Source: a virus. From it: a stretch of 52,751 nucleotides of DNA. The notes under the pieces were generated by a model. It was given only the letters and a program-made list of their open reading frames with translations. It was not told the origin of the DNA and did not search any database. A program made the translations under genes and the position numbers. Positions within the stretch are counted from its first letter, which is position 1; each line of letters starts with the position of its first letter. Location of the stretch: IMG/VR virus record IMGVR_UViG_3300032268_000734, positions 1 through 52,751 of that record, one strand, 5' to 3'. Shown piece by piece: positions 1-52,751 of this stretch.

Positions 1-556
1 TACGACCTACGCCACCAAGAGCAAGGTTGAGAGTGTTAGCGCACACAACACGAACGGGTGTTATGCTTGCTTGAATAGCGATTGAGCCATCGTGTGATGT
101 GTTGATGAGCAAATAAGTTTTTACCTTATCGCTTACACCATTAGGGTCAAGAATTGTTTCACGCTCTAGTGCTAAAGCACCGAACACGACACGACCACCC
201 TTGATTGAACCAGCGGTTTCCCAACGACCACCGCCGTCTAGGATATTATCACCGAATGAAAATAAATCTTCATTTTGTAGTGGGTGATAGCGTTCGCCAA
301 CGATTCCAAGAATGTCGGTCTGAGCGTTATCGGTAGGATTTGTTCGCAAGACATATTGGTATGCCTTGTCGCTTGTTAGATGTGTAGGGGTTTCCAAATC
401 TTCTAGGCGAACATTCCACCCATTTAGATTTGCTGCTTGTAGCATTTCTGCCGTTGTTTTTTCTTCTGTAAAGACTGTTCCCAATCCGTGCCAAGCAGGT
501 TCTCTGAATGAGGCGAATGAGGTTTTGCCGTTTTGCGTTTCTAAGTCGTGAGCCAC
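1..556 (-). CDS. DUF932 / TIGR03299-like phage-plasmid protein, 3' end cut by window
   Basis: GTG start at 556-554 behind a GAAGGA ribosome site; the reading frame stays open to base 1, so about 185 N-terminal residues are seen and the C-terminus lies outside. The opening VAHDLETQNGKTSFAS and the following AWHGLG, together with GERYHPLQNEDLF and the later INTSHDGS and VRVVCANTLNLAL segments, are the typical signature of the DUF932/phage-plasmid-like family found in actinophages and plasmids. The molecular function is unknown; many members sit in early, replication-proximal modules. It is the last visible gene of the leftward early block and has its own promoter at 587-616. Confidence 0.88.
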   Translation of the reverse strand, partial: MAHDLETQNGKTSFASFREPAWHGLGTVFTEEKTTAEMLQAANLNGWNVRLEDLETPTHLTSDKAYQYVLRTNPTDNAQTDILGIVGERYHPLQNEDLFSFGDNILDGGGRWETAGSIKGGRVVFGALALERETILDPNGVSDKVKTYLLINTSHDGSIAIQASITPVRVVCANTLNLALGGVGR

Positions 557-586
557 GATTTCCTTCTTTCTGTTGTTGATAATCTA

Positions 587-616
587 ATCATACACCCACC
601 CACTGACAAAAGTCAA
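587..616 (-). promoter_or_regulatory. Early promoter for the DUF932 gene
   Basis: Read on the minus strand, TTGACT (616-611), 18 bases, TATGAT (592-587). The spacer holds TGTCAG placed so that TGTCA ends 11 bases upstream of the -10 box, an arrangement shared by five other early promoters. Confidence 0.7.
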
Positions 617-660
617 ATCGGATAAGCAATCAGGGGATAAATGGGGCATTTCGTAACTGT

Positions 661-720
661 GTCGTAATTCACAATGTGATCTTCGCCATGTGGATAACCT
701 GTGGATAAACCCCACGTGAA
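661..720. promoter_or_regulatory. Pair of perfect DnaA boxes plus CCACGT motif
   Basis: TGTGGATAA (reverse complement of the DnaA box TTATCCACA) occurs at 689-697 and 700-708, 11 bases apart and so on the same helical face. The second is followed after three bases by CCACGT. The same composite recurs near 6060 and 7472. The rest of the 557-816 gap holds a promoter, an AT-rich stretch and a hairpin, and no gene that I can see. Confidence 0.6.
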
Positions 721-802
721 ATTTTATTAAAAAAAGAGAGAGCAGTTTACATGGCCATGCTCAGGGCCCTTACCTAGTTTAGAGACATTCGGTAGGTCTA
801 TG

Positions 803-820
803 TTAGTAGCCCCCTACTAA
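803..820 (-). terminator. Hairpin over the stop codon of the 817-1248 gene
   Basis: Perfect 7-bp arms TTAGTAG / CTACTAA with a 4-base loop overlap the end of the leftward gene. There is no T tract, so this may be only an mRNA 3' stem. Confidence 0.35.
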
Positions 821-1248
821 ATATCTATTCTATCAATTGAGGATGATAGATATTGAATTGAATCTGAGTTGTAATCGACGGTATCGAAATCAATATCGTG
901 AATTGCATTCTGTGCATCTTCTTCAGTGCGAGCATTAACAGTAACAGAATACATAACTGTAACTTCAACTTCGAATTCTTTTGTTAATTCAAAGCCCATA
1001 ATTTCAGCAATTGATTCCGCCTGCTCTTCTGTTATATCTTGATTTTCTAATTCACCAAGGGTCCACTCTTGCATTGCTTCAACCATACGATTCTTATCTG
1101 CAGAATCTGCATATGAGCGCTGAGTTACTTTCTGAATGTGCTCCTCTAATTGAGTTACACGCAATGTTGCTTTAGTTAGTGAATCACGAAGAAACTCTTC
1201 TGTTGCATTGACTGTGCTTGCTAGTGTTGATATATCTTGCTGGTCCAT
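817..1248 (-). CDS. Hypothetical early protein, 143 aa, coiled-coil N-terminus
   Basis: Residues about 8-60 are a charged helical stretch with heptad-like leucines and look like a coiled coil. An acidic linker (TEEQAESIAEIMG) follows, then a small beta-rich C-terminal part (FEVEVTVMYSVTVNARTEED) of the kind common in small actinophage proteins. It ends in many Asp/Ser/Ile residues and is strongly acidic. ATG 1248 follows an AAAGAGG ribosome site. It is transcribed from the 1282-1311 promoter, whose -35 touches the preceding gene's stop codon. Function not recognised. Confidence 0.7.
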   Translation of the reverse strand: MDQQDISTLASTVNATEEFLRDSLTKATLRVTQLEEHIQKVTQRSYADSADKNRMVEAMQEWTLGELENQDITEEQAESIAEIMGFELTKEFEVEVTVMYSVTVNARTEEDAQNAIHDIDFDTVDYNSDSIQYLSSSIDRIDI

Positions 1249-1281
1249 AAGGGGCCTCTTTCTGTTTGTTGGTTAATATTA

Positions 1282-1311
1282 ATTATACTGTAGGGCACTG
1301 ACAATTGTCAA
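1282..1311 (-). promoter_or_regulatory. Consensus sigma70-type promoter with palindromic operator
   Basis: Minus strand: TTGACA (1311-1306), 18 bases, TATAAT (1287-1282). The perfect palindrome TGACAATTGTCA (1299-1310) overlaps the -35 and the TGTCAG spacer box, which suggests a dimeric repressor or activator site. Drives the 817-1248 gene. Confidence 0.8.
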
Positions 1312-1809
1312 CTACCAAGATGAGCAATAAGAAAATGAAAGTCGATCAATTTCTGGTAGCGCAAATATACGCTCTAATTGATTAATAGTATTAGTAAGGT
1401 CCTTCCAATACCACTCATCAATATCTGTGCCCCCAAAGAAAAATCCTTCTTGTGGTGGGAACAGGCTAGGGTCTTTTGTTTCTAATGCGTGTTTACATAA
1501 GGCAAGCAACTCTATTAGTTTATCTTGTGAAACATAGTAACTATCACAGTCATCAATACCGTTCTGAATATTCTTTACGAACCAAGCGTGTATCTGATTA
1601 GCCTTGCGCCAATAAGCACAAGTAACCTCTACGCTTGCTCCATAGATATCTGTAGCGACATCTGTTAGTTGAGTTATTTCCATTAAGTCATTGAACTTAG
1701 GGTATACGGCTTCGGGTGAGTCATAAGATAGTTCATCATTTGACTGTAGTGCTTGCCAGTTAATTTTTTCTAAATGCTTTTTAGCACTAAGATACATATC
1801 TAGTCCCAT
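1312..1809 (-). CDS. MGLDMYL-family phage protein, 165 aa
   Basis: Begins MGLDMYLSAKKHLEKI and carries the family blocks YWRKANQIHAWFV (around residues 75-87), a central SYYVSQDKLIELL helix and a FFFGGTDIDEWYW block near residue 125. This family is widespread in phages and is sometimes mislabelled as phosphoglycerate kinase; I see no kinase motif. The conserved Trp/His/Asp/Tyr residues could form a binding pocket, but no activity is established. ATG 1809 lies behind a GGAAG-type ribosome site; a TATAAT at 1848-1843 is the likely promoter. Confidence 0.75.
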   Translation of the reverse strand: MGLDMYLSAKKHLEKINWQALQSNDELSYDSPEAVYPKFNDLMEITQLTDVATDIYGASVEVTCAYWRKANQIHAWFVKNIQNGIDDCDSYYVSQDKLIELLALCKHALETKDPSLFPPQEGFFFGGTDIDEWYWKDLTNTINQLERIFALPEIDRLSFSYCSSW

Positions 1810-1842
1810 TGGGGGCTTCCTTCTTTCTGTTTGTTTCTTTTA

Positions 1843-1864
1843 ATTATACTATAGGGGTCTGACA
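1843..1864 (-). promoter_or_regulatory. Early promoter with TGTCAG box
   Basis: Minus strand TATAAT (1848-1843) with TGTCA ending exactly 11 bases upstream (1864-1860). No good -35 hexamer is present, so the TGTCAG box may be the functional upstream element. Confidence 0.55.
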
Positions 1865-1967
1865 AATTGTGTGATAGGGGTAGGCACGGCCGTTAGTCTG
1901 GAACCCACCCCTATCAGATCCCCAGGGGACGCTTGCTATAAATAGCGTGGAACGCAGGGGATAATGA

Positions 1968-1987
1968 GTGGGGCTTTTACACCCCAC
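1968..1987 (-). terminator. Possible terminator hairpin downstream of the 2000-2422 gene
   Basis: GTGGGG / CCCCAC arms with an 8-base loop sit just after the leftward gene. The T tract is absent, so the call is weak. Confidence 0.35.
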
Positions 1988-1999
1988 CCAATTATCTAG

Positions 2000-2422
2000 T
2001 TAGAGATAACGAGCAACTGCGTTGTATGTGGAAGTATTTACAACTTCCTCATCTGTCATCTTTAGAATACGAATTGCGTTTGTGATTTCCTCTTTCATTT
2101 CCTTATAGGTATGAGTATGAATAACCTCAAAATCCTTTTCAGGTTCAGCAGGGAACTCTCCCTCTGATACTGTGATGTCAAAATCAACATTTAGGTTTTT
2201 GTTCCAAGAACGATAGTTAGTGCGTAGGTTTTCAGCCTTTGAGAAGTTGGCAATAGCCCACTCACCAATTTGCTTTTTCCAAGCCTCATAAGCAACTGTG
2301 TGCTTGCGTTCGTTTTCTCCTTGTGTTGCGTAGTCCATCTCTAGTTTTGCTAGTGATGCTTCTAGTCCTGCGATTACTCGTTGAGTAGGGATTTTTACTG
2401 AGATTGCTTTGCCTCTTGCCAT
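2000..2422 (-). CDS. Hypothetical phage protein, 140 aa
   Basis: Starts MARGKAISVKIPTQRVI. Residues 15-75 are predicted helical and charged (LEASLAKLEMDY, KHTVAYEAWKKQIGEWA), followed by an acidic beta segment (NVDFDITVSEGEFP) and a C-terminal helix with KMTDEEVV. No cysteine cluster, signal peptide or membrane segment. It resembles small cytoplasmic actinophage early proteins but I cannot name a family with a known function. No clear promoter lies directly upstream, so it is probably co-transcribed with the 54-codon gene at 2560-2724. Confidence 0.65.
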   Translation of the reverse strand: MARGKAISVKIPTQRVIAGLEASLAKLEMDYATQGENERKHTVAYEAWKKQIGEWAIANFSKAENLRTNYRSWNKNLNVDFDITVSEGEFPAEPEKDFEVIHTHTYKEMKEEITNAIRILKMTDEEVVNTSTYNAVARYL

Positions 2423-2559
2423 TTGTTTTCTCTTTTCTTTTGTGGGGTTATTAGTTGGGGGTGAGTGAGCCTTTTCACAACTTGCTCAGGTTGTCCCACT
2501 CTATTTATTTAGACACGCATTTCTGTGGGGCGTGTGTGGTTTTAGCGTTATTGCTAAAC

Positions 2560-2724
2560 TTACTTTGCCGTCCAAGTTGTATAACGACTTGCGCCATTTA
2601 CATCTAACTTCACACGAACATTTCCATTAGCCTGTGGTGTGATTTCTGTGATGATACCACTTACCTTTGACTTCTGTGTCGTGAAAGTATCGCCGACCTT
2701 GTATGTTGCTGTTGCTACTGCCAT
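2560..2724 (-). CDS. Small SH3/KOW-like protein, 54 aa
   Basis: ATG 2724 with an AAAAGGA ribosome site. The sequence opens MAVATATYKVGDTFTTQKSK and contains GIITEI and RVKLDVNG, a pattern of short beta strands with Gly-Asp turns typical of small KOW/SH3-like barrels. It is a paralogue of the next gene (YKVGDTFTTQKSKVSG versus YQIGDLFTTSKTGVTG). Its own promoter is at 2771-2800. Possible nucleic-acid or ribosome binding is inference only. Confidence 0.7.
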   Translation of the reverse strand: MAVATATYKVGDTFTTQKSKVSGIITEITPQANGNVRVKLDVNGASRYTTWTAK

Positions 2725-2770
2725 TTTTGTTTTTCCTTTTCTATTAGGGGTTGTTATTTGGTTATACCTA

Positions 2771-2800
2771 AGTATAACATTTTGTGGAAAGAAATGTCAA
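2771..2800 (-). promoter_or_regulatory. Promoter for the 2560-2724 gene
   Basis: Minus strand TTGACA (2800-2795), 18 bases, TATACT (2776-2771). A palindrome CTCAC-TAT-GTGAG at 2818-2830 lies just upstream. Confidence 0.75.
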
Positions 2801-2831
2801 ATCCATTTCTAACATTTCTCACTATGTGAGA

Positions 2832-3002
2832 TTACTTGCTAGTCTTTACCATAGCCAAACGGCGTGAGCCATTTGCTAAGACTAAGGAAACTCTAGTAAC
2901 CTTATTAGACATTGACTCAAAACCTGCGATACGACCTGTAACGCCTGTCTTGCTTGTTGTGAATAAATCACCAATTTGGTAAGTGTATCCGTGAAGTGTC
3001 AT
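2832..3002 (-). CDS. Small SH3/KOW-like protein, 56 aa, paralogue of 2560-2724
   Basis: ATG 3002. Starts MTLHGYTYQIGDLFTTSK, then GVTGRIAGFE and a basic end (NGSRRLAMVKTSK). It aligns along most of its length with its downstream neighbour, so the pair is a tandem duplication with diverged surfaces. The extended -10 TGC-TAGAAT at 3051-3046 is the likely promoter. Confidence 0.7.
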   Translation of the reverse strand: MTLHGYTYQIGDLFTTSKTGVTGRIAGFESMSNKVTRVSLVLANGSRRLAMVKTSK

Positions 3003-3094
3003 TTGGGTCTTGCCTTTCTCTGTGGGGGGAATTGCTTATAGTATAATTCTAGCAGAAAAATGTCAGAAATGCCAATTCTGGGGGGGTTCTGGGG

Positions 3095-3110
3095 TGTGTG
3101 CTTAATCACA
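3095..3110. promoter_or_regulatory. CRP/GlxR-like site
   Basis: TGTGT-GCTTAA-TCACA, one mismatch from TGTGA-N6-TCACA. Its centre is about 63 bases upstream of the predicted start for the 2832-3002 gene. The 3003-3239 gap also contains GGACGTGG (3150-3157) and widely spaced CCCTGCAA / TTGCAGGG arms (3161-3168 and 3220-3227) downstream of the GP88 gene. I see no gene in it. Confidence 0.5.
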
Positions 3111-3239
3111 TCTTAAAGGCGTGTCGCAACTTGACAAATTATATTTTGCGGACGTGGATCCCCTGCAATTTTTATTGGTGAAAAAATAAAAGTACTATGC
3201 ACCAAATTAAAAATATTATTTGCAGGGTATTCATTTATC

Positions 3240-3974
3240 TCATTTCTTAGTTGCAGAAAAAATTATGTCACTCTTAGAGTATACACATAAACTGCAAGAA
3301 ACGCAAGCGCTACCTTTAGTAGAGATAAGTGGAATTTGTTTATTGTTTTCAGGACACTTAGCAGCGGGGCGACCAATCATTTCTTTCATATCTGCTTGGC
3401 CTATAGCAAAGTTCTTAGCAAGATAAGCAAGGCGAATTCCTTCATTCACTTTTAGATCAACACCAACTTTTACATTCTCACTATCAGTGCTAAAGTAAAG
3501 AGATAGGTTATCAATATCTTTTAGGATGAGGGCTGCAGACTTTACACGAGTGTAAACCCAGAATTGAATATCAGGATTAAGTTTGATTACATCGGACCAG
3601 GCAGTGGTATAAGTATCATTGAAGAAGTCACCGTCCCAGTGAATGCGGAATAACATCGGTGCGTCTTTCTTTATACAATCATTCTTGAAGTCTGCAATCA
3701 TTTCACTAATTAGATTAAGCATAGTTAGATAGTCTGCGTCTTTTAGCAGAGACCAATTGTGTAGCAGATTAGTTTTTACTGAGGGGAAGATCTTTTCGAG
3801 TTTTCCTGCGTAGCATACGCTCTCACATACACTAGTGGCACCAGGGCACGAGTAAGCCTTTCCAGCAGGGAGCCCGAAAGTGTTTGCAATTGCGGCTTGC
3901 TTTCCATTTTTTGTGACAAGGTTAGCAACCTTTCGATCATTAGACCGTTTGAGTTTGAGTGCATTAGTAGTCAA
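3240..3974 (-). CDS. GP88-like phage protein with conserved cysteine clusters, 244 aa
   Basis: Resembles the mycobacteriophage 'gene product 88' family (Pfam GP88). Seen: an N-terminal CPGATSVCESVCYAG cluster (about residues 43-57), a central RIHWDGDFFND block, FWVYTRVKSA, and a C-terminal CPENNKQ plus CVSCSLC cluster. Spacing of the cysteines suggests bound metal or an iron-sulphur cluster; the enzymatic role is unknown. The start must be TTG 3974, because an in-frame TAG lies two codons upstream and no ATG serves. It overlaps the preceding zinc-ribbon gene by 11 bases, so the two are translationally coupled. Confidence 0.8.
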   Translation of the reverse strand: MTTNALKLKRSNDRKVANLVTKNGKQAAIANTFGLPAGKAYSCPGATSVCESVCYAGKLEKIFPSVKTNLLHNWSLLKDADYLTMLNLISEMIADFKNDCIKKDAPMLFRIHWDGDFFNDTYTTAWSDVIKLNPDIQFWVYTRVKSAALILKDIDNLSLYFSTDSENVKVGVDLKVNEGIRLAYLAKNFAIGQADMKEMIGRPAAKCPENNKQIPLISTKGSACVSCSLCVYSKSDIIFSATKK

Positions 3975-4140
3975 GGCCTAAACTCATTTCTAGAGCAATG
4001 TCTTCATTATAGGTTGCGGACATTTCTTCTAGCAAGCAGTGAGTGCACTTTTCTTCAAATTCATCAACCGCATTTTCACGGCAAGAGGGACAGGTTGTTG
4101 CGTAGTATTCATCATAGAATTCATCTGCGATATTTCCCAT
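3964..4140 (-). CDS. Zinc-ribbon small protein, 58 aa
   Basis: Start chosen at ATG 4140 because AAAGGAG lies ten bases upstream; the frame extends further but lacks a ribosome site. The protein has CPSC and CTHC knuckles about 16 residues apart, typical of a rubredoxin-like zinc ribbon, within an acidic context (EEMSATYNEDIALEMS). Its stop overlaps the GP88-like gene, so they probably act or are at least expressed together. Confidence 0.7.
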   Translation of the reverse strand: MGNIADEFYDEYYATTCPSCRENAVDEFEEKCTHCLLEEMSATYNEDIALEMSLGLDY

Positions 4141-4145
4141 AGGGG

Positions 4146-4292
4146 CTATTCTCCTTTTTGTTGTTTGTTCAATTGTAGCAGTTCGGACTGACATTTTTTA
4201 CGGTTGTATTTCTTTTTATTGGGCACGGCAGAGGCAGCGTTGCTACGGCGTAATTCCATAAGCCTGCGTAATTCCTCTGAGTTTTTTTTCAT
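4146..4292 (-). CDS. Small basic protein, 48 aa, probably leaderless
   Basis: ATG 4292 gives MKKNSEELRRLMELRR and then an Asn/Lys-rich tail with one Cys. The -10 TAAGAT ends five bases before the ATG, so the transcript should begin on or next to the start codon. A longer in-frame extension upstream is rejected because it runs through the promoter. Basic helix composition suggests nucleic-acid binding, but this is a guess. Confidence 0.6.
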   Translation of the reverse strand: MKKNSEELRRLMELRRSNAASAVPNKKKYNRKKCQSELLQLNKQQKGE

Positions 4293-4297
4293 ACCTA

Positions 4298-4352
4298 ATC
4301 TTAGCATACAGGGGCAAAAAATGTCAAATCTTAAAATGTGATAAATCTCACA
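4298..4352 (-). promoter_or_regulatory. Early promoter with perfect CRP/GlxR-like site
   Basis: Minus strand TTGACA (4327-4322), 18 bases, TGC-TAAGAT (4303-4298). TGTGATAAATCTCACA at 4337-4352 matches TGTGA-N6-TCACA exactly and is centred about 52 bases upstream of the predicted start. GGACGTGGGCCACGTG follows at 4358-4373. Confidence 0.7.
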
Positions 4353-4408
4353 GGGCGGGACGTGGGCCACGTGCATTTTTGTGCGGGGAAGCACACAAAA
4401 ATACTTTT

Positions 4409-4651
4409 TTATTCTTCTTCTTGAATAAAAACATACAACGGAATTAAATCAGTGTAACTATACTGTGTAACTTCTGATTCACCAAATTCATTTTCGGTTT
4501 GTATGTCATAGTTATCTCCTGTTGAATCACATTCAATAAAATTAACTTCAACGATGTCATCACCAATTTTAATTAAATCACCAAGCATTAATTGGTCTGG
4601 TGTTAAGTTATCTGCGTGGATCAATTCCATAGTTTCCATTGTAGCAGACAT
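4409..4651 (-). CDS. Hypothetical SH3-like acidic protein, 80 aa
   Basis: Last gene of the seven-gene 4409-5799 operon. ATG 4651 follows GGGAGG inside the end of the upstream gene. Residues 17-60 (LTPDQLMLGDLIKIGDDIVE..., then alternating Asp/Glu strands) look like a small beta barrel of the type found in ribosome- or DNA-binding phage proteins; overall charge is strongly negative, which could mimic nucleic acid. No specific family recognised. Confidence 0.65.
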   Translation of the reverse strand: MSATMETMELIHADNLTPDQLMLGDLIKIGDDIVEVNFIECDSTGDNYDIQTENEFGESEVTQYSYTDLIPLYVFIQEEE

Positions 4652-4652
4652 T

Positions 4653-4937
4653 TCAATCCTCCCAATCAGGTAGCCAAAATTGTAAGTGGTGTTGGTCTAC
4701 AATCGCTCTCGCAGGTGCTTGAGTATCTCCACGATAAAGAATTTGAAAGTCGCCAACCATAGGCATATCAATCATTCGGTCATAGTCCTCGTCATAGTAT
4801 GCGTCAATAGCATCTATACAAGGTTTTACCATTTCTGCGGGGACGGGTGGGTAGTGATTACCCTTGAGGTGATAAAGAATCTGAGTTTCCAAATCCAATA
4901 CTGTATCCTGTATTCCTAGTGCGGTTATGCTTCCCAT
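4653..4937 (-). CDS. Hypothetical phage protein, 94 aa
   Basis: Contains HLKGNHYPPVPAEMV (residues about 23-37), a motif I associate with a common actinophage early-gene family of unknown role, then an acidic helix (AIDAYYDEDYDRMI) and a C-terminal HHLQFWLPDWED. ATG 4937 has GAGGAG upstream. Two bases separate it from the previous stop codon. Confidence 0.7.
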   Translation of the reverse strand: MGSITALGIQDTVLDLETQILYHLKGNHYPPVPAEMVKPCIDAIDAYYDEDYDRMIDMPMVGDFQILYRGDTQAPARAIVDQHHLQFWLPDWED

Positions 4938-4939
4938 TA

Positions 4940-5065
4940 TTATTTCTCCTCAATTTCTGCGACATAGGTTTCTAAATCTTCGGTTTTCCAATCGAACCAA
5001 CGGACGGCTTCTTCTTGATTATCAGCCTCAATAGTTATGAAAGTAGTAAATTCGTATAGTGGCAT
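4940..5065 (-). CDS. Small hypothetical protein, 41 aa
   Basis: Begins MPLYEFTTFITIEADNQEEA and ends VAEIEEK. The beta-strand then A/E-rich helix resembles the EVEAENEEEA pattern of small ferredoxin-like folds. Its ATG overlaps the preceding stop (TAATG), which supports translation despite the short length. Confidence 0.6.
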   Translation of the reverse strand: MPLYEFTTFITIEADNQEEAVRWFDWKTEDLETYVAEIEEK

Positions 5066-5283
5066 TATGCTCTTACCTGAACCCTTCCATCTCGATAGAA
5101 TACTTTAGTGTAACACTTTCCTGTTGGTGTGTAAATATTCACTGTTGAGTATTCGTTAGCCATTCCCCAATCAGTAAATCGGAAGAAACTTTCCCAAGCG
5201 CCAAATTCGTTTTCATAGCGTTGTTGCCAGTGAGGGCTTTCCTCAAAGTCATACTGACAAGTTACTAGATATTCATAGTCCAT
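5065..5283 (-). CDS. Hypothetical protein, 72 aa, aromatic-rich
   Basis: Many Trp, Phe and Tyr residues (HWQQRYENEFGAWESFFRF) precede a TPTGKCYTKVFYRDG beta hairpin. No known motif. Coupled on both sides by TAATG overlaps within the 4409-5799 operon. Confidence 0.65.
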   Translation of the reverse strand: MDYEYLVTCQYDFEESPHWQQRYENEFGAWESFFRFTDWGMANEYSTVNIYTPTGKCYTKVFYRDGRVQVRA

Positions 5284-5426
5284 TATTCTGCCTCTTTCGT
5301 TGTAAATAGTGCGCCTTCGTTTAGTAAGCCGACTTCCAAATCAAATAACTCATCTGAGTTTGCTTGCGACAAGTCTATCCAACCTGCGCCTTCATTGTCA
5401 ATTCTAAATATTTCTATGTATCCCAT
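5283..5426 (-). CDS. Small acidic protein, 47 aa
   Basis: Starts MGYIEIFRIDNEGAGW; mostly Asp/Glu/Leu. TAATG overlaps on both sides are the main evidence that it is a gene. Function unknown. Confidence 0.6.
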   Translation of the reverse strand: MGYIEIFRIDNEGAGWIDLSQANSDELFDLEVGLLNEGALFTTKEAE

Positions 5427-5590
5427 TAGTTTTCACACTCACAATCTTTTGAGTAATCAAATTCGCAAAAATAGCAACCCATAAGTTCGCTATGGGTTTT
5501 ACACTGATAACGGAATTGGACTTCATCACAACACACGAAAGATAAATCCCAAATCCAATAGAATTCGTTTTGGTCAATAACACTAGCCAT
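5426..5590 (-). CDS. Cysteine-rich small protein, 54 aa
   Basis: Seven cysteines, including VCCDE, a YQCKTH block, GCYFC and a terminal CECEN, suggest a zinc-binding fold. ATG 5590 sits two bases after the previous stop; its own stop overlaps the next ATG. It resembles the other zinc-knuckle mini-proteins of this early region. Confidence 0.65.
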   Translation of the reverse strand: MASVIDQNEFYWIWDLSFVCCDEVQFRYQCKTHSELMGCYFCEFDYSKDCECEN

Positions 5591-5592
5591 AA

Positions 5593-5799
5593 TTACTCAC
5601 CAACCTTTACTGCGATAGTCGCAAATTTATTTCGCAAGCCTTTAGCATTGACCTCAATTAGATAGGCTTCGGTATTTTCTCCATACCAAATTCCTTCTCG
5701 CTTTTGAGCCGATACAATTTCGCCCTCAAAGTGGCGAGAGCGTGAGCGATAGTTTTTCCCTACAAGTAGGCTTTCTATTGTGTATAGTTTGGTAGCCAT
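5593..5799 (-). CDS. Hypothetical protein, 68 aa, first gene of operon
   Basis: Starts MATKLYTIESLLVGKNYRSR with a positively charged first half and a beta-rich end (AYLIEVNAKG, FATIAVKVGE), again like a small SH3-type barrel. AAAGAGG precedes ATG 5799. Leads the coupled operon that runs to 4409. Confidence 0.65.
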   Translation of the reverse strand: MATKLYTIESLLVGKNYRSRSRHFEGEIVSAQKREGIWYGENTEAYLIEVNAKGLRNKFATIAVKVGE

Positions 5800-5831
5800 T
5801 GGCAGACCTCTTTCTTTTTGTTGATAATTCT

Positions 5832-5853
5832 ATCCTAGCATAGCCCACTGACA
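5832..5853 (-). promoter_or_regulatory. Early promoter with TGTCAG box
   Basis: Minus strand TGC-TAGGAT (5837-5832) with TGTCA ending 11 bases upstream (5853-5849). Drives the 4409-5799 operon. Confidence 0.6.
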
Positions 5854-5913
5854 TTTTTAGTTAGGCTCGCCGTATCGGATAGACTTTCTTTATTTATTTT
5901 TTCTTACTATGTA

Positions 5914-6080
5914 AGTCTAGCCTATTAGACATAAATTATCAACCTACTAGCCAGTAAGTCCAAATATTGAGACGCTCAAGTCGTGTGATAAATCTCACAA
6001 AATTTCGGGCGTGTCGTAAGCAGCATCATAAATCACCCTGTGGATAACATCGGTAACCCTGTGGATAAGTCCCACGTCCA
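5914..6080. promoter_or_regulatory. Regulatory gap: promoter, CRP/GlxR-like site, two DnaA boxes
   Basis: The 5800-6118 interval contains no gene that I can see. It holds a second leftward promoter (TTGATA 5942-5937, 17 bases, TAGACT 5919-5914), a perfect TGTGATAAATCTCACA (5984-5999, identical to the copy at 4337), and TGTGGATAA at 6039-6047 and 6060-6068. The second DnaA box is followed after three bases by CCACGTCC. The two DnaA boxes are 21 bases apart, about two helical turns. Confidence 0.6.
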
Positions 6081-6118
6081 AAATTTGAGCAGTTTTTATT
6101 CTTGCTCAGGAATTTATT

Positions 6119-6271
6119 TTATTTTTTAAGTCGTTCAGTTCGCAAAACAATTTGTAGTCTGCGAATTTCTTTTTGTTGTTCCATATTTTGTTTCCAAAAT
6201 ACTAACATCATTGAAAGCGATCCAGCAAGTGCAATTACAATTGCGATTAGTGTTCCGTTATCTAAAATCAT
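6119..6271 (-). CDS. Single-span membrane mini-protein, 50 aa
   Basis: MILDNGTLIAIVIALAGSLS continues into a hydrophobic span (residues about 8-26) and then a basic, helical tail (KEIRRLQIVLRTERLKK). The likely topology puts the basic tail in the cytoplasm. ATG overlaps the preceding stop (TAATG). Could be an early membrane effector or holin-like regulator; unproven. Confidence 0.65.
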   Translation of the reverse strand: MILDNGTLIAIVIALAGSLSMMLVFWKQNMEQQKEIRRLQIVLRTERLKK

Positions 6272-6450
6272 TATACTAACTCCTTAGTGCAAGCGTCAAA
6301 AAATCGTTGTGCGTCAAATCGTTCGTTATCTGCTTCAAACATTGCAGCAAACTCATCAACCAAATCGTGGAAAGTAAATTCATCACCTATCAAATCTTTG
6401 AAAGATGAAAGAATTTCGGCAACCTTTACATAGTCTTTACGAGTCATCAT
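6271..6450 (-). CDS. Actinophage 'MTRKDYV...DNxRFDxxRFxxAC' family protein, 59 aa
   Basis: MTRKDYVKVAEIL near the start and DNERFDAQRFFDAC near the end match a very common small actinophage family of unknown function. Double ATG start (6450/6447). Sits between TAATG-linked neighbours. Confidence 0.75.
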   Translation of the reverse strand: MMTRKDYVKVAEILSSFKDLIGDEFTFHDLVDEFAAMFEADNERFDAQRFFDACTKELV

Positions 6451-6452
6451 TA

Positions 6453-6659
6453 TTAGGCCACCTTTAGAATTGCGTATGAACCACGAGCATTGATTTCATC
6501 AAGGGCAGGACCGATAGCAGGCACTAGCAAATCTTTTAGCATTGCTTCAAGCATTGCTACCAAATCTGAGTGAGGTATCGATAAGGCTTGCTTAGCAATT
6601 GGGTGAGTTTCATCAAACTCGGTTACGAACTTTAGAGAGTGTTCAATTTGAATTGTCAT
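6453..6659 (-). CDS. Hypothetical protein, 68 aa
   Basis: Begins MTIQIEHSLKFVTEFDETHP; a leucine-rich helix (LVAMLEAMLKDLLVPAIG) follows and then a short strand. No membrane span, no metal motif. Separated by two bases from the next gene in the same leftward operon. Confidence 0.6.
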   Translation of the reverse strand: MTIQIEHSLKFVTEFDETHPIAKQALSIPHSDLVAMLEAMLKDLLVPAIGPALDEINARGSYAILKVA

Positions 6660-6678
6660 TTATTTTATTTCCTATTCT

Positions 6679-6819
6679 TTAGTTTATTTTGTAGTTGGTA
6701 AAATTTGGAGTTAGAGCGCAGTCGCAAGGCTCAGTGTCATAGTTTTCGTTATCTCCGAAAAATAGATAACCATAACCATTACACTCCTCACAAGCAAAAG
6801 ACATTACGGAGTTTATCAT
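6679..6819 (-). CDS. DnaJ-like zinc-knuckle mini-protein, 46 aa
   Basis: CEECNGYGY followed 17 residues later by CDC resembles one half of a DnaJ-type CxxCxGxG zinc site. The ATG overlaps the preceding stop codon (AAATAATG). An alternative start five codons in lacks a ribosome site. Confidence 0.65.
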   Translation of the reverse strand: MINSVMSFACEECNGYGYLFFGDNENYDTEPCDCALTPNFTNYKIN

Positions 6820-7007
6820 TATTTCACCAACGCCTTTCCTCTTAGAACACCGCTAACGCCTAAAGCGTCACACGACATTTTTACAGATACGCCAACAGGT
6901 AATTGAGTTGGATAAGTTGAGATGAATTGAGCAACCGCACCTTTTGAGGGCATAGCGATTTTTTTTGTAGAACCTGAAAAGGTTTCTAGTGTTACAGTGT
7001 AAGTCAT
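6819..7007 (-). CDS. Small SGSTKK-family protein, 62 aa
   Basis: Starts MTYTVTLETFSGSTKKIAMP. It aligns with the plus-strand protein at 9209-9394 (T-x-SG-[SA]-TKK, F...Y, LxxGxxV, a Gly pair, then KK near the end), so the phage holds two copies in divergent operons. Function unknown. Promoter at 7041-7062. Confidence 0.7.
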   Translation of the reverse strand: MTYTVTLETFSGSTKKIAMPSKGAVAQFISTYPTQLPVGVSVKMSCDALGVSGVLRGKALVK

Positions 7008-7040
7008 TTTTAGACTTCCTTTCGTTTTGTTGATAAGACT

Positions 7041-7106
7041 ATCTTACCATTGGGCACTGACATTTTGGCTACTTATTTGCTAAGGCTCATTGTGATTTGT
7101 ATCACA
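7041..7106 (-). promoter_or_regulatory. Early promoter with TGTCAG box and perfect CRP/GlxR-like site
   Basis: Minus strand TAAGAT (7046-7041) with TGTCA ending 11 bases upstream (7062-7058). TGTGATTTGTATCACA at 7091-7106 is a perfect TGTGA-N6-TCACA, centred about 64 bases upstream of the predicted start. Confidence 0.65.
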
Positions 7107-7164
7107 CTTATTTGCTTAGGCTCATTAGCCAATTTGTCCTTTATTTAGTTTTTCTTATGTAGTA

Positions 7165-7230
7165 AGACTATCACACATACCCTGAAAAGTCAAGGCGACA
7201 CGCCGTAGGCGTTGTGTGATTTACATCACT
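7165..7230 (-). promoter_or_regulatory. Second upstream promoter and CRP/GlxR-like site
   Basis: Minus strand TTGACT (7193-7188), 17 bases, TAGTCT (7170-7165). TGTGATTTACATCACT (7215-7230, one mismatch) lies at the same relative position (about -64) and overlaps the stop codon of the 34-codon gene. Confidence 0.5.
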
Positions 7231-7330
7231 TTTTTAGAGATTCAGCGTAGGCTGGGTCTGATACGCTTTCAGCGCCAAACTCCTCATAGATTTCTAGATA
7301 AATTTCATCATAGTATTCGTTATAGTCCAT
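7226..7330 (-). CDS. Acidic mini-protein, 34 aa
   Basis: Opens MDYNEYYDEIYLEIYEEFGA and ends DPAYAESLKK. A perfect AAAGGAG ribosome site eight bases before ATG 7330 and a dedicated promoter support it. Strongly acidic and tyrosine-rich, so possibly a nucleic-acid mimic or host-protein inhibitor; inference only. Confidence 0.6.
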   Translation of the reverse strand: MDYNEYYDEIYLEIYEEFGAESVSDPAYAESLKK

Positions 7331-7379
7331 TTGGACTCCTTTCAATTTGAGAACTTTTCTCAATTTTCTTTATACGAGA

Positions 7380-7408
7380 AGTATAGCAGAAAAAACCTCA
7401 AAAGTCAA
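7380..7408 (-). promoter_or_regulatory. Promoter for the 34-aa gene
   Basis: Minus strand TTGACT (7408-7403), 17 bases, TGC-TATACT (7385-7380), an extended -10. Confidence 0.75.
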
Positions 7409-7471
7409 ATCGACACGCCGTAAATCAGGGGAATAATCGTGTGTTTCTTATCACATTAGTTATACACACCC

Positions 7472-7490
7472 TGTGGATAAACGCCACGTC
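7472..7490. promoter_or_regulatory. DnaA box fused to CCACGTC
   Basis: TGTGGATAA (7472-7480), three bases, CCACGTC, the same composite as at 700 and 6060. Lies just downstream of the 7496-8574 operon. Confidence 0.55.
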
Positions 7491-7495
7491 AAAAA

Positions 7496-7600
7496 TTATT
7501 CGCCTTTCACGAATAAATAAGATCCAGCAAATAAGCAAATAAAAGAAAACCAAAACAATGCGTTACCACTTACAAAAAAAGTTTGATAAAAGTTATTCAT
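7496..7600 (-). CDS. Membrane mini-protein, 34 aa
   Basis: MNNFYQTFFVSG is followed by an aromatic hydrophobic span (ALFWFSFICLFAGSYLF) and a KGE tail. ATG overlaps the preceding stop (TAATG). Last gene of a seven-gene leftward operon. Confidence 0.55.
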   Translation of the reverse strand: MNNFYQTFFVSGNALFWFSFICLFAGSYLFVKGE

Positions 7601-7692
7601 TATTTATTTTCCTCAATTTCATTTAGTAATTCCCAAAGGATTGGCTCTAACGCTTTAGCGCTTTCATCTAATTTTTCTTGTAGAGTTTTCAT
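7600..7692 (-). CDS. Mini-protein, 30 aa, amphipathic helix
   Basis: MKTLQEKLDESAKALEPILW and then ELLNEIEENK: one charged helix. ATGA overlap with the upstream gene, whose GAGGAGG acts as the ribosome site, and TAATG overlap with the next gene support translation. Confidence 0.55.
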   Translation of the reverse strand: MKTLQEKLDESAKALEPILWELLNEIEENK

Positions 7693-7838
7693 TGTGTAGC
7701 CTCCTCTACTAGAAATGCGTCGAACTTAGAAAGTTCATTTTCACTAAGTGGCATTAGTGTTTTGTTTAGAGCGAACACCGCTCTCATTTCATCTTCTGCC
7801 TCTACGACATAAGAAATTAGCACATTGTATTTAGTCAT
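7689..7838 (-). CDS. Small hypothetical protein, 49 aa
   Basis: MTKYNVLISYVVEAEDEMRA begins a beta-strand then helix pattern seen in several mini-proteins here (compare the 4940-5065 gene). Coupled upstream (stop codon directly followed by ATG) and downstream (ATGA). Confidence 0.6.
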   Translation of the reverse strand: MTKYNVLISYVVEAEDEMRAVFALNKTLMPLSENELSKFDAFLVEEATQ

Positions 7839-8003
7839 TTATTTGACTCCTTTGTATAGATAGTCCCAAGCCTTACGGCACATTAGAATTGACTCACAGT
7901 TATCGCAACAGATAGAGCCGTGAGGATTTAGATTTATGTCATAGACATCAACGAATGTATGTGTCTTTCCACATACTGAATCAAGGCGTAGCATAGTGCT
8001 CAT
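7839..8003 (-). CDS. Zinc-knuckle small protein, 54 aa
   Basis: One Cys at residue 11, then CCDNC and a later Cys (LMCRKAW) give a four-Cys set. AAAGGAG at its 3' end serves the following gene. Function unknown; likely metal-stabilised. Confidence 0.6.
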   Translation of the reverse strand: MSTMLRLDSVCGKTHTFVDVYDINLNPHGSICCDNCESILMCRKAWDYLYKGVK

Positions 8004-8240
8004 TTATTCACTCCAACCATTTAGATTTTGAAATTCGGAATAAGGTAATTCAATTGTGAATACATTATTATTTTTATACACATTAGCATTTCCGCTTATT
8101 GTGTATTTTTCTAGGATTACAGTAGCGATACCGCTATCCTCATTTAGAGATACAATTTCCACGACTTTGTGGTTTATGTATTTTGAGGGGGGCTGAAAGA
8201 ATTTTCCTACAGCAATTTTATTAGCAAGTGAAATACTCAT
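8004..8240 (-). CDS. Hypothetical protein, 78 aa
   Basis: Basic N-terminal half (MSISLANKIAVGKFFQPPSK) followed by alternating beta strands (VVEIVSLNEDSGIATVILEK), again an SH3-like layout. Stop codon abuts the next ATG. No recognised domain. Confidence 0.65.
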   Translation of the reverse strand: MSISLANKIAVGKFFQPPSKYINHKVVEIVSLNEDSGIATVILEKYTISGNANVYKNNNVFTIELPYSEFQNLNGWSE

Positions 8241-8404
8241 TTATTTACTCCTTCGAATAGTTCTTTACATTTGTTAGGGTTTTCCCACCAAGGGAAACCT
8301 TCGTGATACATAGCGGGTGCTAATACCACTTGACCGCAAGGGCATAAATTCATTAGCCCTTTAGGGTAGTCGCTTACAGTAGCGAATTTAGTCCAAATAC
8401 TCAT
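8237..8404 (-). CDS. Small CPCG zinc-binding protein, 55 aa
   Basis: MSIWTKFATVSDYPKG, then CPCGQVV and a later Cys near FPWWENPNKCKELF. ATGA overlaps on both sides; GAAGGAG at its end serves the next gene. Confidence 0.6.
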   Translation of the reverse strand: MSIWTKFATVSDYPKGLMNLCPCGQVVLAPAMYHEGFPWWENPNKCKELFEGVNK

Positions 8405-8574
8405 TTAGTATTCTCCTTATCTATACAGTTGATACAGTAGCAAGCCTTACTAGAGAATAAGAACTTTAGCAATTCTTTTCTAGTGTAAGCGTCTAAACCA
8501 TAAGAGGATTTTACTCCGCCGTTATGGTATTCGTGAACGATAGTAGAGAATAGAGTTTCATTTAGTGTAGTCAT
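8401..8574 (-). CDS. Small Cys-containing protein, 57 aa, first gene of operon
   Basis: Start chosen at ATG 8574, which follows GAAAGGTGG; the open frame extends upstream through the promoter and was not used. MTTLNETLFSTIVHEYHNGG ... ARKACYCINCIDKENTK-like end with CYCINC suggests metal binding. Leads the 7496-8574 operon. Confidence 0.6.
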   Translation of the reverse strand: MTTLNETLFSTIVHEYHNGGVKSSYGLDAYTRKELLKFLFSSKACYCINCIDKENTK

Positions 8575-8629
8575 TTTAGACCACCTTTCTTTAGAGGATT
8601 TCTTTACCTCATTTTTTCTTGATACTGTA

Positions 8630-8700
8630 AGTATAGCAGGGGGGTCTGACATTTTGAGGGGTATAAATGTCATAAATCGGACATTGTGAGGTAGGTCACA
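8630..8700 (-). promoter_or_regulatory. Early promoter with TGTCAG box and perfect CRP/GlxR-like site
   Basis: Minus strand TGC-TATACT (8635-8630), TGTCA ending 11 bases upstream (8651-8647), and TGTGAGGTAGGTCACA (8685-8700), an exact TGTGA-N6-TCACA centred about 70 bases upstream of the predicted start. Drives the 7496-8574 operon. The 8575-8992 interval is a divergent control region with no gene that I can see. Confidence 0.7.
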
Positions 8701-8785
8701 TGTGATGTAGCCCACATTTTTCAGGGGAATTATAACAATAGCGTAACAATCTCTATAGTATCGGTGTGTCGACTTGACAAGATCG

Positions 8786-8872
8786 GGACGTGGCGATGTG
8801 GTGTAAATCACATAGAAAATGTCCGATTTGTCCGTGTCTAAACTTGACTTTTTGACATTTCTATGCTATACT
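8786..8872 (+). promoter_or_regulatory. Rightward promoter with CRP/GlxR-like site
   Basis: TTGACT (8844-8849), 17 bases, TGC-TATACT (8867-8872). TGTGGTGTAAATCACA (8797-8812, one mismatch) is centred about 74 bases upstream of the predicted start. GGACGTGG lies at 8786-8793. Drives 8993-9394. Confidence 0.75.
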
Positions 8873-8951
8873 TCTAGTATAAGAAAAATTGAATAGTAAG
8901 AAAAATCCTAGTGAGCCTCGATAAGAGCAAATAACCTAGGTCAAGGAAAAA

Positions 8952-8968
8952 GATAACACAAGGTTATC
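8952..8968 (+). promoter_or_regulatory. Small hairpin in the 5' leader
   Basis: GATAAC-acaag-GTTATC, a perfect 6-bp stem shortly before the GAAAGGTG ribosome site of the 8993 gene, within a leader of about 110 bases. A role in translation control is possible but not shown. Confidence 0.35.
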
Positions 8969-8992
8969 GAATAAACGAAAGGTGTTCATCAA

Positions 8993-9208
8993 ATGAATAC
9001 ACTAAATACAATATCAGTAGTAGCCGAGCCTACTCACCCTATGTCTAGTAGCAATACTAAGAATAACAATATCTTTCGCCTATCAAATGGCAATTACATT
9101 AGCCGTATGGCATATGTCTATATGGTAGCAAGTGAGAACCTTATCTCTCACAAATACCTATCCCCTAACGAAAGCAAATGGGTATTTGCTAACAAGGTAG
9201 GTAAATAA
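8993..9208 (+). CDS. Hypothetical protein, 71 aa
   Basis: MNTLNTISVVAEPTHPMSSS is followed by an Asn-rich linker and IFRLSNGNYISRMAYVYM, ending WVFANKVGK. ATG 8993 follows GAAAGGTG. First gene of a two-gene rightward operon; the next ATG directly follows its stop codon. Function not recognised. Confidence 0.65.
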   Translation: MNTLNTISVVAEPTHPMSSSNTKNNNIFRLSNGNYISRMAYVYMVASENLISHKYLSPNESKWVFANKVGK

Positions 9209-9394
9209 ATGATAGCAACACTAACAAGCACATCGGGTGCTACTAAGAAAATGAATTTCAAGAATAGGGAACACCTACTAGAGTTCATCGAATTATATAA
9301 GGCCACACTACACATTGGCCAAGCGGTTTGCATTGATGCCCCACTAGTGGGTATACACAATGGGTGGATACAGGGTAGCGCACCCAAGAAATAA
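9209..9394 (+). CDS. Small SGATKK-family protein, 61 aa
   Basis: MIATLTSTSGATKKMNFKNR opens a protein that aligns end to end with the minus-strand protein at 6819-7007 (SG-[SA]-TKK, F...Y, LxxGxxV, terminal KK). A duplicated pair in opposite operons. Function unknown. Confidence 0.7.
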   Translation: MIATLTSTSGATKKMNFKNREHLLEFIELYKATLHIGQAVCIDAPLVGIHNGWIQGSAPKK

Positions 9395-9408
9395 TTCATC
9401 AAAGATCA

Positions 9409-9442
9409 ATAGTGTGTCTATCAATGGGCGCACTATTTTTTT
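9409..9442 (+). terminator. Rho-independent terminator
   Basis: ATAGTGTG / CGCACTAT stem (one G-T pair) followed by a run of Ts, directly after the 9209-9394 gene. Confidence 0.8.
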
Positions 9443-9529
9443 GTGTTTATTTTCTGTATATCATGTATCATACATCTGGACAAAATATTCAGATTTTAGG
9501 CTATTAGGGTTTTGGTGTATAATGATTTT

Positions 9530-10699
9530 ATGATATATAAAGGAAAGTTTGACTGGCCCTATTACCATAAACTTTTAAAGAAAAGAATACAGTCAGGCCA
9601 TTTCCCTAACCCAGACCCACAAAATACATTTTTTGCATTTACTAGCAAAGCAGTTGAAGATGTTGTGCTAAATAAATATAACAGTTTTAAAAAAAGCGGG
9701 GGATTCACAAGGTTAGCCTACGCTATGGGAGCAGGTCTGTTTACTGCAGAAGAGCCTAAGCACATGAATAACAAGAAAGAGATATCTCCAGCATTTGACA
9801 ATGACAACATAAAGAAATACGAAGATCAGGCTGATAAAATTGTAGACAAGGTTTTGTCTGGCTGGTCTGGTGAGATCGATGTTAGAAATGAAATGAAGTT
9901 TATTGTATTTAAAAGCATTATGGAAATTTTCTTTTCAGAAAACGCAGATCATGATTTTGAAAAAATAAAAAACGGTATAGAAGAGATATCGGACAGTGTT
10001 GCATTTGATCAAAACTATACTGGATCTGGAGAAAAGAGAGAGCAAGCCTACGGAATCTGTCAAAGGCTAGTAGATGAAAGACTGGCGTCTGGTGAAAACA
10101 AAAATGACATGATAGATATGCTTATTGCTTCATATAAAAATGGCAAAATAAATTTTGAAGATATGTATTCAGAAACGCTTTCTATATTTATGGGTGGTTA
10201 TGAAACATCTGCACATACACTAGAGTGGGCAATGTACTATTTGGCAATGAACAAAGAGTGGCAGGACAAGTTGTCTGAAAAAGAAAACCTAGAGGCTTTT
10301 ATTAAAGAAGTCCTAAGAGTCACTCCCCCTATATGGCTTAGTCAGAGAGTATCAGTAGAAGACGTTGTGATAGACGGAACACTTATTCCTTCTGGCACTG
10401 AGATTTCAATGAGTTCGTATGTAACTCACAGAGACGAAAATGTTTTTTCAGATCCAGAGTCATTTAAACCAGAAAGATGGTTTGATAATCCTAAACTGTC
10501 AAAGGGAGAGTATTTCCCATTTATGTTTGGCAAAAGACAGTGTGTAGGAAAAGAATATGCCTTAATGCAGATGCGACTAGTCATATCTAAGGTTGCTAAA
10601 AATTTTAATATAGAAATATTAAATCCAAATATTCATCATATTGGTGGTATTGCTTTTAGAACTAGCGAGCCAGTCAGAATGTACGTCACAAAAAAATAA
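9530..10699 (+). CDS. Cytochrome P450 monooxygenase, copy 1 (389 aa)
   Basis: A complete soluble P450. Seen in order: GLFTAEEPKHMNNKKEISPAF (C-helix region, HxxxK rather than the usual HxxxR), the I-helix oxygen-binding motif GGYETS, ExxR as EVLR, FKPERW, and the heme loop FGKRQCVGKE with the thiolate Cys at residue 338. No membrane anchor or fused reductase, so host ferredoxin/reductase partners would be needed. Start set at ATG 9530 because TATAAT ends six bases before it; upstream in-frame TTG/GTG codons lie inside that promoter. Known family chemistry is O2-dependent hydroxylation or C-C/C-O coupling; the substrate is unknown. Phage P450s are very rare. Paralogue at 11231. Confidence 0.95.
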   Translation: MIYKGKFDWPYYHKLLKKRIQSGHFPNPDPQNTFFAFTSKAVEDVVLNKYNSFKKSGGFTRLAYAMGAGLFTAEEPKHMNNKKEISPAFDNDNIKKYEDQADKIVDKVLSGWSGEIDVRNEMKFIVFKSIMEIFFSENADHDFEKIKNGIEEISDSVAFDQNYTGSGEKREQAYGICQRLVDERLASGENKNDMIDMLIASYKNGKINFEDMYSETLSIFMGGYETSAHTLEWAMYYLAMNKEWQDKLSEKENLEAFIKEVLRVTPPIWLSQRVSVEDVVIDGTLIPSGTEISMSSYVTHRDENVFSDPESFKPERWFDNPKLSKGEYFPFMFGKRQCVGKEYALMQMRLVISKVAKNFNIEILNPNIHHIGGIAFRTSEPVRMYVTKK

Positions 10700-10727
10700 T
10701 TTTTCAGATTCTGCTATAATGGACGGT

Positions 10728-10892
10728 ATGGGAATATTAAACCTTTTGGACACTGAATATCTTGATGAGTTCGACTATGGCAATTTAACATTAAAGCCTC
10801 AATATGAAATAATAGATGAGCCAGAAGAAAAGAAGGTTTATACACCAAGCCCAAACAGCCGATACACATATCGCTCAATGATTCCAGACTAG
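10728..10892 (+). CDS. Small protein between P450 genes, 54 aa
   Basis: MGILNLLDTEYLDEFDYGNL continues as an acidic stretch (EIIDEPEEKK) and a Ser/Tyr/Arg-rich tail (SPNSRYTYRSMIPD). Extended -10 TGC-TATAAT ends seven bases before ATG 10728, so it is leaderless. The MGIL opening matches the next gene. The acidic leader-like half plus a short aromatic tail, next to two P450s, is reminiscent of P450-modified peptide precursors, but no cleavage motif or peptidase is seen. Confidence 0.65.
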   Translation: MGILNLLDTEYLDEFDYGNLTLKPQYEIIDEPEEKKVYTPSPNSRYTYRSMIPD

Positions 10893-10907
10893 TGTATAAT
10901 ATAAATT

Positions 10908-11180
10908 ATGGGAATATTAGACAACTTTGAAAACGCCTTAAACGACAACTTTGAGTTTGAGTCGAAACCTATAGTAGAAAAAGACGCTATGGGCAGAGAG
11001 AAGTTCTGGGAAGATCTAGGTAGACCAGAGTCTGAGTTAGACCGTGTAGAGAGAGAAAAATATTTGAACAATGTTGGAATTTACTCGATTGAAGGTTTGG
11101 CATTACAGGACGAAGAGCCTAATCTCGCTGTAAAAATTTTTTCAGAAACCTGTTGCTCTGGCTGTACTTGTGGCAAATAA
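10908..11180 (+). CDS. Small protein with C-terminal Cys cluster between P450 genes, 90 aa
   Basis: MGILDNFENALNDNFEFESK, then a charged middle (GREKFWEDLGRPESELDRVE) and a striking end FSETCCSGCTCGK with four cysteines in six residues. TATAAT ends seven bases before ATG 10908 (leaderless). The tail could bind metal, anchor a cluster as a redox partner of the P450s, or be a modified peptide core; none is demonstrated. A classic ferredoxin (CxxCxxC...C) pattern is absent. It shares its start (MGIL) and acidic character with the preceding gene. Confidence 0.7.
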   Translation: MGILDNFENALNDNFEFESKPIVEKDAMGREKFWEDLGRPESELDRVEREKYLNNVGIYSIEGLALQDEEPNLAVKIFSETCCSGCTCGK

Positions 11181-11230
11181 GATCTTTATATTTTAGTATA
11201 TATAAAACTCTTGGGGTGTATACTGAAATT

Positions 11231-12391
11231 ATGTTAAATAAAAATCTGCCATCTGTGCTCATGTTTTTAAAAAATCAAGTAAAATCTAACCATCTAATAA
11301 TTACAAAATCAGAAAATATATTTTTTGCATTTACTAGCAAGGCGGTAGAAGATGTCCTAGTAAATAAAGATGAAAGTTTTATAAAAAGCGGAGTTTGGAA
11401 AAGACTAAAGTGTCTGTTGGGCGAAGGCCTATTCACTACAGAAGAACCACAGCACATGAACAATAAAAAAGAAATTCTTCCAGGATTCAGCGTTAACAAG
11501 ACGAAAGAATATAAAGAAAAAGTTTCCTACATTGTAGACTTTGTTTTACACTCTTGGTCTGGAGAGGTTAATGTTAGAAAAGAGATGCAATTCTTAGTTT
11601 TTAAAATTACTATGGAAGTGTTTTTTTCAAAGAGTATAGATCCTGATTTTATAAAAATGCGAGACACTATGTATACAGCATCAGACAAAGTTCTTTCTGA
11701 TATAAGTGATGAAGAATTAGTCGAACTAACAAAAGAATTAAAAGAGTATGTAAAAAAAGTAGTAGACGAAAGGTTAGAATCTAAAGAAAATAAAAATGAC
11801 TTTTTAGATATGCTAATTAACTCATACAACAACAAAAAAATAGATCTTAACAACTTATATGATCAGGCAATCACAATAATATTTTCTGGCTACGAATCAA
11901 CTGTATATTTGCTAGAATGGGCAATATATTATTTATCTATAAATGAAAAATGGCAGGGAGAAATATCTCAAGAAAGAAATGTAGATGCTTTTATTAACGA
12001 AGTACTAAGAAAGTGTCCTCCTGTTTGGAACACTGAAAGAACAACTACAGAAGATGTAAGCATAGACGGAACAGACTTGCCTGCTGGGACTAAGGTAGTG
12101 GTAAGTTCTTATGTTATGCATCGAGATAAAAATGTTTTTAAAGATCCACACCTGTTCAGACCAGAAAGATGGCTTGAAGATCAAAACCTATCTAAAGGAG
12201 AATACTTTCCATTTTTATTTGGTAAAAGACAATGCGTTGCAAAAGAGTTTGTTTTAATGGAAGTAGGATTAGTATTAACCTATATTGCTCAAAATTTTAA
12301 CATAGAATTAATAAATGATAAAGTATCTTATATTGGCGCTTTAACTTACAGACCTAAAGACGAAATAAGACTATACGTTAAGTATAAATAG
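11231..12391 (+). CDS. Cytochrome P450 monooxygenase, copy 2 (386 aa)
   Basis: Close paralogue of the 9530 gene along its whole length (shared FFAFTSKAVEDV, GLFTxEEPxHMNNKKEI). Motifs: I-helix FSGYEST, EVLR, FRPERW and the heme loop FGKRQCVAKE with the ligand Cys at about residue 335. The second heme-loop Gly is Ala, a tolerated change. Start ATG 11231 lies six bases after TATACT; an upstream in-frame extension overlaps the previous gene and has no ribosome site. Both copies keep every catalytic landmark, so both are probably active, perhaps on different substrates or successive positions. Confidence 0.94.
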   Translation: MLNKNLPSVLMFLKNQVKSNHLIITKSENIFFAFTSKAVEDVLVNKDESFIKSGVWKRLKCLLGEGLFTTEEPQHMNNKKEILPGFSVNKTKEYKEKVSYIVDFVLHSWSGEVNVRKEMQFLVFKITMEVFFSKSIDPDFIKMRDTMYTASDKVLSDISDEELVELTKELKEYVKKVVDERLESKENKNDFLDMLINSYNNKKIDLNNLYDQAITIIFSGYESTVYLLEWAIYYLSINEKWQGEISQERNVDAFINEVLRKCPPVWNTERTTTEDVSIDGTDLPAGTKVVVSSYVMHRDKNVFKDPHLFRPERWLEDQNLSKGEYFPFLFGKRQCVAKEFVLMEVGLVLTYIAQNFNIELINDKVSYIGALTYRPKDEIRLYVKYK

Positions 12392-12402
12392 TATTATAAA
12401 AT

Positions 12403-12588
12403 TTACTTAAAAACGTTTTTAATTTCAAGATCATCATAAATCAAACCAAACATATGCTGAAGTGCTGGATACTGGCCATCAATGTTTTTTGTAATATCTT
12501 CATCGCTCATCTTGGCTTGCTTCATTAAATTGACATTGTAAGCATTTACTGTATCAATCATTATTTCGATAACTTCTTGTCTTGTCAT
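12403..12588 (-). CDS. Hypothetical helical protein, 61 aa
   Basis: MTRQEVIEIMIDTVNAYNVN ... a mostly helical acidic protein ending IYDDLEIKNVFK. ATG 12588 follows AAAGGAA, with a strong promoter at 12624-12651. Converges tail to tail with P450 copy 2, 11 bases apart. Function unknown. Confidence 0.65.
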   Translation of the reverse strand: MTRQEVIEIMIDTVNAYNVNLMKQAKMSDEDITKNIDGQYPALQHMFGLIYDDLEIKNVFK

Positions 12589-12623
12589 GCCTATTCCTTT
12601 TCTTTCTTAGATTGCTTTATTAT

Positions 12624-12651
12624 ATTATAGCACGGACTGAAACAAAGTCAA
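12624..12651 (-). promoter_or_regulatory. Promoter for the 12403-12588 gene
   Basis: Minus strand TTGACT (12651-12646), 16 bases, TGC-TATAAT (12629-12624). The -35 abuts the stop codon of the glycosyltransferase gene. Confidence 0.75.
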
Positions 12652-12652
12652 A

Positions 12653-13621
12653 TTAGAGCCACGGGCTAACTATGTAGTCGTGCTTATCGCTTAAAATAAT
12701 ATTAGATTTTTTTTGAAATTTTTCATATAACTCATACGACCCTATTCCGTAAATACCTAAAGACATATCTCCAGACAATATTTTTGCAGCCCTAAAGTAA
12801 GAGTCTTTATTAAGATCAGTCCATTTTGAGTTATCCTCCCAATGAAGAACTCTCTTATCCCTATTGTAGTTTTGATTATAGGCATGCCACATATAATGAA
12901 AGGACGGGTTAATAAGTTTAACTCCCCTGGTGTAAAACCTCAAGGCCATGGTTGGCTCTTCGCCGATAAAATACAGTTCCTTGTCGTATGGGATTTCTTT
13001 TATAATCTTGGAATCACAAAATAGAGAGTTGGCACATAAAAAATATGACTCATACCCGTACTCAAAGTAATCACACTCATACCAGAGTGGCTGAGGCATA
13101 GTTTCATTTTCTTTCCAACCCATAGCCCCTCTCATTGGCTTTGATCCAAAATCGTAGAACTCTTCTTTTCCAGTTTCGTGATCTCTTTGAAATCCATTTG
13201 GGTGCATAGTAAATGCAATATCTGACTTCCAATAATCTTTAAAAGAAACATAACTTTCCGTTATAATCTTATCCCAATTATCAACAAACCTGGAATGAGA
13301 ATCTATCTGTAAAAAGTAGTCACTATCGATATCCCTAGATGCAATATCTCTTGCCCAGCAAGCACCTTTGCTTTCGGTGAAATGATATTTTAGATATCTT
13401 ATCTGAGATTTTGGAATAAAAGACAAATTAGGATGCTCGTAGCCATCTGCTTGAGAAACAATTGAGAAAAATAATCTGTCTTTGTGCTTTGCATTATAGT
13501 ATGCACTTCTAACTGTGTTTTCAAGATCAGGATCTCTATAACTTGCAATTGAAATAAAAATTGTTTTTGCTTTTGCTGGAATAAGACGAGAAGCAATTAA
13601 AGGTACTTTAATCAATTCCAA
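12653..13621 (-). CDS. GlcNAc-transferase-like glycosyltransferase (GT60/Skp1-type), about 322 aa
   Basis: Matches the Pfam GlcNAc (Skp1 hydroxyproline N-acetylglucosaminyltransferase-like) family: IFISIASYRDPDLENTVRSA at the nucleotide-binding start, GACWARD around residue 85, the metal-binding DSH motif in YFLQIDSHSRF, and a GEEPTMALRFYTRG block near residue 220 that fits the family. In eukaryotes such enzymes add GlcNAc to hydroxyproline. No signal peptide, so cytoplasmic. The start is TTG: either 13621, or 13615, which overlaps the upstream TGA as TTGA; no ATG is available. Overlaps the DHH-like gene. A relative lies at 22052. Confidence 0.82.
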   Translation of the reverse strand: MELIKVPLIASRLIPAKAKTIFISIASYRDPDLENTVRSAYYNAKHKDRLFFSIVSQADGYEHPNLSFIPKSQIRYLKYHFTESKGACWARDIASRDIDSDYFLQIDSHSRFVDNWDKIITESYVSFKDYWKSDIAFTMHPNGFQRDHETGKEEFYDFGSKPMRGAMGWKENETMPQPLWYECDYFEYGYESYFLCANSLFCDSKIIKEIPYDKELYFIGEEPTMALRFYTRGVKLINPSFHYMWHAYNQNYNRDKRVLHWEDNSKWTDLNKDSYFRAAKILSGDMSLGIYGIGSYELYEKFQKKSNIILSDKHDYIVSPWL

Positions 13622-14382
13622 CTAGTTTCTTCGTCGTATGTAACACTATACTCTCCTGTAAATATCTCTGCATATGAGATTATTTCTTTATTGTATCTTA
13701 ATAGGGTAGATAAGCCTACTTTGTCGGACACATACTTCATACCCTGGACTAGTGGCTCAAAAGCCATCTCCTGCCCTTCTAGGGCGTTATTAAGGGTATC
13801 TATGTAACGTGCCTTACCATAACGCTTTGATGTAAATGATTGATCAACATAGTCAAACCTTGCTTGTGCATCATTCTTTCTTGCAATGTCCGAATTGTCT
13901 ATTATATACCTTGTTGCAGGATGATCCATCCGTGTTGACCAGTTTCGCATGTTATCGCTGTATTTCTCCATGTTCTTGAGAGTTGAATCAGCAAAGGCCA
14001 TGCGTATAAGGTCTTGTTCGGATAGGTCAGCCTCTATTGCGAACGAAATCAAAAAAGCGGTTGCGAAGGGAAACTTGTCGCTATATGTCGTGACGCCGAA
14101 GTGTACATTCGGATTGAACGACTTACTTGACATACCGTCTCGAATTAAACGCATATGATTTCCGAGAGACACAAACTCTTCTCGATTCATATCGCAATCG
14201 ACGAACAAACAATCTTCGGCATTGATGCCATCGGCGAGACATAAAATATTTTTGTCATATGAGCCCACTATTTTCGAACCGTTAAAACGCTCTAATAATT
14301 TTGCGGACATAAAACCATCCATGTCAGGGGATATAATTAAATTCTTAGAATGCTCCAGTGTATTAAGTATCTCTGTTTTCAT
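13612..14382 (-). CDS. DHH-like phosphoesterase-fold protein, 256 aa
   Basis: The start NLIISPDMDGFMSAKLLERF resembles motif I of DHH phosphoesterases (HxDxDGxxSA, with the His replaced by Ser). CLFVDCDM and LGNHMR follow at the spacing of the later metal-binding motifs, though the DHH triplet itself reads NHM. Later blocks (RMDHPATRYII) may form the second lobe. If the fold is right, the lost His may mean altered or absent nuclease/phosphatase activity. Partly coupled to the downstream glycosyltransferase. Divergent from 14412 with only 29 bases between starts. Confidence 0.5.
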   Translation of the reverse strand: MKTEILNTLEHSKNLIISPDMDGFMSAKLLERFNGSKIVGSYDKNILCLADGINAEDCLFVDCDMNREEFVSLGNHMRLIRDGMSSKSFNPNVHFGVTTYSDKFPFATAFLISFAIEADLSEQDLIRMAFADSTLKNMEKYSDNMRNWSTRMDHPATRYIIDNSDIARKNDAQARFDYVDQSFTSKRYGKARYIDTLNNALEGQEMAFEPLVQGMKYVSDKVGLSTLLRYNKEIISYAEIFTGEYSVTYDEETSWN

Positions 14383-14411
14383 TTTGTATAAACGTCCCTT
14401 ATAATAATGTT

Positions 14412-14678
14412 ATGACTGTGCAAGACTGGGCTTCCTTAATCGTGGCGATACTTACAATTGTATCATCAATCGCCTTTGCAATCAAGTGGATGGTAAAACA
14501 TTATCTCAGCGAACTTAAGCCCAATTCTGGATCATCGATGAAGGATCAAATTTCAAGATTAGAAACTGCTGTTGACGAACAGAGAGTTGACTCTATTAAA
14601 TCTAGAGATCGCCAAGAAAAGAAACTTGACGATATGTATCAAATTCTAATTAAGCACATTGCTGATAACGATAAATAA
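14412..14678 (+). CDS. Single-span membrane protein with coiled-coil tail (holin candidate), 88 aa
   Basis: MTVQDWASLIVAILTIVSSI starts a transmembrane span (residues 8-26), followed by KWMVKHYLSELKPNSGSSMKDQ and a charged coiled coil ending IADNDK. Such 1-TM proteins with a LKPN-G-S linker are common beside lysis genes of actinophages, so a holin or spanin-like role is plausible but unproven. TATAAT ends six bases before ATG 14412 (leaderless). Confidence 0.65.
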   Translation: MTVQDWASLIVAILTIVSSIAFAIKWMVKHYLSELKPNSGSSMKDQISRLETAVDEQRVDSIKSRDRQEKKLDDMYQILIKHIADNDK

Positions 14679-14870
14679 TTTGCTATATACTATATATAAA
14701 GATAGTTTTTAAAACTATAAAGATAGTTCTTATTTCTTATATCTTTTAAGTATACACTATCCACAACTTGGTCAAAATAGACTTATGGTAACAAATTGGA
14801 CATTGGCTATTATAACAATTGTATAACAATTATAAAACCTTTACTTTATTGTCCATTTTGTCTATTATGG

Positions 14871-14938
14871 TATAATTTTATTACTGGCTAATGCCTTGGT
14901 TTGTCCTATACCCACCAATCAAGGTATTAGTCTTTTTT
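14871..14938 (+). ncRNA. Promoter plus strong terminator hairpin: attenuator or small RNA
   Basis: TGG-TATAAT (14871-14876) is followed after about 10 bases by an 18-bp stem with several G-T pairs (14886-14903 with 14915-14932), an 11-base loop and a run of Ts to 14938. A transcript starting near 14883 would be only about 55 nt. Alternatively the hairpin insulates the tail genes from upstream transcription. The remainder of 14679-14954 is AT-rich with short repeats (ACAATTGTATAACAATT) and no gene that I can see. Confidence 0.45.
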
Positions 14939-14954
14939 GTGGTATAATCTCATT

Positions 14955-15350
14955 ATGACTATGTGTGGACCAGAGGTTTTTGGAGCGGATCCAGCCAGGA
15001 TTAAATGGCAAATTGTTAGAGGAGACACCTCTCCGCTTCGTGTTGATTTTTTAGAAGATGACGAAACCACATATTTTGATACCTCTGATTGGACCTATAC
15101 CGCTACGACCTACGATCCACAATCTGATACCCTGGATCAATTGACTGTTACTCCTGGAAATGGTTATGTTGACATTATGGCTCCAGCATCAATTACATCT
15201 CAATGGGGAACAGGCTATAAGACAATTGTAACAGAACTAACATTTGATTTGCAGGTAACTATTAATGGCTTAACAGATTCTTCAGATATTATTTGGACAC
15301 CACTAATTGGAACAATATCGGTTATTGGCGATATTTCAGGTAGCCTATAA
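14955..15350 (+). CDS. Tail/baseplate-type beta domain protein, 131 aa
   Basis: IKWQIVRGDTSPLRVDFLED near the N-terminus is the 'GDT-plus-acidic strand' opening also found in the 16194 and 24283 proteins and in BppU-like baseplate/tail domains. Predicted all-beta, structural. Start ATG 14955 lies six bases after TATAAT; the longer frame starts inside the promoter. First of the fibre/tail series. Confidence 0.65.
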   Translation: MTMCGPEVFGADPARIKWQIVRGDTSPLRVDFLEDDETTYFDTSDWTYTATTYDPQSDTLDQLTVTPGNGYVDIMAPASITSQWGTGYKTIVTELTFDLQVTINGLTDSSDIIWTPLIGTISVIGDISGSL

Positions 15351-15436
15351 TGTCAGTAGTAAAAGTTACAGTTCGCAGACCTGAGTTGCCACCAGTAATT
15401 AGAATTAAGAATAAAACATTTAAAGTAAACAAATAA
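15350..15436 (+). CDS. Basic mini-protein, 28 aa
   Basis: MSVVKVTVRRPELPPVIRIK plus a short basic tail. Its ATG overlaps the preceding stop codon (TAATG). Possibly a small virion or linker peptide; unknown. Confidence 0.5.
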   Translation: MSVVKVTVRRPELPPVIRIKNKTFKVNK

Positions 15437-15454
15437 TCATGAGATAATCTCTTT

Positions 15455-16186
15455 ATGGCTGCTTCTAAATCTATGGACTTTCCAGGTGCAAAAAAATCTA
15501 GTTATGCTGCTCAGGTAGAACAAACACAAGCCTCTCCGTATCAAGAAAATACACTTTCTTTTCTTCCAGTTCCTGGACCACAAGGTCCTCAAGGTCCAGC
15601 AGGTAGAGACGGAAAAGATGGTTTGCCAGGTCCAGTAGGACCAGAGGGACAAAAAGGACAAAAGGGAGAAAGAGGGCCATCAGGACAAAATGGACTAAGT
15701 TCTTTATCTTCTTCAGGACAGCAAGCAGGTTGGGCATCATACACAAATGCTATTGAAAAACCAATAAAACTTGGAATATCTCAAGGAAACGATGGATGGG
15801 TAACCTTAGTGCTAGACACAAAAGACAAAGAACAAAACGAAACCTATCTTCCAGCAGGATGTACAAGCCTTTGGAATAGCCATCAAAGAGCCCTAAACTT
15901 TCACGGCATAAAACAAGGTTCTCAGGTATTTGTAACATATAACTTTGAACTAACAACATATACTTCAAATACTGAGGTTTGGCTAAGAACATACTTTGCA
16001 AGTAAAGATAGAGAGTTTGTTCAGTTGATAGGATCTTTTAAATATCAGAACGTCTACAATCTTTCTGTAACCCAGCAGATATTTATAGAAGACCAGTCTA
16101 TGTGGGGTAATGGAGCAGTTCCACAGATTAGAACAGACTTTGACTCAACCGTAATATTCAATTCCGTATACGTCAGCGTGGTATAA
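15455..16186 (+). CDS. Collagen-like virion protein, 243 aa
   Basis: Residues about 40-75 are Gly-X-Y triplets (GPQGPQGPAGRDGKDGLPGP and on to GERGPSG), a collagen triple helix. A short N-terminal domain precedes it, and a beta-rich C-terminal domain (WVTLVLDTKDKE..., YNFELTTYTS) probably forms the trimeric knob. Several Y positions carry Pro, the classical substrate of prolyl-4-hydroxylase, and such an enzyme is encoded at 20923. GATAAT ends six bases before ATG 15455 (leaderless). Likely a fibre or appendage. Confidence 0.88.
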   Translation: MAASKSMDFPGAKKSSYAAQVEQTQASPYQENTLSFLPVPGPQGPQGPAGRDGKDGLPGPVGPEGQKGQKGERGPSGQNGLSSLSSSGQQAGWASYTNAIEKPIKLGISQGNDGWVTLVLDTKDKEQNETYLPAGCTSLWNSHQRALNFHGIKQGSQVFVTYNFELTTYTSNTEVWLRTYFASKDREFVQLIGSFKYQNVYNLSVTQQIFIEDQSMWGNGAVPQIRTDFDSTVIFNSVYVSVV

Positions 16187-16193
16187 TAAAACC

Positions 16194-16652
16194 ATGGCAT
16201 TTCCAGCGACCTATGACTTTAATTACTATAAGGGTGATACCTTTGAGTTTCGTATATACCCGAAAAAGAACGATGGAACATCTTTTGATTTAACCGCATA
16301 CAAAGTTCCAACAAATTTTGCTAATACCCCAGATGATGTGACAGATAACACAGCACCATACGATAGTGCACAATTTACTATTGCTAATTTTCGTGGAACA
16401 GCAGCAACTGTTGTAGTAAGGGGATTTGCTAGAGTATCAGATGATAATACATTTGTACAGTGTGCAATCAGACCAGGAGATGGAGTTCAACTAGTTGCAG
16501 GAACAGAATATGTTTATGATGTTGAAGTTAGAAAGCCAGCAGGCGCTTCAGGCAGTGGGCAATACGAAATAGTTCAGACCTTACTAACTGGTAAAATAAC
16601 AATTACAGATCAAGTTACAGGCGCTACGTCTATAACAAGACCAGGTGCTTAA
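16194..16652 (+). CDS. Tail/baseplate-type beta domain protein, 152 aa
   Basis: FNYYKGDTFEFRIYPKKNDG then long beta strands; related in layout to 14955 and 24283. Its promoter TGG-TATAAT (16182-16187) overlaps the stop codon of the collagen-like gene, and ATG 16194 lies exactly six bases further on (leaderless). Ends GATSITRPGA. Structural role inferred from position. Confidence 0.65.
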   Translation: MAFPATYDFNYYKGDTFEFRIYPKKNDGTSFDLTAYKVPTNFANTPDDVTDNTAPYDSAQFTIANFRGTAATVVVRGFARVSDDNTFVQCAIRPGDGVQLVAGTEYVYDVEVRKPAGASGSGQYEIVQTLLTGKITITDQVTGATSITRPGA

Positions 16653-17245
16653 TGGCAGAGATATTATTGTCTAATGAAGACCTAACGGTTTTTGGTGGAC
16701 CAGAAGGTATAAGCCTTGATCTTGATATAGGACCACAAGGAGATCGTGGAAGTATTATTATTGGAGTTCTTGGAAATCCTACAGAGGCAGCAGTAGCACA
16801 GACAATAGTTCAAGATGTACAAGCCCTAGATCTTGCAATAAATTATCAATCCTCATCCCCATCTTTTAAAACTGTGTTTCAGTTAGTTTCTACTGGAGGA
16901 TCGCTTCAGTGGACAGAGTTAATAAGTTTAAAAGCAAACTCTTATTCTGCTGTCAAACAAATAACTGCTTCAGGCGGAAAACTTGTAATCCCTCCAATCA
17001 ATGTAACAGAGATATATGACTTATCTGAAAACGAAGTAACCTCAGCCAACTTTAAAATTAACTACTCTATCTCTGCTCCAGACACTTCTGGTCCTTTAGC
17101 AACAACTCTTATAGTAAAAGACCTAATAACAAGTCCTGGGTTTTTAGCACTACCACTTGAAATAAAGGGTGTAGAATATGATGGAACGACTTGGGCCCCC
17201 ATAACGGGACCTAAAACTGTCCACTTATTTATTACGGTGGTATAA
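16652..17245 (+). CDS. Structural protein with a short collagen-like motif, 197 aa
   Basis: Starts with TAATG coupling. Near residue 27 DIGPQGDRGSIIIGVLG is a short collagen-type or fibre-hinge element; the rest is beta-rich (FKTVFQLVSTGGSLQWTELI, HLFITVV end). The ending GTGGTATAAT again fuses the stop codon with the promoter of the next gene. Likely a fibre subunit. Confidence 0.65.
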   Translation: MAEILLSNEDLTVFGGPEGISLDLDIGPQGDRGSIIIGVLGNPTEAAVAQTIVQDVQALDLAINYQSSSPSFKTVFQLVSTGGSLQWTELISLKANSYSAVKQITASGGKLVIPPINVTEIYDLSENEVTSANFKINYSISAPDTSGPLATTLIVKDLITSPGFLALPLEIKGVEYDGTTWAPITGPKTVHLFITVV

Positions 17246-17264
17246 TGAAAAAGGGTGATTTATA

Positions 17265-20246
17265 GTGGCAGCAGAGAATATTGATAATACCGTTAATGGT
17301 ACTGGTCTATTCCCTGCAAAAGTACCTGGTCTTTCAGATGCAGCAGATATTCAAGCAGCGCTTAGACTTTACCACTATGGATCATATGCCTATGATGGTG
17401 CTAACACAAATCCTACACTTCTTCCAAATCCATCAATTGCAAAACATCTTCAAAACCTTGTAGATGCAGATGCAGCAGAGGTAACAAATAGAAATGCTGC
17501 TATTACAGCACATTCTTCAGCAACAACAAATATTCACGGAATATCAAACACAGCAAATCTTGCAACACAGACATATGTAAATACAGCAATTTCTGCTGCA
17601 GTTGGTGGCGTTACAGGAGAATTTTCAAACCTTGCTGGAACTGCTATTGACTGGAACTCTGTTGATGAAAGATTTGATGTTGAGCCAAGGCTTGCAAACT
17701 CTGGAACAATTATAACAAAAACAGAAAGTTTTATTTTATCTGCAAGTGATGTTGGCAAAACTGCTATCTTGTATTCTTCTAATCCAATGACCGTAACACT
17801 TCCAGAAAATGCTTCAGTAGAAATTCCAGTAGGATATTCAATTGACATAATTCAAACAGGAACGGGATCAGTAACAGTATCTGAAGGCAGTAGTGCTGTT
17901 TCAATTAATAGCAAGTCTAATATAAAATCTTTGGATGGACAATATTCAAAAGGAACGTTAGTTAAAATAGCCGACAATACATGGTTTTTTTTTGGAAACT
18001 TACTTAACGTAGTAACTCCAGTTACGCCTACAGCGCCTACTCCAGTTGCACCAACACCAGTTGCACCAACACCAACCCCACCAGCCCCAACGCCACCAGC
18101 CCCAACTCCACCTTCTCCAACTCCACCTTCTCCAACTCCACCTTCTCCAACACCACCAAGTCCAACACCACCTGTCCCAACACCACCTCAACTTCCAACT
18201 CCATCACTTTCGGTAACATCGCAGGGATGGAATAGTTATCCTAATGCAGCATATGCAAATATTGGTGTAGGAAATTATAACTATGAGAACGTTTATACTT
18301 CAAACCTTGGAACACAAAATCCAGAATTCCCAGAAGAATGGAATCTCGGTAATTTAAATCCAAATCAATCTTATACAGTTTATATAACTGCCTCCCGTGC
18401 TGGATATACAAGTGCTCAAGGATCTATAACATTCTCTGCTAATCCTGCATCAACCCCAACTCCAGTTGCTCCAACACCTGTAGCGCCTACACCAACTGGA
18501 CCAACAACATATAACATTTATACTTATTGTGATCCACTATTCCCTGCTATGAGAGGTGGAGCATATGGAACACAGACAGCAGGAACAACTGTTAATACTG
18601 GAACAACAACAAACCCATCTTTAAGTAGCGAACAGATAGTTGCACAACTTGGTTATGCTGGTGGATGTCCAACAGTTCCAATAGTAAATCCTGGAACAGT
18701 TTACTTATCATATTGTAGTCAAGGATCACCAGTTGTTGAAAGTTACCCTGTAAATGCAGATAACGTTCTTACTACAAACATTAACGAAGCATGTTCAGTC
18801 TATAGCACTCTTCTTACTAACATAGGTGCAACAAGCATTGACTGTTCAACAAGTTCTGCAAGAGTTGCACCAACAAATTGTGCACCAGCACCAACACCTG
18901 TTGCACCAACTCCTACAGCACCTACACCAGTAGCAACAGGTTACTATGCTTGGGGATGCTGTAATGGTGATCCACTAGTTATTGATGGACCTAACAATGC
19001 AACTGCCAGGGCCGATTATCAGTCTGTAGGAGGATGTACTGCTGCAGGAGTTCTATCAACTTATGCTGCTGCACTTTCAGCAGCACAGGCAGGATGTAAT
19101 GAATCAAGCCCAACGCCAACACCACCTACCATAACATATTATTTAGCACAAACAACAATTGATTTCCAGAATGACGACTGTGTGTCTGCTCCTGCATATG
19201 TTTCTTCACAAACGACAGCACCAGCAACAGTTGGTTCAATATATACAATAAGTTCTGGATCAAGAACATTAACTACTGGATATTGGAGTACAGTTTCTGC
19301 TGCAGATGCAGTTGCACAACTTCTTGCAGGAACTTCCCGTTGTCAAACACCAACACCAGTAGCGCCTACACCTGTAGCACCAACACCTGTTGCACCAACT
19401 CCTACAGCACCTACACCTGTAGCCCCTACTCCAGTAGCATCATGTCCTCCAAATGATGGTGGAAGTTATCAAGCAACAAATGTATTTACCAACACTTGCC
19501 AAGATCTAGGATTAGAATTTGTATGCAGAAATGCTAATATTGAATATTGTAGAAGTGCAGCACCTACACCTACACCACCAGCACCTACACCAACTCCTTC
19601 TTATCCAGCATTGCTTCCTGGACTACACTATTGTGCAAGTGGTGACGTTCCTAACCCATCAAGCCCATGTACTCAGTCAGATGTAACTAATGGTAATTGC
19701 AAGGATGGAGGAGCATCAGGACCATCTTGTGCTCCCGCACCAGTAGCACCTACACCTGTTGCTCCTACACCTGTAGCACCAACCCCAGTTGGAGCAACTT
19801 GTCCAGGACAATCAACTAATCCTGCACTCTATACATGTGCTGAACTAGGACTTACAAGACTTGGTGGTTCTGATTACTATAGCATTCCTGCAGGATGGTC
19901 TTGTTGCTCTGCACCTGCACCAACAGCGCCAACACCTGTAGCACCTACTCCTACAGCACCTACACCAACTGCACCGCTAGATTGTTCTCCATGTGATCCA
20001 CAATATTCTGGAGCCGCTTGTGGACAATATGGAAATGGAACTTTATGTTATACACCTTCAGGATGTCCAAATAGATGTGATGGAGATTATGCTCCAACGC
20101 CTACTGCACCAGCACCTGTTGCACCAGTAGCACCAACAGCACCTTCACGCTATACCTGTAGTCCATCAGATTACGCCAACCAGTGCTGTAGTTGCTTCTC
20201 TGTAGGAGCGTGTGATGCAAACGGAAGTAGTTGGCCAGCATGTTAA
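17265..20246 (+). CDS. Giant Pro/Thr-repeat (extensin- or mucin-like) fibre protein, 993 aa
   Basis: N-terminal 240 residues look like a tail-fibre base (AADIQAALRLYHYGSYAYDG, INTHGISNTANLATQTYV-like segment shared with the 27601 fibre). From residue about 246 the chain alternates (A/P)PTPVAPTPTAPTP linkers, at least nine blocks, with small Cys-rich globular modules (for example YYAWGCCNGDPL, YSGAACGQYGNG), probably disulphide-bonded outside the cell. GTG start with AAGGGTG upstream. The linkers resemble eukaryotic hydroxyproline-rich glycoproteins and are the obvious candidate substrate for the 2OG oxygenases and GlcNAc-transferase-like enzyme encoded just downstream. Even base composition with its neighbours argues against very recent transfer. 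Confidence 0.85.
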   Translation: MAAENIDNTVNGTGLFPAKVPGLSDAADIQAALRLYHYGSYAYDGANTNPTLLPNPSIAKHLQNLVDADAAEVTNRNAAITAHSSATTNIHGISNTANLATQTYVNTAISAAVGGVTGEFSNLAGTAIDWNSVDERFDVEPRLANSGTIITKTESFILSASDVGKTAILYSSNPMTVTLPENASVEIPVGYSIDIIQTGTGSVTVSEGSSAVSINSKSNIKSLDGQYSKGTLVKIADNTWFFFGNLLNVVTPVTPTAPTPVAPTPVAPTPTPPAPTPPAPTPPSPTPPSPTPPSPTPPSPTPPVPTPPQLPTPSLSVTSQGWNSYPNAAYANIGVGNYNYENVYTSNLGTQNPEFPEEWNLGNLNPNQSYTVYITASRAGYTSAQGSITFSANPASTPTPVAPTPVAPTPTGPTTYNIYTYCDPLFPAMRGGAYGTQTAGTTVNTGTTTNPSLSSEQIVAQLGYAGGCPTVPIVNPGTVYLSYCSQGSPVVESYPVNADNVLTTNINEACSVYSTLLTNIGATSIDCSTSSARVAPTNCAPAPTPVAPTPTAPTPVATGYYAWGCCNGDPLVIDGPNNATARADYQSVGGCTAAGVLSTYAAALSAAQAGCNESSPTPTPPTITYYLAQTTIDFQNDDCVSAPAYVSSQTTAPATVGSIYTISSGSRTLTTGYWSTVSAADAVAQLLAGTSRCQTPTPVAPTPVAPTPVAPTPTAPTPVAPTPVASCPPNDGGSYQATNVFTNTCQDLGLEFVCRNANIEYCRSAAPTPTPPAPTPTPSYPALLPGLHYCASGDVPNPSSPCTQSDVTNGNCKDGGASGPSCAPAPVAPTPVAPTPVAPTPVGATCPGQSTNPALYTCAELGLTRLGGSDYYSIPAGWSCCSAPAPTAPTPVAPTPTAPTPTAPLDCSPCDPQYSGAACGQYGNGTLCYTPSGCPNRCDGDYAPTPTAPAPVAPVAPTAPSRYTCSPSDYANQCCSCFSVGACDANGSSWPAC
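18000..18198 (+). repeat. Longest Pro/Thr repeat block in the 993-aa protein
   Basis: Tandem nine- to twelve-base codon repeats for APTPVAP and PPSPTPPSPTPP. Shorter blocks recur near 18460, 18885, 19110, 19350, 19560, 19740, 19915 and 20090. Near-identical DNA units make slippage and length variation likely. Confidence 0.85.
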
Positions 20247-20248
20247 CC

Positions 20249-20277
20249 TTGACAAAAAAAATTTTTTATGATAGAAT
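20249..20277 (+). promoter_or_regulatory. Consensus sigma70-type promoter for the oxygenase/glycosyltransferase operon
   Basis: TTGACA (20249-20254), 17 bases of A/T tract, TAGAAT (20272-20277), then AAAGGAG before ATG 20305. Unlike its late-gene neighbours this operon has a full -35. Confidence 0.85.
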
Positions 20278-20304
20278 ATTATTAAGTATCTAAAGGAGAA
20301 AAAT

Positions 20305-20694
20305 ATGATTAATTATGAATTAGTTTTGTGGAAAACTGCCAAAGATAAAGAAGATAAGGTATCTAAAAATATTGCTGGAATGGCACTTGCTTATGTAATT
20401 GACAACGAAGTTGTTCATACAGATGTTGTGGATGCATCTTTTGGGTCTACACTTTGTTCTGCAGATAGTTTTAGTGAAGAGAGTATTGATGAGATAAAGA
20501 GTGTTTACATGGTAAACATTGTTAAAGACGATGTAACTATAGAAACTGTTATATGTGATGAAATGATTTATTCTCTTTTAACTTCAGATGCAAAAGTTTT
20601 TAATATTGATGATGGACACGAATACGCTGCACTTGTAAAAACTGGCTGGAAATATATAGATGATACTTTTAAATTGCCAGGGGAATTTGAATGA
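20305..20694 (+). CDS. Hypothetical protein, 129 aa, first gene of the modification operon
   Basis: MINYELVLWKTAKDKEDKVS is followed by beta strands and acidic helices (DSFSEESIDEIKSVYMVNIV). No motif recognised. AAAGGAG ribosome site. Resembles cyanophage small proteins of unknown role. ATGA overlap with the next gene. Confidence 0.65.
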   Translation: MINYELVLWKTAKDKEDKVSKNIAGMALAYVIDNEVVHTDVVDASFGSTLCSADSFSEESIDEIKSVYMVNIVKDDVTIETVICDEMIYSLLTSDAKVFNIDDGHEYAALVKTGWKYIDDTFKLPGEFE

Positions 20695-20921
20695 GCAAAT
20701 GGGAAGAATATAAAGCAAAACAAGAAAAAACAGTCAAGCCTTGGGACTTAGTAAATCCAAATACAGAGTGGGCATCTGAAGAAAAAGCAGAAGAAAGATA
20801 TAGCATTTGTAAAGGATGTCCAGAACTTATTAAATTAACTAAGCAGTGCAAAAAATGTGGCTGTTTTATGGCAGTAAAAACAAAATTAGAACTAGCAACT
20901 TGTCCTTTAGGAAAATGGTAA
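20691..20921 (+). CDS. DUF6171-like zinc-ribbon protein, 76 aa
   Basis: Residues about 37-76 hold YSICKGCPELIKLTKQCKKC, then GCFMAVKTKLELATCPLGKW: CxxC...CxxCGC...CPLGKW. This four- to five-Cys pattern is common in T4-like cyanophages and other aquatic phages. Function unknown, likely zinc-binding. ATG overlaps the previous stop codon (ATGA). Confidence 0.8.
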   Translation: MSKWEEYKAKQEKTVKPWDLVNPNTEWASEEKAEERYSICKGCPELIKLTKQCKKCGCFMAVKTKLELATCPLGKW

Positions 20922-20922
20922 A

Positions 20923-21519
20923 ATGATAAAAGAAGAGATAGCACCAGGAATAATGGTTTATAGTAATGTAATACCTAATAGCGAAACCCTATGTGAAGAT
21001 ATTGAGGAAGGACTTATTTCTGCAAATCTACCATGGGTTCCAGCAGAAGTAAAGGCTGATAAAGATCCTGGAGTAAATACTAACTCAAGAGATACAAGTA
21101 CTTTTGGAGTTCCATACTACGGAGCAATTTCTGAAGACTTTACGAGTTTTCAATCTTCTTTTAACTCAACACTAAGTAATTTATTCTTTGAAAATTTTGA
21201 TCCAGTTGAAAAAGACTACAAAAATTATTTTGGAGCAGCAGCACCATGGCATGATGCCTATGCAGTATTAAAGTATGGGGTTGGTCAAAAATTTACAAAC
21301 CACATTGATGATCATCAAGAATATCACAGAAGAATTTCTACAACTTATTATATAAATGACAATTATTTAGGTGGAGAAATTATATTCCCTAGGTTTGACA
21401 TTACATTTAAACCAAAAGCAAATCAGATGATAGTTTTTCCATCAACATATGTTTATAACCATTCAGTATTGCCAGTCATTGAAGGCGAAAGGTATGCCGT
21501 AGTTAGTTGGATGCGATGA
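20923..21519 (+). CDS. 2-oxoglutarate/Fe(II) oxygenase, prolyl-4-hydroxylase-like, 198 aa
   Basis: Double-stranded beta-helix with the full 2-His-1-Asp triad: HID at His127/Asp129 and His180 in YNHSVLPVIEGERYAVVSW, plus Arg190 for 2-oxoglutarate. GGEIIFP and KANQMIVFPS are typical of the P4H branch. The reaction of this family is O2- and 2OG-dependent hydroxylation, often of proline. Next to a GlcNAc-transferase-like gene and downstream of collagen-like and Pro/Thr-repeat proteins, the best-supported guess is hydroxylation of these fibre proteins. Tightly coupled to its neighbours. Confidence 0.88.
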   Translation: MIKEEIAPGIMVYSNVIPNSETLCEDIEEGLISANLPWVPAEVKADKDPGVNTNSRDTSTFGVPYYGAISEDFTSFQSSFNSTLSNLFFENFDPVEKDYKNYFGAAAPWHDAYAVLKYGVGQKFTNHIDDHQEYHRRISTTYYINDNYLGGEIIFPRFDITFKPKANQMIVFPSTYVYNHSVLPVIEGERYAVVSWMR

Positions 21520-22055
21520 AGGATCCATTAGTCGTAAATGATTTATTAAGTCCTGAAGATTATGCAAGGCTTCTAACATATTTAGACAAGCCTAAGAATT
21601 TTGGTTTTGACCCTGGATTTAGCAGGTATTCAATTGGAGATGGCGAACTTCCAATCTTAGGAGAACTAGCAGATAAATTAATAGAAACTGCAAGAGAAGC
21701 GTTTGATAGTAAAACTTTACTTCCAACATATACGTTATTTGCACACTATGAAGGACAGAATCCTTCACCAAGTTTGTACAAGCATAAAGACGATAACGCA
21801 TGTACCTATACTCTTGATATGTGTGTTTATCAAAATGAGCCGTGGGATTTATGGGTAGAAGACAAAAACTATTGCCTTTATCCTAACCAAGCCTTAGCCT
21901 ATTATGGAAATGATCAAATGCACTGGCGTGAAGAGTTTCCCAATCCAGAAACTAATTATGTTGCTATGATATTTTTTCACTTTGCAGAACCAGATCACTG
22001 GTGGTTTAAAGAAGGACCACAATATCTCTATACTCATATTAGAAAAACAAAATGA
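21516..22055 (+). CDS. Second 2OG/Fe(II) oxygenase-like protein, 179 aa
   Basis: ATG 21516 overlaps the previous stop as ATGA, and a TTG nine bases upstream was rejected. The metal triad appears as His90-x-Asp92 (LYKHKDD) and distal His136 (QMHWREEFP), with YPNQALAYYGNDQ before the second His. It is a diverged relative of the 40737 gene (shared HWR-[ED]-x-FP). Substrate unknown; lies between a P4H-like enzyme and a glycosyltransferase, so peptide or sugar modification is likely. Confidence 0.78.
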   Translation: MKDPLVVNDLLSPEDYARLLTYLDKPKNFGFDPGFSRYSIGDGELPILGELADKLIETAREAFDSKTLLPTYTLFAHYEGQNPSPSLYKHKDDNACTYTLDMCVYQNEPWDLWVEDKNYCLYPNQALAYYGNDQMHWREEFPNPETNYVAMIFFHFAEPDHWWFKEGPQYLYTHIRKTK

Positions 22056-23008
22056 AAAAAATATTGGTTAGTATTGTAAATTATTGCGATACAGAGTTTT
22101 ACTCTACGATATTTTCACTATGGGATCAGGCAAAAAATAAAGAAAGTTTGTATTTTTCTATAGTTTCAGAAGATAATCAAGAATATAATTTATCCTTTAT
22201 ACCAAAAGAACAACTTCTTTATAGGCATTTTGATTTATCAGAATATAGGGGTGGAGTATGTTGGGCTAGAAACTTAGCAATACAAGTTGATGTAGATTAT
22301 GATTATTTTATACAGTTTGACTCTCATACACAGGCATCTTTAGGGTGGGATATTCTTGCTATTGAAAGATATGAAAAATTAAATACTAATAATGAAAAAT
22401 TTATTATTGCTTATGCTCCAGCAGATTACGAAATAAGGTCAGACGGATCAGTTAATTTTGATGGACTATGTAAGGTATCGGCGTATGGGTCTTACTTTAC
22501 TGAACTAGTTCCAGGGTTTAAATTTCCAGGATATCGTGTTCTAGAAATAGATGAAGTCGTGCGTTCATACTGGGCAACATGCTGTTATCTTTTTGCACCA
22601 AAGCAATGGGTTGATGAGGTTGGAATAAGTGGCAAAGAATCTTTCAATACAGAAGAGTTTGCTCTTTCTTTAAGAACATACGCAAAAGATTGGAAAATAT
22701 ACTCTATTGGAACAAGAGATGTGTTTCATAACCAGTCTCATCGTCAAGCAAATGGCTCCGTAACAAGAGAAACATTAAGACCATGGGCAGATGGAAGAAA
22801 AGAATTCTATTGGAAGCATGTAGAGGAATCAACAAATAGGCTTTCTAGTCTAATGTCTGGCAGCCTAGATGTTTCAAAAGAAAAAAGTTATAATTTTCTT
22901 AAAGAGTCTGGAATAAGCACAAAATATACAGAGTTTATTTCAGACTATGGCTCACATATAATTGTAGAGCCTAGACCACTTGGTTTACCACCAAGAAGAG
23001 ACAAATAA
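22052..23008 (+). CDS. GlcNAc-transferase-like glycosyltransferase (GT60/Skp1-type), 318 aa
   Basis: ILVSIVNYCDTEFYSTIFSL near the start, GGVCWARN (about residue 72), the metal-binding FDSH in YFIQFDSHTQ, and EEFALSLRTYAKDWK match the 12653 gene and the Skp1 GlcNAc-transferase family. The C-terminal 60 residues differ. ATG overlaps the preceding stop codon. As the last gene of the hydroxylase operon it is the natural partner for capping hydroxylated proline or other hydroxyls; this is inference from family and context. Confidence 0.85.
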   Translation: MKKILVSIVNYCDTEFYSTIFSLWDQAKNKESLYFSIVSEDNQEYNLSFIPKEQLLYRHFDLSEYRGGVCWARNLAIQVDVDYDYFIQFDSHTQASLGWDILAIERYEKLNTNNEKFIIAYAPADYEIRSDGSVNFDGLCKVSAYGSYFTELVPGFKFPGYRVLEIDEVVRSYWATCCYLFAPKQWVDEVGISGKESFNTEEFALSLRTYAKDWKIYSIGTRDVFHNQSHRQANGSVTRETLRPWADGRKEFYWKHVEESTNRLSSLMSGSLDVSKEKSYNFLKESGISTKYTEFISDYGSHIIVEPRPLGLPPRRDK

Positions 23009-23010
23009 AA

Positions 23011-23046
23011 ACCCCCCAGATTTCTCTAGGGGGTAATTTATTTTTA
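23011..23046. terminator. Bidirectional terminator
   Basis: ACCCCC / GGGGGT stem with a 12-base loop and T-rich tails on both strands, between the convergent glycosyltransferase and lysozyme genes. Confidence 0.85.
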
Positions 23047-23050
23047 TAGA

Positions 23051-23611
23051 CTACTTAGGAAATTTACTCATCCACATTTTGGTCTTTGGGGTAATACCCT
23101 TCCAAGAAGACCAATCGTCTCCGCCACTTGTCATGTAGTATGCAATCTCTGCATTCTTGACGGGATTGAATAGTTCAGCATTTGATTCAAGATCAAACTT
23201 AGTTCTACGGTCAGGACCAAGGTCGTCAATCATATTGATTTGAAACATACCATAAGACGAGTCGCCAGTCTTGTGATTGCCATTAAAAGCCAATGGTCGC
23301 CCATTAGACTCTTTCTTAGCAACTGCCCAAGCCACAACAAGGTCTCTACCCTTGAAGCCTACTAGCGAAAGCAGTTCCTTTAGTTCTAAATCAGTCAGAG
23401 AAACCTTGTTCTCAAAACTCTCTAGTTTTTTTGCTTTAGAAACCAAAAAAACCTCTTTCGAGGCTGGTTCCACTGTCTGAGCCTGTTCAAGGCTAAGATT
23501 GTTTTTAGTATCAAGATCTGAAGAAGCACTAGCGTTAGAAGTAACCGCTATTAGTGCTACGATACTGAGTGTGCTAATGATCTCTTTGTTTCTTTCGATA
23601 AATTTAATCAT
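23051..23611 (-). CDS. Secreted lysozyme/transglycosylase-like endolysin, 186 aa
   Basis: Start ATG 23611 behind GGAGGA. Residues 1-29 form a signal peptide (basic MIKFIERNKE, hydrophobic IISTLSIVALIAV, AxA end ASA). The mature protein has a charged linker and a lysozyme-like domain with catalytic Glu near residue 101 (AKKESNGRP), NGNHKTGDSSYGMFQINM, and GGDDWSSWKG near the end, as in the SLT/lysozyme-like family that cleaves peptidoglycan. Opposite in direction to the surrounding tail genes, with its own promoter. Sec export could bypass a holin, or the enzyme could serve at the cell surface. Confidence 0.82.
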   Translation of the reverse strand: MIKFIERNKEIISTLSIVALIAVTSNASASSDLDTKNNLSLEQAQTVEPASKEVFLVSKAKKLESFENKVSLTDLELKELLSLVGFKGRDLVVAWAVAKKESNGRPLAFNGNHKTGDSSYGMFQINMIDDLGPDRRTKFDLESNAELFNPVKNAEIAYYMTSGGDDWSSWKGITPKTKMWMSKFPK

Positions 23612-23632
23612 AGTTTCCTCCTTAGAAAACAA

Positions 23633-23688
23633 TAACACCTTGGTAGGTGTTACTACTAAGTATAACATAATTTTCAGCCAAAAGTCAA
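23633..23688 (-). promoter_or_regulatory. Endolysin promoter with palindrome at the start site
   Basis: Minus strand TTGACT (23688-23683), 18 bases, TATACT (23664-23659). The perfect inverted repeat TAACACCT-tggt-AGGTGTTA (23633-23652) begins where transcription should start, so it is either an operator or a 5' stem-loop that stabilises the mRNA. Confidence 0.7.
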
Positions 23689-23709
23689 ATCTGGGTGTAT
23701 AATAACATT

Positions 23710-24270
23710 ATGCCTGTATCATCATCTAATTATCCTACTATGAAGTATCCTATTGCTTCTGATCCCGTGAATGTACACGGAGACTTTAAAGTATTAGTTG
23801 ATGCTTTAAACAATATATTACCACCTTTAGGAATGACAAGTGTTTCATCTCCAGTAAGAAATGCAAGTTCATCTATTTCTATTCTAGCAGGAAAACCAGT
23901 ATTTATTTCTGGGGGAACTATTAATGAAGGAAAAGCAATACCAACTGTAGAACTATATAATCCGTCAAGCCCTACTCACAATCCAGATGTTCCAATTCTT
24001 GGACTAATGCAATCGGATATGCTCCCTTCTACAAATGGGGTTGTTGTGGTATCTGGAATTATTCAAATGAACACAACTGATATAGGAGATATTGGCACAA
24101 AGGTTTATGTAAATAGTCTTGGAGTTCTTGTTTCAGGTCGCCCAGCAACTGGCCCAGCAAGATATGTAGGAGTAGTTGCAATTAGAGGGACAAAAGCAAA
24201 TGGTGGAATGATCATTGTTCAAACAAAAGGAAACGGTACTTGGGGAGCACTCAAGGACGGTTTGTCGTGA
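23710..24270 (+). CDS. Fibre/decoration-type virion protein, 186 aa
   Basis: MPVSSSNYPTMKYPIASDPV and VHGDFKVLVDALNNILPPLG, then repeated beta strands (KPVFISGGTIN, VPILGLMQSDMLPS) and GGMIIVQTKGNGTWGALKDG. Resembles the beta-rich C-terminal domains of aquatic phage structural proteins. ATG 23710 is leaderless (TATAAT ends six bases before). Divergent from the endolysin gene. Confidence 0.6.
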   Translation: MPVSSSNYPTMKYPIASDPVNVHGDFKVLVDALNNILPPLGMTSVSSPVRNASSSISILAGKPVFISGGTINEGKAIPTVELYNPSSPTHNPDVPILGLMQSDMLPSTNGVVVVSGIIQMNTTDIGDIGTKVYVNSLGVLVSGRPATGPARYVGVVAIRGTKANGGMIIVQTKGNGTWGALKDGLS

Positions 24271-24282
24271 TATAATAAACCT

Positions 24283-24729
24283 ATGGCTAACTATAGAAAC
24301 CCAAACGAAACCCCTATTACTGGAGTAGTTGCACCAGCAACATATAACATTGGTAACAAGCCACCACTCATTAACTGGACTGTTGTAATTGGAGACACTG
24401 CATCTTTTAGAATTTACGTAGAAGATGATATGGGAAATCCATTAGATTATAATACAGCAACCTTTGACCCAAATGATGCTGGTTGGGTTATAACAGGAGA
24501 CTTTAGAAGATATTCAGATGATGACGGAGATGACCTACTATTTACAGTTTTTCCAGATAAGACAGAGTTTGATGACCCTGGAGAATTTACAGTAACTCTA
24601 TCTGCAACTCAATCAAAACAACTTTTAACTGGAGATGTTTTTGATATTCAACTAAAAGACGCTGTTCGTGTTTGGACAGTATGTCAAGGCGAAATGATCA
24701 TGCTTGGCGAGATCACAGATCAGGCTTAA
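24283..24729 (+). CDS. Tail/baseplate-type beta domain protein, 148 aa
   Basis: INWTVVIGDTASFRIYVEDD is the same opening as in 14955 and 16194. The rest is beta-rich and acidic (RRYSDDDGDDLLFTVFPDK). Leaderless start: TATAAT (24271-24276), six bases, ATG. Member of a small paralogous family of structural proteins. Confidence 0.65.
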   Translation: MANYRNPNETPITGVVAPATYNIGNKPPLINWTVVIGDTASFRIYVEDDMGNPLDYNTATFDPNDAGWVITGDFRRYSDDDGDDLLFTVFPDKTEFDDPGEFTVTLSATQSKQLLTGDVFDIQLKDAVRVWTVCQGEMIMLGEITDQA

Positions 24730-24734
24730 TCATA

Positions 24735-24995
24735 ATGGCAACAACTATAATTTCTCAAGGAGTTGCTTTAGCAGTACTTGTATCAGCAACAGCAATATCC
24801 CCATTGGTTCAGGTAACAGACCTTAAGCCAGTTCCCAGCGGTATAGAATTAGCAAATTATCCAAAAGTAGTTCGTCCAACATCTATACTTCCATTTAGGT
24901 TAACAATAACTAATATTGGAATTGAAGGATACCGTGAGAATAATCCACCAGGCATTGGCATTCAGGTTATTGGGTTTTCCAACTATATTCTTTAA
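24735..24995 (+). CDS. Small hydrophobic structural protein, 86 aa
   Basis: Start MATTIISQGVALAVLVSATA chosen at ATG 24735, five bases after the previous stop. The N-terminus may be a buried beta or membrane-like segment; the C-terminus (LTITNIGIEGYRENNPPGIG) is beta. Function unknown; context suggests a virion part. Confidence 0.55.
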   Translation: MATTIISQGVALAVLVSATAISPLVQVTDLKPVPSGIELANYPKVVRPTSILPFRLTITNIGIEGYRENNPPGIGIQVIGFSNYIL

Positions 24996-25028
24996 TTATC
25001 TTATTAAAAAGGATGATATAATTACAGC

Positions 25029-25475
25029 ATGGCCAAACTCACAATTCCAAATGTTAAGTTAAAATTCCAAACTGGTGATCGTCCTTCACAAGAAGATTAC
25101 GTAGATTTGATAGACACTCTTTCATCCCAAGCAACAGATCTAGGATCAAAGGGTAACAATGAAAATGAAATCAACGGTATTGAAAACGTAACTGTTATTG
25201 ATGACTTTCAGGCTACTGAGTTCCGTATGGTTAAATACCTTATTTCAATTTCAAAGACCTCTGCAGGGGACAACAAGTTCTATGCAACTGAATTAACTAT
25301 TCTTGTTGACGGTACAAATGTATCAGTCAGCGAGTACGGCACTATCGACAATGATGGGAATATTGGCACCATTAATGTCTCTCGCACTGGAAATACCGTG
25401 GCTTTAACAGTCACTCCAGATCCTGCGATCAAGCCAGTCACTGTACGTTTCGCACGTATGGGACTTAAGGCATAA
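25029..25475 (+). CDS. Fibre-associated protein, 148 aa
   Basis: MAKLTIPNVKLKFQTGDRPS is followed by a C-terminal beta domain (FRMVKYLISISKTSAG, TELTILVDGTNVSVSEYGTI) that also forms the C-terminus of the 25494 fibre, so the domain is shared. TGA-TATAAT ends six bases before ATG 25029 (leaderless). Confidence 0.65.
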   Translation: MAKLTIPNVKLKFQTGDRPSQEDYVDLIDTLSSQATDLGSKGNNENEINGIENVTVIDDFQATEFRMVKYLISISKTSAGDNKFYATELTILVDGTNVSVSEYGTIDNDGNIGTINVSRTGNTVALTVTPDPAIKPVTVRFARMGLKA

Positions 25476-25493
25476 TAAAAGGAGATATAAAAA

Positions 25494-27050
25494 ATGGCAA
25501 CAGTAAATAAAGATTTTAAAATTAAGAGTGGCTTAATTGTTGAAGGTACAACAGCGACAGTTAACGGTTTTGACGTTCTTACAAAGAAGCAAGCAGATCA
25601 AGACTACGTAGTTGGTCTTATCGGTGGTACAGCAACATCTGCTAACGAAGCAAACAAGGTCGTAAAGCGTGATGCTAATGGTAACTTTGCTGCAACTCAG
25701 GTTACAGCAGATCTAGTTGGAGATGTAACTGGTCAAGTATCAGATATCTCAAACCACTCAACAACAAATCTTACAGAAGGCACAAACCTTTACTTCACAG
25801 AACGAAGAGCACAAGATGCACTAGCAGGAACAATTGCTGGAGTAACATCTGTAGCAGCAGAAAATCTTACAGATCACGAAAATGCTACAGAAGCACACGG
25901 TGCAACAGGTGCGGTAGTTGGAACAACCAACACACAAACATTAACAAACAAGACTATTGGAGATACACTTAACTTTGTAGGCGCAGGAGATATGACAATC
26001 AACTCTGATTCTCATATCGTTCTTACTCCAGCAGCAGGTTCTTCTGTTAAGTGGGGTGCAGATGTTCTTGCAACTCAGGCTTACGCAGATCAAGCAGAAG
26101 CAGATGCTAAGGCACATGCAGACGCAGCAGTTGCTGCTCTTGTAGATTCAGCACCAGAACTTCTTAACACTCTTAATGAGTTAGCAGATGCAATTGGTGA
26201 TAATCCAAACTACGCAGCAGATCTTGCAGCATCAGTTGGAACAAAGGCTCCTCTGGCTTCACCAGCACTAACTGGTGTACCAACAGCACCTACTGCACCA
26301 ACAAATACTAATTCAACTCAGATTGCTACAACAGAATACGCTAATCAGGCAGCAACTTCAGCAGCAAATGCAGCACAGGCTAATGCAGAATCTACTGCAT
26401 CAGCAGATGCAACATCAAAGGCTAATGCAGCACAAGCAGCAGCAATTGCACATGCAGATGCACTTGATACAGATGATATAGCAGAAGCAGGAAGTCTATA
26501 CTTTACAGATGCTCGTGCTAAGAGTGCAGCAGCATCACTCCTACTTGGAGCAATGAAGAATAACATCACAATCACAGGTGATGGTACAGGTCTTGTTATT
26601 CAAGCAGAAAACGGTGTAGCAGATTCTACAACATCTGACCTAGCAGAAGGTTCACGCCTTTACTTCACAGATGCTCGTGCAGTCTCTGCTCTTGAAGCAG
26701 TAACACCAAACTTCACAGCAGTTGAGTTAAACTCAGTTGCTAAGCAGGTTGCAGCAACTTTATCAGCACCAACAGCAGGAATTCAGGTAGCACATGCTTT
26801 CGCAAAGGCTGACTACCGTTCAGCAGAATACCTTGTAAAGGTTGCTTATGGCGATCACACAGAGATCTCAAAGGTACTTCTAACTCTTGCTGCAAATGAC
26901 AACATTGCAATCACAGAGTACGGAATTGTTGGAACAAATGGTTCAGCATCATCAGTTTCAGCAGTAATCTCAGGCAACGATGTACAACTTCAGGTAACTA
27001 CAGTTAATAACACTTCAACAGTTACAGTTGTTGGAACATTGCTTGCGTAA
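25494..27050 (+). CDS. Long tail-fibre protein, 518 aa
   Basis: MATVNKDFKIKSGLIVEGTT starts the N-terminal fibre module also present in the 27086 protein. The central part repeats LTEGTNLYFTERRAQDAL and RLYFTDARA blocks typical of triple-beta fibre shafts, plus an Ala-rich helical segment (residues about 280-330). The end shares the 25029 C-terminal domain. AAAGGAG ribosome site. Probably a trimeric receptor-binding fibre. Confidence 0.78.
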   Translation: MATVNKDFKIKSGLIVEGTTATVNGFDVLTKKQADQDYVVGLIGGTATSANEANKVVKRDANGNFAATQVTADLVGDVTGQVSDISNHSTTNLTEGTNLYFTERRAQDALAGTIAGVTSVAAENLTDHENATEAHGATGAVVGTTNTQTLTNKTIGDTLNFVGAGDMTINSDSHIVLTPAAGSSVKWGADVLATQAYADQAEADAKAHADAAVAALVDSAPELLNTLNELADAIGDNPNYAADLAASVGTKAPLASPALTGVPTAPTAPTNTNSTQIATTEYANQAATSAANAAQANAESTASADATSKANAAQAAAIAHADALDTDDIAEAGSLYFTDARAKSAAASLLLGAMKNNITITGDGTGLVIQAENGVADSTTSDLAEGSRLYFTDARAVSALEAVTPNFTAVELNSVAKQVAATLSAPTAGIQVAHAFAKADYRSAEYLVKVAYGDHTEISKVLLTLAANDNIAITEYGIVGTNGSASSVSAVISGNDVQLQVTTVNNTSTVTVVGTLLA

Positions 27051-27085
27051 TAAAAAATAAAAATAGTTGGAAGAGGGAGCAGTAA

Positions 27086-27541
27086 ATGGCAACAGTCGAT
27101 AAAGACTTCAAGGTCAAGAATGGATTAGTCGTAACTAACGGCGGTACATTCGGAGATGCAGTAACAGTAGGAGCACCAACTCTTGCTGGACATGCAGCAA
27201 CTAAGGAGTATGTTGATTCTTTGTCAGGATCTATGCAGGTAGGAGCAACTCCTCCCTCTTCACCAACTAATGGAACACAGTGGTTAGACACCCTAACAAA
27301 CAGAGTTAATTTCTATTACAATGGAGCATGGTATACCCAGGCAACTATTGATGATACAAATAATTTACCACAGCACATTCACGATACCGCAATTGATGGA
27401 ACTGGTTTTATAGTATCGCAGTTTTACGAAGGCGGATCATTTAATAGCCCATTGGGTATAGGTTTGGATGCTGGAGGACCAAGTACAACAACTTGGACTG
27501 TAGTGTTCGATGGCGGTAGTGTAGTAGACAACTTCAATTAA
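27086..27541 (+). CDS. Tail-fibre accessory or short fibre protein, 151 aa
   Basis: MATVDKDFKVKNGLVVTNGG copies the start of the 25494 fibre; PPSSPTNGTQWLDTLTNRVN is a common 'NGxxWxDTxTxxxxFYxNGAW' short domain of phage fibres. C-terminus YEGGSFNSPLGIGLDAGGPS. Ribosome site GAGGGAG. Possibly a shorter alternative tip. Confidence 0.68.
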   Translation: MATVDKDFKVKNGLVVTNGGTFGDAVTVGAPTLAGHAATKEYVDSLSGSMQVGATPPSSPTNGTQWLDTLTNRVNFYYNGAWYTQATIDDTNNLPQHIHDTAIDGTGFIVSQFYEGGSFNSPLGIGLDAGGPSTTTWTVVFDGGSVVDNFN

Positions 27542-27600
27542 AAAATTGATGTTATAATAAAGATAAGTAATTGGGCAGCCCCCATAAGGAGAAATAAAAT

Positions 27601-29652
27601 ATGGCAACAAGAATGCAACAGCGCAGAGGTACTGCAGCCCAATGGACGGCTGCCAACCCAATTCTCGCAGCAGGTGAAATCGGATTTGAAACCGACACAA
27701 GTAAGTTTAAGATGGGTAACGGATCCTCTACATGGTCAGCATTGACATATTTTGCGAACGCAGCAGAACTAGCAGCGATCATTGACAGTGCTCCAGAAGC
27801 CCTCAATACTCTTAATGAGTTAGCAGCAGCAATCGGAGATAACCCAAACTTTTTAACAGCACTAGCAACAAATGAAAGAGTAGATGGAGTAGTTCTTAAT
27901 GGTCAGACACAACTTACTCAGGCAAGCAACTTTTTTAACGATGCTCTTGTAGCACACAATTTAAATCAACTAAATGTTCATGGAATTGCAAACACTCAAC
28001 TTCTAGCAACTACAGCAGAAGTAGCAACTACAGTAACTGCAGCAGCAGCAACTGCTAAGTCAGAAGCAATCGCTGCAGCCAACGATGCAGCAGATCAAAA
28101 GATTTTAACAGCAATCAATGCAATTCCAGCAGTTACAAGTGAGACTCTGGGTCTTGGAGAAGTAGATAATACACAAGATGCCTTTAAGCCAGTCTCAGCA
28201 GCGCAAGCATCTGCAATTGATACTGCAAAGACTGAGGCAATCACTGCAGCAGGTATCGCAGCCGATTCAAAGGTTTCAGCACATGATGTTGACACACTAA
28301 ATGTACACGGAATTGCTAACACAGCACTTCTTGTAACACAGACAGATCTATCAAATGCTCTTTTAGGTGCAGTAGTAGATCAATCAACCCTAGCAGGTGT
28401 AGGCATTGACTGGAATGCTGTAAGTGAAGCATTCGATGTTGACGAGACATACATTACAAATGCTACAGAAACAGCACTTGACCTTAAGGCACCACTTGCT
28501 TCACCAACATTTACAGGAACAGTAGTTCTTCCAGAAGTCACTGCAGGCGGAGATATTATTCCAGTAACAGATAACACATACAGCCTAGGATCTCCTACTA
28601 AAATGTTTAAAGACGTTTATGTTGGACCAGGATCACTTTATGTTAATGGCCAGAAGGTTCTTCAGGATGAATCAGGATCGATTGTTGTTTCTGCTGATCT
28701 TAACGAAAATCTAGGACTACGAACAAGCGGAAGCGGTAATATCGAACTAGATCCAACAGGAACTGGTTCTGTTAATATCAAGGGACCTCTAGTAGTTGAA
28801 GCAGGAGCCAACTTCTCAAGCGCAGACGGAGAAGGAATTGCATTTGGAAGCGGTATCAAATCTGATGCCATCACAAGCAAAACATTAAACACAGACTTAT
28901 CTCTATCAGGAAATGGTACAGGAAAAGTTTATCTTAACGATAATGCAGAAGTAAATGGAAACCTTGTTGTTGGTGGAAACCTAACAGTAAGCGGAACAAC
29001 TACAACTGTTAACAGCGAAACAATCGCTTTGGCTGATAATATTATTGACCTAAATAGCAACTTTACTACTGGAACTCCAACAGAGAATTCAGGACTAAGA
29101 GTTATGCGTGGAGACTCAGCAGCAGTACAGTTACGATGGAATGAGTCTACCGACAAATGGGAAATCACAAATGACGGAACAAACTATTCTTCAGTAGCAG
29201 GTCTTGAATCTCCTACATTTACAGGAACAGTTACAATACCAGCAGGCGCAAGCATTGCAGGGTATGCACCAGTTGCATCACCTACATTCACTGGAGCAGT
29301 AACAGTTGCAGCATCTGGAGTAGTCTTTACAGACGGCACACAGACCAAGGCTGGCGTTCCTTCGATTACAAACATTCCAACTGCAATAGCAGCAGGATCA
29401 GTTACAATTGAAGCAGATCGGGCAGATCAGTTTGTACCACTAAATGGAGCAGTAGTAATTACACTACCAGCAACAGGATACGCAACTGGCCAGTCAATTG
29501 ACTTCTACCAGGCATCATCTACAGGAGCACGGTTTGAATCAACTAACGGAGTCGTGGGAACACCAGGACTTAAGTTTAGAACAACCAACTCAGTAGCAAC
29601 AGCAATGAAAATTTCATCAGGATGGTTGGTCTTTGGAGACCTATCAGCCTAA
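27601..29652 (+). CDS. Tail fibre with Mtd_N-type N-terminus, 683 aa
   Basis: MATRMQQRRGTAAQWTAANP ... LAAGEIGFETDTSKFKMGNG is the N-terminal fold of the major tropism determinant and of many fibre proteins. After an Ala-rich helix and NVHGIANTALLVTQTDL repeats, the middle has LASPTFTGTV modules and the C-terminus beta strands (VPLNGAVVITLPATGYATGQ). SD AAGGAG. A likely host-recognition fibre. I see no template/variable repeat pair or reverse transcriptase, so no sign of a diversity-generating retroelement. Confidence 0.8.
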   Translation: MATRMQQRRGTAAQWTAANPILAAGEIGFETDTSKFKMGNGSSTWSALTYFANAAELAAIIDSAPEALNTLNELAAAIGDNPNFLTALATNERVDGVVLNGQTQLTQASNFFNDALVAHNLNQLNVHGIANTQLLATTAEVATTVTAAAATAKSEAIAAANDAADQKILTAINAIPAVTSETLGLGEVDNTQDAFKPVSAAQASAIDTAKTEAITAAGIAADSKVSAHDVDTLNVHGIANTALLVTQTDLSNALLGAVVDQSTLAGVGIDWNAVSEAFDVDETYITNATETALDLKAPLASPTFTGTVVLPEVTAGGDIIPVTDNTYSLGSPTKMFKDVYVGPGSLYVNGQKVLQDESGSIVVSADLNENLGLRTSGSGNIELDPTGTGSVNIKGPLVVEAGANFSSADGEGIAFGSGIKSDAITSKTLNTDLSLSGNGTGKVYLNDNAEVNGNLVVGGNLTVSGTTTTVNSETIALADNIIDLNSNFTTGTPTENSGLRVMRGDSAAVQLRWNESTDKWEITNDGTNYSSVAGLESPTFTGTVTIPAGASIAGYAPVASPTFTGAVTVAASGVVFTDGTQTKAGVPSITNIPTAIAAGSVTIEADRADQFVPLNGAVVITLPATGYATGQSIDFYQASSTGARFESTNGVVGTPGLKFRTTNSVATAMKISSGWLVFGDLSA

Positions 29653-29675
29653 TACAAAATTAAAGGAGATTAAAT

Positions 29676-31202
29676 ATGTCAAAGCAAGCAGGTAGAATGA
29701 GTCAGTCGGCAAACGACTTCCTGGCTCCACTAGCACCAACAATTGGTACAGCAACAAATGTTCCTTCAAATCGACCTTATAACGATGGACGTGCAGATGT
29801 AACATTTACCCCTAGCGCAGACGGTGCAGCAGCGACATCCTATACAGTCACATCTTCTCCTGGAGGATATACTGCAACAGGATCTTCTTCTCCAATTTCA
29901 GTAACTGGTCTTCAATCTGCAACACTTTATACATTTACAGTAACAGGAACAAACTCAGTAGGAACTGGTCCAGCATCTGCTGCATCAAATTCAATAACCG
30001 CAACAACTGTTCCATCTGCTCCAAGTGGTTTAAGTGCTACAGACACTGGAACAGGAAGACCATTTAATAATGCTGAAGCAAGAATAAGTTTTACTACTCC
30101 AGCAACAGGAGGAACAGACATTACTTCTTATGGAATTCAGTCAAATGATGGAGGTTACGCAACTTCTGGAAATTCAAATCCACTAAGTGCAGCAGGAATT
30201 GCATCAGGAACAACTTATTCTTTTAGAATTAATGCAACAAATGCAAATGGAACTTCTTCATACTCTGATTTGTCTAATGGGGTTACTCTGACAACTGTTC
30301 CACAAACACCTGGTGCACCATCTGCTTCCTCTCCTTCAGCAGGAACAGACAACGTATCATGGTCAGCACCAAATAATGGTGGTAAAGCAATTACTAACTA
30401 TCGATGGACATCATCAGACGGTAAAGCAGGAGACACATCTGGAACATCAGTAAGCCTTGGACAAGAACAAGGAACTGCTCAGACATACAATGTTTATGCA
30501 ACAAACGCAAACGGAAACTCTGGAACATCTTCTGAATCAGGATCTGTTACTACAGTATTTGCTGCCTTCGGCGCTTTCGGCGCTTTCGGTGCCTTCGGTG
30601 CTTTTGGAGCCTTCGGCGCTTTCGGTGCCTTCGGTGCCTTCGGTGCCTTCGGTGCCTTCGGTGCTTTCGGAGCCTTCGGTGCTTTCGGAGCCTTCGGTGC
30701 CTTTGGTGCGTACTATAAGTCTATCAGTTTACACACATTGGTTTTAACTCCAAATGGATATACCCAAGCATCAAATCTTAAAGTAGGAGACGAACTTGTT
30801 TCTACAGAAATTCCTGGTTTAGGAATGAACTTTACCTTACAAGATGTTCAAAATTGGACGGGAAATCCAGAAACTCTTCAAATGATTCCTGACAAAGTAA
30901 CAACAATCGTTGGTATGGGATCATCACAGGCAACACATTCTGTTTCTGTAAATGGAGAATTTTATTCAGGGAATCACACCATGCTTGTAAATAGAGAAGG
31001 CGTTGCCAAAATGATTACAAGCATAGACCTTTTTGAAACAGACCAGTTGTGGTCTGCAGACACAAATACTTGGACACCTATAACTGAATTAATAATCGCA
31101 GAAATTGCTCACGAAGTTATTTCTATTAACTGTGAGCCTTATGATCTGTTCTATACAGACCACTTCTTGGTTTATGACGGCTATCAAATAGAAAATCAGT
31201 AG
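29676..31202 (+). CDS. FN3 / (Ala-Phe-Gly)16 / Hint-like virion protein, 508 aa
   Basis: Three fibronectin type III domains (about residues 20-110, 113-205, 208-292), then 16 perfect Ala-Phe-Gly repeats (residues 297-344), then a C-terminal Hint-like (hedgehog/intein) domain. Hint signs: LHTLVLTPNGYTQASNLKVG and the DE that follows, FYSGNHTMLV (TxxH-like block), FYTDHFLVYDGYQIENQ. The usual nucleophile Cys1 is Ser, and residues after the last HN are absent, so splicing is unlikely; ester cleavage, cross-linking or a purely structural role remain. SD AAAGGAG. Confidence 0.82.
   Translation: MSKQAGRMSQSANDFLAPLAPTIGTATNVPSNRPYNDGRADVTFTPSADGAAATSYTVTSSPGGYTATGSSSPISVTGLQSATLYTFTVTGTNSVGTGPASAASNSITATTVPSAPSGLSATDTGTGRPFNNAEARISFTTPATGGTDITSYGIQSNDGGYATSGNSNPLSAAGIASGTTYSFRINATNANGTSSYSDLSNGVTLTTVPQTPGAPSASSPSAGTDNVSWSAPNNGGKAITNYRWTSSDGKAGDTSGTSVSLGQEQGTAQTYNVYATNANGNSGTSSESGSVTTVFAAFGAFGAFGAFGAFGAFGAFGAFGAFGAFGAFGAFGAFGAFGAFGAFGAYYKSISLHTLVLTPNGYTQASNLKVGDELVSTEIPGLGMNFTLQDVQNWTGNPETLQMIPDKVTTIVGMGSSQATHSVSVNGEFYSGNHTMLVNREGVAKMITSIDLFETDQLWSADTNTWTPITELIIAEIAHEVISINCEPYDLFYTDHFLVYDGYQIENQ
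30564..30707 (+). repeat. Sixteen 9-base GCN-TTY-GGN repeats
   Basis: Encodes (AFG)16 without interruption. Third positions vary, so the protein repeat is maintained while the DNA drifts. This is strong evidence that the amino-acid repeat is under selection. Confidence 0.95.
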
Positions 31203-31204
31203 TA

Positions 31205-31711
31205 GTGTTTAGGCCTGTTGATACTTCAGCCTTTGATCACCCAGAACAATTAAAGGGGTCTTGGATGCATGTTGTTTTCTTTGAGAATCACCCAAACCCT
31301 AATATAGATGGGATAGGCTATCTATATTTTAATGATAAATATCCAAGCGGTTCTTTATTCGTTGGAGATTATATTTTAAATGACTATCCAGATGGATATT
31401 TAACAATGAGAAAAATTGATGATGAAACATACACATCAGGAAGACTCTTTATATCCCCACCACTTAGAAACAAAGGAATTGCTACAGCAGCAACAATCTA
31501 TTGCTTTAGTCTTATGAAACATTGTTTTAATAAAAAGATTTCTCATTTATCTGGATCAGATGTTGCAAACAGGGCAGTAGAAAATGCTTCTAAAGTTACA
31601 AATTTTGATTTTGGAGTAGCAGAAGTAGAAGAAGGAATTCATTTAAACAAAGAATTTTTTGATCAACCTGTAAGGCCATATATATTTTTTGGCAGGAGGC
31701 TTTCCATATGA
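31205..31711 (+). CDS. GNAT-like acetyltransferase fold protein, 168 aa
   Basis: GRLFISPPLRNKGIATAATI (about residues 79-98) resembles the acetyl-CoA binding motif A (R-x-x-G-x-A) and is followed by ATIYCFSLMKHCF and SDVANRAVENASKVTNFDFG, as in GNAT proteins where the last block is the N-R-A motif. GTG start directly after the upstream stop codons. Substrate unknown. Coupled to the next gene by ATGA. Confidence 0.6.
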   Translation: MFRPVDTSAFDHPEQLKGSWMHVVFFENHPNPNIDGIGYLYFNDKYPSGSLFVGDYILNDYPDGYLTMRKIDDETYTSGRLFISPPLRNKGIATAATIYCFSLMKHCFNKKISHLSGSDVANRAVENASKVTNFDFGVAEVEEGIHLNKEFFDQPVRPYIFFGRRLSI

Positions 31712-32124
31712 TAGACTATATTTTGTTTGATGTAAAAGATAACATAGATATCACAATAAAAACATTGATAAAAGACATGTGTAAAGAAAATAAAATAAAT
31801 TATGTAAAGCAAGAATACAAAATTTTATTTTCTAATGAAAAAATGCTTTTAGAAAATAATGAGGTCAAGTTTACTTCTGGTTCAAAAAAAGACCTATCGT
31901 TTTACGGTAAAGTTTATTCAAATAAAAAAGATAAAATTATTGAAAATATTTTCCTAAAAGACGAGACTGTAAAACTTGAACCAAAAGAAACAGACATAAT
32001 CATTATTTTTGGAGGAATAGATAACTCAACAGTTGTAGAAACTGATCAAGAACTGCTATACTTCTATATTGCTCCAAGTCATTTACTTGAAGCACAAAAG
32101 CCAGACTTGTGGCAAAACCTTTAA
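31708..32124 (+). CDS. Hypothetical protein, 138 aa
   Basis: Lys-rich and AT-rich coding; alternating beta strands with TDIIIIFGGIDNSTVVETDQ and the end YFYIAPSHLLEAQKPDLWQN. That ending is seen in some aquatic phage proteins next to oxygenases, but no metal triad is visible. ATGA overlap with the upstream GNAT-like gene suggests a shared function. Confidence 0.6.
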   Translation: MIDYILFDVKDNIDITIKTLIKDMCKENKINYVKQEYKILFSNEKMLLENNEVKFTSGSKKDLSFYGKVYSNKKDKIIENIFLKDETVKLEPKETDIIIIFGGIDNSTVVETDQELLYFYIAPSHLLEAQKPDLWQNL

Positions 32125-32157
32125 TATGATATAATTAATGTAATTGAAAGGTTTTAC

Positions 32158-32871
32158 ATGAACACTATTAGATTTTTACAAATGTATCCAGCGCTAACAA
32201 ACATTGTTCCAGAGCCAGAACAAGCAACAAAGAATGTTCCCTCTTGGTACAAGGATCAGCCAGCAATATCAGGAAGTGATATTCCCGATAGAGGAATAAT
32301 GAGACTTACTGTAAAAAAATGTCAAGCATTCTTTGATGCAATGGCAATGGGATATATTCTAAAAGTTCCATGCGATATATACCTTGACACAACTGATGGA
32401 AACATTAACCTTCAACTTCCTGCTGCTATGAATAAATACTATTCACTGTTAATAAGCGAACATTCAGCAGAGCAGGTGTCTCATTTACCTATAGACAAAG
32501 ATATATATTGTAACAAAATACTAAGAATTCATCCTACTTGGATGGTTCAGACTGATAAGGGCTATAGCACATTATTTACAAACCCAATCCACCAAAGTCC
32601 TTCACCACTAAAGGCTATCGATGCTGTAGTTGACACTGATAACTATTTTACTGACGGGCATTTATCATTTTTAGTAAAGAAGAACTTTAAAGGAACCATT
32701 AAGCAAGGAACCCCAATGTTTCAAGTTTTCCCATTTAAAAGAGAAGACTGGACAATGGAATTAGACAAAAATTTTTCAGCAAAAAAAGTAGAAGAACAAA
32801 GAGATAAGGTTAGATCTAGTTTTCAAAATGGCTACAGACTTAAGTTTTGGCAAAAGAAAACTTTTAAGTAA
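32158..32871 (+). CDS. DUF6065-like phage protein, 237 aa
   Basis: EPEQATKNVPSWYKDQPAIS, then MRLTVKKCQAFFDAMAMGYI and CDIYLDTTDGNINLQ follow the pattern of a family seen in T4-like and other aquatic phages (PxPxxxPxWYK, then KxCxxFxDAMxxGY). Function unknown. Extended -10 TGA-TATAAT (32130-32135) and GAAAGG precede ATG 32158. The family assignment is from memory of the pattern and is uncertain. Confidence 0.6.
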   Translation: MNTIRFLQMYPALTNIVPEPEQATKNVPSWYKDQPAISGSDIPDRGIMRLTVKKCQAFFDAMAMGYILKVPCDIYLDTTDGNINLQLPAAMNKYYSLLISEHSAEQVSHLPIDKDIYCNKILRIHPTWMVQTDKGYSTLFTNPIHQSPSPLKAIDAVVDTDNYFTDGHLSFLVKKNFKGTIKQGTPMFQVFPFKREDWTMELDKNFSAKKVEEQRDKVRSSFQNGYRLKFWQKKTFK

Positions 32872-32894
32872 AACTGTCAACCCATCCTTTAGGT

Positions 32895-32927
32895 AGAGTT
32901 TTGTTTTTCATAAAACTCTGCTATAAT
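32895..32927 (+). promoter_or_regulatory. RNR promoter with operator-like inverted repeat
   Basis: AGAGTTTT / AAAACTCT (perfect 8-bp arms, 32895-32902 and 32912-32919) occupies the -35 region just before TGC-TATAAT (32922-32927). Could be a repressor site controlling nucleotide reduction; NrdR boxes are not obvious. Confidence 0.6.
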
Positions 32928-32964
32928 TAACACTTAATCCGTTTTTGAAAGGACGATACATATT

Positions 32965-34998
32965 ATGTCAGATTTTTTTAGTTTTAAACTTCCAGAGGAC
33001 TTCGTAGAAAAATACAAAAGCCAAGAAAACCCATTTGGGTTTAAGGATGCAGCAGAAAATTCTCTTGGAGAGATTACTTTTATTCGTACGTATTCTCGTA
33101 TGAAGGAAGATGGAACTAAGGAAAGATGGCATGAGGTTTGTCGTCGTGTAATTGAGGGCATGTATTCAGTACAGAAGAACCATGCTAAAGAAAACCGTTT
33201 GCCATGGAATGATTACAAGGCTCAGAAGTCTGCACAAGAAGCATTCCAAAGAATGTTTGAGTTGAAGTGGACTCCACCAGGCCGTGGTATGTGGGCATTT
33301 GGAACTCCTATGACTATGGAGAAAAAGAACTCAGCAGCACTACAGAACTGTGCAATGGTTTCCACTAAAGACCTTGACAAGAACGATCCAGGAGCCTTAT
33401 TTGCTTGGGTTATGGATGCCCTTATGCTTGGTATTGGTGTAGGGTTTGATACAGTGGGACAGGATAAGAATTTCTCAATCTATACCCCAACAGAACCAGA
33501 ACAGGTGTTCGAAATCCCAGACACTCGTGAAGGATGGGTAGAGTCAGTTAGACTTCTAATCAACTCATACCTAAGAGCAAACCAGAGCATTCAGAAGTTT
33601 AACTATGATTTGATCAGGCCTCTTGGAGCCCCCATTAAGGGCTTTGGAGGCGTTGCATCAGGACCTGCACCTCTTATCAAGTTACACGACCAGATAGACC
33701 GTGTAATCGGCTCCAGAGGCGGAGAAGCCCTAGATTCTCGTGCTATCGTAGACTTGGTAAACCTTATTGGTACCTGTGTGGTATCAGGCAATGTTCGCAG
33801 ATCAGCAACTCTCGCTTTGGGTAATGCGGGGGATGAAACATTTATGAATCTAAAGAACTCAGAACTATTCCCAGAGCGTAACTCATTTGATCCAGAGAAT
33901 CCAGGTTGGGCCTGGATGTCTAACAATTCTATTTCAGCAGAAGTAGGAACAAAGTACGAAGATTATGTAGATTTGATTACTGAAAACGGAGAGCCAGGGT
34001 TTATCTGGCTTGATGTTGCTCGTAATTATGGAAGACTAAAGGATGCCCCAGACGGTAAGGATTATCGTGTGATGGGGTTCAACCCATGTGCGGAGCAGCC
34101 ATTGGAATCATACGAACTATGTACGCTTGTAGAAGTGCACTTAAATCGTCATGAATCTAAGGAAGACTTCCTACGTACCCTGAAGTTTGCATACCTATAT
34201 GGAAAGACTGTAACACTTGTTCCAACGCACTGGCCACAAACAAACGGCATCATGCAACGTAACCGCCGTATCGGTACATCATTAACAGGTATTGCATCAT
34301 TTGCAGATCAGCATGGTTTGCCAATTGTTCGTGAGTGGATGGACGAAGGATACAGCAAGATTCGTCACTACGATCATCAGTATTCGGAATGGCTTTGTGT
34401 TCGTGAATCAATTCGTGTAACAACAGTTAAGCCATCAGGATCTGTTTCAATTCTTTCTGGTGCAACTCCTGGAGTTCACTGGGGACCTGGAGGAAACTTT
34501 TTCCTTCGTGCAGTTCGATTTGGAAACACAGACCCAATGATGCATTTGTTCAAGGCAGCGGGGTACACAATCGAAGACGACGTAGTATCAGCAAATACAT
34601 CAGTAGTTTACTTCCCAATCAAGTCAGGTCATCCAAGATCTGAAAAGGATGTAACATTATTTGAGAAGATTGCTCTTGCTGCAACTGCTCAGAAGTACTG
34701 GTCAGATAATGGTGTTTCTGTAACACTTTCATTTGACAAGGAAACAGAATCAAAGCATGTTGTTCCAGCACTCAATATGTATGAGGGACAACTAAAGGCT
34801 GTTTCATTCCTTCCAATGGGAAATACTGTTTATCCACAACAGCCATATACTCAGATTACTCAAGATCAGTATGAGTCTTATATTGGCAAGTTGAAGCATA
34901 TTGATTTTGCTGCTATTTATGATGGAGCAGAAAATCTTGAGGCTCAAGGAGAGATGTACTGCACTACAGATTACTGTGAAATTAAAATAAACAAGTAG
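32965..34998 (+). CDS. nrdJ: Ribonucleotide reductase class II, adenosylcobalamin-dependent, monomeric type (677 aa)
   Basis: Reduces ribonucleotides to deoxyribonucleotides using B12. Seen: PPGRGMWAFGTP, LQNCAMVS (redox Cys), NPCAEQPLESYELCTLVE with the thiyl-radical Cys at about residue 375, VKPSGSVSILSGATPGVH, and the C-terminal redox pair in YCTTDYCEIKI (Cys665, Cys670). The NPCxEQxLExxELC form fits the monomeric Lactobacillus-type triphosphate reductase. Arg codons are largely CGT/CGC, unlike AGA-rich neighbours, suggesting high expression or a different origin. The SD GAAAGGA and operator-like repeat imply controlled expression. No thioredoxin or small subunit nearby is needed by class II. 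Confidence 0.93.
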   Translation: MSDFFSFKLPEDFVEKYKSQENPFGFKDAAENSLGEITFIRTYSRMKEDGTKERWHEVCRRVIEGMYSVQKNHAKENRLPWNDYKAQKSAQEAFQRMFELKWTPPGRGMWAFGTPMTMEKKNSAALQNCAMVSTKDLDKNDPGALFAWVMDALMLGIGVGFDTVGQDKNFSIYTPTEPEQVFEIPDTREGWVESVRLLINSYLRANQSIQKFNYDLIRPLGAPIKGFGGVASGPAPLIKLHDQIDRVIGSRGGEALDSRAIVDLVNLIGTCVVSGNVRRSATLALGNAGDETFMNLKNSELFPERNSFDPENPGWAWMSNNSISAEVGTKYEDYVDLITENGEPGFIWLDVARNYGRLKDAPDGKDYRVMGFNPCAEQPLESYELCTLVEVHLNRHESKEDFLRTLKFAYLYGKTVTLVPTHWPQTNGIMQRNRRIGTSLTGIASFADQHGLPIVREWMDEGYSKIRHYDHQYSEWLCVRESIRVTTVKPSGSVSILSGATPGVHWGPGGNFFLRAVRFGNTDPMMHLFKAAGYTIEDDVVSANTSVVYFPIKSGHPRSEKDVTLFEKIALAATAQKYWSDNGVSVTLSFDKETESKHVVPALNMYEGQLKAVSFLPMGNTVYPQQPYTQITQDQYESYIGKLKHIDFAAIYDGAENLEAQGEMYCTTDYCEIKINK

Positions 34999-35023
34999 TC
35001 TTCTGTGGTAAAATAGACCTATA

Positions 35024-38000
35024 ATGTCTAATCCATCAAACCTATATGCAGAAAAGGTGTTTGCCGAACACCCTACTGGCTTATGGGCTTTAGATGACTC
35101 CGCAGACTATATTTCTTTAATTTCAGAATCTCAAAGAAGTACTTCAGGTTGGAAAATTACTGGAGGAACTTACGAGCAGCCGTCTCAGATACTTGATATT
35201 CCATTTCCAGATAGCCATATTGGAAAGATAACTGCGATACCTACAACTGATCAGTTTGCATCAATTATTGCAGTAAGCCCTGAGATAATGAATCTATCAG
35301 ACTTTAACAAATACTTAAAAACGTTTTCTGTAGGTGGATATTTTTATTCTCAAAGTTCTTATGTTGTGGGCTTTGAAATTGGGTACCAGTATATAGACAC
35401 AACAAGCGGACAAACAGTTATTAATTTAAAAAACTATGACAGTATAATAAACAACAATTGGATTTTTATATCAGAGACATTTGACTGTCCATCAGATGTT
35501 GTAAAAATGCAAGTAGTCTTTAAGATTAACTTTGTTGGCGGATCAAAAGATCCAGATGTATTTTTAGTAAATGGTATAAGTTTGGGACAGTGGTCAGAAG
35601 AGTTTGCTTCAACATCTCTGGGAACTACTCCAATAAATCTTCCTTCTAGCATATCTTTGCCTACACAAAAAGCAGTTGTTGCAAAGTGCTACGGATTACA
35701 AGAACTTGATGGTTATTATCTTGTTTCAGATAACATGCTTAAAGCAAAAAATTCTAGTATCCCATTTGTTTATGGCACTTCAAGCCTTACAACCCTATAT
35801 CCAAATGGAACAAGCCCATCTTTAATCATTCCTGGAGTTGGAATGCTAAATGAATCTGGAAAATTTAAACAATATACTCTTGAGACATGGCTAAGAATAA
35901 ATTCTTACAGCAACGACAAAAAAAGAATAATTGGTCCAATAGCCTCTGAAGATGGAATATATGTAGAAGGCCCATCTATTGGTTTAAAAATAGGAAACGA
36001 ATATAAAACTTACTATATTGGAGAATGGACAAGGCCAATGCTTGTTCACTTAAGAGTTGGAAAAGACACAGCATCTTTAGTTATTAACGGTCAAGAGGTT
36101 ATATCTTTAAATTATTTAACAGAATCTATTTTTCTACCGTCTATGTTAAAAGAAACCGCAAGCCAAGATTGGATAGGTTTTTATGCATATGAGGACGTAT
36201 ACCCAATAGAGATTGACTGTGTTGGAATATACCCATATATTGTTGCAACCTCAGTAGCAAAAAGAAGGTTTGTTTTTGGCCAGGGTGTAGAGATCCCAGA
36301 AAACATTAATACTTCCTACAGTGGTACATCTATGTTTATTGACTATTCGTTTGCAGACTATACATCAAATTATTCATATCCAGGGATAGGCTCTTGGAGC
36401 CAAGGGTTTGGAGACAATGTTGCAATTGAAAACAAATCTCTTTCGGTTGTAGCGCATCCTCTTCCAGAAATATTTCTATCTTCAAAAACAAAAGAAGGAC
36501 TATTCTTAGATTGCAAAACAGCACAAGAAGTTAACGCTGACAATTTCTTTTCTTTTAGACCAAATTCATCTTGGAACTCAGTTTCTGGATATATGTTCTT
36601 TAAAAACTTTGACTTTCTAAATACACCAGTATCCGCATTTTATGGATCTTTTAAGTTGCCTCAGACATCTGCTACGGCTCAAACAATTTTTAAAATTGAA
36701 AAAGAAAATACTAGCAACTACTTTTTAATACAACTACTAAATAATCAAATATCTTATATCATGAACTATGGTGGGAAGATTGAAACACTCTATTCTCCTA
36801 TTGTTGCAATGCCAGGAGAGATAGTTGATGTGGGAATAAACATCCCTCTGTTTGTCTCAAGATTTGGAAACCCAGCCTCAGACTTCTTTGGATCTTTGTC
36901 AGACTTAAGAATGTATGTTGGTGGAGATAAGAGTGGATTATCTACCTTTACTGGAAATATATATACTATAGGGTTTTGCACAAGTTATAATTTTCAAAAA
37001 ATAAAATACTTGTTTAATGAGATAGGAGTCCCAGTTTGGAACGAAGACTTATTTTCTGTTTATCAAAATAATCAAGTAATAAACATAGATGGTGGTCAAG
37101 ACACAACGTCAATCACAACCGTGATGGGGGCGACAGACACTGCGAAAGGTGCACTAACTGGCGGTGGAGTTTTAACGATTGAAGAAGATTCTTTGCTTGA
37201 ACATATTGCAAGTTATACTCTTTTGCCAAAAACTGTTTTTGAAAAATACAAACTTGTAGTATCTTCAAATGCATACTGGGAAGACCAATTGCCTTTAACT
37301 TATTTTGCCGAATCTGTTTTAGACAAAAGAGGGGATCAGTACTTTGATCTTGATTTTATACAATTCAATCTAGACTACCCCGTATCTTCAAAAACAATAG
37401 AGATAGAGACTATACCAGAAGAGTGGACGTATGCGGATCTGTCAAACGATTATGGAGTACCAGTACAAAGATCTTACACATCTTTAGATAATTACTTGTT
37501 TACTGGATACAACGACTACGAAGATTTAAAAAATAAAATATCCAAAGATTATAAACATGATACAGATAATGAGATTGTAAAAAGTTATGTAACTTTTCAG
37601 TATACTAAATTAGGAGCAAATCAGACCTATTACTATTTCACAAAAACCGAAAGACCATCTAAAGATGGAGTCTTAATTCCTGGATCAGACTGGATGACTA
37701 CAAAATACGAAGTTGTAGACAATATGATTATTTATCCTCCATCTGGAGTAGATTTTAAAGATCTTTCACTTGTTACCCATATAGAAATAAATGTTAAAGA
37801 TTCAGAAACAAATAACGTTGCAATTAAAAAACTTTCCTATGCTTCACAAGCACTAAATGAATCTGATGCAAGCCCAATAGGAACACGATTCGGAACTCAG
37901 ATATATCCATATACAAAGAGCGGAATATACTATGATTTTAAAAAGAACAATCCGTTTTCAATTTATACTGGATCTTCTCCCTACCTATACCTAACAAAAA

Positions 38001-38737
38001 CAAGTGGTATACAAATTAGAGGAAAGCATGATCCTCTTGTTAATAGAGGACTTGCTGTACCAATAAACAATACCAGGGCTAAAGGTTTTAAAATAATAGC
38101 AATGCAGATGGCCGTAAGGTTTGATGGAGAATACTTCCCATATGCACCAACTAAAATATTTGAAATTCAGAGCAAAGACTCTTACATAAAGTTCTACATG
38201 GTCGCCTGTGATCCTTCAGGAAGAAGAGCAAAAGTGTATGCAGTAGATGCAAAAACTGGTCTTGTTCAAGACGGTATTGGATTTTATTGGAATGGGAAAA
38301 TAGTAAAAGAACCAATCATAACTCTAAAAGAGTGGGGATTCCTTGGAATAAACTTTTCAAATAGTTTAAACTTTTCATTTTTTGAGGGAGCAGTAAGACT
38401 GACTGGTCCATTGCTATTTAATAGTGTTTCCTATTATCAGTCTACAAACTTACAAGAGGTCCAGAACATAGCAGAAAGACCGTGGTTTAGAGTTAAGGTT
38501 CTAGGCTCCTATCCCCTTGAATGGGAATTTTGGAACGTAGGCTCATTTAACTGGAACAAGGTTCTGGTCTTGTCAGAAACAAGTTTCTATGGAGTAAACC
38601 CATCAGATGTTTATAAGAGTTATACTGGAACAAATAAGATTATCGTAGATGACGACAGGCCTGTAAAGTTTAACGAGTACTCATATATAGTCTTTACCGA
38701 TGTGTTCTGGAATCAGTTTACTCTTGATCCAGCATAA
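35024..38737 (+). CDS. Large LamG/concanavalin-like virion protein, 1237 aa
   Basis: MSNPSNLYAEKVFAEHPTGL begins a protein with at least three LamG-like jelly-roll regions: about residues 280-400 (YTLETWLRINSYSN, HLRVGKDTASLVINGQEVIS), 535-655 and 1020-1130 (AMQMAVRFDGEYFPYAPTKI). Such domains bind sugars. Positioned between the RNR gene and the head genes, it is likely a tail-associated or neck appendage. Extended -10 TGG-TAAAAT lies upstream. Its function is inferred from domains only. Confidence 0.7.
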   Translation: MSNPSNLYAEKVFAEHPTGLWALDDSADYISLISESQRSTSGWKITGGTYEQPSQILDIPFPDSHIGKITAIPTTDQFASIIAVSPEIMNLSDFNKYLKTFSVGGYFYSQSSYVVGFEIGYQYIDTTSGQTVINLKNYDSIINNNWIFISETFDCPSDVVKMQVVFKINFVGGSKDPDVFLVNGISLGQWSEEFASTSLGTTPINLPSSISLPTQKAVVAKCYGLQELDGYYLVSDNMLKAKNSSIPFVYGTSSLTTLYPNGTSPSLIIPGVGMLNESGKFKQYTLETWLRINSYSNDKKRIIGPIASEDGIYVEGPSIGLKIGNEYKTYYIGEWTRPMLVHLRVGKDTASLVINGQEVISLNYLTESIFLPSMLKETASQDWIGFYAYEDVYPIEIDCVGIYPYIVATSVAKRRFVFGQGVEIPENINTSYSGTSMFIDYSFADYTSNYSYPGIGSWSQGFGDNVAIENKSLSVVAHPLPEIFLSSKTKEGLFLDCKTAQEVNADNFFSFRPNSSWNSVSGYMFFKNFDFLNTPVSAFYGSFKLPQTSATAQTIFKIEKENTSNYFLIQLLNNQISYIMNYGGKIETLYSPIVAMPGEIVDVGINIPLFVSRFGNPASDFFGSLSDLRMYVGGDKSGLSTFTGNIYTIGFCTSYNFQKIKYLFNEIGVPVWNEDLFSVYQNNQVINIDGGQDTTSITTVMGATDTAKGALTGGGVLTIEEDSLLEHIASYTLLPKTVFEKYKLVVSSNAYWEDQLPLTYFAESVLDKRGDQYFDLDFIQFNLDYPVSSKTIEIETIPEEWTYADLSNDYGVPVQRSYTSLDNYLFTGYNDYEDLKNKISKDYKHDTDNEIVKSYVTFQYTKLGANQTYYYFTKTERPSKDGVLIPGSDWMTTKYEVVDNMIIYPPSGVDFKDLSLVTHIEINVKDSETNNVAIKKLSYASQALNESDASPIGTRFGTQIYPYTKSGIYYDFKKNNPFSIYTGSSPYLYLTKTSGIQIRGKHDPLVNRGLAVPINNTRAKGFKIIAMQMAVRFDGEYFPYAPTKIFEIQSKDSYIKFYMVACDPSGRRAKVYAVDAKTGLVQDGIGFYWNGKIVKEPIITLKEWGFLGINFSNSLNFSFFEGAVRLTGPLLFNSVSYYQSTNLQEVQNIAERPWFRVKVLGSYPLEWEFWNVGSFNWNKVLVLSETSFYGVNPSDVYKSYTGTNKIIVDDDRPVKFNEYSYIVFTDVFWNQFTLDPA

Positions 38738-38755
38738 TATGGTATACTTATGGTT

Positions 38756-39142
38756 ATGGATTCACTAATAGACCCAAAAACTGGTCAACCAATTGTAAAG
38801 AATGTAAGAAGACAGGTCATTGAAAAGAACTATGACTGGGGACTTTATGTATATAAAAAGGCAAATGGAAAATGGTTTACAGATGGAAATGGCTCTGTTC
38901 TAAACATTCCTTCAGACAAAAACGATATTTCTAGAATGGCAGAATTAAAGAAAACAGCAATGCATTATGGAGACCCAGGAGATGGAACATGCGTATTCGT
39001 TCCAGGATTAACAAGAGTTTCAGAAGAAGAATACTCAGAGCAGGTAGATAGACTAAATGCTGGGCTGATTCCTTCTCTTAATGATCTTGGGGCAGTACAA
39101 GCAGCCAAAGATACAATTGCTAAATATGGAGATGAGGACTAA
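38756..39142 (+). CDS. Hypothetical virion-module protein, 128 aa
   Basis: Start MDSLIDPKTGQPIVKNVRRQ chosen at ATG 38756, seven bases after TATACT (leaderless); ATG 38750 is too close to the -10 box. YDWGLYVYKKANGKWFTDGN is followed by an acidic helical end. Directly precedes the portal gene, so an assembly or connector role is possible. Confidence 0.6.
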   Translation: MDSLIDPKTGQPIVKNVRRQVIEKNYDWGLYVYKKANGKWFTDGNGSVLNIPSDKNDISRMAELKKTAMHYGDPGDGTCVFVPGLTRVSEEEYSEQVDRLNAGLIPSLNDLGAVQAAKDTIAKYGDED

Positions 39143-39144
39143 TC

Positions 39145-40737
39145 ATGGAAGACAACGACTATGAAATTGGTGCACGAATTGATGATGCAATAAAGAAAGA
39201 TGATCCTTTTTCAAAATCAGACCCATTTGTTGGTAATTGGGAAACACTAAAATCTCTTGATGGACTAGAGTCAAACTTTAAAAGACGAATAAGCAGATCA
39301 ACATCAAAAATGGTTGAGCCAACAACTCAATATACAACCGCAGCACTTGCTGGAAAAAGCGGTATTGATGGAGCACAATCAAAAGAGATAAACCCAGGTC
39401 TAGTATACGTAAACGGCTACGGCATGTTTGATGTTATTACTCCACCATGGAACCTATATGAGTTGGCAAACTATTATGATACCTCATTTGCAAACCACGC
39501 AGCAATTGATGCAAAGGTAGAAAACATTGTTGGGCTAGGCTACGAATTTAAGGTTTCTCAAAGAACAATGATGAGGCTTGAGTCATCAGAAGATAATAGC
39601 GCAACACAAAAGGCAAGAAAAAGAATTGAAAGAGCAAAGATTGAAATGCGTGACTGGCTAGAGTCACTTAATGATGACGATTCTTTTACAGCAACAATGG
39701 AAAAGGTTTATACAGACCTTCAGTCAACAGGTAATGGATACTTAGAAATTGGAAGAACAACTCGTGGAGAAATTGGATACGTTGGACATATACCAGCAAC
39801 AACAATGCGAGTAAGAAGGCTAAAAGATGGGTATGTTCAAATCATTGGAAACAAGATTGTTTACTTCCGTAATTTTGGAGCAAAAAATCAAAACCCAATA
39901 ACAACAGACGCCAGACCAAATGAAATTATTCACTTTAAACAATACTCACCTCTCAATACATTCTACGGAGTGCCAGACATTATGTCGGCTATTAACTCAC
40001 TACATGGAGATTCTCTTGCTTCACAATACAATATTGACTACTTTGCAAACAAAGCAGTACCAAGGTACGTTGTAACACTAAAAGGTGCAAAACTCTCTGG
40101 CGACGCAGAAGATAAGATGTTTAGATTCTTACAAACAAATCTAAGAGGGCAGTCACACAGAACGCTATATATTCCACTTCCAGGTGATAGCGAAAACAAT
40201 AAAGTAGAATTTAAAATGGATCCCATCGAAGACGGAATACAAGACGGCTCTTTTAAAGAGTATCGTAAACAAAACCGTGATGATATCCTGGTTGCACATC
40301 AGGTGCCACTATCTAAACTTGGAGGTGGCGATTCTGGATCTATTGCAGCAGCACTTGCACAGGATCGCACCTTTAAGGAACAAGTTGCAAGGCCAGCACA
40401 AAGACAACTTGAAAAAATGATAAATAAGATTGTTCGTGAAAAAACAGACATACTAGAATTTACATTTAATGAACTAACTCTTACTGATGAGATTGCCCAG
40501 TCTCAGATTCTTGAGCGATATGTTAAGAATCAGATAATGACTCCCAACGAAGCAAGAGTCCTTCTAGACATGCCACAAAGAGAAGGTGGAGACGAAGTCT
40601 TGGATCTTAAACCAACAACAGCAGCAGAAGCAAACACAACAAGGGCAAGAGATTCTGAAAGAACTAATAATAATTCCGATAGCACTTCAACTGTTGCAGG
40701 AAGAAATCCAAAAGGTGAGGGAAGGTCTACCCCATAA
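39145..40737 (+). CDS. Portal protein, 530 aa
   Basis: HK97-type phage portal: YELANYYDTSFANHAAIDAK early, IHFKQYSPLNTFYGVPDIMS in the wing, then NKAVPRYVVTLKGAKL and HQVPLSKLGGGDSGS and a C-terminal acidic, low-complexity tail with SRTNNNSD-type residues. Forms the dodecameric ring for DNA packaging and head-tail joining. The terminase is not in the window. ATG follows the previous stop by two bases. Confidence 0.9.
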   Translation: MEDNDYEIGARIDDAIKKDDPFSKSDPFVGNWETLKSLDGLESNFKRRISRSTSKMVEPTTQYTTAALAGKSGIDGAQSKEINPGLVYVNGYGMFDVITPPWNLYELANYYDTSFANHAAIDAKVENIVGLGYEFKVSQRTMMRLESSEDNSATQKARKRIERAKIEMRDWLESLNDDDSFTATMEKVYTDLQSTGNGYLEIGRTTRGEIGYVGHIPATTMRVRRLKDGYVQIIGNKIVYFRNFGAKNQNPITTDARPNEIIHFKQYSPLNTFYGVPDIMSAINSLHGDSLASQYNIDYFANKAVPRYVVTLKGAKLSGDAEDKMFRFLQTNLRGQSHRTLYIPLPGDSENNKVEFKMDPIEDGIQDGSFKEYRKQNRDDILVAHQVPLSKLGGGDSGSIAAALAQDRTFKEQVARPAQRQLEKMINKIVREKTDILEFTFNELTLTDEIAQSQILERYVKNQIMTPNEARVLLDMPQREGGDEVLDLKPTTAAEANTTRARDSERTNNNSDSTSTVAGRNPKGEGRSTP

Positions 40738-41330
40738 TGAACTCTCTGCACAAGTCTGATTTTTTTGATAATGAAACTTTCAATAAAATAAAAGAAAGCG
40801 TTTTAGAAAAAATAAATGACGAGTACGGACTAAGTTATGGTAAAGATTGCACAAGAGAATATAGAATACTTTTTCTTCCAGATGAAATTCAAAATATATT
40901 ATTAGACAGAGCAAGGCAAGAAACTAAAAATGACTCTATAGAGATTATATATAACCAGATAGTTAAGTATCAAATCAAAGACGGAATTGTCCCAGAACTA
41001 AAGCAGCATAGAGACAGGGCAGTTGGCGAATGGGTTATGGACATAGTGATTGATGCTACTGTTGATTGGCCACTAGTTATTGAAGGAGAGAGTTTTTCAA
41101 ATACTGCTAACTCTGTCACCTTCATTTGTGGTGAAGAAGAACTACACTGGAGAGATGCTTTCCCTTCTGAAAGTGAAGAGGACTATGTCTTACTTCTTTT
41201 TGTTCATCTAGCAAACAAAGATAGCAAATATGCAAAGGTGTCCAGAGAGATCCTTGGTATGGGTCAAGAGAGAGCCAACTCTTTCTTGAGAGCAACAGCA
41301 CCATCATGGGGTGGATATCGTAGTTTATAA
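40737..41330 (+). CDS. 2OG/Fe(II) oxygenase-like protein between portal and protease, 197 aa
   Basis: TAATG coupled to the portal gene. The triad is His91-x-Asp93 (KQHRDRAVGEW) and His137 (EELHWRDAFPSE), with the same HWR-[ED]-x-FP block as the 21516 enzyme. An oxygenase in the head operon is unusual; it could hydroxylate a capsid, portal or scaffold protein during assembly. Activity and substrate are unproven. Confidence 0.72.
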   Translation: MNSLHKSDFFDNETFNKIKESVLEKINDEYGLSYGKDCTREYRILFLPDEIQNILLDRARQETKNDSIEIIYNQIVKYQIKDGIVPELKQHRDRAVGEWVMDIVIDATVDWPLVIEGESFSNTANSVTFICGEEELHWRDAFPSESEEDYVLLLFVHLANKDSKYAKVSREILGMGQERANSFLRATAPSWGGYRSL

Positions 41331-41380
41331 GGTTTTGCGTCTCAATATTCAAGATATCATAAAAAGGGGTATATAATATA

Positions 41381-42709
41381 ATGGTGAGCAATATATCTAA
41401 GGCCCATTGGAACACTGATGGGAATAATCTGCGTCTCTCTATGCCTCTTACCAAAGTAGACAAAGAGCGAAGAGTCGTTTCTGGTTTTGCATCTTTGGAT
41501 AACATAGATAAGCAAGATGACATCGTAACAGCCGAAGCATCAATGGATGCCTTTGCAAAATTCCGAGGGAACATTAGAGAAATGCATCAGCCACTAGCAG
41601 TAGGCAAGATGGTATCATTCAAAGCAGATAAGTATTTTGATCCAGAATCAAAGAAGTTTTATAACGGAGTATTTGTTTCAGCATATGTTTCAAAAGGTGC
41701 ACAAGATACTTGGGAAAAGGTTCTAGATGGAACACTAACTGGTTTTTCTATTGGTGGACGTATGAACAAGTGGGACGATGGGTTTGACGAAAAGTCAGAC
41801 AAGGCAATTAGAATTATTAAGCAATACGATTTGATTGAGTTGAGTCTTGTAGATTCCCCAGCAAATCAGTTTGCAAATATTGTATCTGTTGAGAAAGTTG
41901 ATGGCGTAGATATTATTAAGGGTGATGAAACAATTTTAGAAAATGTTTTTTATGATAAGGAATCAGGAATTGTTATGGTTTCAGAGAATGAGTCAGAGTT
42001 AAGTCCAACTACTGGCGAGCAAATGGCAAATATAGGTTTCGTTGAAAAAACGGATAATGAAAAGACAGACATGATAAAATTCTTAGTTGATAGTGCTAAA
42101 GGCATTAATACTTCTAAGATTAACAAGGAGGTACAACCTATGACAAAATCAAAAACACAAGTTGAAAAAACAGATGTAATTGAAGACGTTGTGGTCGCTC
42201 CAGAGGCAGTTGCAGAAGTTACTGAAGAAATTGCCAAGGCAGAAGAGGTTGAAGCAACAGAAGTTGCTAAGACTGATGATGTCGTAGCAGAAGAGATTGT
42301 TAAGGCAGAAGATGCTGAAGCAGTCGAACCAGTAGTTGAAGCAGTTGTAGAAGTATCTAAGTCAGAAGAAGTAATTGCTGAAGCAGTTACTGAAATGAAA
42401 AATACTCTAGAATCAGCCTTTAGCGATCTAGTGTCAACAGTAAAGTCTTTGCAAGCAGAAGTAGAACTTCTTAAGTCTTCAAAGGTCGATGTTGATACCG
42501 TAAAGGATTCATTTGTAGCAGTTGCAAAAGATATTGCAGCAGTATCAAATGAGTTTAATGAATTTGGAAAACGAGTAGACGCTGTGGAAGCAGAAACCGC
42601 ATTCCGAAAGTCTGGAGATATCGGCGATATCTTTCAGTCTCAGCCGGAAATGGTTGAAAAATCCCTATGGGGCGGTAGTTTCCTCAAAACAGCCGATCTA
42701 TTCAAATGA
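41381..42709 (+). CDS. XkdF-like prohead protease fused to scaffold region, 442 aa
   Basis: Residues about 18-170 form the XkdF/S78-type protease: VSGFASLDNIDKQDDIVTAE, REMHQPLAVGKM with the His, GFSIGGRM, and IELSLVDSPANQ with the Ser. Residues 254-442 are acidic, Ala/Val/Glu-rich coiled coil (VVAPEAVAEVTEEIAKAEEV), as in scaffolds. An AAGGAGG ribosome site followed by an in-frame ATG starts the scaffold part separately (see 42140). Cleaves head proteins during maturation. Confidence 0.85.
   Translation: MVSNISKAHWNTDGNNLRLSMPLTKVDKERRVVSGFASLDNIDKQDDIVTAEASMDAFAKFRGNIREMHQPLAVGKMVSFKADKYFDPESKKFYNGVFVSAYVSKGAQDTWEKVLDGTLTGFSIGGRMNKWDDGFDEKSDKAIRIIKQYDLIELSLVDSPANQFANIVSVEKVDGVDIIKGDETILENVFYDKESGIVMVSENESELSPTTGEQMANIGFVEKTDNEKTDMIKFLVDSAKGINTSKINKEVQPMTKSKTQVEKTDVIEDVVVAPEAVAEVTEEIAKAEEVEATEVAKTDDVVAEEIVKAEDAEAVEPVVEAVVEVSKSEEVIAEAVTEMKNTLESAFSDLVSTVKSLQAEVELLKSSKVDVDTVKDSFVAVAKDIAAVSNEFNEFGKRVDAVEAETAFRKSGDIGDIFQSQPEMVEKSLWGGSFLKTADLFK
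42140..42709 (+). CDS. Nested scaffold protein from an internal start, about 189 aa
   Basis: AAGGAGG (42125-42131), nine bases, in-frame ATG 42140 (residue 254 of the protease gene), giving MTKSKTQVEKTDVIEDVVVA and the long acidic coiled coil ending at 42709. The same nesting is known in lambda (gpC/Nu3). Expected in excess over the protease. Confidence 0.7.
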   Translation: MTKSKTQVEKTDVIEDVVVAPEAVAEVTEEIAKAEEVEATEVAKTDDVVAEEIVKAEDAEAVEPVVEAVVEVSKSEEVIAEAVTEMKNTLESAFSDLVSTVKSLQAEVELLKSSKVDVDTVKDSFVAVAKDIAAVSNEFNEFGKRVDAVEAETAFRKSGDIGDIFQSQPEMVEKSLWGGSFLKTADLFK

Positions 42710-42732
42710 ACAAATCACTAGGAGGTGACAAT

Positions 42733-43866
42733 ATGTCAGAAGAAATAATCAAAAACCAGCCAGGCGCTGCGGGAGATCTAGGTGCAACAGCACCAGGACT
42801 TTACCAGGGTCAAGGTGCTTTCGCATCAGGTGGAATTGGTGGAGTATCAAATCCAGGAGCAGACACACTGGGAAATATTCCAACAGCAACACTCGGATCA
42901 ACAAGCGGAGCAAACGCTGTTAACCCTAGTGGTTCAGCCGCTTCTGGAATTTTGCGCCCTGAGCAGGCACGTCGTTTTATCGACTATGTTTGGGATGCAA
43001 CAGTATTAGCAAAGGATGGCCGTCGTGTAACAATGAAGGCTAATTCTATGGAACTTGAGAAGGTAAACGTCGGTGAGCGTGTAATTAGAGCAGCAGCGCA
43101 AGCAGTTGGTAACTACACAAACACAGGTGCAACATTCTCTAAGGTCGAACTTACTACCAAGAAGATTCGTCTTGATTGGGAAGTAACAGCAGAATCATTG
43201 GAAGATGGTGTAGAAGGTGACGCTCTAGAAGATCACTTGGTACGCTTGATGACCAACGCATTCGCAAATGATATCGAAGATCTCGCTATCAATGGTGATG
43301 GTGCAACAGGAGCATTCTTGTCAATCATGCCAGGCTTTATCAACAAGGTAAAGACAAACGGAGATGCACATGAGTCAGTAGTAACCGTAGCAGATAATGC
43401 TTGGACACCTGATGTAATGCAGGGCATCATCAATGCAATGCCACGCAAGTACCGTGCACTTAAGAACAATCTTAAGTTCTACGCAGGTACAGATGCATTC
43501 GGCGGAATCGTTAAGAATAACGGTACCCTTGCTGATGCAGTAGCAGAAGCATTTGCTGGACAGGTCCCAGGATCAACCCAGGCAAACCGTCAGTCATACC
43601 TTGATGGTATCGGACAGACATTCGGTGGAGCACGTACAACTCGTGTTCTCGGAATCGAAGTTCAGGAAGTTCCTTACTACCCAGCAGGCTATATCGATTT
43701 GACATTCCCTGCAAACCGTGTATGGGGATTCCAAAGAGACATCACTGTAAACCGTGAGTACGTAGCGAAGAAGGATACAATTGAATACACTGTATTCGTT
43801 CGCTTCGGTATCAACTGGGAAGAAGAGGATGCAATTGCATTCGCTGACGCTGCAGCAGACGCATAG
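42733..43866 (+). CDS. Major capsid protein, HK97-fold type, 377 aa
   Basis: Start MSEEIIKNQPGAAGDLG at ATG 42733, five to six bases after AGGAGGTG; an upstream ATG at 42706 overlaps the protease and lacks a ribosome site. The N-arm is Gly-rich, then RPEQARRFIDYVWDATVLAK, KKIRLDWEVTAESLEDGVEG and FANDIEDLAINGDG are typical of HK97-like coat proteins in siphophages. Its codons are CGT-rich, as expected for very high expression. A strong hairpin follows. Confidence 0.88.
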   Translation: MSEEIIKNQPGAAGDLGATAPGLYQGQGAFASGGIGGVSNPGADTLGNIPTATLGSTSGANAVNPSGSAASGILRPEQARRFIDYVWDATVLAKDGRRVTMKANSMELEKVNVGERVIRAAAQAVGNYTNTGATFSKVELTTKKIRLDWEVTAESLEDGVEGDALEDHLVRLMTNAFANDIEDLAINGDGATGAFLSIMPGFINKVKTNGDAHESVVTVADNAWTPDVMQGIINAMPRKYRALKNNLKFYAGTDAFGGIVKNNGTLADAVAEAFAGQVPGSTQANRQSYLDGIGQTFGGARTTRVLGIEVQEVPYYPAGYIDLTFPANRVWGFQRDITVNREYVAKKDTIEYTVFVRFGINWEEEDAIAFADAAADA

Positions 43867-43886
43867 TCTGTAACAGTACCTTTAAT

Positions 43887-43916
43887 GGGGGGCGGGAGTT
43901 CACTCTCCTGTCCCCC
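43887..43916 (+). terminator. Terminator hairpin after the capsid gene
   Basis: GGGGGGCGGGAG / CTCCTGTCCCCC 12-bp stem (two G-T pairs), 6-base loop, then a weak T-rich tail. Probably reduces read-through after the coat gene. Confidence 0.75.
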
Positions 43917-43956
43917 TTAATACTTTAATGATATAATACAAACAAGGAGGATACAA

Positions 43957-44394
43957 ATGGAAAATAATAGTCCGTTATCAGAAGAAATAGCAAAAAGACA
44001 TGACAGCGCTGCTGGATACTGGTCAACACCAGAAAAGATTGCTGAAGAAGCAGCCAAGGTTGAAGCCCCAGTTGCAGAAGCGGTTGTTGAAGCACCAGTT
44101 GCAGAAGCAGTTGTTGAAGCACCAGCAGCAGAAGAGCCAGTTCAGTCACTAGGATTTACAAAGACAGGTGCTATTGGATCAATGGCAGCAGACGGCCCAA
44201 AAAAGGATATTAAGCCATCAGCAGACCTTTCAGAAAAGGTAGCAATTCACTCAACAAGAAGCGTTCGTTGGGAAGAAGTTGGCTCAATTACTAAGGGTTA
44301 TAACATTGTTACAAAGGCGCAAGCAGACAAGTGGCTAACTCGTGAGCATGTTCGTATTGCTACACCTGAAGAAGTCCAGAAGGCTTTTGGATAA
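43957..44394 (+). CDS. Ala/Glu/Pro-repeat head-associated protein, 145 aa
   Basis: Starts MENNSPLSEEIAKRHDSAAG; residues 35-57 repeat VEAPVAEAV; the C-terminal part has TKAQADKWLTREHVRIATPE. SD AAGGAGG with TGA-TATAAT at 43932-43937. Position after the capsid gene suggests a decoration or head completion protein; the repeat is also a Pro-rich flexible spacer. Confidence 0.65.
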   Translation: MENNSPLSEEIAKRHDSAAGYWSTPEKIAEEAAKVEAPVAEAVVEAPVAEAVVEAPAAEEPVQSLGFTKTGAIGSMAADGPKKDIKPSADLSEKVAIHSTRSVRWEEVGSITKGYNIVTKAQADKWLTREHVRIATPEEVQKAFG

Positions 44395-44400
44395 TTAAAT

Positions 44401-45297
44401 ATGGAGATATTGAGAGTTTCGCCATATGCAGATATATCTGTTGATTTTACAGTTCCAGCAGGAGTTGTAAATGCAGATTTTACTGTCACCATAACAGATA
44501 TGGCGGATCTTTCAATATCAACATTAGAATTTTTAGATTCATCCACAGGAGATATACTTGATATACTTTTACCAGGGAAATACGATTCATCTTACAGAGT
44601 TGAAATTGTTAAAAGTCCTGGAACAACAAGTGAAGTAATTGTTAGAGATGAAACATATGAAGTTGTAAGGCCTTATGTTGATCCTTCAACAAAAGCAGAA
44701 ACAGCATCAGACATATTGGCATACTCTGTCAATGAAGAAATTGCAAGAGCAGTCATAGACTCTGTAGTTCCAGAAGGATTTTATTACAAGAAAAAGGTTC
44801 TTCACTTTACAGGAACTGGAGCAGACTACCTGCCAATTTGGGATGACGTAAAAAAAGTTTTAGCAGTATATGAAAATAATAAGTTAGTTGAAGATAGACA
44901 GTATGAAGTGTCATCAGACAAAACAGCAATTATTGAGAAGTCATCTGATAATATTAATCGTGCAGAATCTTCTCCACTAGTTTTACCAGCAGCAGCATCA
45001 GATTCTTTGGACCCACAGTTTGTATATAGAGGCTTTGGTAGAACATGGGATTACCTAATCACTGTTGAGTGTGGCTACACATCAGTTCCATCAGATATAG
45101 TTAGAGCAACAGAAATGCTTATTCATGACATCGAATGTGGAAAGTTAGATTATTACAAGAGATTTATTTCTTCTTACAATACAGATCAGTTTAGAATTCA
45201 GTTTGATAAAGGTCTTTTCGAAGGAACAGGAAACATAATTGTAGACAAGATACTTTCAAAGTATGCTAAGTCTATTACAAAACTTGGGGTGTTATAA
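44401..45297 (+). CDS. Head-tail connector (adaptor) protein, 298 aa
   Basis: An N-terminal beta domain (VDFTVPAGVVNADFTVTITD) precedes a helical C-terminal segment (SDIVRATEMLIHDIECGKLD, QFRIQFDKGLFEGT) typical of adaptor proteins. Position two genes after the capsid gene fits. The family is not named with certainty. Confidence 0.6.
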   Translation: MEILRVSPYADISVDFTVPAGVVNADFTVTITDMADLSISTLEFLDSSTGDILDILLPGKYDSSYRVEIVKSPGTTSEVIVRDETYEVVRPYVDPSTKAETASDILAYSVNEEIARAVIDSVVPEGFYYKKKVLHFTGTGADYLPIWDDVKKVLAVYENNKLVEDRQYEVSSDKTAIIEKSSDNINRAESSPLVLPAAASDSLDPQFVYRGFGRTWDYLITVECGYTSVPSDIVRATEMLIHDIECGKLDYYKRFISSYNTDQFRIQFDKGLFEGTGNIIVDKILSKYAKSITKLGVL

Positions 45298-45746
45298 TGA
45301 CAGTTTGCGAAAGTCCAGACTTCATGTTTCCAATGCAAGCATCTGTGTATCATCCAATAGTTGAGCAAGGCGATTTTGGAGCAATAAAAAAACACTGGGT
45401 ATTAGATAGAGTATTCGCCTGTAGTTTTTCTTCAGGCGGTTCAGCATTTAAAGAAGAAGTAAAGCCAAATGTAAATATAACTCAAAACTCAATACTAGTT
45501 GGAAGAGTTAAATCCGACATAAGAATTTCTTTGCTTGATAGCAAGAACGCATTAACAAATGTATTAATTACAGACATTAAAGACCAAGAAGGAAACTTAA
45601 TTTATATGGAAACATCAGGCCCTAGATCTGGTAAGGGAACTCTTTTTGAGTTAGCAACCTATGAGCCATTTACAGGACCATTTGGAACTGTTGAGTCCTA
45701 TAAGGTAGTAATAAGAAGATCAGAGAATCAATCGGGTGATGTATGA
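45297..45746 (+). CDS. Head closure/stopper protein, 149 aa
   Basis: Beta-rich: MFPMQASVYHPIVEQGDFGA, VNITQNSILVGRVKSDIRIS, YKVVIRRSENQSGDV. Such small beta proteins follow the adaptor in siphophages. TAATG coupling with the previous gene, ATGA with the next. Confidence 0.58.
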   Translation: MTVCESPDFMFPMQASVYHPIVEQGDFGAIKKHWVLDRVFACSFSSGGSAFKEEVKPNVNITQNSILVGRVKSDIRISLLDSKNALTNVLITDIKDQEGNLIYMETSGPRSGKGTLFELATYEPFTGPFGTVESYKVVIRRSENQSGDV

Positions 45747-46417
45747 TAACAACATTTAATTCAAATCAATTTAAGAGAGATATGAACAACATTGTCAATT
45801 ATTCTATTGGATTTTTAGATGGTGTACAAAAAGGAAAAACAGTATTCCTAAAAACTCTAGGAATGGAAACCGTTGAAATAATGAAAGAGTTTATAGACTC
45901 AAACGCAAGAGTTAATCCACAAATGCTTCACCATGTTTACGAATGGACTATGACTGGAAGCCCAGATGCAAGACTTTATGACATATCTTACACAGTAAGC
46001 AATCTAGGACTATCCTTTAAGTCATCATTTAGTCAATCAAGATCCATTAAAGATGGATCACGAACACCGTTTTATGACAAGGCAAGAATTATGGAAAATG
46101 GTATTCCAGTTACAATTAGACCAAAATCAGCACAAGTTTTAGCATTCGAAGATAACGGAGAGACAGTTTTTACTAGAGGTCCTGTAGAAGTTCTTAACCC
46201 TGGAGGAACAGAAGTAGAGGGTGGCTTTGAAAAAACTTTTGACATGTTCTTTAATAGATATTTTTCTCAAGCATTTTTAAGAACAAGCGGAATTGCAAAG
46301 TATCTTGAAAATCCACAGGTATACAAAAAAGATATGCCAGCAGGAAAGAAGTTGGGAAGATCTAAAGGTGTATCAACTGGATACCGATGGATTGCTAACG
46401 CAGGGATGGGTGCATAA
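45743..46417 (+). CDS. Neck protein (HK97 gp10-like candidate), 224 aa
   Basis: An N-terminal helix (NSIGFLDGVQKGKT-like), then HHVYEWTMTGSPDARLYDIS, a loop region, and a basic C-terminal end (KKLGRSKGVSTGYRW). Order adaptor-stopper-neck-terminator is preserved. Function from position. Confidence 0.55.
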   Translation: MITTFNSNQFKRDMNNIVNYSIGFLDGVQKGKTVFLKTLGMETVEIMKEFIDSNARVNPQMLHHVYEWTMTGSPDARLYDISYTVSNLGLSFKSSFSQSRSIKDGSRTPFYDKARIMENGIPVTIRPKSAQVLAFEDNGETVFTRGPVEVLNPGGTEVEGGFEKTFDMFFNRYFSQAFLRTSGIAKYLENPQVYKKDMPAGKKLGRSKGVSTGYRWIANAGMGA

Positions 46418-46953
46418 TGGCTGCAGTAATTCATCATCCACCTACAATCATTAATGCGTATCTGGCATCAAAAATAAATCCACAGATTGCAGATTTTAGT
46501 CCAGACACTCCCAATACATTTGGAACAACATATTTTTTTCCAACCCTTCCAACAGAAATTGATGCACTAACTGAAACCTTTCCACAGAGCAACGGGGTAT
46601 TTGGAGTATACGATAGAATGTTTAAGATGAGAAGAACCCCGTTTCCATATATCAAGTGTGAACAACTTCTCTACTACTTCTATTCAGTAGGAGATGACGC
46701 ACAAAGAAACATGGTCATAACTCAGCAACAGGTAAGTGACCTTCTTGATAATGGTGATGACTCAGCAAAAGACCTAAATGAATGGGCAGCAGCAAACCCT
46801 ACAGCCTGGAATACTGAATCCAAGCCAATGTTCTTTCACAACTTTAAGATATACCAACTTGAAGAAACCAGAGATATAGTAGACTTTGGCACAGCCCGTA
46901 CTTATGCGGGGAATAAGATAATTATCGACTACGACTGGCATCCAAACCCTTAA
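46417..46953 (+). CDS. Tail terminator candidate, 178 aa
   Basis: MAAVIHHPPTIINAYLASKI, beta strands FGTTYFFPTLPTEIDALTET, and KFYQLEETRDIVDFGTA-type end. Directly precedes the tail-tube gene, the usual place for the terminator. TAATG coupled to the neck gene. Confidence 0.55.
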   Translation: MAAVIHHPPTIINAYLASKINPQIADFSPDTPNTFGTTYFFPTLPTEIDALTETFPQSNGVFGVYDRMFKMRRTPFPYIKCEQLLYYFYSVGDDAQRNMVITQQQVSDLLDNGDDSAKDLNEWAAANPTAWNTESKPMFFHNFKIYQLEETRDIVDFGTARTYAGNKIIIDYDWHPNP

Positions 46954-47019
46954 TAAAAAGGTTGTATAATTAAGGTGAGGAAACAAGCCCTTTTTAATAA
47001 AATGAAAGAGGTGAGATAT

Positions 47020-47679
47020 ATGGCATACAGCCGTGGTTCAAGTAGTAACATCATCGTAGGTGCAGCAGCACTATTTACGCATGATGGCCCAATCGGATAT
47101 GTAGACGCAACAGGAAACATCACTGACGCACAAGCGAACACTGATCTTCCAGCAATGACAGCATCCGCAACATCATATAAGGAAACTTTGTCAAATGACA
47201 ATGATTTCACAAACATCGGTTACACATCAAATGGTTTGGAACTCGCATTCCAGCCAGACTTTGGTGATGTAGCGGTAGATCAACTTCTAGACGTTGCTCG
47301 TTTATTCAAGCAAGGCATGACAGTTAATCTAAATACATCTTTTGCAGAAGCAACACTAGAAAATCTTCTAGTAGCAATTGCATCAAATGAGGAAATCGCA
47401 ACAGGATCTAACCTATCGACACTAAGAATGTCAGCAGGAGATATCGGCGACGTTCCACTAGAGCGTGGTATTGTAGCAGTAGGACCAGGATCTGGTTCTG
47501 CAGCAGTTGCAAAGGAAAGAATCTACGTGGCATACCGTGCACTCTCAATTGAGAATGTAACAGTATCTGCAAAGCGTGACGAGGCTTCAATGTTTGAAGT
47601 TTCATTCCGTCTTCTTCCAAATGACAATGCGTCATACGGTAAGATCGTAGACCGCACACTCGCAGCACCATCAGCATAA
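47020..47679 (+). CDS. Major tail tube protein, 219 aa
   Basis: Start MAYSRGSSSNIIVGAAALFT at ATG 47020 behind GAAAGAGGTGAG (an upstream extension is rejected). Long beta strands with GLELAFQPDFGDVAVDQLLD and a C-terminal VSFRLLPNDNAS match tail-tube folds. CGT-rich codons indicate high expression. A UUCG-loop terminator follows, and the chaperone and tape-measure genes come next, as expected. Confidence 0.8.
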   Translation: MAYSRGSSSNIIVGAAALFTHDGPIGYVDATGNITDAQANTDLPAMTASATSYKETLSNDNDFTNIGYTSNGLELAFQPDFGDVAVDQLLDVARLFKQGMTVNLNTSFAEATLENLLVAIASNEEIATGSNLSTLRMSAGDIGDVPLERGIVAVGPGSGSAAVAKERIYVAYRALSIENVTVSAKRDEASMFEVSFRLLPNDNASYGKIVDRTLAAPSA

Positions 47680-47696
47680 TACAACTTAATATGAGA

Positions 47697-47730
47697 GGCT
47701 CAATCCTTCGGGGTTGGGCCTTTCTGTTTG
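47697..47730 (+). terminator. Terminator with UUCG tetraloop
   Basis: 11-bp stem AGGCTCAATCC / GGGTTGGGCCT (two G-T pairs), TTCG loop, then CTTTCTGTTT. Coordinates could be off by one base. Confidence 0.85.
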
Positions 47731-47743
47731 GTATACTTGTATA

Positions 47744-48424
47744 ATGGCAACAAAAATATATGACACAAAAAAAATATCATTAGTAGACGATAGGATCGTT
47801 GTTGCTGCACCTTTAAAGATAAAGTATCTGAGAGAGTTTTTAGAAACCTTTGAAACAATTAAAGAAGCAAAGACTGATGATGACTCCATATCCGTTCTGG
47901 CTCAGTGTGCATTAATAGCAATGCAACAATATTGTCCATCAATTAAGACTATTGATGATCTAGAAGATAACCTGGATCTTCCAACCATTTATGAGGTTAT
48001 CGATATTGCAGCAGGAATAAAAATTAATCAAAAGTCAGAAGAGCCTGTTAAAGAGCAAGCAGTAGAAAGCGGATCTACATGGGAAACATTAGATTTGGCA
48101 AAGTTAGAATCTGAGGTTTTTTTAATTGGCATATGGAAAGACTATGATGAACTAGAATCGTCAATGTCCATGCAAGAACTAACAGCAACCTTAAAAATAA
48201 AAAGAGAATTAGACTATAGTGATAAAAAGTTTTCTGCTGCTATGCAAGGTGTAGATTTAGATAAAAATTCTGGCAGCGGTAATGAATGGGAAGACATGAA
48301 GGCTAGAGTATTTAGTAAGGGTGCAACAGGAGATGGAAATGATATTCTGGCTTTACAAGGCTCAAATGCTGAAAAGGCTGGTTTTGGAATAGGCCACGGC
48401 CTTGATTATGAAGTATATGAATAG
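47744..48424 (+). CDS. Tail assembly chaperone, long paralogue, 226 aa
   Basis: Residues about 15-95 (LKIKYLREFLETFETIKEAK, ALIAMQQYCPSI, DNLDLPTIYEVIDIAAGIKI) are homologous to the whole 48481 protein. The rest (LAKLESEVFLIGIWKDYDEL, ELTATLKIKRELDYSDKKF) is like the C-terminal extension of GT-type chaperones. No slippery frameshift is needed because the frame is continuous. Leaderless: TATACT, six bases, ATG. Probably the gpGT equivalent. Confidence 0.78.
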   Translation: MATKIYDTKKISLVDDRIVVAAPLKIKYLREFLETFETIKEAKTDDDSISVLAQCALIAMQQYCPSIKTIDDLEDNLDLPTIYEVIDIAAGIKINQKSEEPVKEQAVESGSTWETLDLAKLESEVFLIGIWKDYDELESSMSMQELTATLKIKRELDYSDKKFSAAMQGVDLDKNSGSGNEWEDMKARVFSKGATGDGNDILALQGSNAEKAGFGIGHGLDYEVYE

Positions 48425-48480
48425 TAAAAAAACAAGCCTGCGCTATGGTATAATTAACTAAACCTTATAAGGAGGAATAA

Positions 48481-48807
48481 ATGGCAACTGCCACAACAGA
48501 AGAAAAGACAGTGACACTAATTGACGGCACAAAAGTCAAGGTCAGACCACTAAAGATCTCACTACTTCGTCCGTTTATGAAGAAGTTTGAGGATATTTCA
48601 AAGGTTGCAGAAGATAACGAAAAGTCTATGGATTTGTTAATGGACTGTGTTCAAATCGCAATGAAACAATACAAGCCAGAATTGGCAGAAGACAAGGAAG
48701 CCCTAGAAGAAAATCTAGACCTTCCAACTGTATACAAGATTGTCGAAGAGGCATCAGGAATTAAACTTTCTGACGCATCACTACTCGGCAACCTTGCAAA
48801 TAACTAA
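48481..48807 (+). CDS. Tail assembly chaperone, short paralogue, 108 aa
   Basis: VKVRPLKISLLRPFMKKFED, DLLMDCVQIAMKQYKP and ENLDLPTVYKIVEEASGIKL match the N-terminal half of the previous protein. Strong AAGGAGG and TGG-TATAAT (48449-48454) imply higher expression than the long form, as with gpG versus gpGT. CGT-type codons. Confidence 0.8.
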   Translation: MATATTEEKTVTLIDGTKVKVRPLKISLLRPFMKKFEDISKVAEDNEKSMDLLMDCVQIAMKQYKPELAEDKEALEENLDLPTVYKIVEEASGIKLSDASLLGNLANN

Positions 48808-48825
48808 ATAAAGAGGTGTTAATGG

Positions 48826-51800
48826 ATGGCTGATGTAGAATCCAATATTCATGTAAATATTGATACGTCTGATGCTTTAGCAAGTTTAAAACTTCTACAA
48901 CGTCAAATATCAGCCTTCCATACACAGATGGCAAAGTCTGGCACTGCAGCAGCAGCGGTGGCAGCAAATCAAGCACAAAACTTGATGAACAGCATAAATG
49001 CTACTGGACAATTCCAGGCATCTATGAAAAACGTTACAACAAGTACGGAGCAGTTTACTGATTCTTTAGAAAGAAATAAACTAACCTCACGAGAGTATTT
49101 TAGATATACTGGCGCTGCAACTAAAACATTTGGAAGACTTTTTAAGTCTGAATTTGAAACAATCAATAAGGTTGCACGAGAGCGTGTAAAGGATATACAA
49201 ACCCAGTATATTAAATTGGGTCGTGGTGCTAATGGAGCACTACAGGCAATTGCGGTAAGACCTCTAACCCTTGACATGAAAAACCTGGGTACACAAACAG
49301 CCATTGCAGCCCAGAGACAACAACTTCTTAATCAACTATTAAAGCAAGGATCAACCAACCTTCTAAACTTTGGTAAAAATACACAGTGGGCTGGTCGCCA
49401 ACTTATGGTTGGTTTTACAGTACCACTTGCAATGCTTGGTGCTGCTGCCTCAAAGACATTTATGCAACTAGAAGAGCAGGCAATTAGATTCAAGCGTGTA
49501 TATGGAGAAATGTTTACAACGGCAGAAGAAACTGATGCTATGGTTAAACAAATTCAAAGTCTTGCAAGAGAATACACTAAGTATGGAGTTGCAGTAGAAG
49601 ATACTATGAAGATGGCTGCAGATGCAGCAGCGATGGGTAAGCAAGGCGCAGAACTAATGGCACAGGTTGCACAGGCAACCAGACTTGCAGTTCTTGGCGG
49701 GGTAGAGCAAGAGCAGGCGCTAGAAACAACTATATCAGTAACAAATGCTTTTGGTGTAGCAACAGAAGATTTAGCAAAGAAAATTGATTTCCTTAACGCA
49801 GTAGAAAACCAGACTGTTGTGTCTATTGAAGACTTAACAATAGCAATTCCAAAGGCTGGTCCAGTTGTTAAGCAACTTGGTGGAGATGTAGAAGATTTAG
49901 CATTCTTCCTCACAGCAATGAAGGAAGGTGGAATTAATGCATCAGAAGGTGCTAACGCACTCAAGTCTGGTCTTGCATCTTTAATTAACCCATCTGCAAA
50001 AGCCAGCGCATTCCTAGGAGACCTTGGTGTAAACATTAAGGGAATTGTTGAGGCTAACAAGGGAGATATTAAAGCAACAGTAGTAGGCTTTGCCCAAGCG
50101 CTTGATACCCTTGATCCTCTTAACCGTGCCCGTGCTATTGAGCAACTATTTGGCAAGTTCCAGTTTTCAAGACTTTCTACATTATTCCAAAACGTAACTG
50201 CCCAGGGTACACAGGCAAATAGAGTACTACAACTAACACAATCAACAACAGAAGAACTTGCAATCTTGTCACAGCGAGAATTAGATAAGATTCAAAACAC
50301 AACAACATACAAGTTTAAGAAATCAATGGAAGATCTAAAGGTTGCTATTGCTCCAGTTGGAGAACAGTTCTTAAAGGCCTTAACACCTATTGTAGAGTTT
50401 GTTGGAAAGATTCTTGATAAGTTTAATAATCTTGGAGAAGGAAGCAAGAAGTTCTTAACTATATTTACAGTGGCAGTAGCAGGCATTGGTCCAGTTCTTC
50501 TTATGACATTTGGTTTGATCGCAAACGCTGTTGCCAACATAATTAAGATGTTTGCAGGAATGAAGTCCATGTTCAACAGAACAGGCGGAGCAAGTAAAGT
50601 TCTTGGAGAACAAACAAACTATTTAACTAAAGAGCAACTAGAAGCATCTGCGGTAGCAGCATCCCTTGATCAGGTCCACCAAAAACTACAGCAAACATTT
50701 ACATCTGAAACAACAGCAGTTAACATGTTGGCAAATGCTTACAAGAGGGCCATTGCAGCACAAGTTGGCTTTACTGGCCCAGCCAGATCTAGTGGTAAAG
50801 GTTTAAAGAAGTATTCAACAGGAACTACAAAGGTTCCAGGAACTGGGAATGAAGATACCGTCTTCTCAATGCTTACCCCAGGAGAAGCAGTTATTCCAGC
50901 AAGGTCTGCACAAGATCCAGAAAATAGACCAGTAATTCGTGCAATGATTGCTGGGAAGCAAATACAAAGATATAACACTGGAACTGATGATGCTCAAGAA
51001 GGTGTAACAAAATCAACTAGAATGTCTGGGGAAACTCAGAAGTTCCATGTTGGTGCAAAGAATAAGATGCACATTGATGACATATTAAAGTCTCCAATGT
51101 CAGAACAAAAGGCCCTAACTTTAAGACTTTACAAAGACATATTAACAATGCAGGGTATTGATCCAAAAATCTTAGTTCAAGACGGACTTCTGTATGACTT
51201 TAAATCTGGATATAACCAGGCAATGTCAAAAGATACAGGTATCTCATTTCAACAATGGGAAGAAGAGTGGAAAAAGCGTGGACCAGAAAAGTGGAAGCCA
51301 TCTGGTATTAATGCATTTGATGCAAAGACAATTGACTCACTAATCTTAGAGACTATTCGTGGATCTGGCCCAAATGGGAAGCCACCAACTCATGTAAACG
51401 ATGAGTTAGTAAGAAAAACACTTTTTGAAACCATACCAGCAAACAATCCTAAGATTACATCCTCACGTACTTTTAATTTGATGAAAGCGCTACACTCTAA
51501 TATAGCAAGTTTTAGCGTTCAAGAAGGTTTTGGTGGTAAAGATCCAGACTCTACAAGAAAGGTATTAGAAAGAGCAAAGGCTTTAGGAATTATTCAAGGG
51601 TACGAATATGATCCTGGTAAAAGTCCAGATAAAAGAAGAATTGTTCTTATAGATAATAATGGAGAAAAGAGTTCTCCGTTCAGAGGTCCTAGTGGAGATA
51701 GATTAGGAACTACTGCAACAACCTTTAGTGCATTTAGAGAAGCAGCATATGGAGAAAGAAACAAGCAGTTAGCAGCACTAGATAAAGATGTTAAGAAGAG

Positions 51801-52751
51801 TCCACTTAAGGGTTCTGAGCCAGAGAAGTATGGCAAACAGATAACAACAACATCTGGAAGAAGTTTCACTGCAATAAAAGGTTTGGGTGGAGTTTACGAA
51901 ACAGCAGATGGCAAAAAGGTTTTTGTAAAGCCGTCAAACAGTTATCGAGAAGCGCTTGCAGAGCAAAGAGCAACGGCTATTGCTAGAGATGTTCATGGCC
52001 TTGATGCTCCAAAACAAACAATTAAAACAATTTTAGATCCAACAGATCCAAACGGCAAGAGAAGAATTGTTGTACTTGAGTCACCATTTGATCCAAGATT
52101 TGATCCAGAAAAAATGTCTAACACCTTTACAAAAGAAGAATACATTAGACAAAATGTTGCAGCAGCACTGAGAGCAGATAAAGACTTAGGACGAGGTAAC
52201 CTTTCTGGAAATATTCTTGCAGATGTTGGACCTGCAGGAGTTTTTGGGTCAGCATCTGGCAATAGAGACTTTGTATCTAAACTACCATCTATGGAAGAGC
52301 AAGCAAGAATTAACTTAGGAATAGATACTCCACTTCCTGGAGGAGGTCGTAAAAAATTCTTCTCTGAAGAAACTGCAAAAATTGCAAGAAGTATGACCCC
52401 AGACGAATATCATAATAGAATGATGGCTGAAATAAACTCATCAATTCCTAAATTAGAAAGAGTTATAGAAAGTTTTGGTATTACAAATCCAAAAGAGAAA
52501 AAAGTTTACCAGGCAATGTTGGAAAGACTTAGAGAGGGTGCTAAGGTAGACTGGAGACAACTTCACAAACTTCACTCCTCTATTGGAATTAAACCAGACG
52601 AAAAGATTGAAAATAAAAAAACTGGAAAGCAAAGAAAGCCAAAGACCCAAGCAATGCCTTCTGGTGTCAAGTCTTCTGCTGGATCAAAAGATACTAGAAT
52701 TACAGAGGCTCCTAAAAAGGGAGAAAGAGTTGTTCAGGGGCGCAGAGGAAA
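48826..52751 (+). CDS. Tape measure protein with kinase-like C-terminal domain (cut by window end)
   Basis: Start ATG 48826 (MADVESNIHVNIDTSDALAS) after AAAGAGGTG; the ATG four bases earlier hits a stop. At least 1308 codons, 3' end outside. TP901/PhageMin-type region: AVEDTMKMAADAAAMGKQGA, VTNAFGVATEDLAKKIDFLN. Hydrophobic spans near residues 193 and 546. From about residue 1010 lies a protein-kinase or HipA-like pattern: GGVYETADGKKVFVKPSNSY with a putative Lys near 1033, and LRADKDLGRGNLSGNILADV with Asp/Asn/Asp-Gly spacing like the catalytic and metal loops. Sets tail length and forms the channel. The kinase idea is inference. Confidence 0.87.
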   Translation, partial: MADVESNIHVNIDTSDALASLKLLQRQISAFHTQMAKSGTAAAAVAANQAQNLMNSINATGQFQASMKNVTTSTEQFTDSLERNKLTSREYFRYTGAATKTFGRLFKSEFETINKVARERVKDIQTQYIKLGRGANGALQAIAVRPLTLDMKNLGTQTAIAAQRQQLLNQLLKQGSTNLLNFGKNTQWAGRQLMVGFTVPLAMLGAAASKTFMQLEEQAIRFKRVYGEMFTTAEETDAMVKQIQSLAREYTKYGVAVEDTMKMAADAAAMGKQGAELMAQVAQATRLAVLGGVEQEQALETTISVTNAFGVATEDLAKKIDFLNAVENQTVVSIEDLTIAIPKAGPVVKQLGGDVEDLAFFLTAMKEGGINASEGANALKSGLASLINPSAKASAFLGDLGVNIKGIVEANKGDIKATVVGFAQALDTLDPLNRARAIEQLFGKFQFSRLSTLFQNVTAQGTQANRVLQLTQSTTEELAILSQRELDKIQNTTTYKFKKSMEDLKVAIAPVGEQFLKALTPIVEFVGKILDKFNNLGEGSKKFLTIFTVAVAGIGPVLLMTFGLIANAVANIIKMFAGMKSMFNRTGGASKVLGEQTNYLTKEQLEASAVAASLDQVHQKLQQTFTSETTAVNMLANAYKRAIAAQVGFTGPARSSGKGLKKYSTGTTKVPGTGNEDTVFSMLTPGEAVIPARSAQDPENRPVIRAMIAGKQIQRYNTGTDDAQEGVTKSTRMSGETQKFHVGAKNKMHIDDILKSPMSEQKALTLRLYKDILTMQGIDPKILVQDGLLYDFKSGYNQAMSKDTGISFQQWEEEWKKRGPEKWKPSGINAFDAKTIDSLILETIRGSGPNGKPPTHVNDELVRKTLFETIPANNPKITSSRTFNLMKALHSNIASFSVQEGFGGKDPDSTRKVLERAKALGIIQGYEYDPGKSPDKRRIVLIDNNGEKSSPFRGPSGDRLGTTATTFSAFREAAYGERNKQLAALDKDVKKSPLKGSEPEKYGKQITTTSGRSFTAIKGLGGVYETADGKKVFVKPSNSYREALAEQRATAIARDVHGLDAPKQTIKTILDPTDPNGKRRIVVLESPFDPRFDPEKMSNTFTKEEYIRQNVAAALRADKDLGRGNLSGNILADVGPAGVFGSASGNRDFVSKLPSMEEQARINLGIDTPLPGGGRKKFFSEETAKIARSMTPDEYHNRMMAEINSSIPKLERVIESFGITNPKEKKVYQAMLERLREGAKVDWRQLHKLHSSIGIKPDEKIENKKTGKQRKPKTQAMPSGVKSSAGSKDTRITEAPKKGERVVQGRRG

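Follow-up and report, generated by a model that had tools for sequence, protein, structure and literature searches.

A putative phage tail protein, in which sixteen Ala-Phe-Gly units are followed by a C-terminal Hint domain with Ser at position 1, is encoded in the window analysed here, i.e., the whole 52,751-base stretch of an IMG/VR virus record. The reading favoured, with some reserve, from the sequence evidence is that a Ser1-dependent self-cleavage at K348/S349 sheds the Hint domain and would leave the tract as the C-terminus of a tail (fibre-tip) protein. Hint domains, S74 end-caps and FN3 tail proteins are already known. In the open literature searched, neither a Ser1 Hint domain of the N-cleavage type capping a swappable aromatic phage-tail tract nor any description of phage FN3-Hint proteins or of FFPPFF in phages was found. 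If the reading is true, phage Hint domains are disposable tail-protein end-caps interchangeable with S74, environmental phages possess an entire class of tips, made of aromatic/proline repeats, that is so far undescribed, Ser1 Hint domains acquire a testable role beyond splicing and Hedgehog signalling, and both small self-cleaving tags and FG- or silk-like phage materials could be drawn from this system.

Gene Context and Domain Organization

The open reading frame at 29676-31202 on the plus strand codes for 508 amino acids from an ATG. Its features and neighbours are as follows:

27601-29652, plus strand: tail-fibre-like gene with a Mtd_N domain (Pfam Mtd_N, E 4e-13), upstream conserved neighbour at -1, where a homolog stands in 70 loci
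29665-29668, plus strand: GGAG ribosome-binding site, read from the sequence, 7 nt 5' of the ATG at 29676
29676-29735, plus strand: N-terminal tag MSKQAGRMSQSANDFLAPLA, conserved in the full-length alignment and in L250, L256 and L325
29736-30554, plus strand: three FN3-type segments (Pfam fn3, AlphaFold2 strands, phrog_6977)
30564-30707, plus strand: (AFG)16 tract, residues 297-344, by direct reading (pLDDT about 25)
30708-30719, plus strand: linker AYYK, directly before Ser1
30719/30720, plus strand: putative scissile bond K348/S349, placed by its position before Ser1
30720-31178, plus strand: Hint domain, residues 349-501, 153 residues (AlphaFold2 pLDDT 88, Foldseek, conservation)
31179-31199, plus strand: C-terminal tail GYQIENQ after the Hint domain, by direct reading
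31205-31711, plus strand: GNAT-like gene, downstream, a conserved neighbour in 25 loci
32158-32871, plus strand: phrog_7084 gene, downstream, a conserved neighbour in 69 loci

The three FN3 domains of the first-pass annotation are recovered in part, two stretches being matched by Pfam fn3 (E 4e-13), while the third FN3-like segment appears by repeat similarity and predicted strands only. The match of the protein to the minor tail protein phrog_6977 (E 4e-10), together with the synteny with tail-fibre genes, points to a location in the virion. The tag MSKQAGRMSQSANDFLAPLA is common to relatives bearing other tracts and other C-terminal domains. A ribonucleotide reductase of the B12-dependent type (32965-34998, plus strand) lies inside the structural block, and about 40 relatives have a homolog of it after the Hint gene.

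Fold and Active Site of the Hint Domain

Sequence profiles scarcely detect the domain (gp41-1 intein, E 0.012; the bacterial intein-like (BIL) domain 2LWY, E 0.02; Hint_2, best E 0.039, matched in 3 of 16 members), and the window domain alone gave no convincing direct match in Pfam, PHROGs, NCBIfam or PDB. The fold prediction that the first-pass annotation had proposed as a check returned a confident Hint fold with Ser349 at position 1, as it had been read: AlphaFold2 on 16 Hint homologs reached pLDDT 88 and pTM 0.81, and Foldseek found 48 PDB matches at E <= 0.001, of which the best, as listed, are inteins, BIL and Hedgehog domains; among named viral proteins, the best matches were uncultured-phage proteins of the FN3, PASTA or Hint kind. 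The active-site positions in the window are Ser1 (S349), Thr6 (T354), the SxxH of block B (S431/H434), block F (SINCEPYD, 483-490) and the domain end LVYD (498-501).

The family, gathered by searches from the Hint domain and from the (AFG)5 DNA pattern, comprises 116 distinct Hint sequences, with 90 representatives (86 from IMG/VR and four sequenced phages). Over a Hint tree of 25.9 substitutions per site, Ser1 and the block-B His, neither of which formed part of the search bait, are each present in 86/86 IMG/VR representatives, Thr6 is present in 84/86, and block B reads S/T/VxxH; the invariance of INCEPxD in the same set is not independent, because the motif partly served as bait. On the C-terminal side, the penultimate position, which is His in inteins, is Tyr/Phe in 69/86 and His in 14, and the position of the terminal Asn is occupied by Asp in 83/86 and by Asn in three. 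The window domain ends in Tyr-Asp-Gly (LVYD-G), the +1 nucleophile is not conserved among the relatives, and some of them end in His-Asp-Ser. The N-terminal half of the active site is thus kept and the C-terminal half lost (residue roles as in inteins, PMC4031507), which is the pattern of a Hint domain cleaving on its N-terminal side only, where the Hedgehog Hint domain also acts exclusively (review PMC9163320).

The Hint fold, Ser1 and the block-B His place the domain in the Hint superfamily, to which it belongs at large only. A class 1 intein was rejected for the missing penultimate His, terminal Asn and Cys/Ser/Thr at +1, and a class 3 intein because F:4 is Ser/Thr and the invariant Cys aligns three residues later in comparison with the jumbo-phage Hint domains; this Cys486 (31131-31133), the block-F Cys of the partly baited INCEPxD motif, lies away from the class 3 position. 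An A-type BIL does not agree with Tyr-Asp in place of the conserved C-terminal His-Asn, nor Hedgehog with Ser1 instead of Cys1 and with 7 residues after the domain and no sterol-recognition region, and Peptidase_S74 is excluded by the absence of a Pfam S74 match and by the Hint fold.

BIL domains (C. thermocellum 2LWY and Tetrahymena BUBL BIL2 6Y75) give some of the best structural matches (E from 5e-7 to 8e-7), likewise have no conserved +1 nucleophile and can cleave without splicing, whereas the window domain has Ser1 rather than Cys1, lacks the His-Asn end, is marginally similar in sequence (E 0.02) and follows an aromatic tract within a phage tail protein. The Hedgehog autoprocessing domain (1AT0) shares the Hint fold (E 1e-4), the C-terminal position, a TxxH-type motif and, on the proposed reading, the N-terminal-side chemistry. 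Peptidase_S74 (PF13884) is likewise C-terminal on tail proteins, removes itself in dependence on Ser and occupies the same place after FFPP in L277, but has an unrelated fold with a Ser-Lys dyad (PMC8326128) and acts as a trimer. The Cys1 Hint domains of jumbo phages (Erwinia Yoloswag, Dickeya AD1, Yersinia fHe-Yen9-02) are detectably related and C-terminal on a tail-region protein, but differ by the Cys1 with C-terminal His-Asn, the collagen-like stalk and the lack of an aromatic tract. The tail-region proteins of Erwinia Yoloswag, Yersinia fHe-Yen9-02, Alcaligenes Afa-NA1 and Dickeya AD1 (L161-L164), with such a stalk and a Cys1..His-Asn Hint end, are annotated merely as virion or tail protein.

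The Aromatic Tract and Its Replacement among Relatives

The early reading of sixteen exact AFG units with third-codon drift was confirmed: 16/16 units are exact, with 7 distinct 9-mers and zero amino-acid changes (GCC10/GCT6, TTC14/TTT2, GGT10/GGC3/GGA3; Tandem Repeats Finder score 196). Across 34 related tracts, 463 synonymous and 142 nonsynonymous differences from the unit consensus were counted, where about 71% would be nonsynonymous under neutrality, a constraint that is overstated because the regex defining the tracts admits few variants. The tract is disordered (pLDDT about 25) in the full-length AlphaFold2 model, which was poor overall (pTM 0.32) and served for the tract and the strands only. 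A collagen-like repeat was rejected, since the Pfam score is 19.4 bits with a cut-off of 27.2, the relatives swap Gly for Ser, Ala or Asn, and other tracts have no Gly spacing.

Searched alone, the (AFG)5 DNA pattern marks 64 IMG/VR loci, in 53 of which the tract and a Hint domain share one reading frame; the remaining 11 comprise short frames, unrelated frames and tracts lying at the end of a contig. Frames with the HYAGF pattern have a Hint domain in 17/18, the last one being cut by the contig end. No AFG-tract gene stopping at the tract was seen, which counts against cleavage.

In nearly every relative with sufficient upstream sequence, a low-complexity repeat directly precedes Ser1, and by representative it is of the AFG (36), HYAGF (16), FFPP (13), FSPF-like (7), NPGF (4), VIIxP (3) or other types, VIIAEP repeats being found at the same position as the AFG, FFPP, HYAGF and NPGF ones. 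In 67 proteins, aromatic residues make up 30% of the last 60 positions before Ser1 and 8% of the N-terminal part, and charged residues account for only 2.9% of those 60 positions; in five members the tract is of a proline/valine type and contains at most 10% aromatics. Tract lengths vary. The tract type has changed at least 17 times on the Hint tree, with AFG and FFPP each in two well-separated parts, so that the Hint domain has been kept while one tract was replaced by another of similar character. A hydrophobic repeat in a virion protein, called unexpected at the outset, is indeed so when known proteins at large are considered; in this phage group, however, an aromatic or proline-rich repeat at that place is the rule. 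Lys stands at -1 of Ser1 in 24/86 representatives, though it makes up 0.6% of tract-region residues, which favours cleavage; its confinement to one half of the Hint tree counts against cleavage. In several relatives (L005-L014, L070, L079), proline/valine-rich stretches and small Cys-rich modules lie between FN3 and the AFG tract.

A prophage or host origin was rejected, as a profile-guided scan of 84,980 prokaryote genomes found no relative. The FFPP scan of genomes returned six contigs, of which L383, L385 and L388 (two from one MAG) encode proteins with N-termini of a phage-like PASTA type and may be phage DNA contaminating the MAGs; the remaining three look like unrelated frames.

Alternative Ends after FFPP Tracts

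Environmental phages widely carry the FFPP tract (L245-L364, at least 120 loci), usually near the C-terminus and often ending in ..FK and a stop; some of the proteins concerned occupy the same syntenic locus as the Hint gene, and some bear the same N-terminal tag. Among the 113 distinct reading frames of the matches listed, 61 stop within about 30 residues of the tract, and 31 of the 61 end in Lys, mostly as ..PPxFK. The others continue into a Cys-rich tail (24), a Hint domain (11; 8 Cys1 and 3 Ser1), an S74-like start (3) or another domain (11), or run off the contig end (3). In L277 (..FFPPAFK-SDVRDK..; Peptidase_S74, E 7e-12), the S74 catalytic Ser occupies the position of the Hint Ser1. 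However, the S74 replacements are few, three with one strong, which counts against cleavage. Six of the eight Cys1 Hint domains beside FFPP tracts have no block-B His, so that a Hint domain can persist at the locus without apparent chemistry, which lends more weight to the unbroken conservation in the Ser1 branch and yet keeps a purely structural role alive. L357 has a Cys1..His-Asn domain with a Pfam Intein_splicing match (E 1e-6) under the curated cut-off.

A second tail gene (17265-20246, plus strand) encodes a 993-residue protein with APTPV repeats, Cys-rich modules and a Cys-rich tail at its end; its N-terminal homologs L303 and L320 carry FFPP and a Cys1 Hint domain, so the same end modules shuffle between the two tail genes.

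Proposed Cleavage and Its Alternatives

The reality of the Ser1 Hint domain and the invariance of its N-terminal catalytic residues support cleavage at the tract/Hint boundary, and from the positional equivalence of the Hint domain with stop codons and S74 the mature tail protein probably ends in the tract. After folding, Ser349 would attack the K348-S349 peptide bond in an N-to-O acyl shift, with His434 assisting. Water or another nucleophile would then resolve the ester, so that the Hint domain would separate and the mature protein would end in the (AFG)16 tract. Before cleavage, the domain may shield the sticky tract or aid folding, like the S74 intramolecular-chaperone domains of other tail fibres. 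Once exposed, the aromatic tract would probably be an adhesive or fibre-bundling tip, which is the weakest step of the proposal. Two chemical points count against cleavage: block F:4 is Ser in the window domain where many inteins have Asp, which helps the first step in many of them, and ester formation at Ser is harder than thioester formation at Cys. As regards the initial suggestion that the tract may be released or cross-linked, release is plausible, while no positive evidence for cross-linking was obtained.

The best surviving alternative, which we consider rather unlikely, is a non-cleaving structural tip, i.e., a receptor-binding knob or cap exchanged with Cys-rich knobs, FN3 and S74, in which Ser1 and His are structural. 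Tail-fibre C-termini usually bind receptors, and both the exchange with Cys-rich tails and FN3 domains at the same locus and the Cys1 relatives that lost the block-B His agree with such a role; a pure knob would, however, be expected to drift, whereas Ser1 and His stayed invariant in 86/86 while other active-site residues changed.

A Hedgehog-like ligation, in which a specific acceptor (a sugar, a lipid or an amine of a virion or host protein) attacks the Ser1 ester and the tract becomes covalently attached, is doubtful. If the C-terminal end of the tract were transferred to an acceptor at the surface of the virion or the host, the domain would be a viral counterpart of Hedgehog attachment and the tract a covalent phage adhesive. 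A Ser ester is more water-resistant than a thioester, which suits the transfer. The chemistry of Hint domains permits it (Hedgehog cholesterol, BIL/BUBL; PMC9163320), and BUBL BIL2 and Hedgehog are among the structural matches; against it stand the lack of an acceptor-binding region, with only the 7-residue tail after the window domain, and the ..FK stop versions, which suggest that a free end suffices.

Protein splicing, with the Hint domain excised and the tract joined to the short C-terminal peptide, is very improbable because the C-terminal splicing residues and the nucleophile at +1 are missing from the Tyr-Asp-Gly end, although the Hint fold and the His-Asp-Ser ends of some relatives would agree with it. 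Equally hard to credit is a decayed intein beside a neutral microsatellite, which would account for the intein residues missing on the C-terminal side and for the differing tract lengths, but not for Ser1 and His invariant over a long tree, tract residues conserved while codons drift, or the presence of unrelated but compositionally similar repeats at one position.

2OG-Fe(II) Oxygenases and Proline-Rich Tracts

Small enzymes are encoded downstream of the Hint gene, namely the phrog_7084 protein, GNAT, 2OG-Fe(II) oxygenases and DUF6065. Among the 79 Hint loci with enough downstream sequence, an oxygenase lies nearby in 25/29 loci with proline-rich tracts versus 2/50 with proline-poor ones (Fisher p 3e-14; examples L156, L202, L121). 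On the tree, this association comes down to about three independent contrasts, all pointing the same way (sign test not significant), and lineage may explain it because the contrasts are so few; hydroxylation of prolines in the tract is no more than a lead. A second protein of the structural region, encoded at 15455-16186 on the plus strand, has a collagen-like stretch (Pfam Collagen, E 1e-7).
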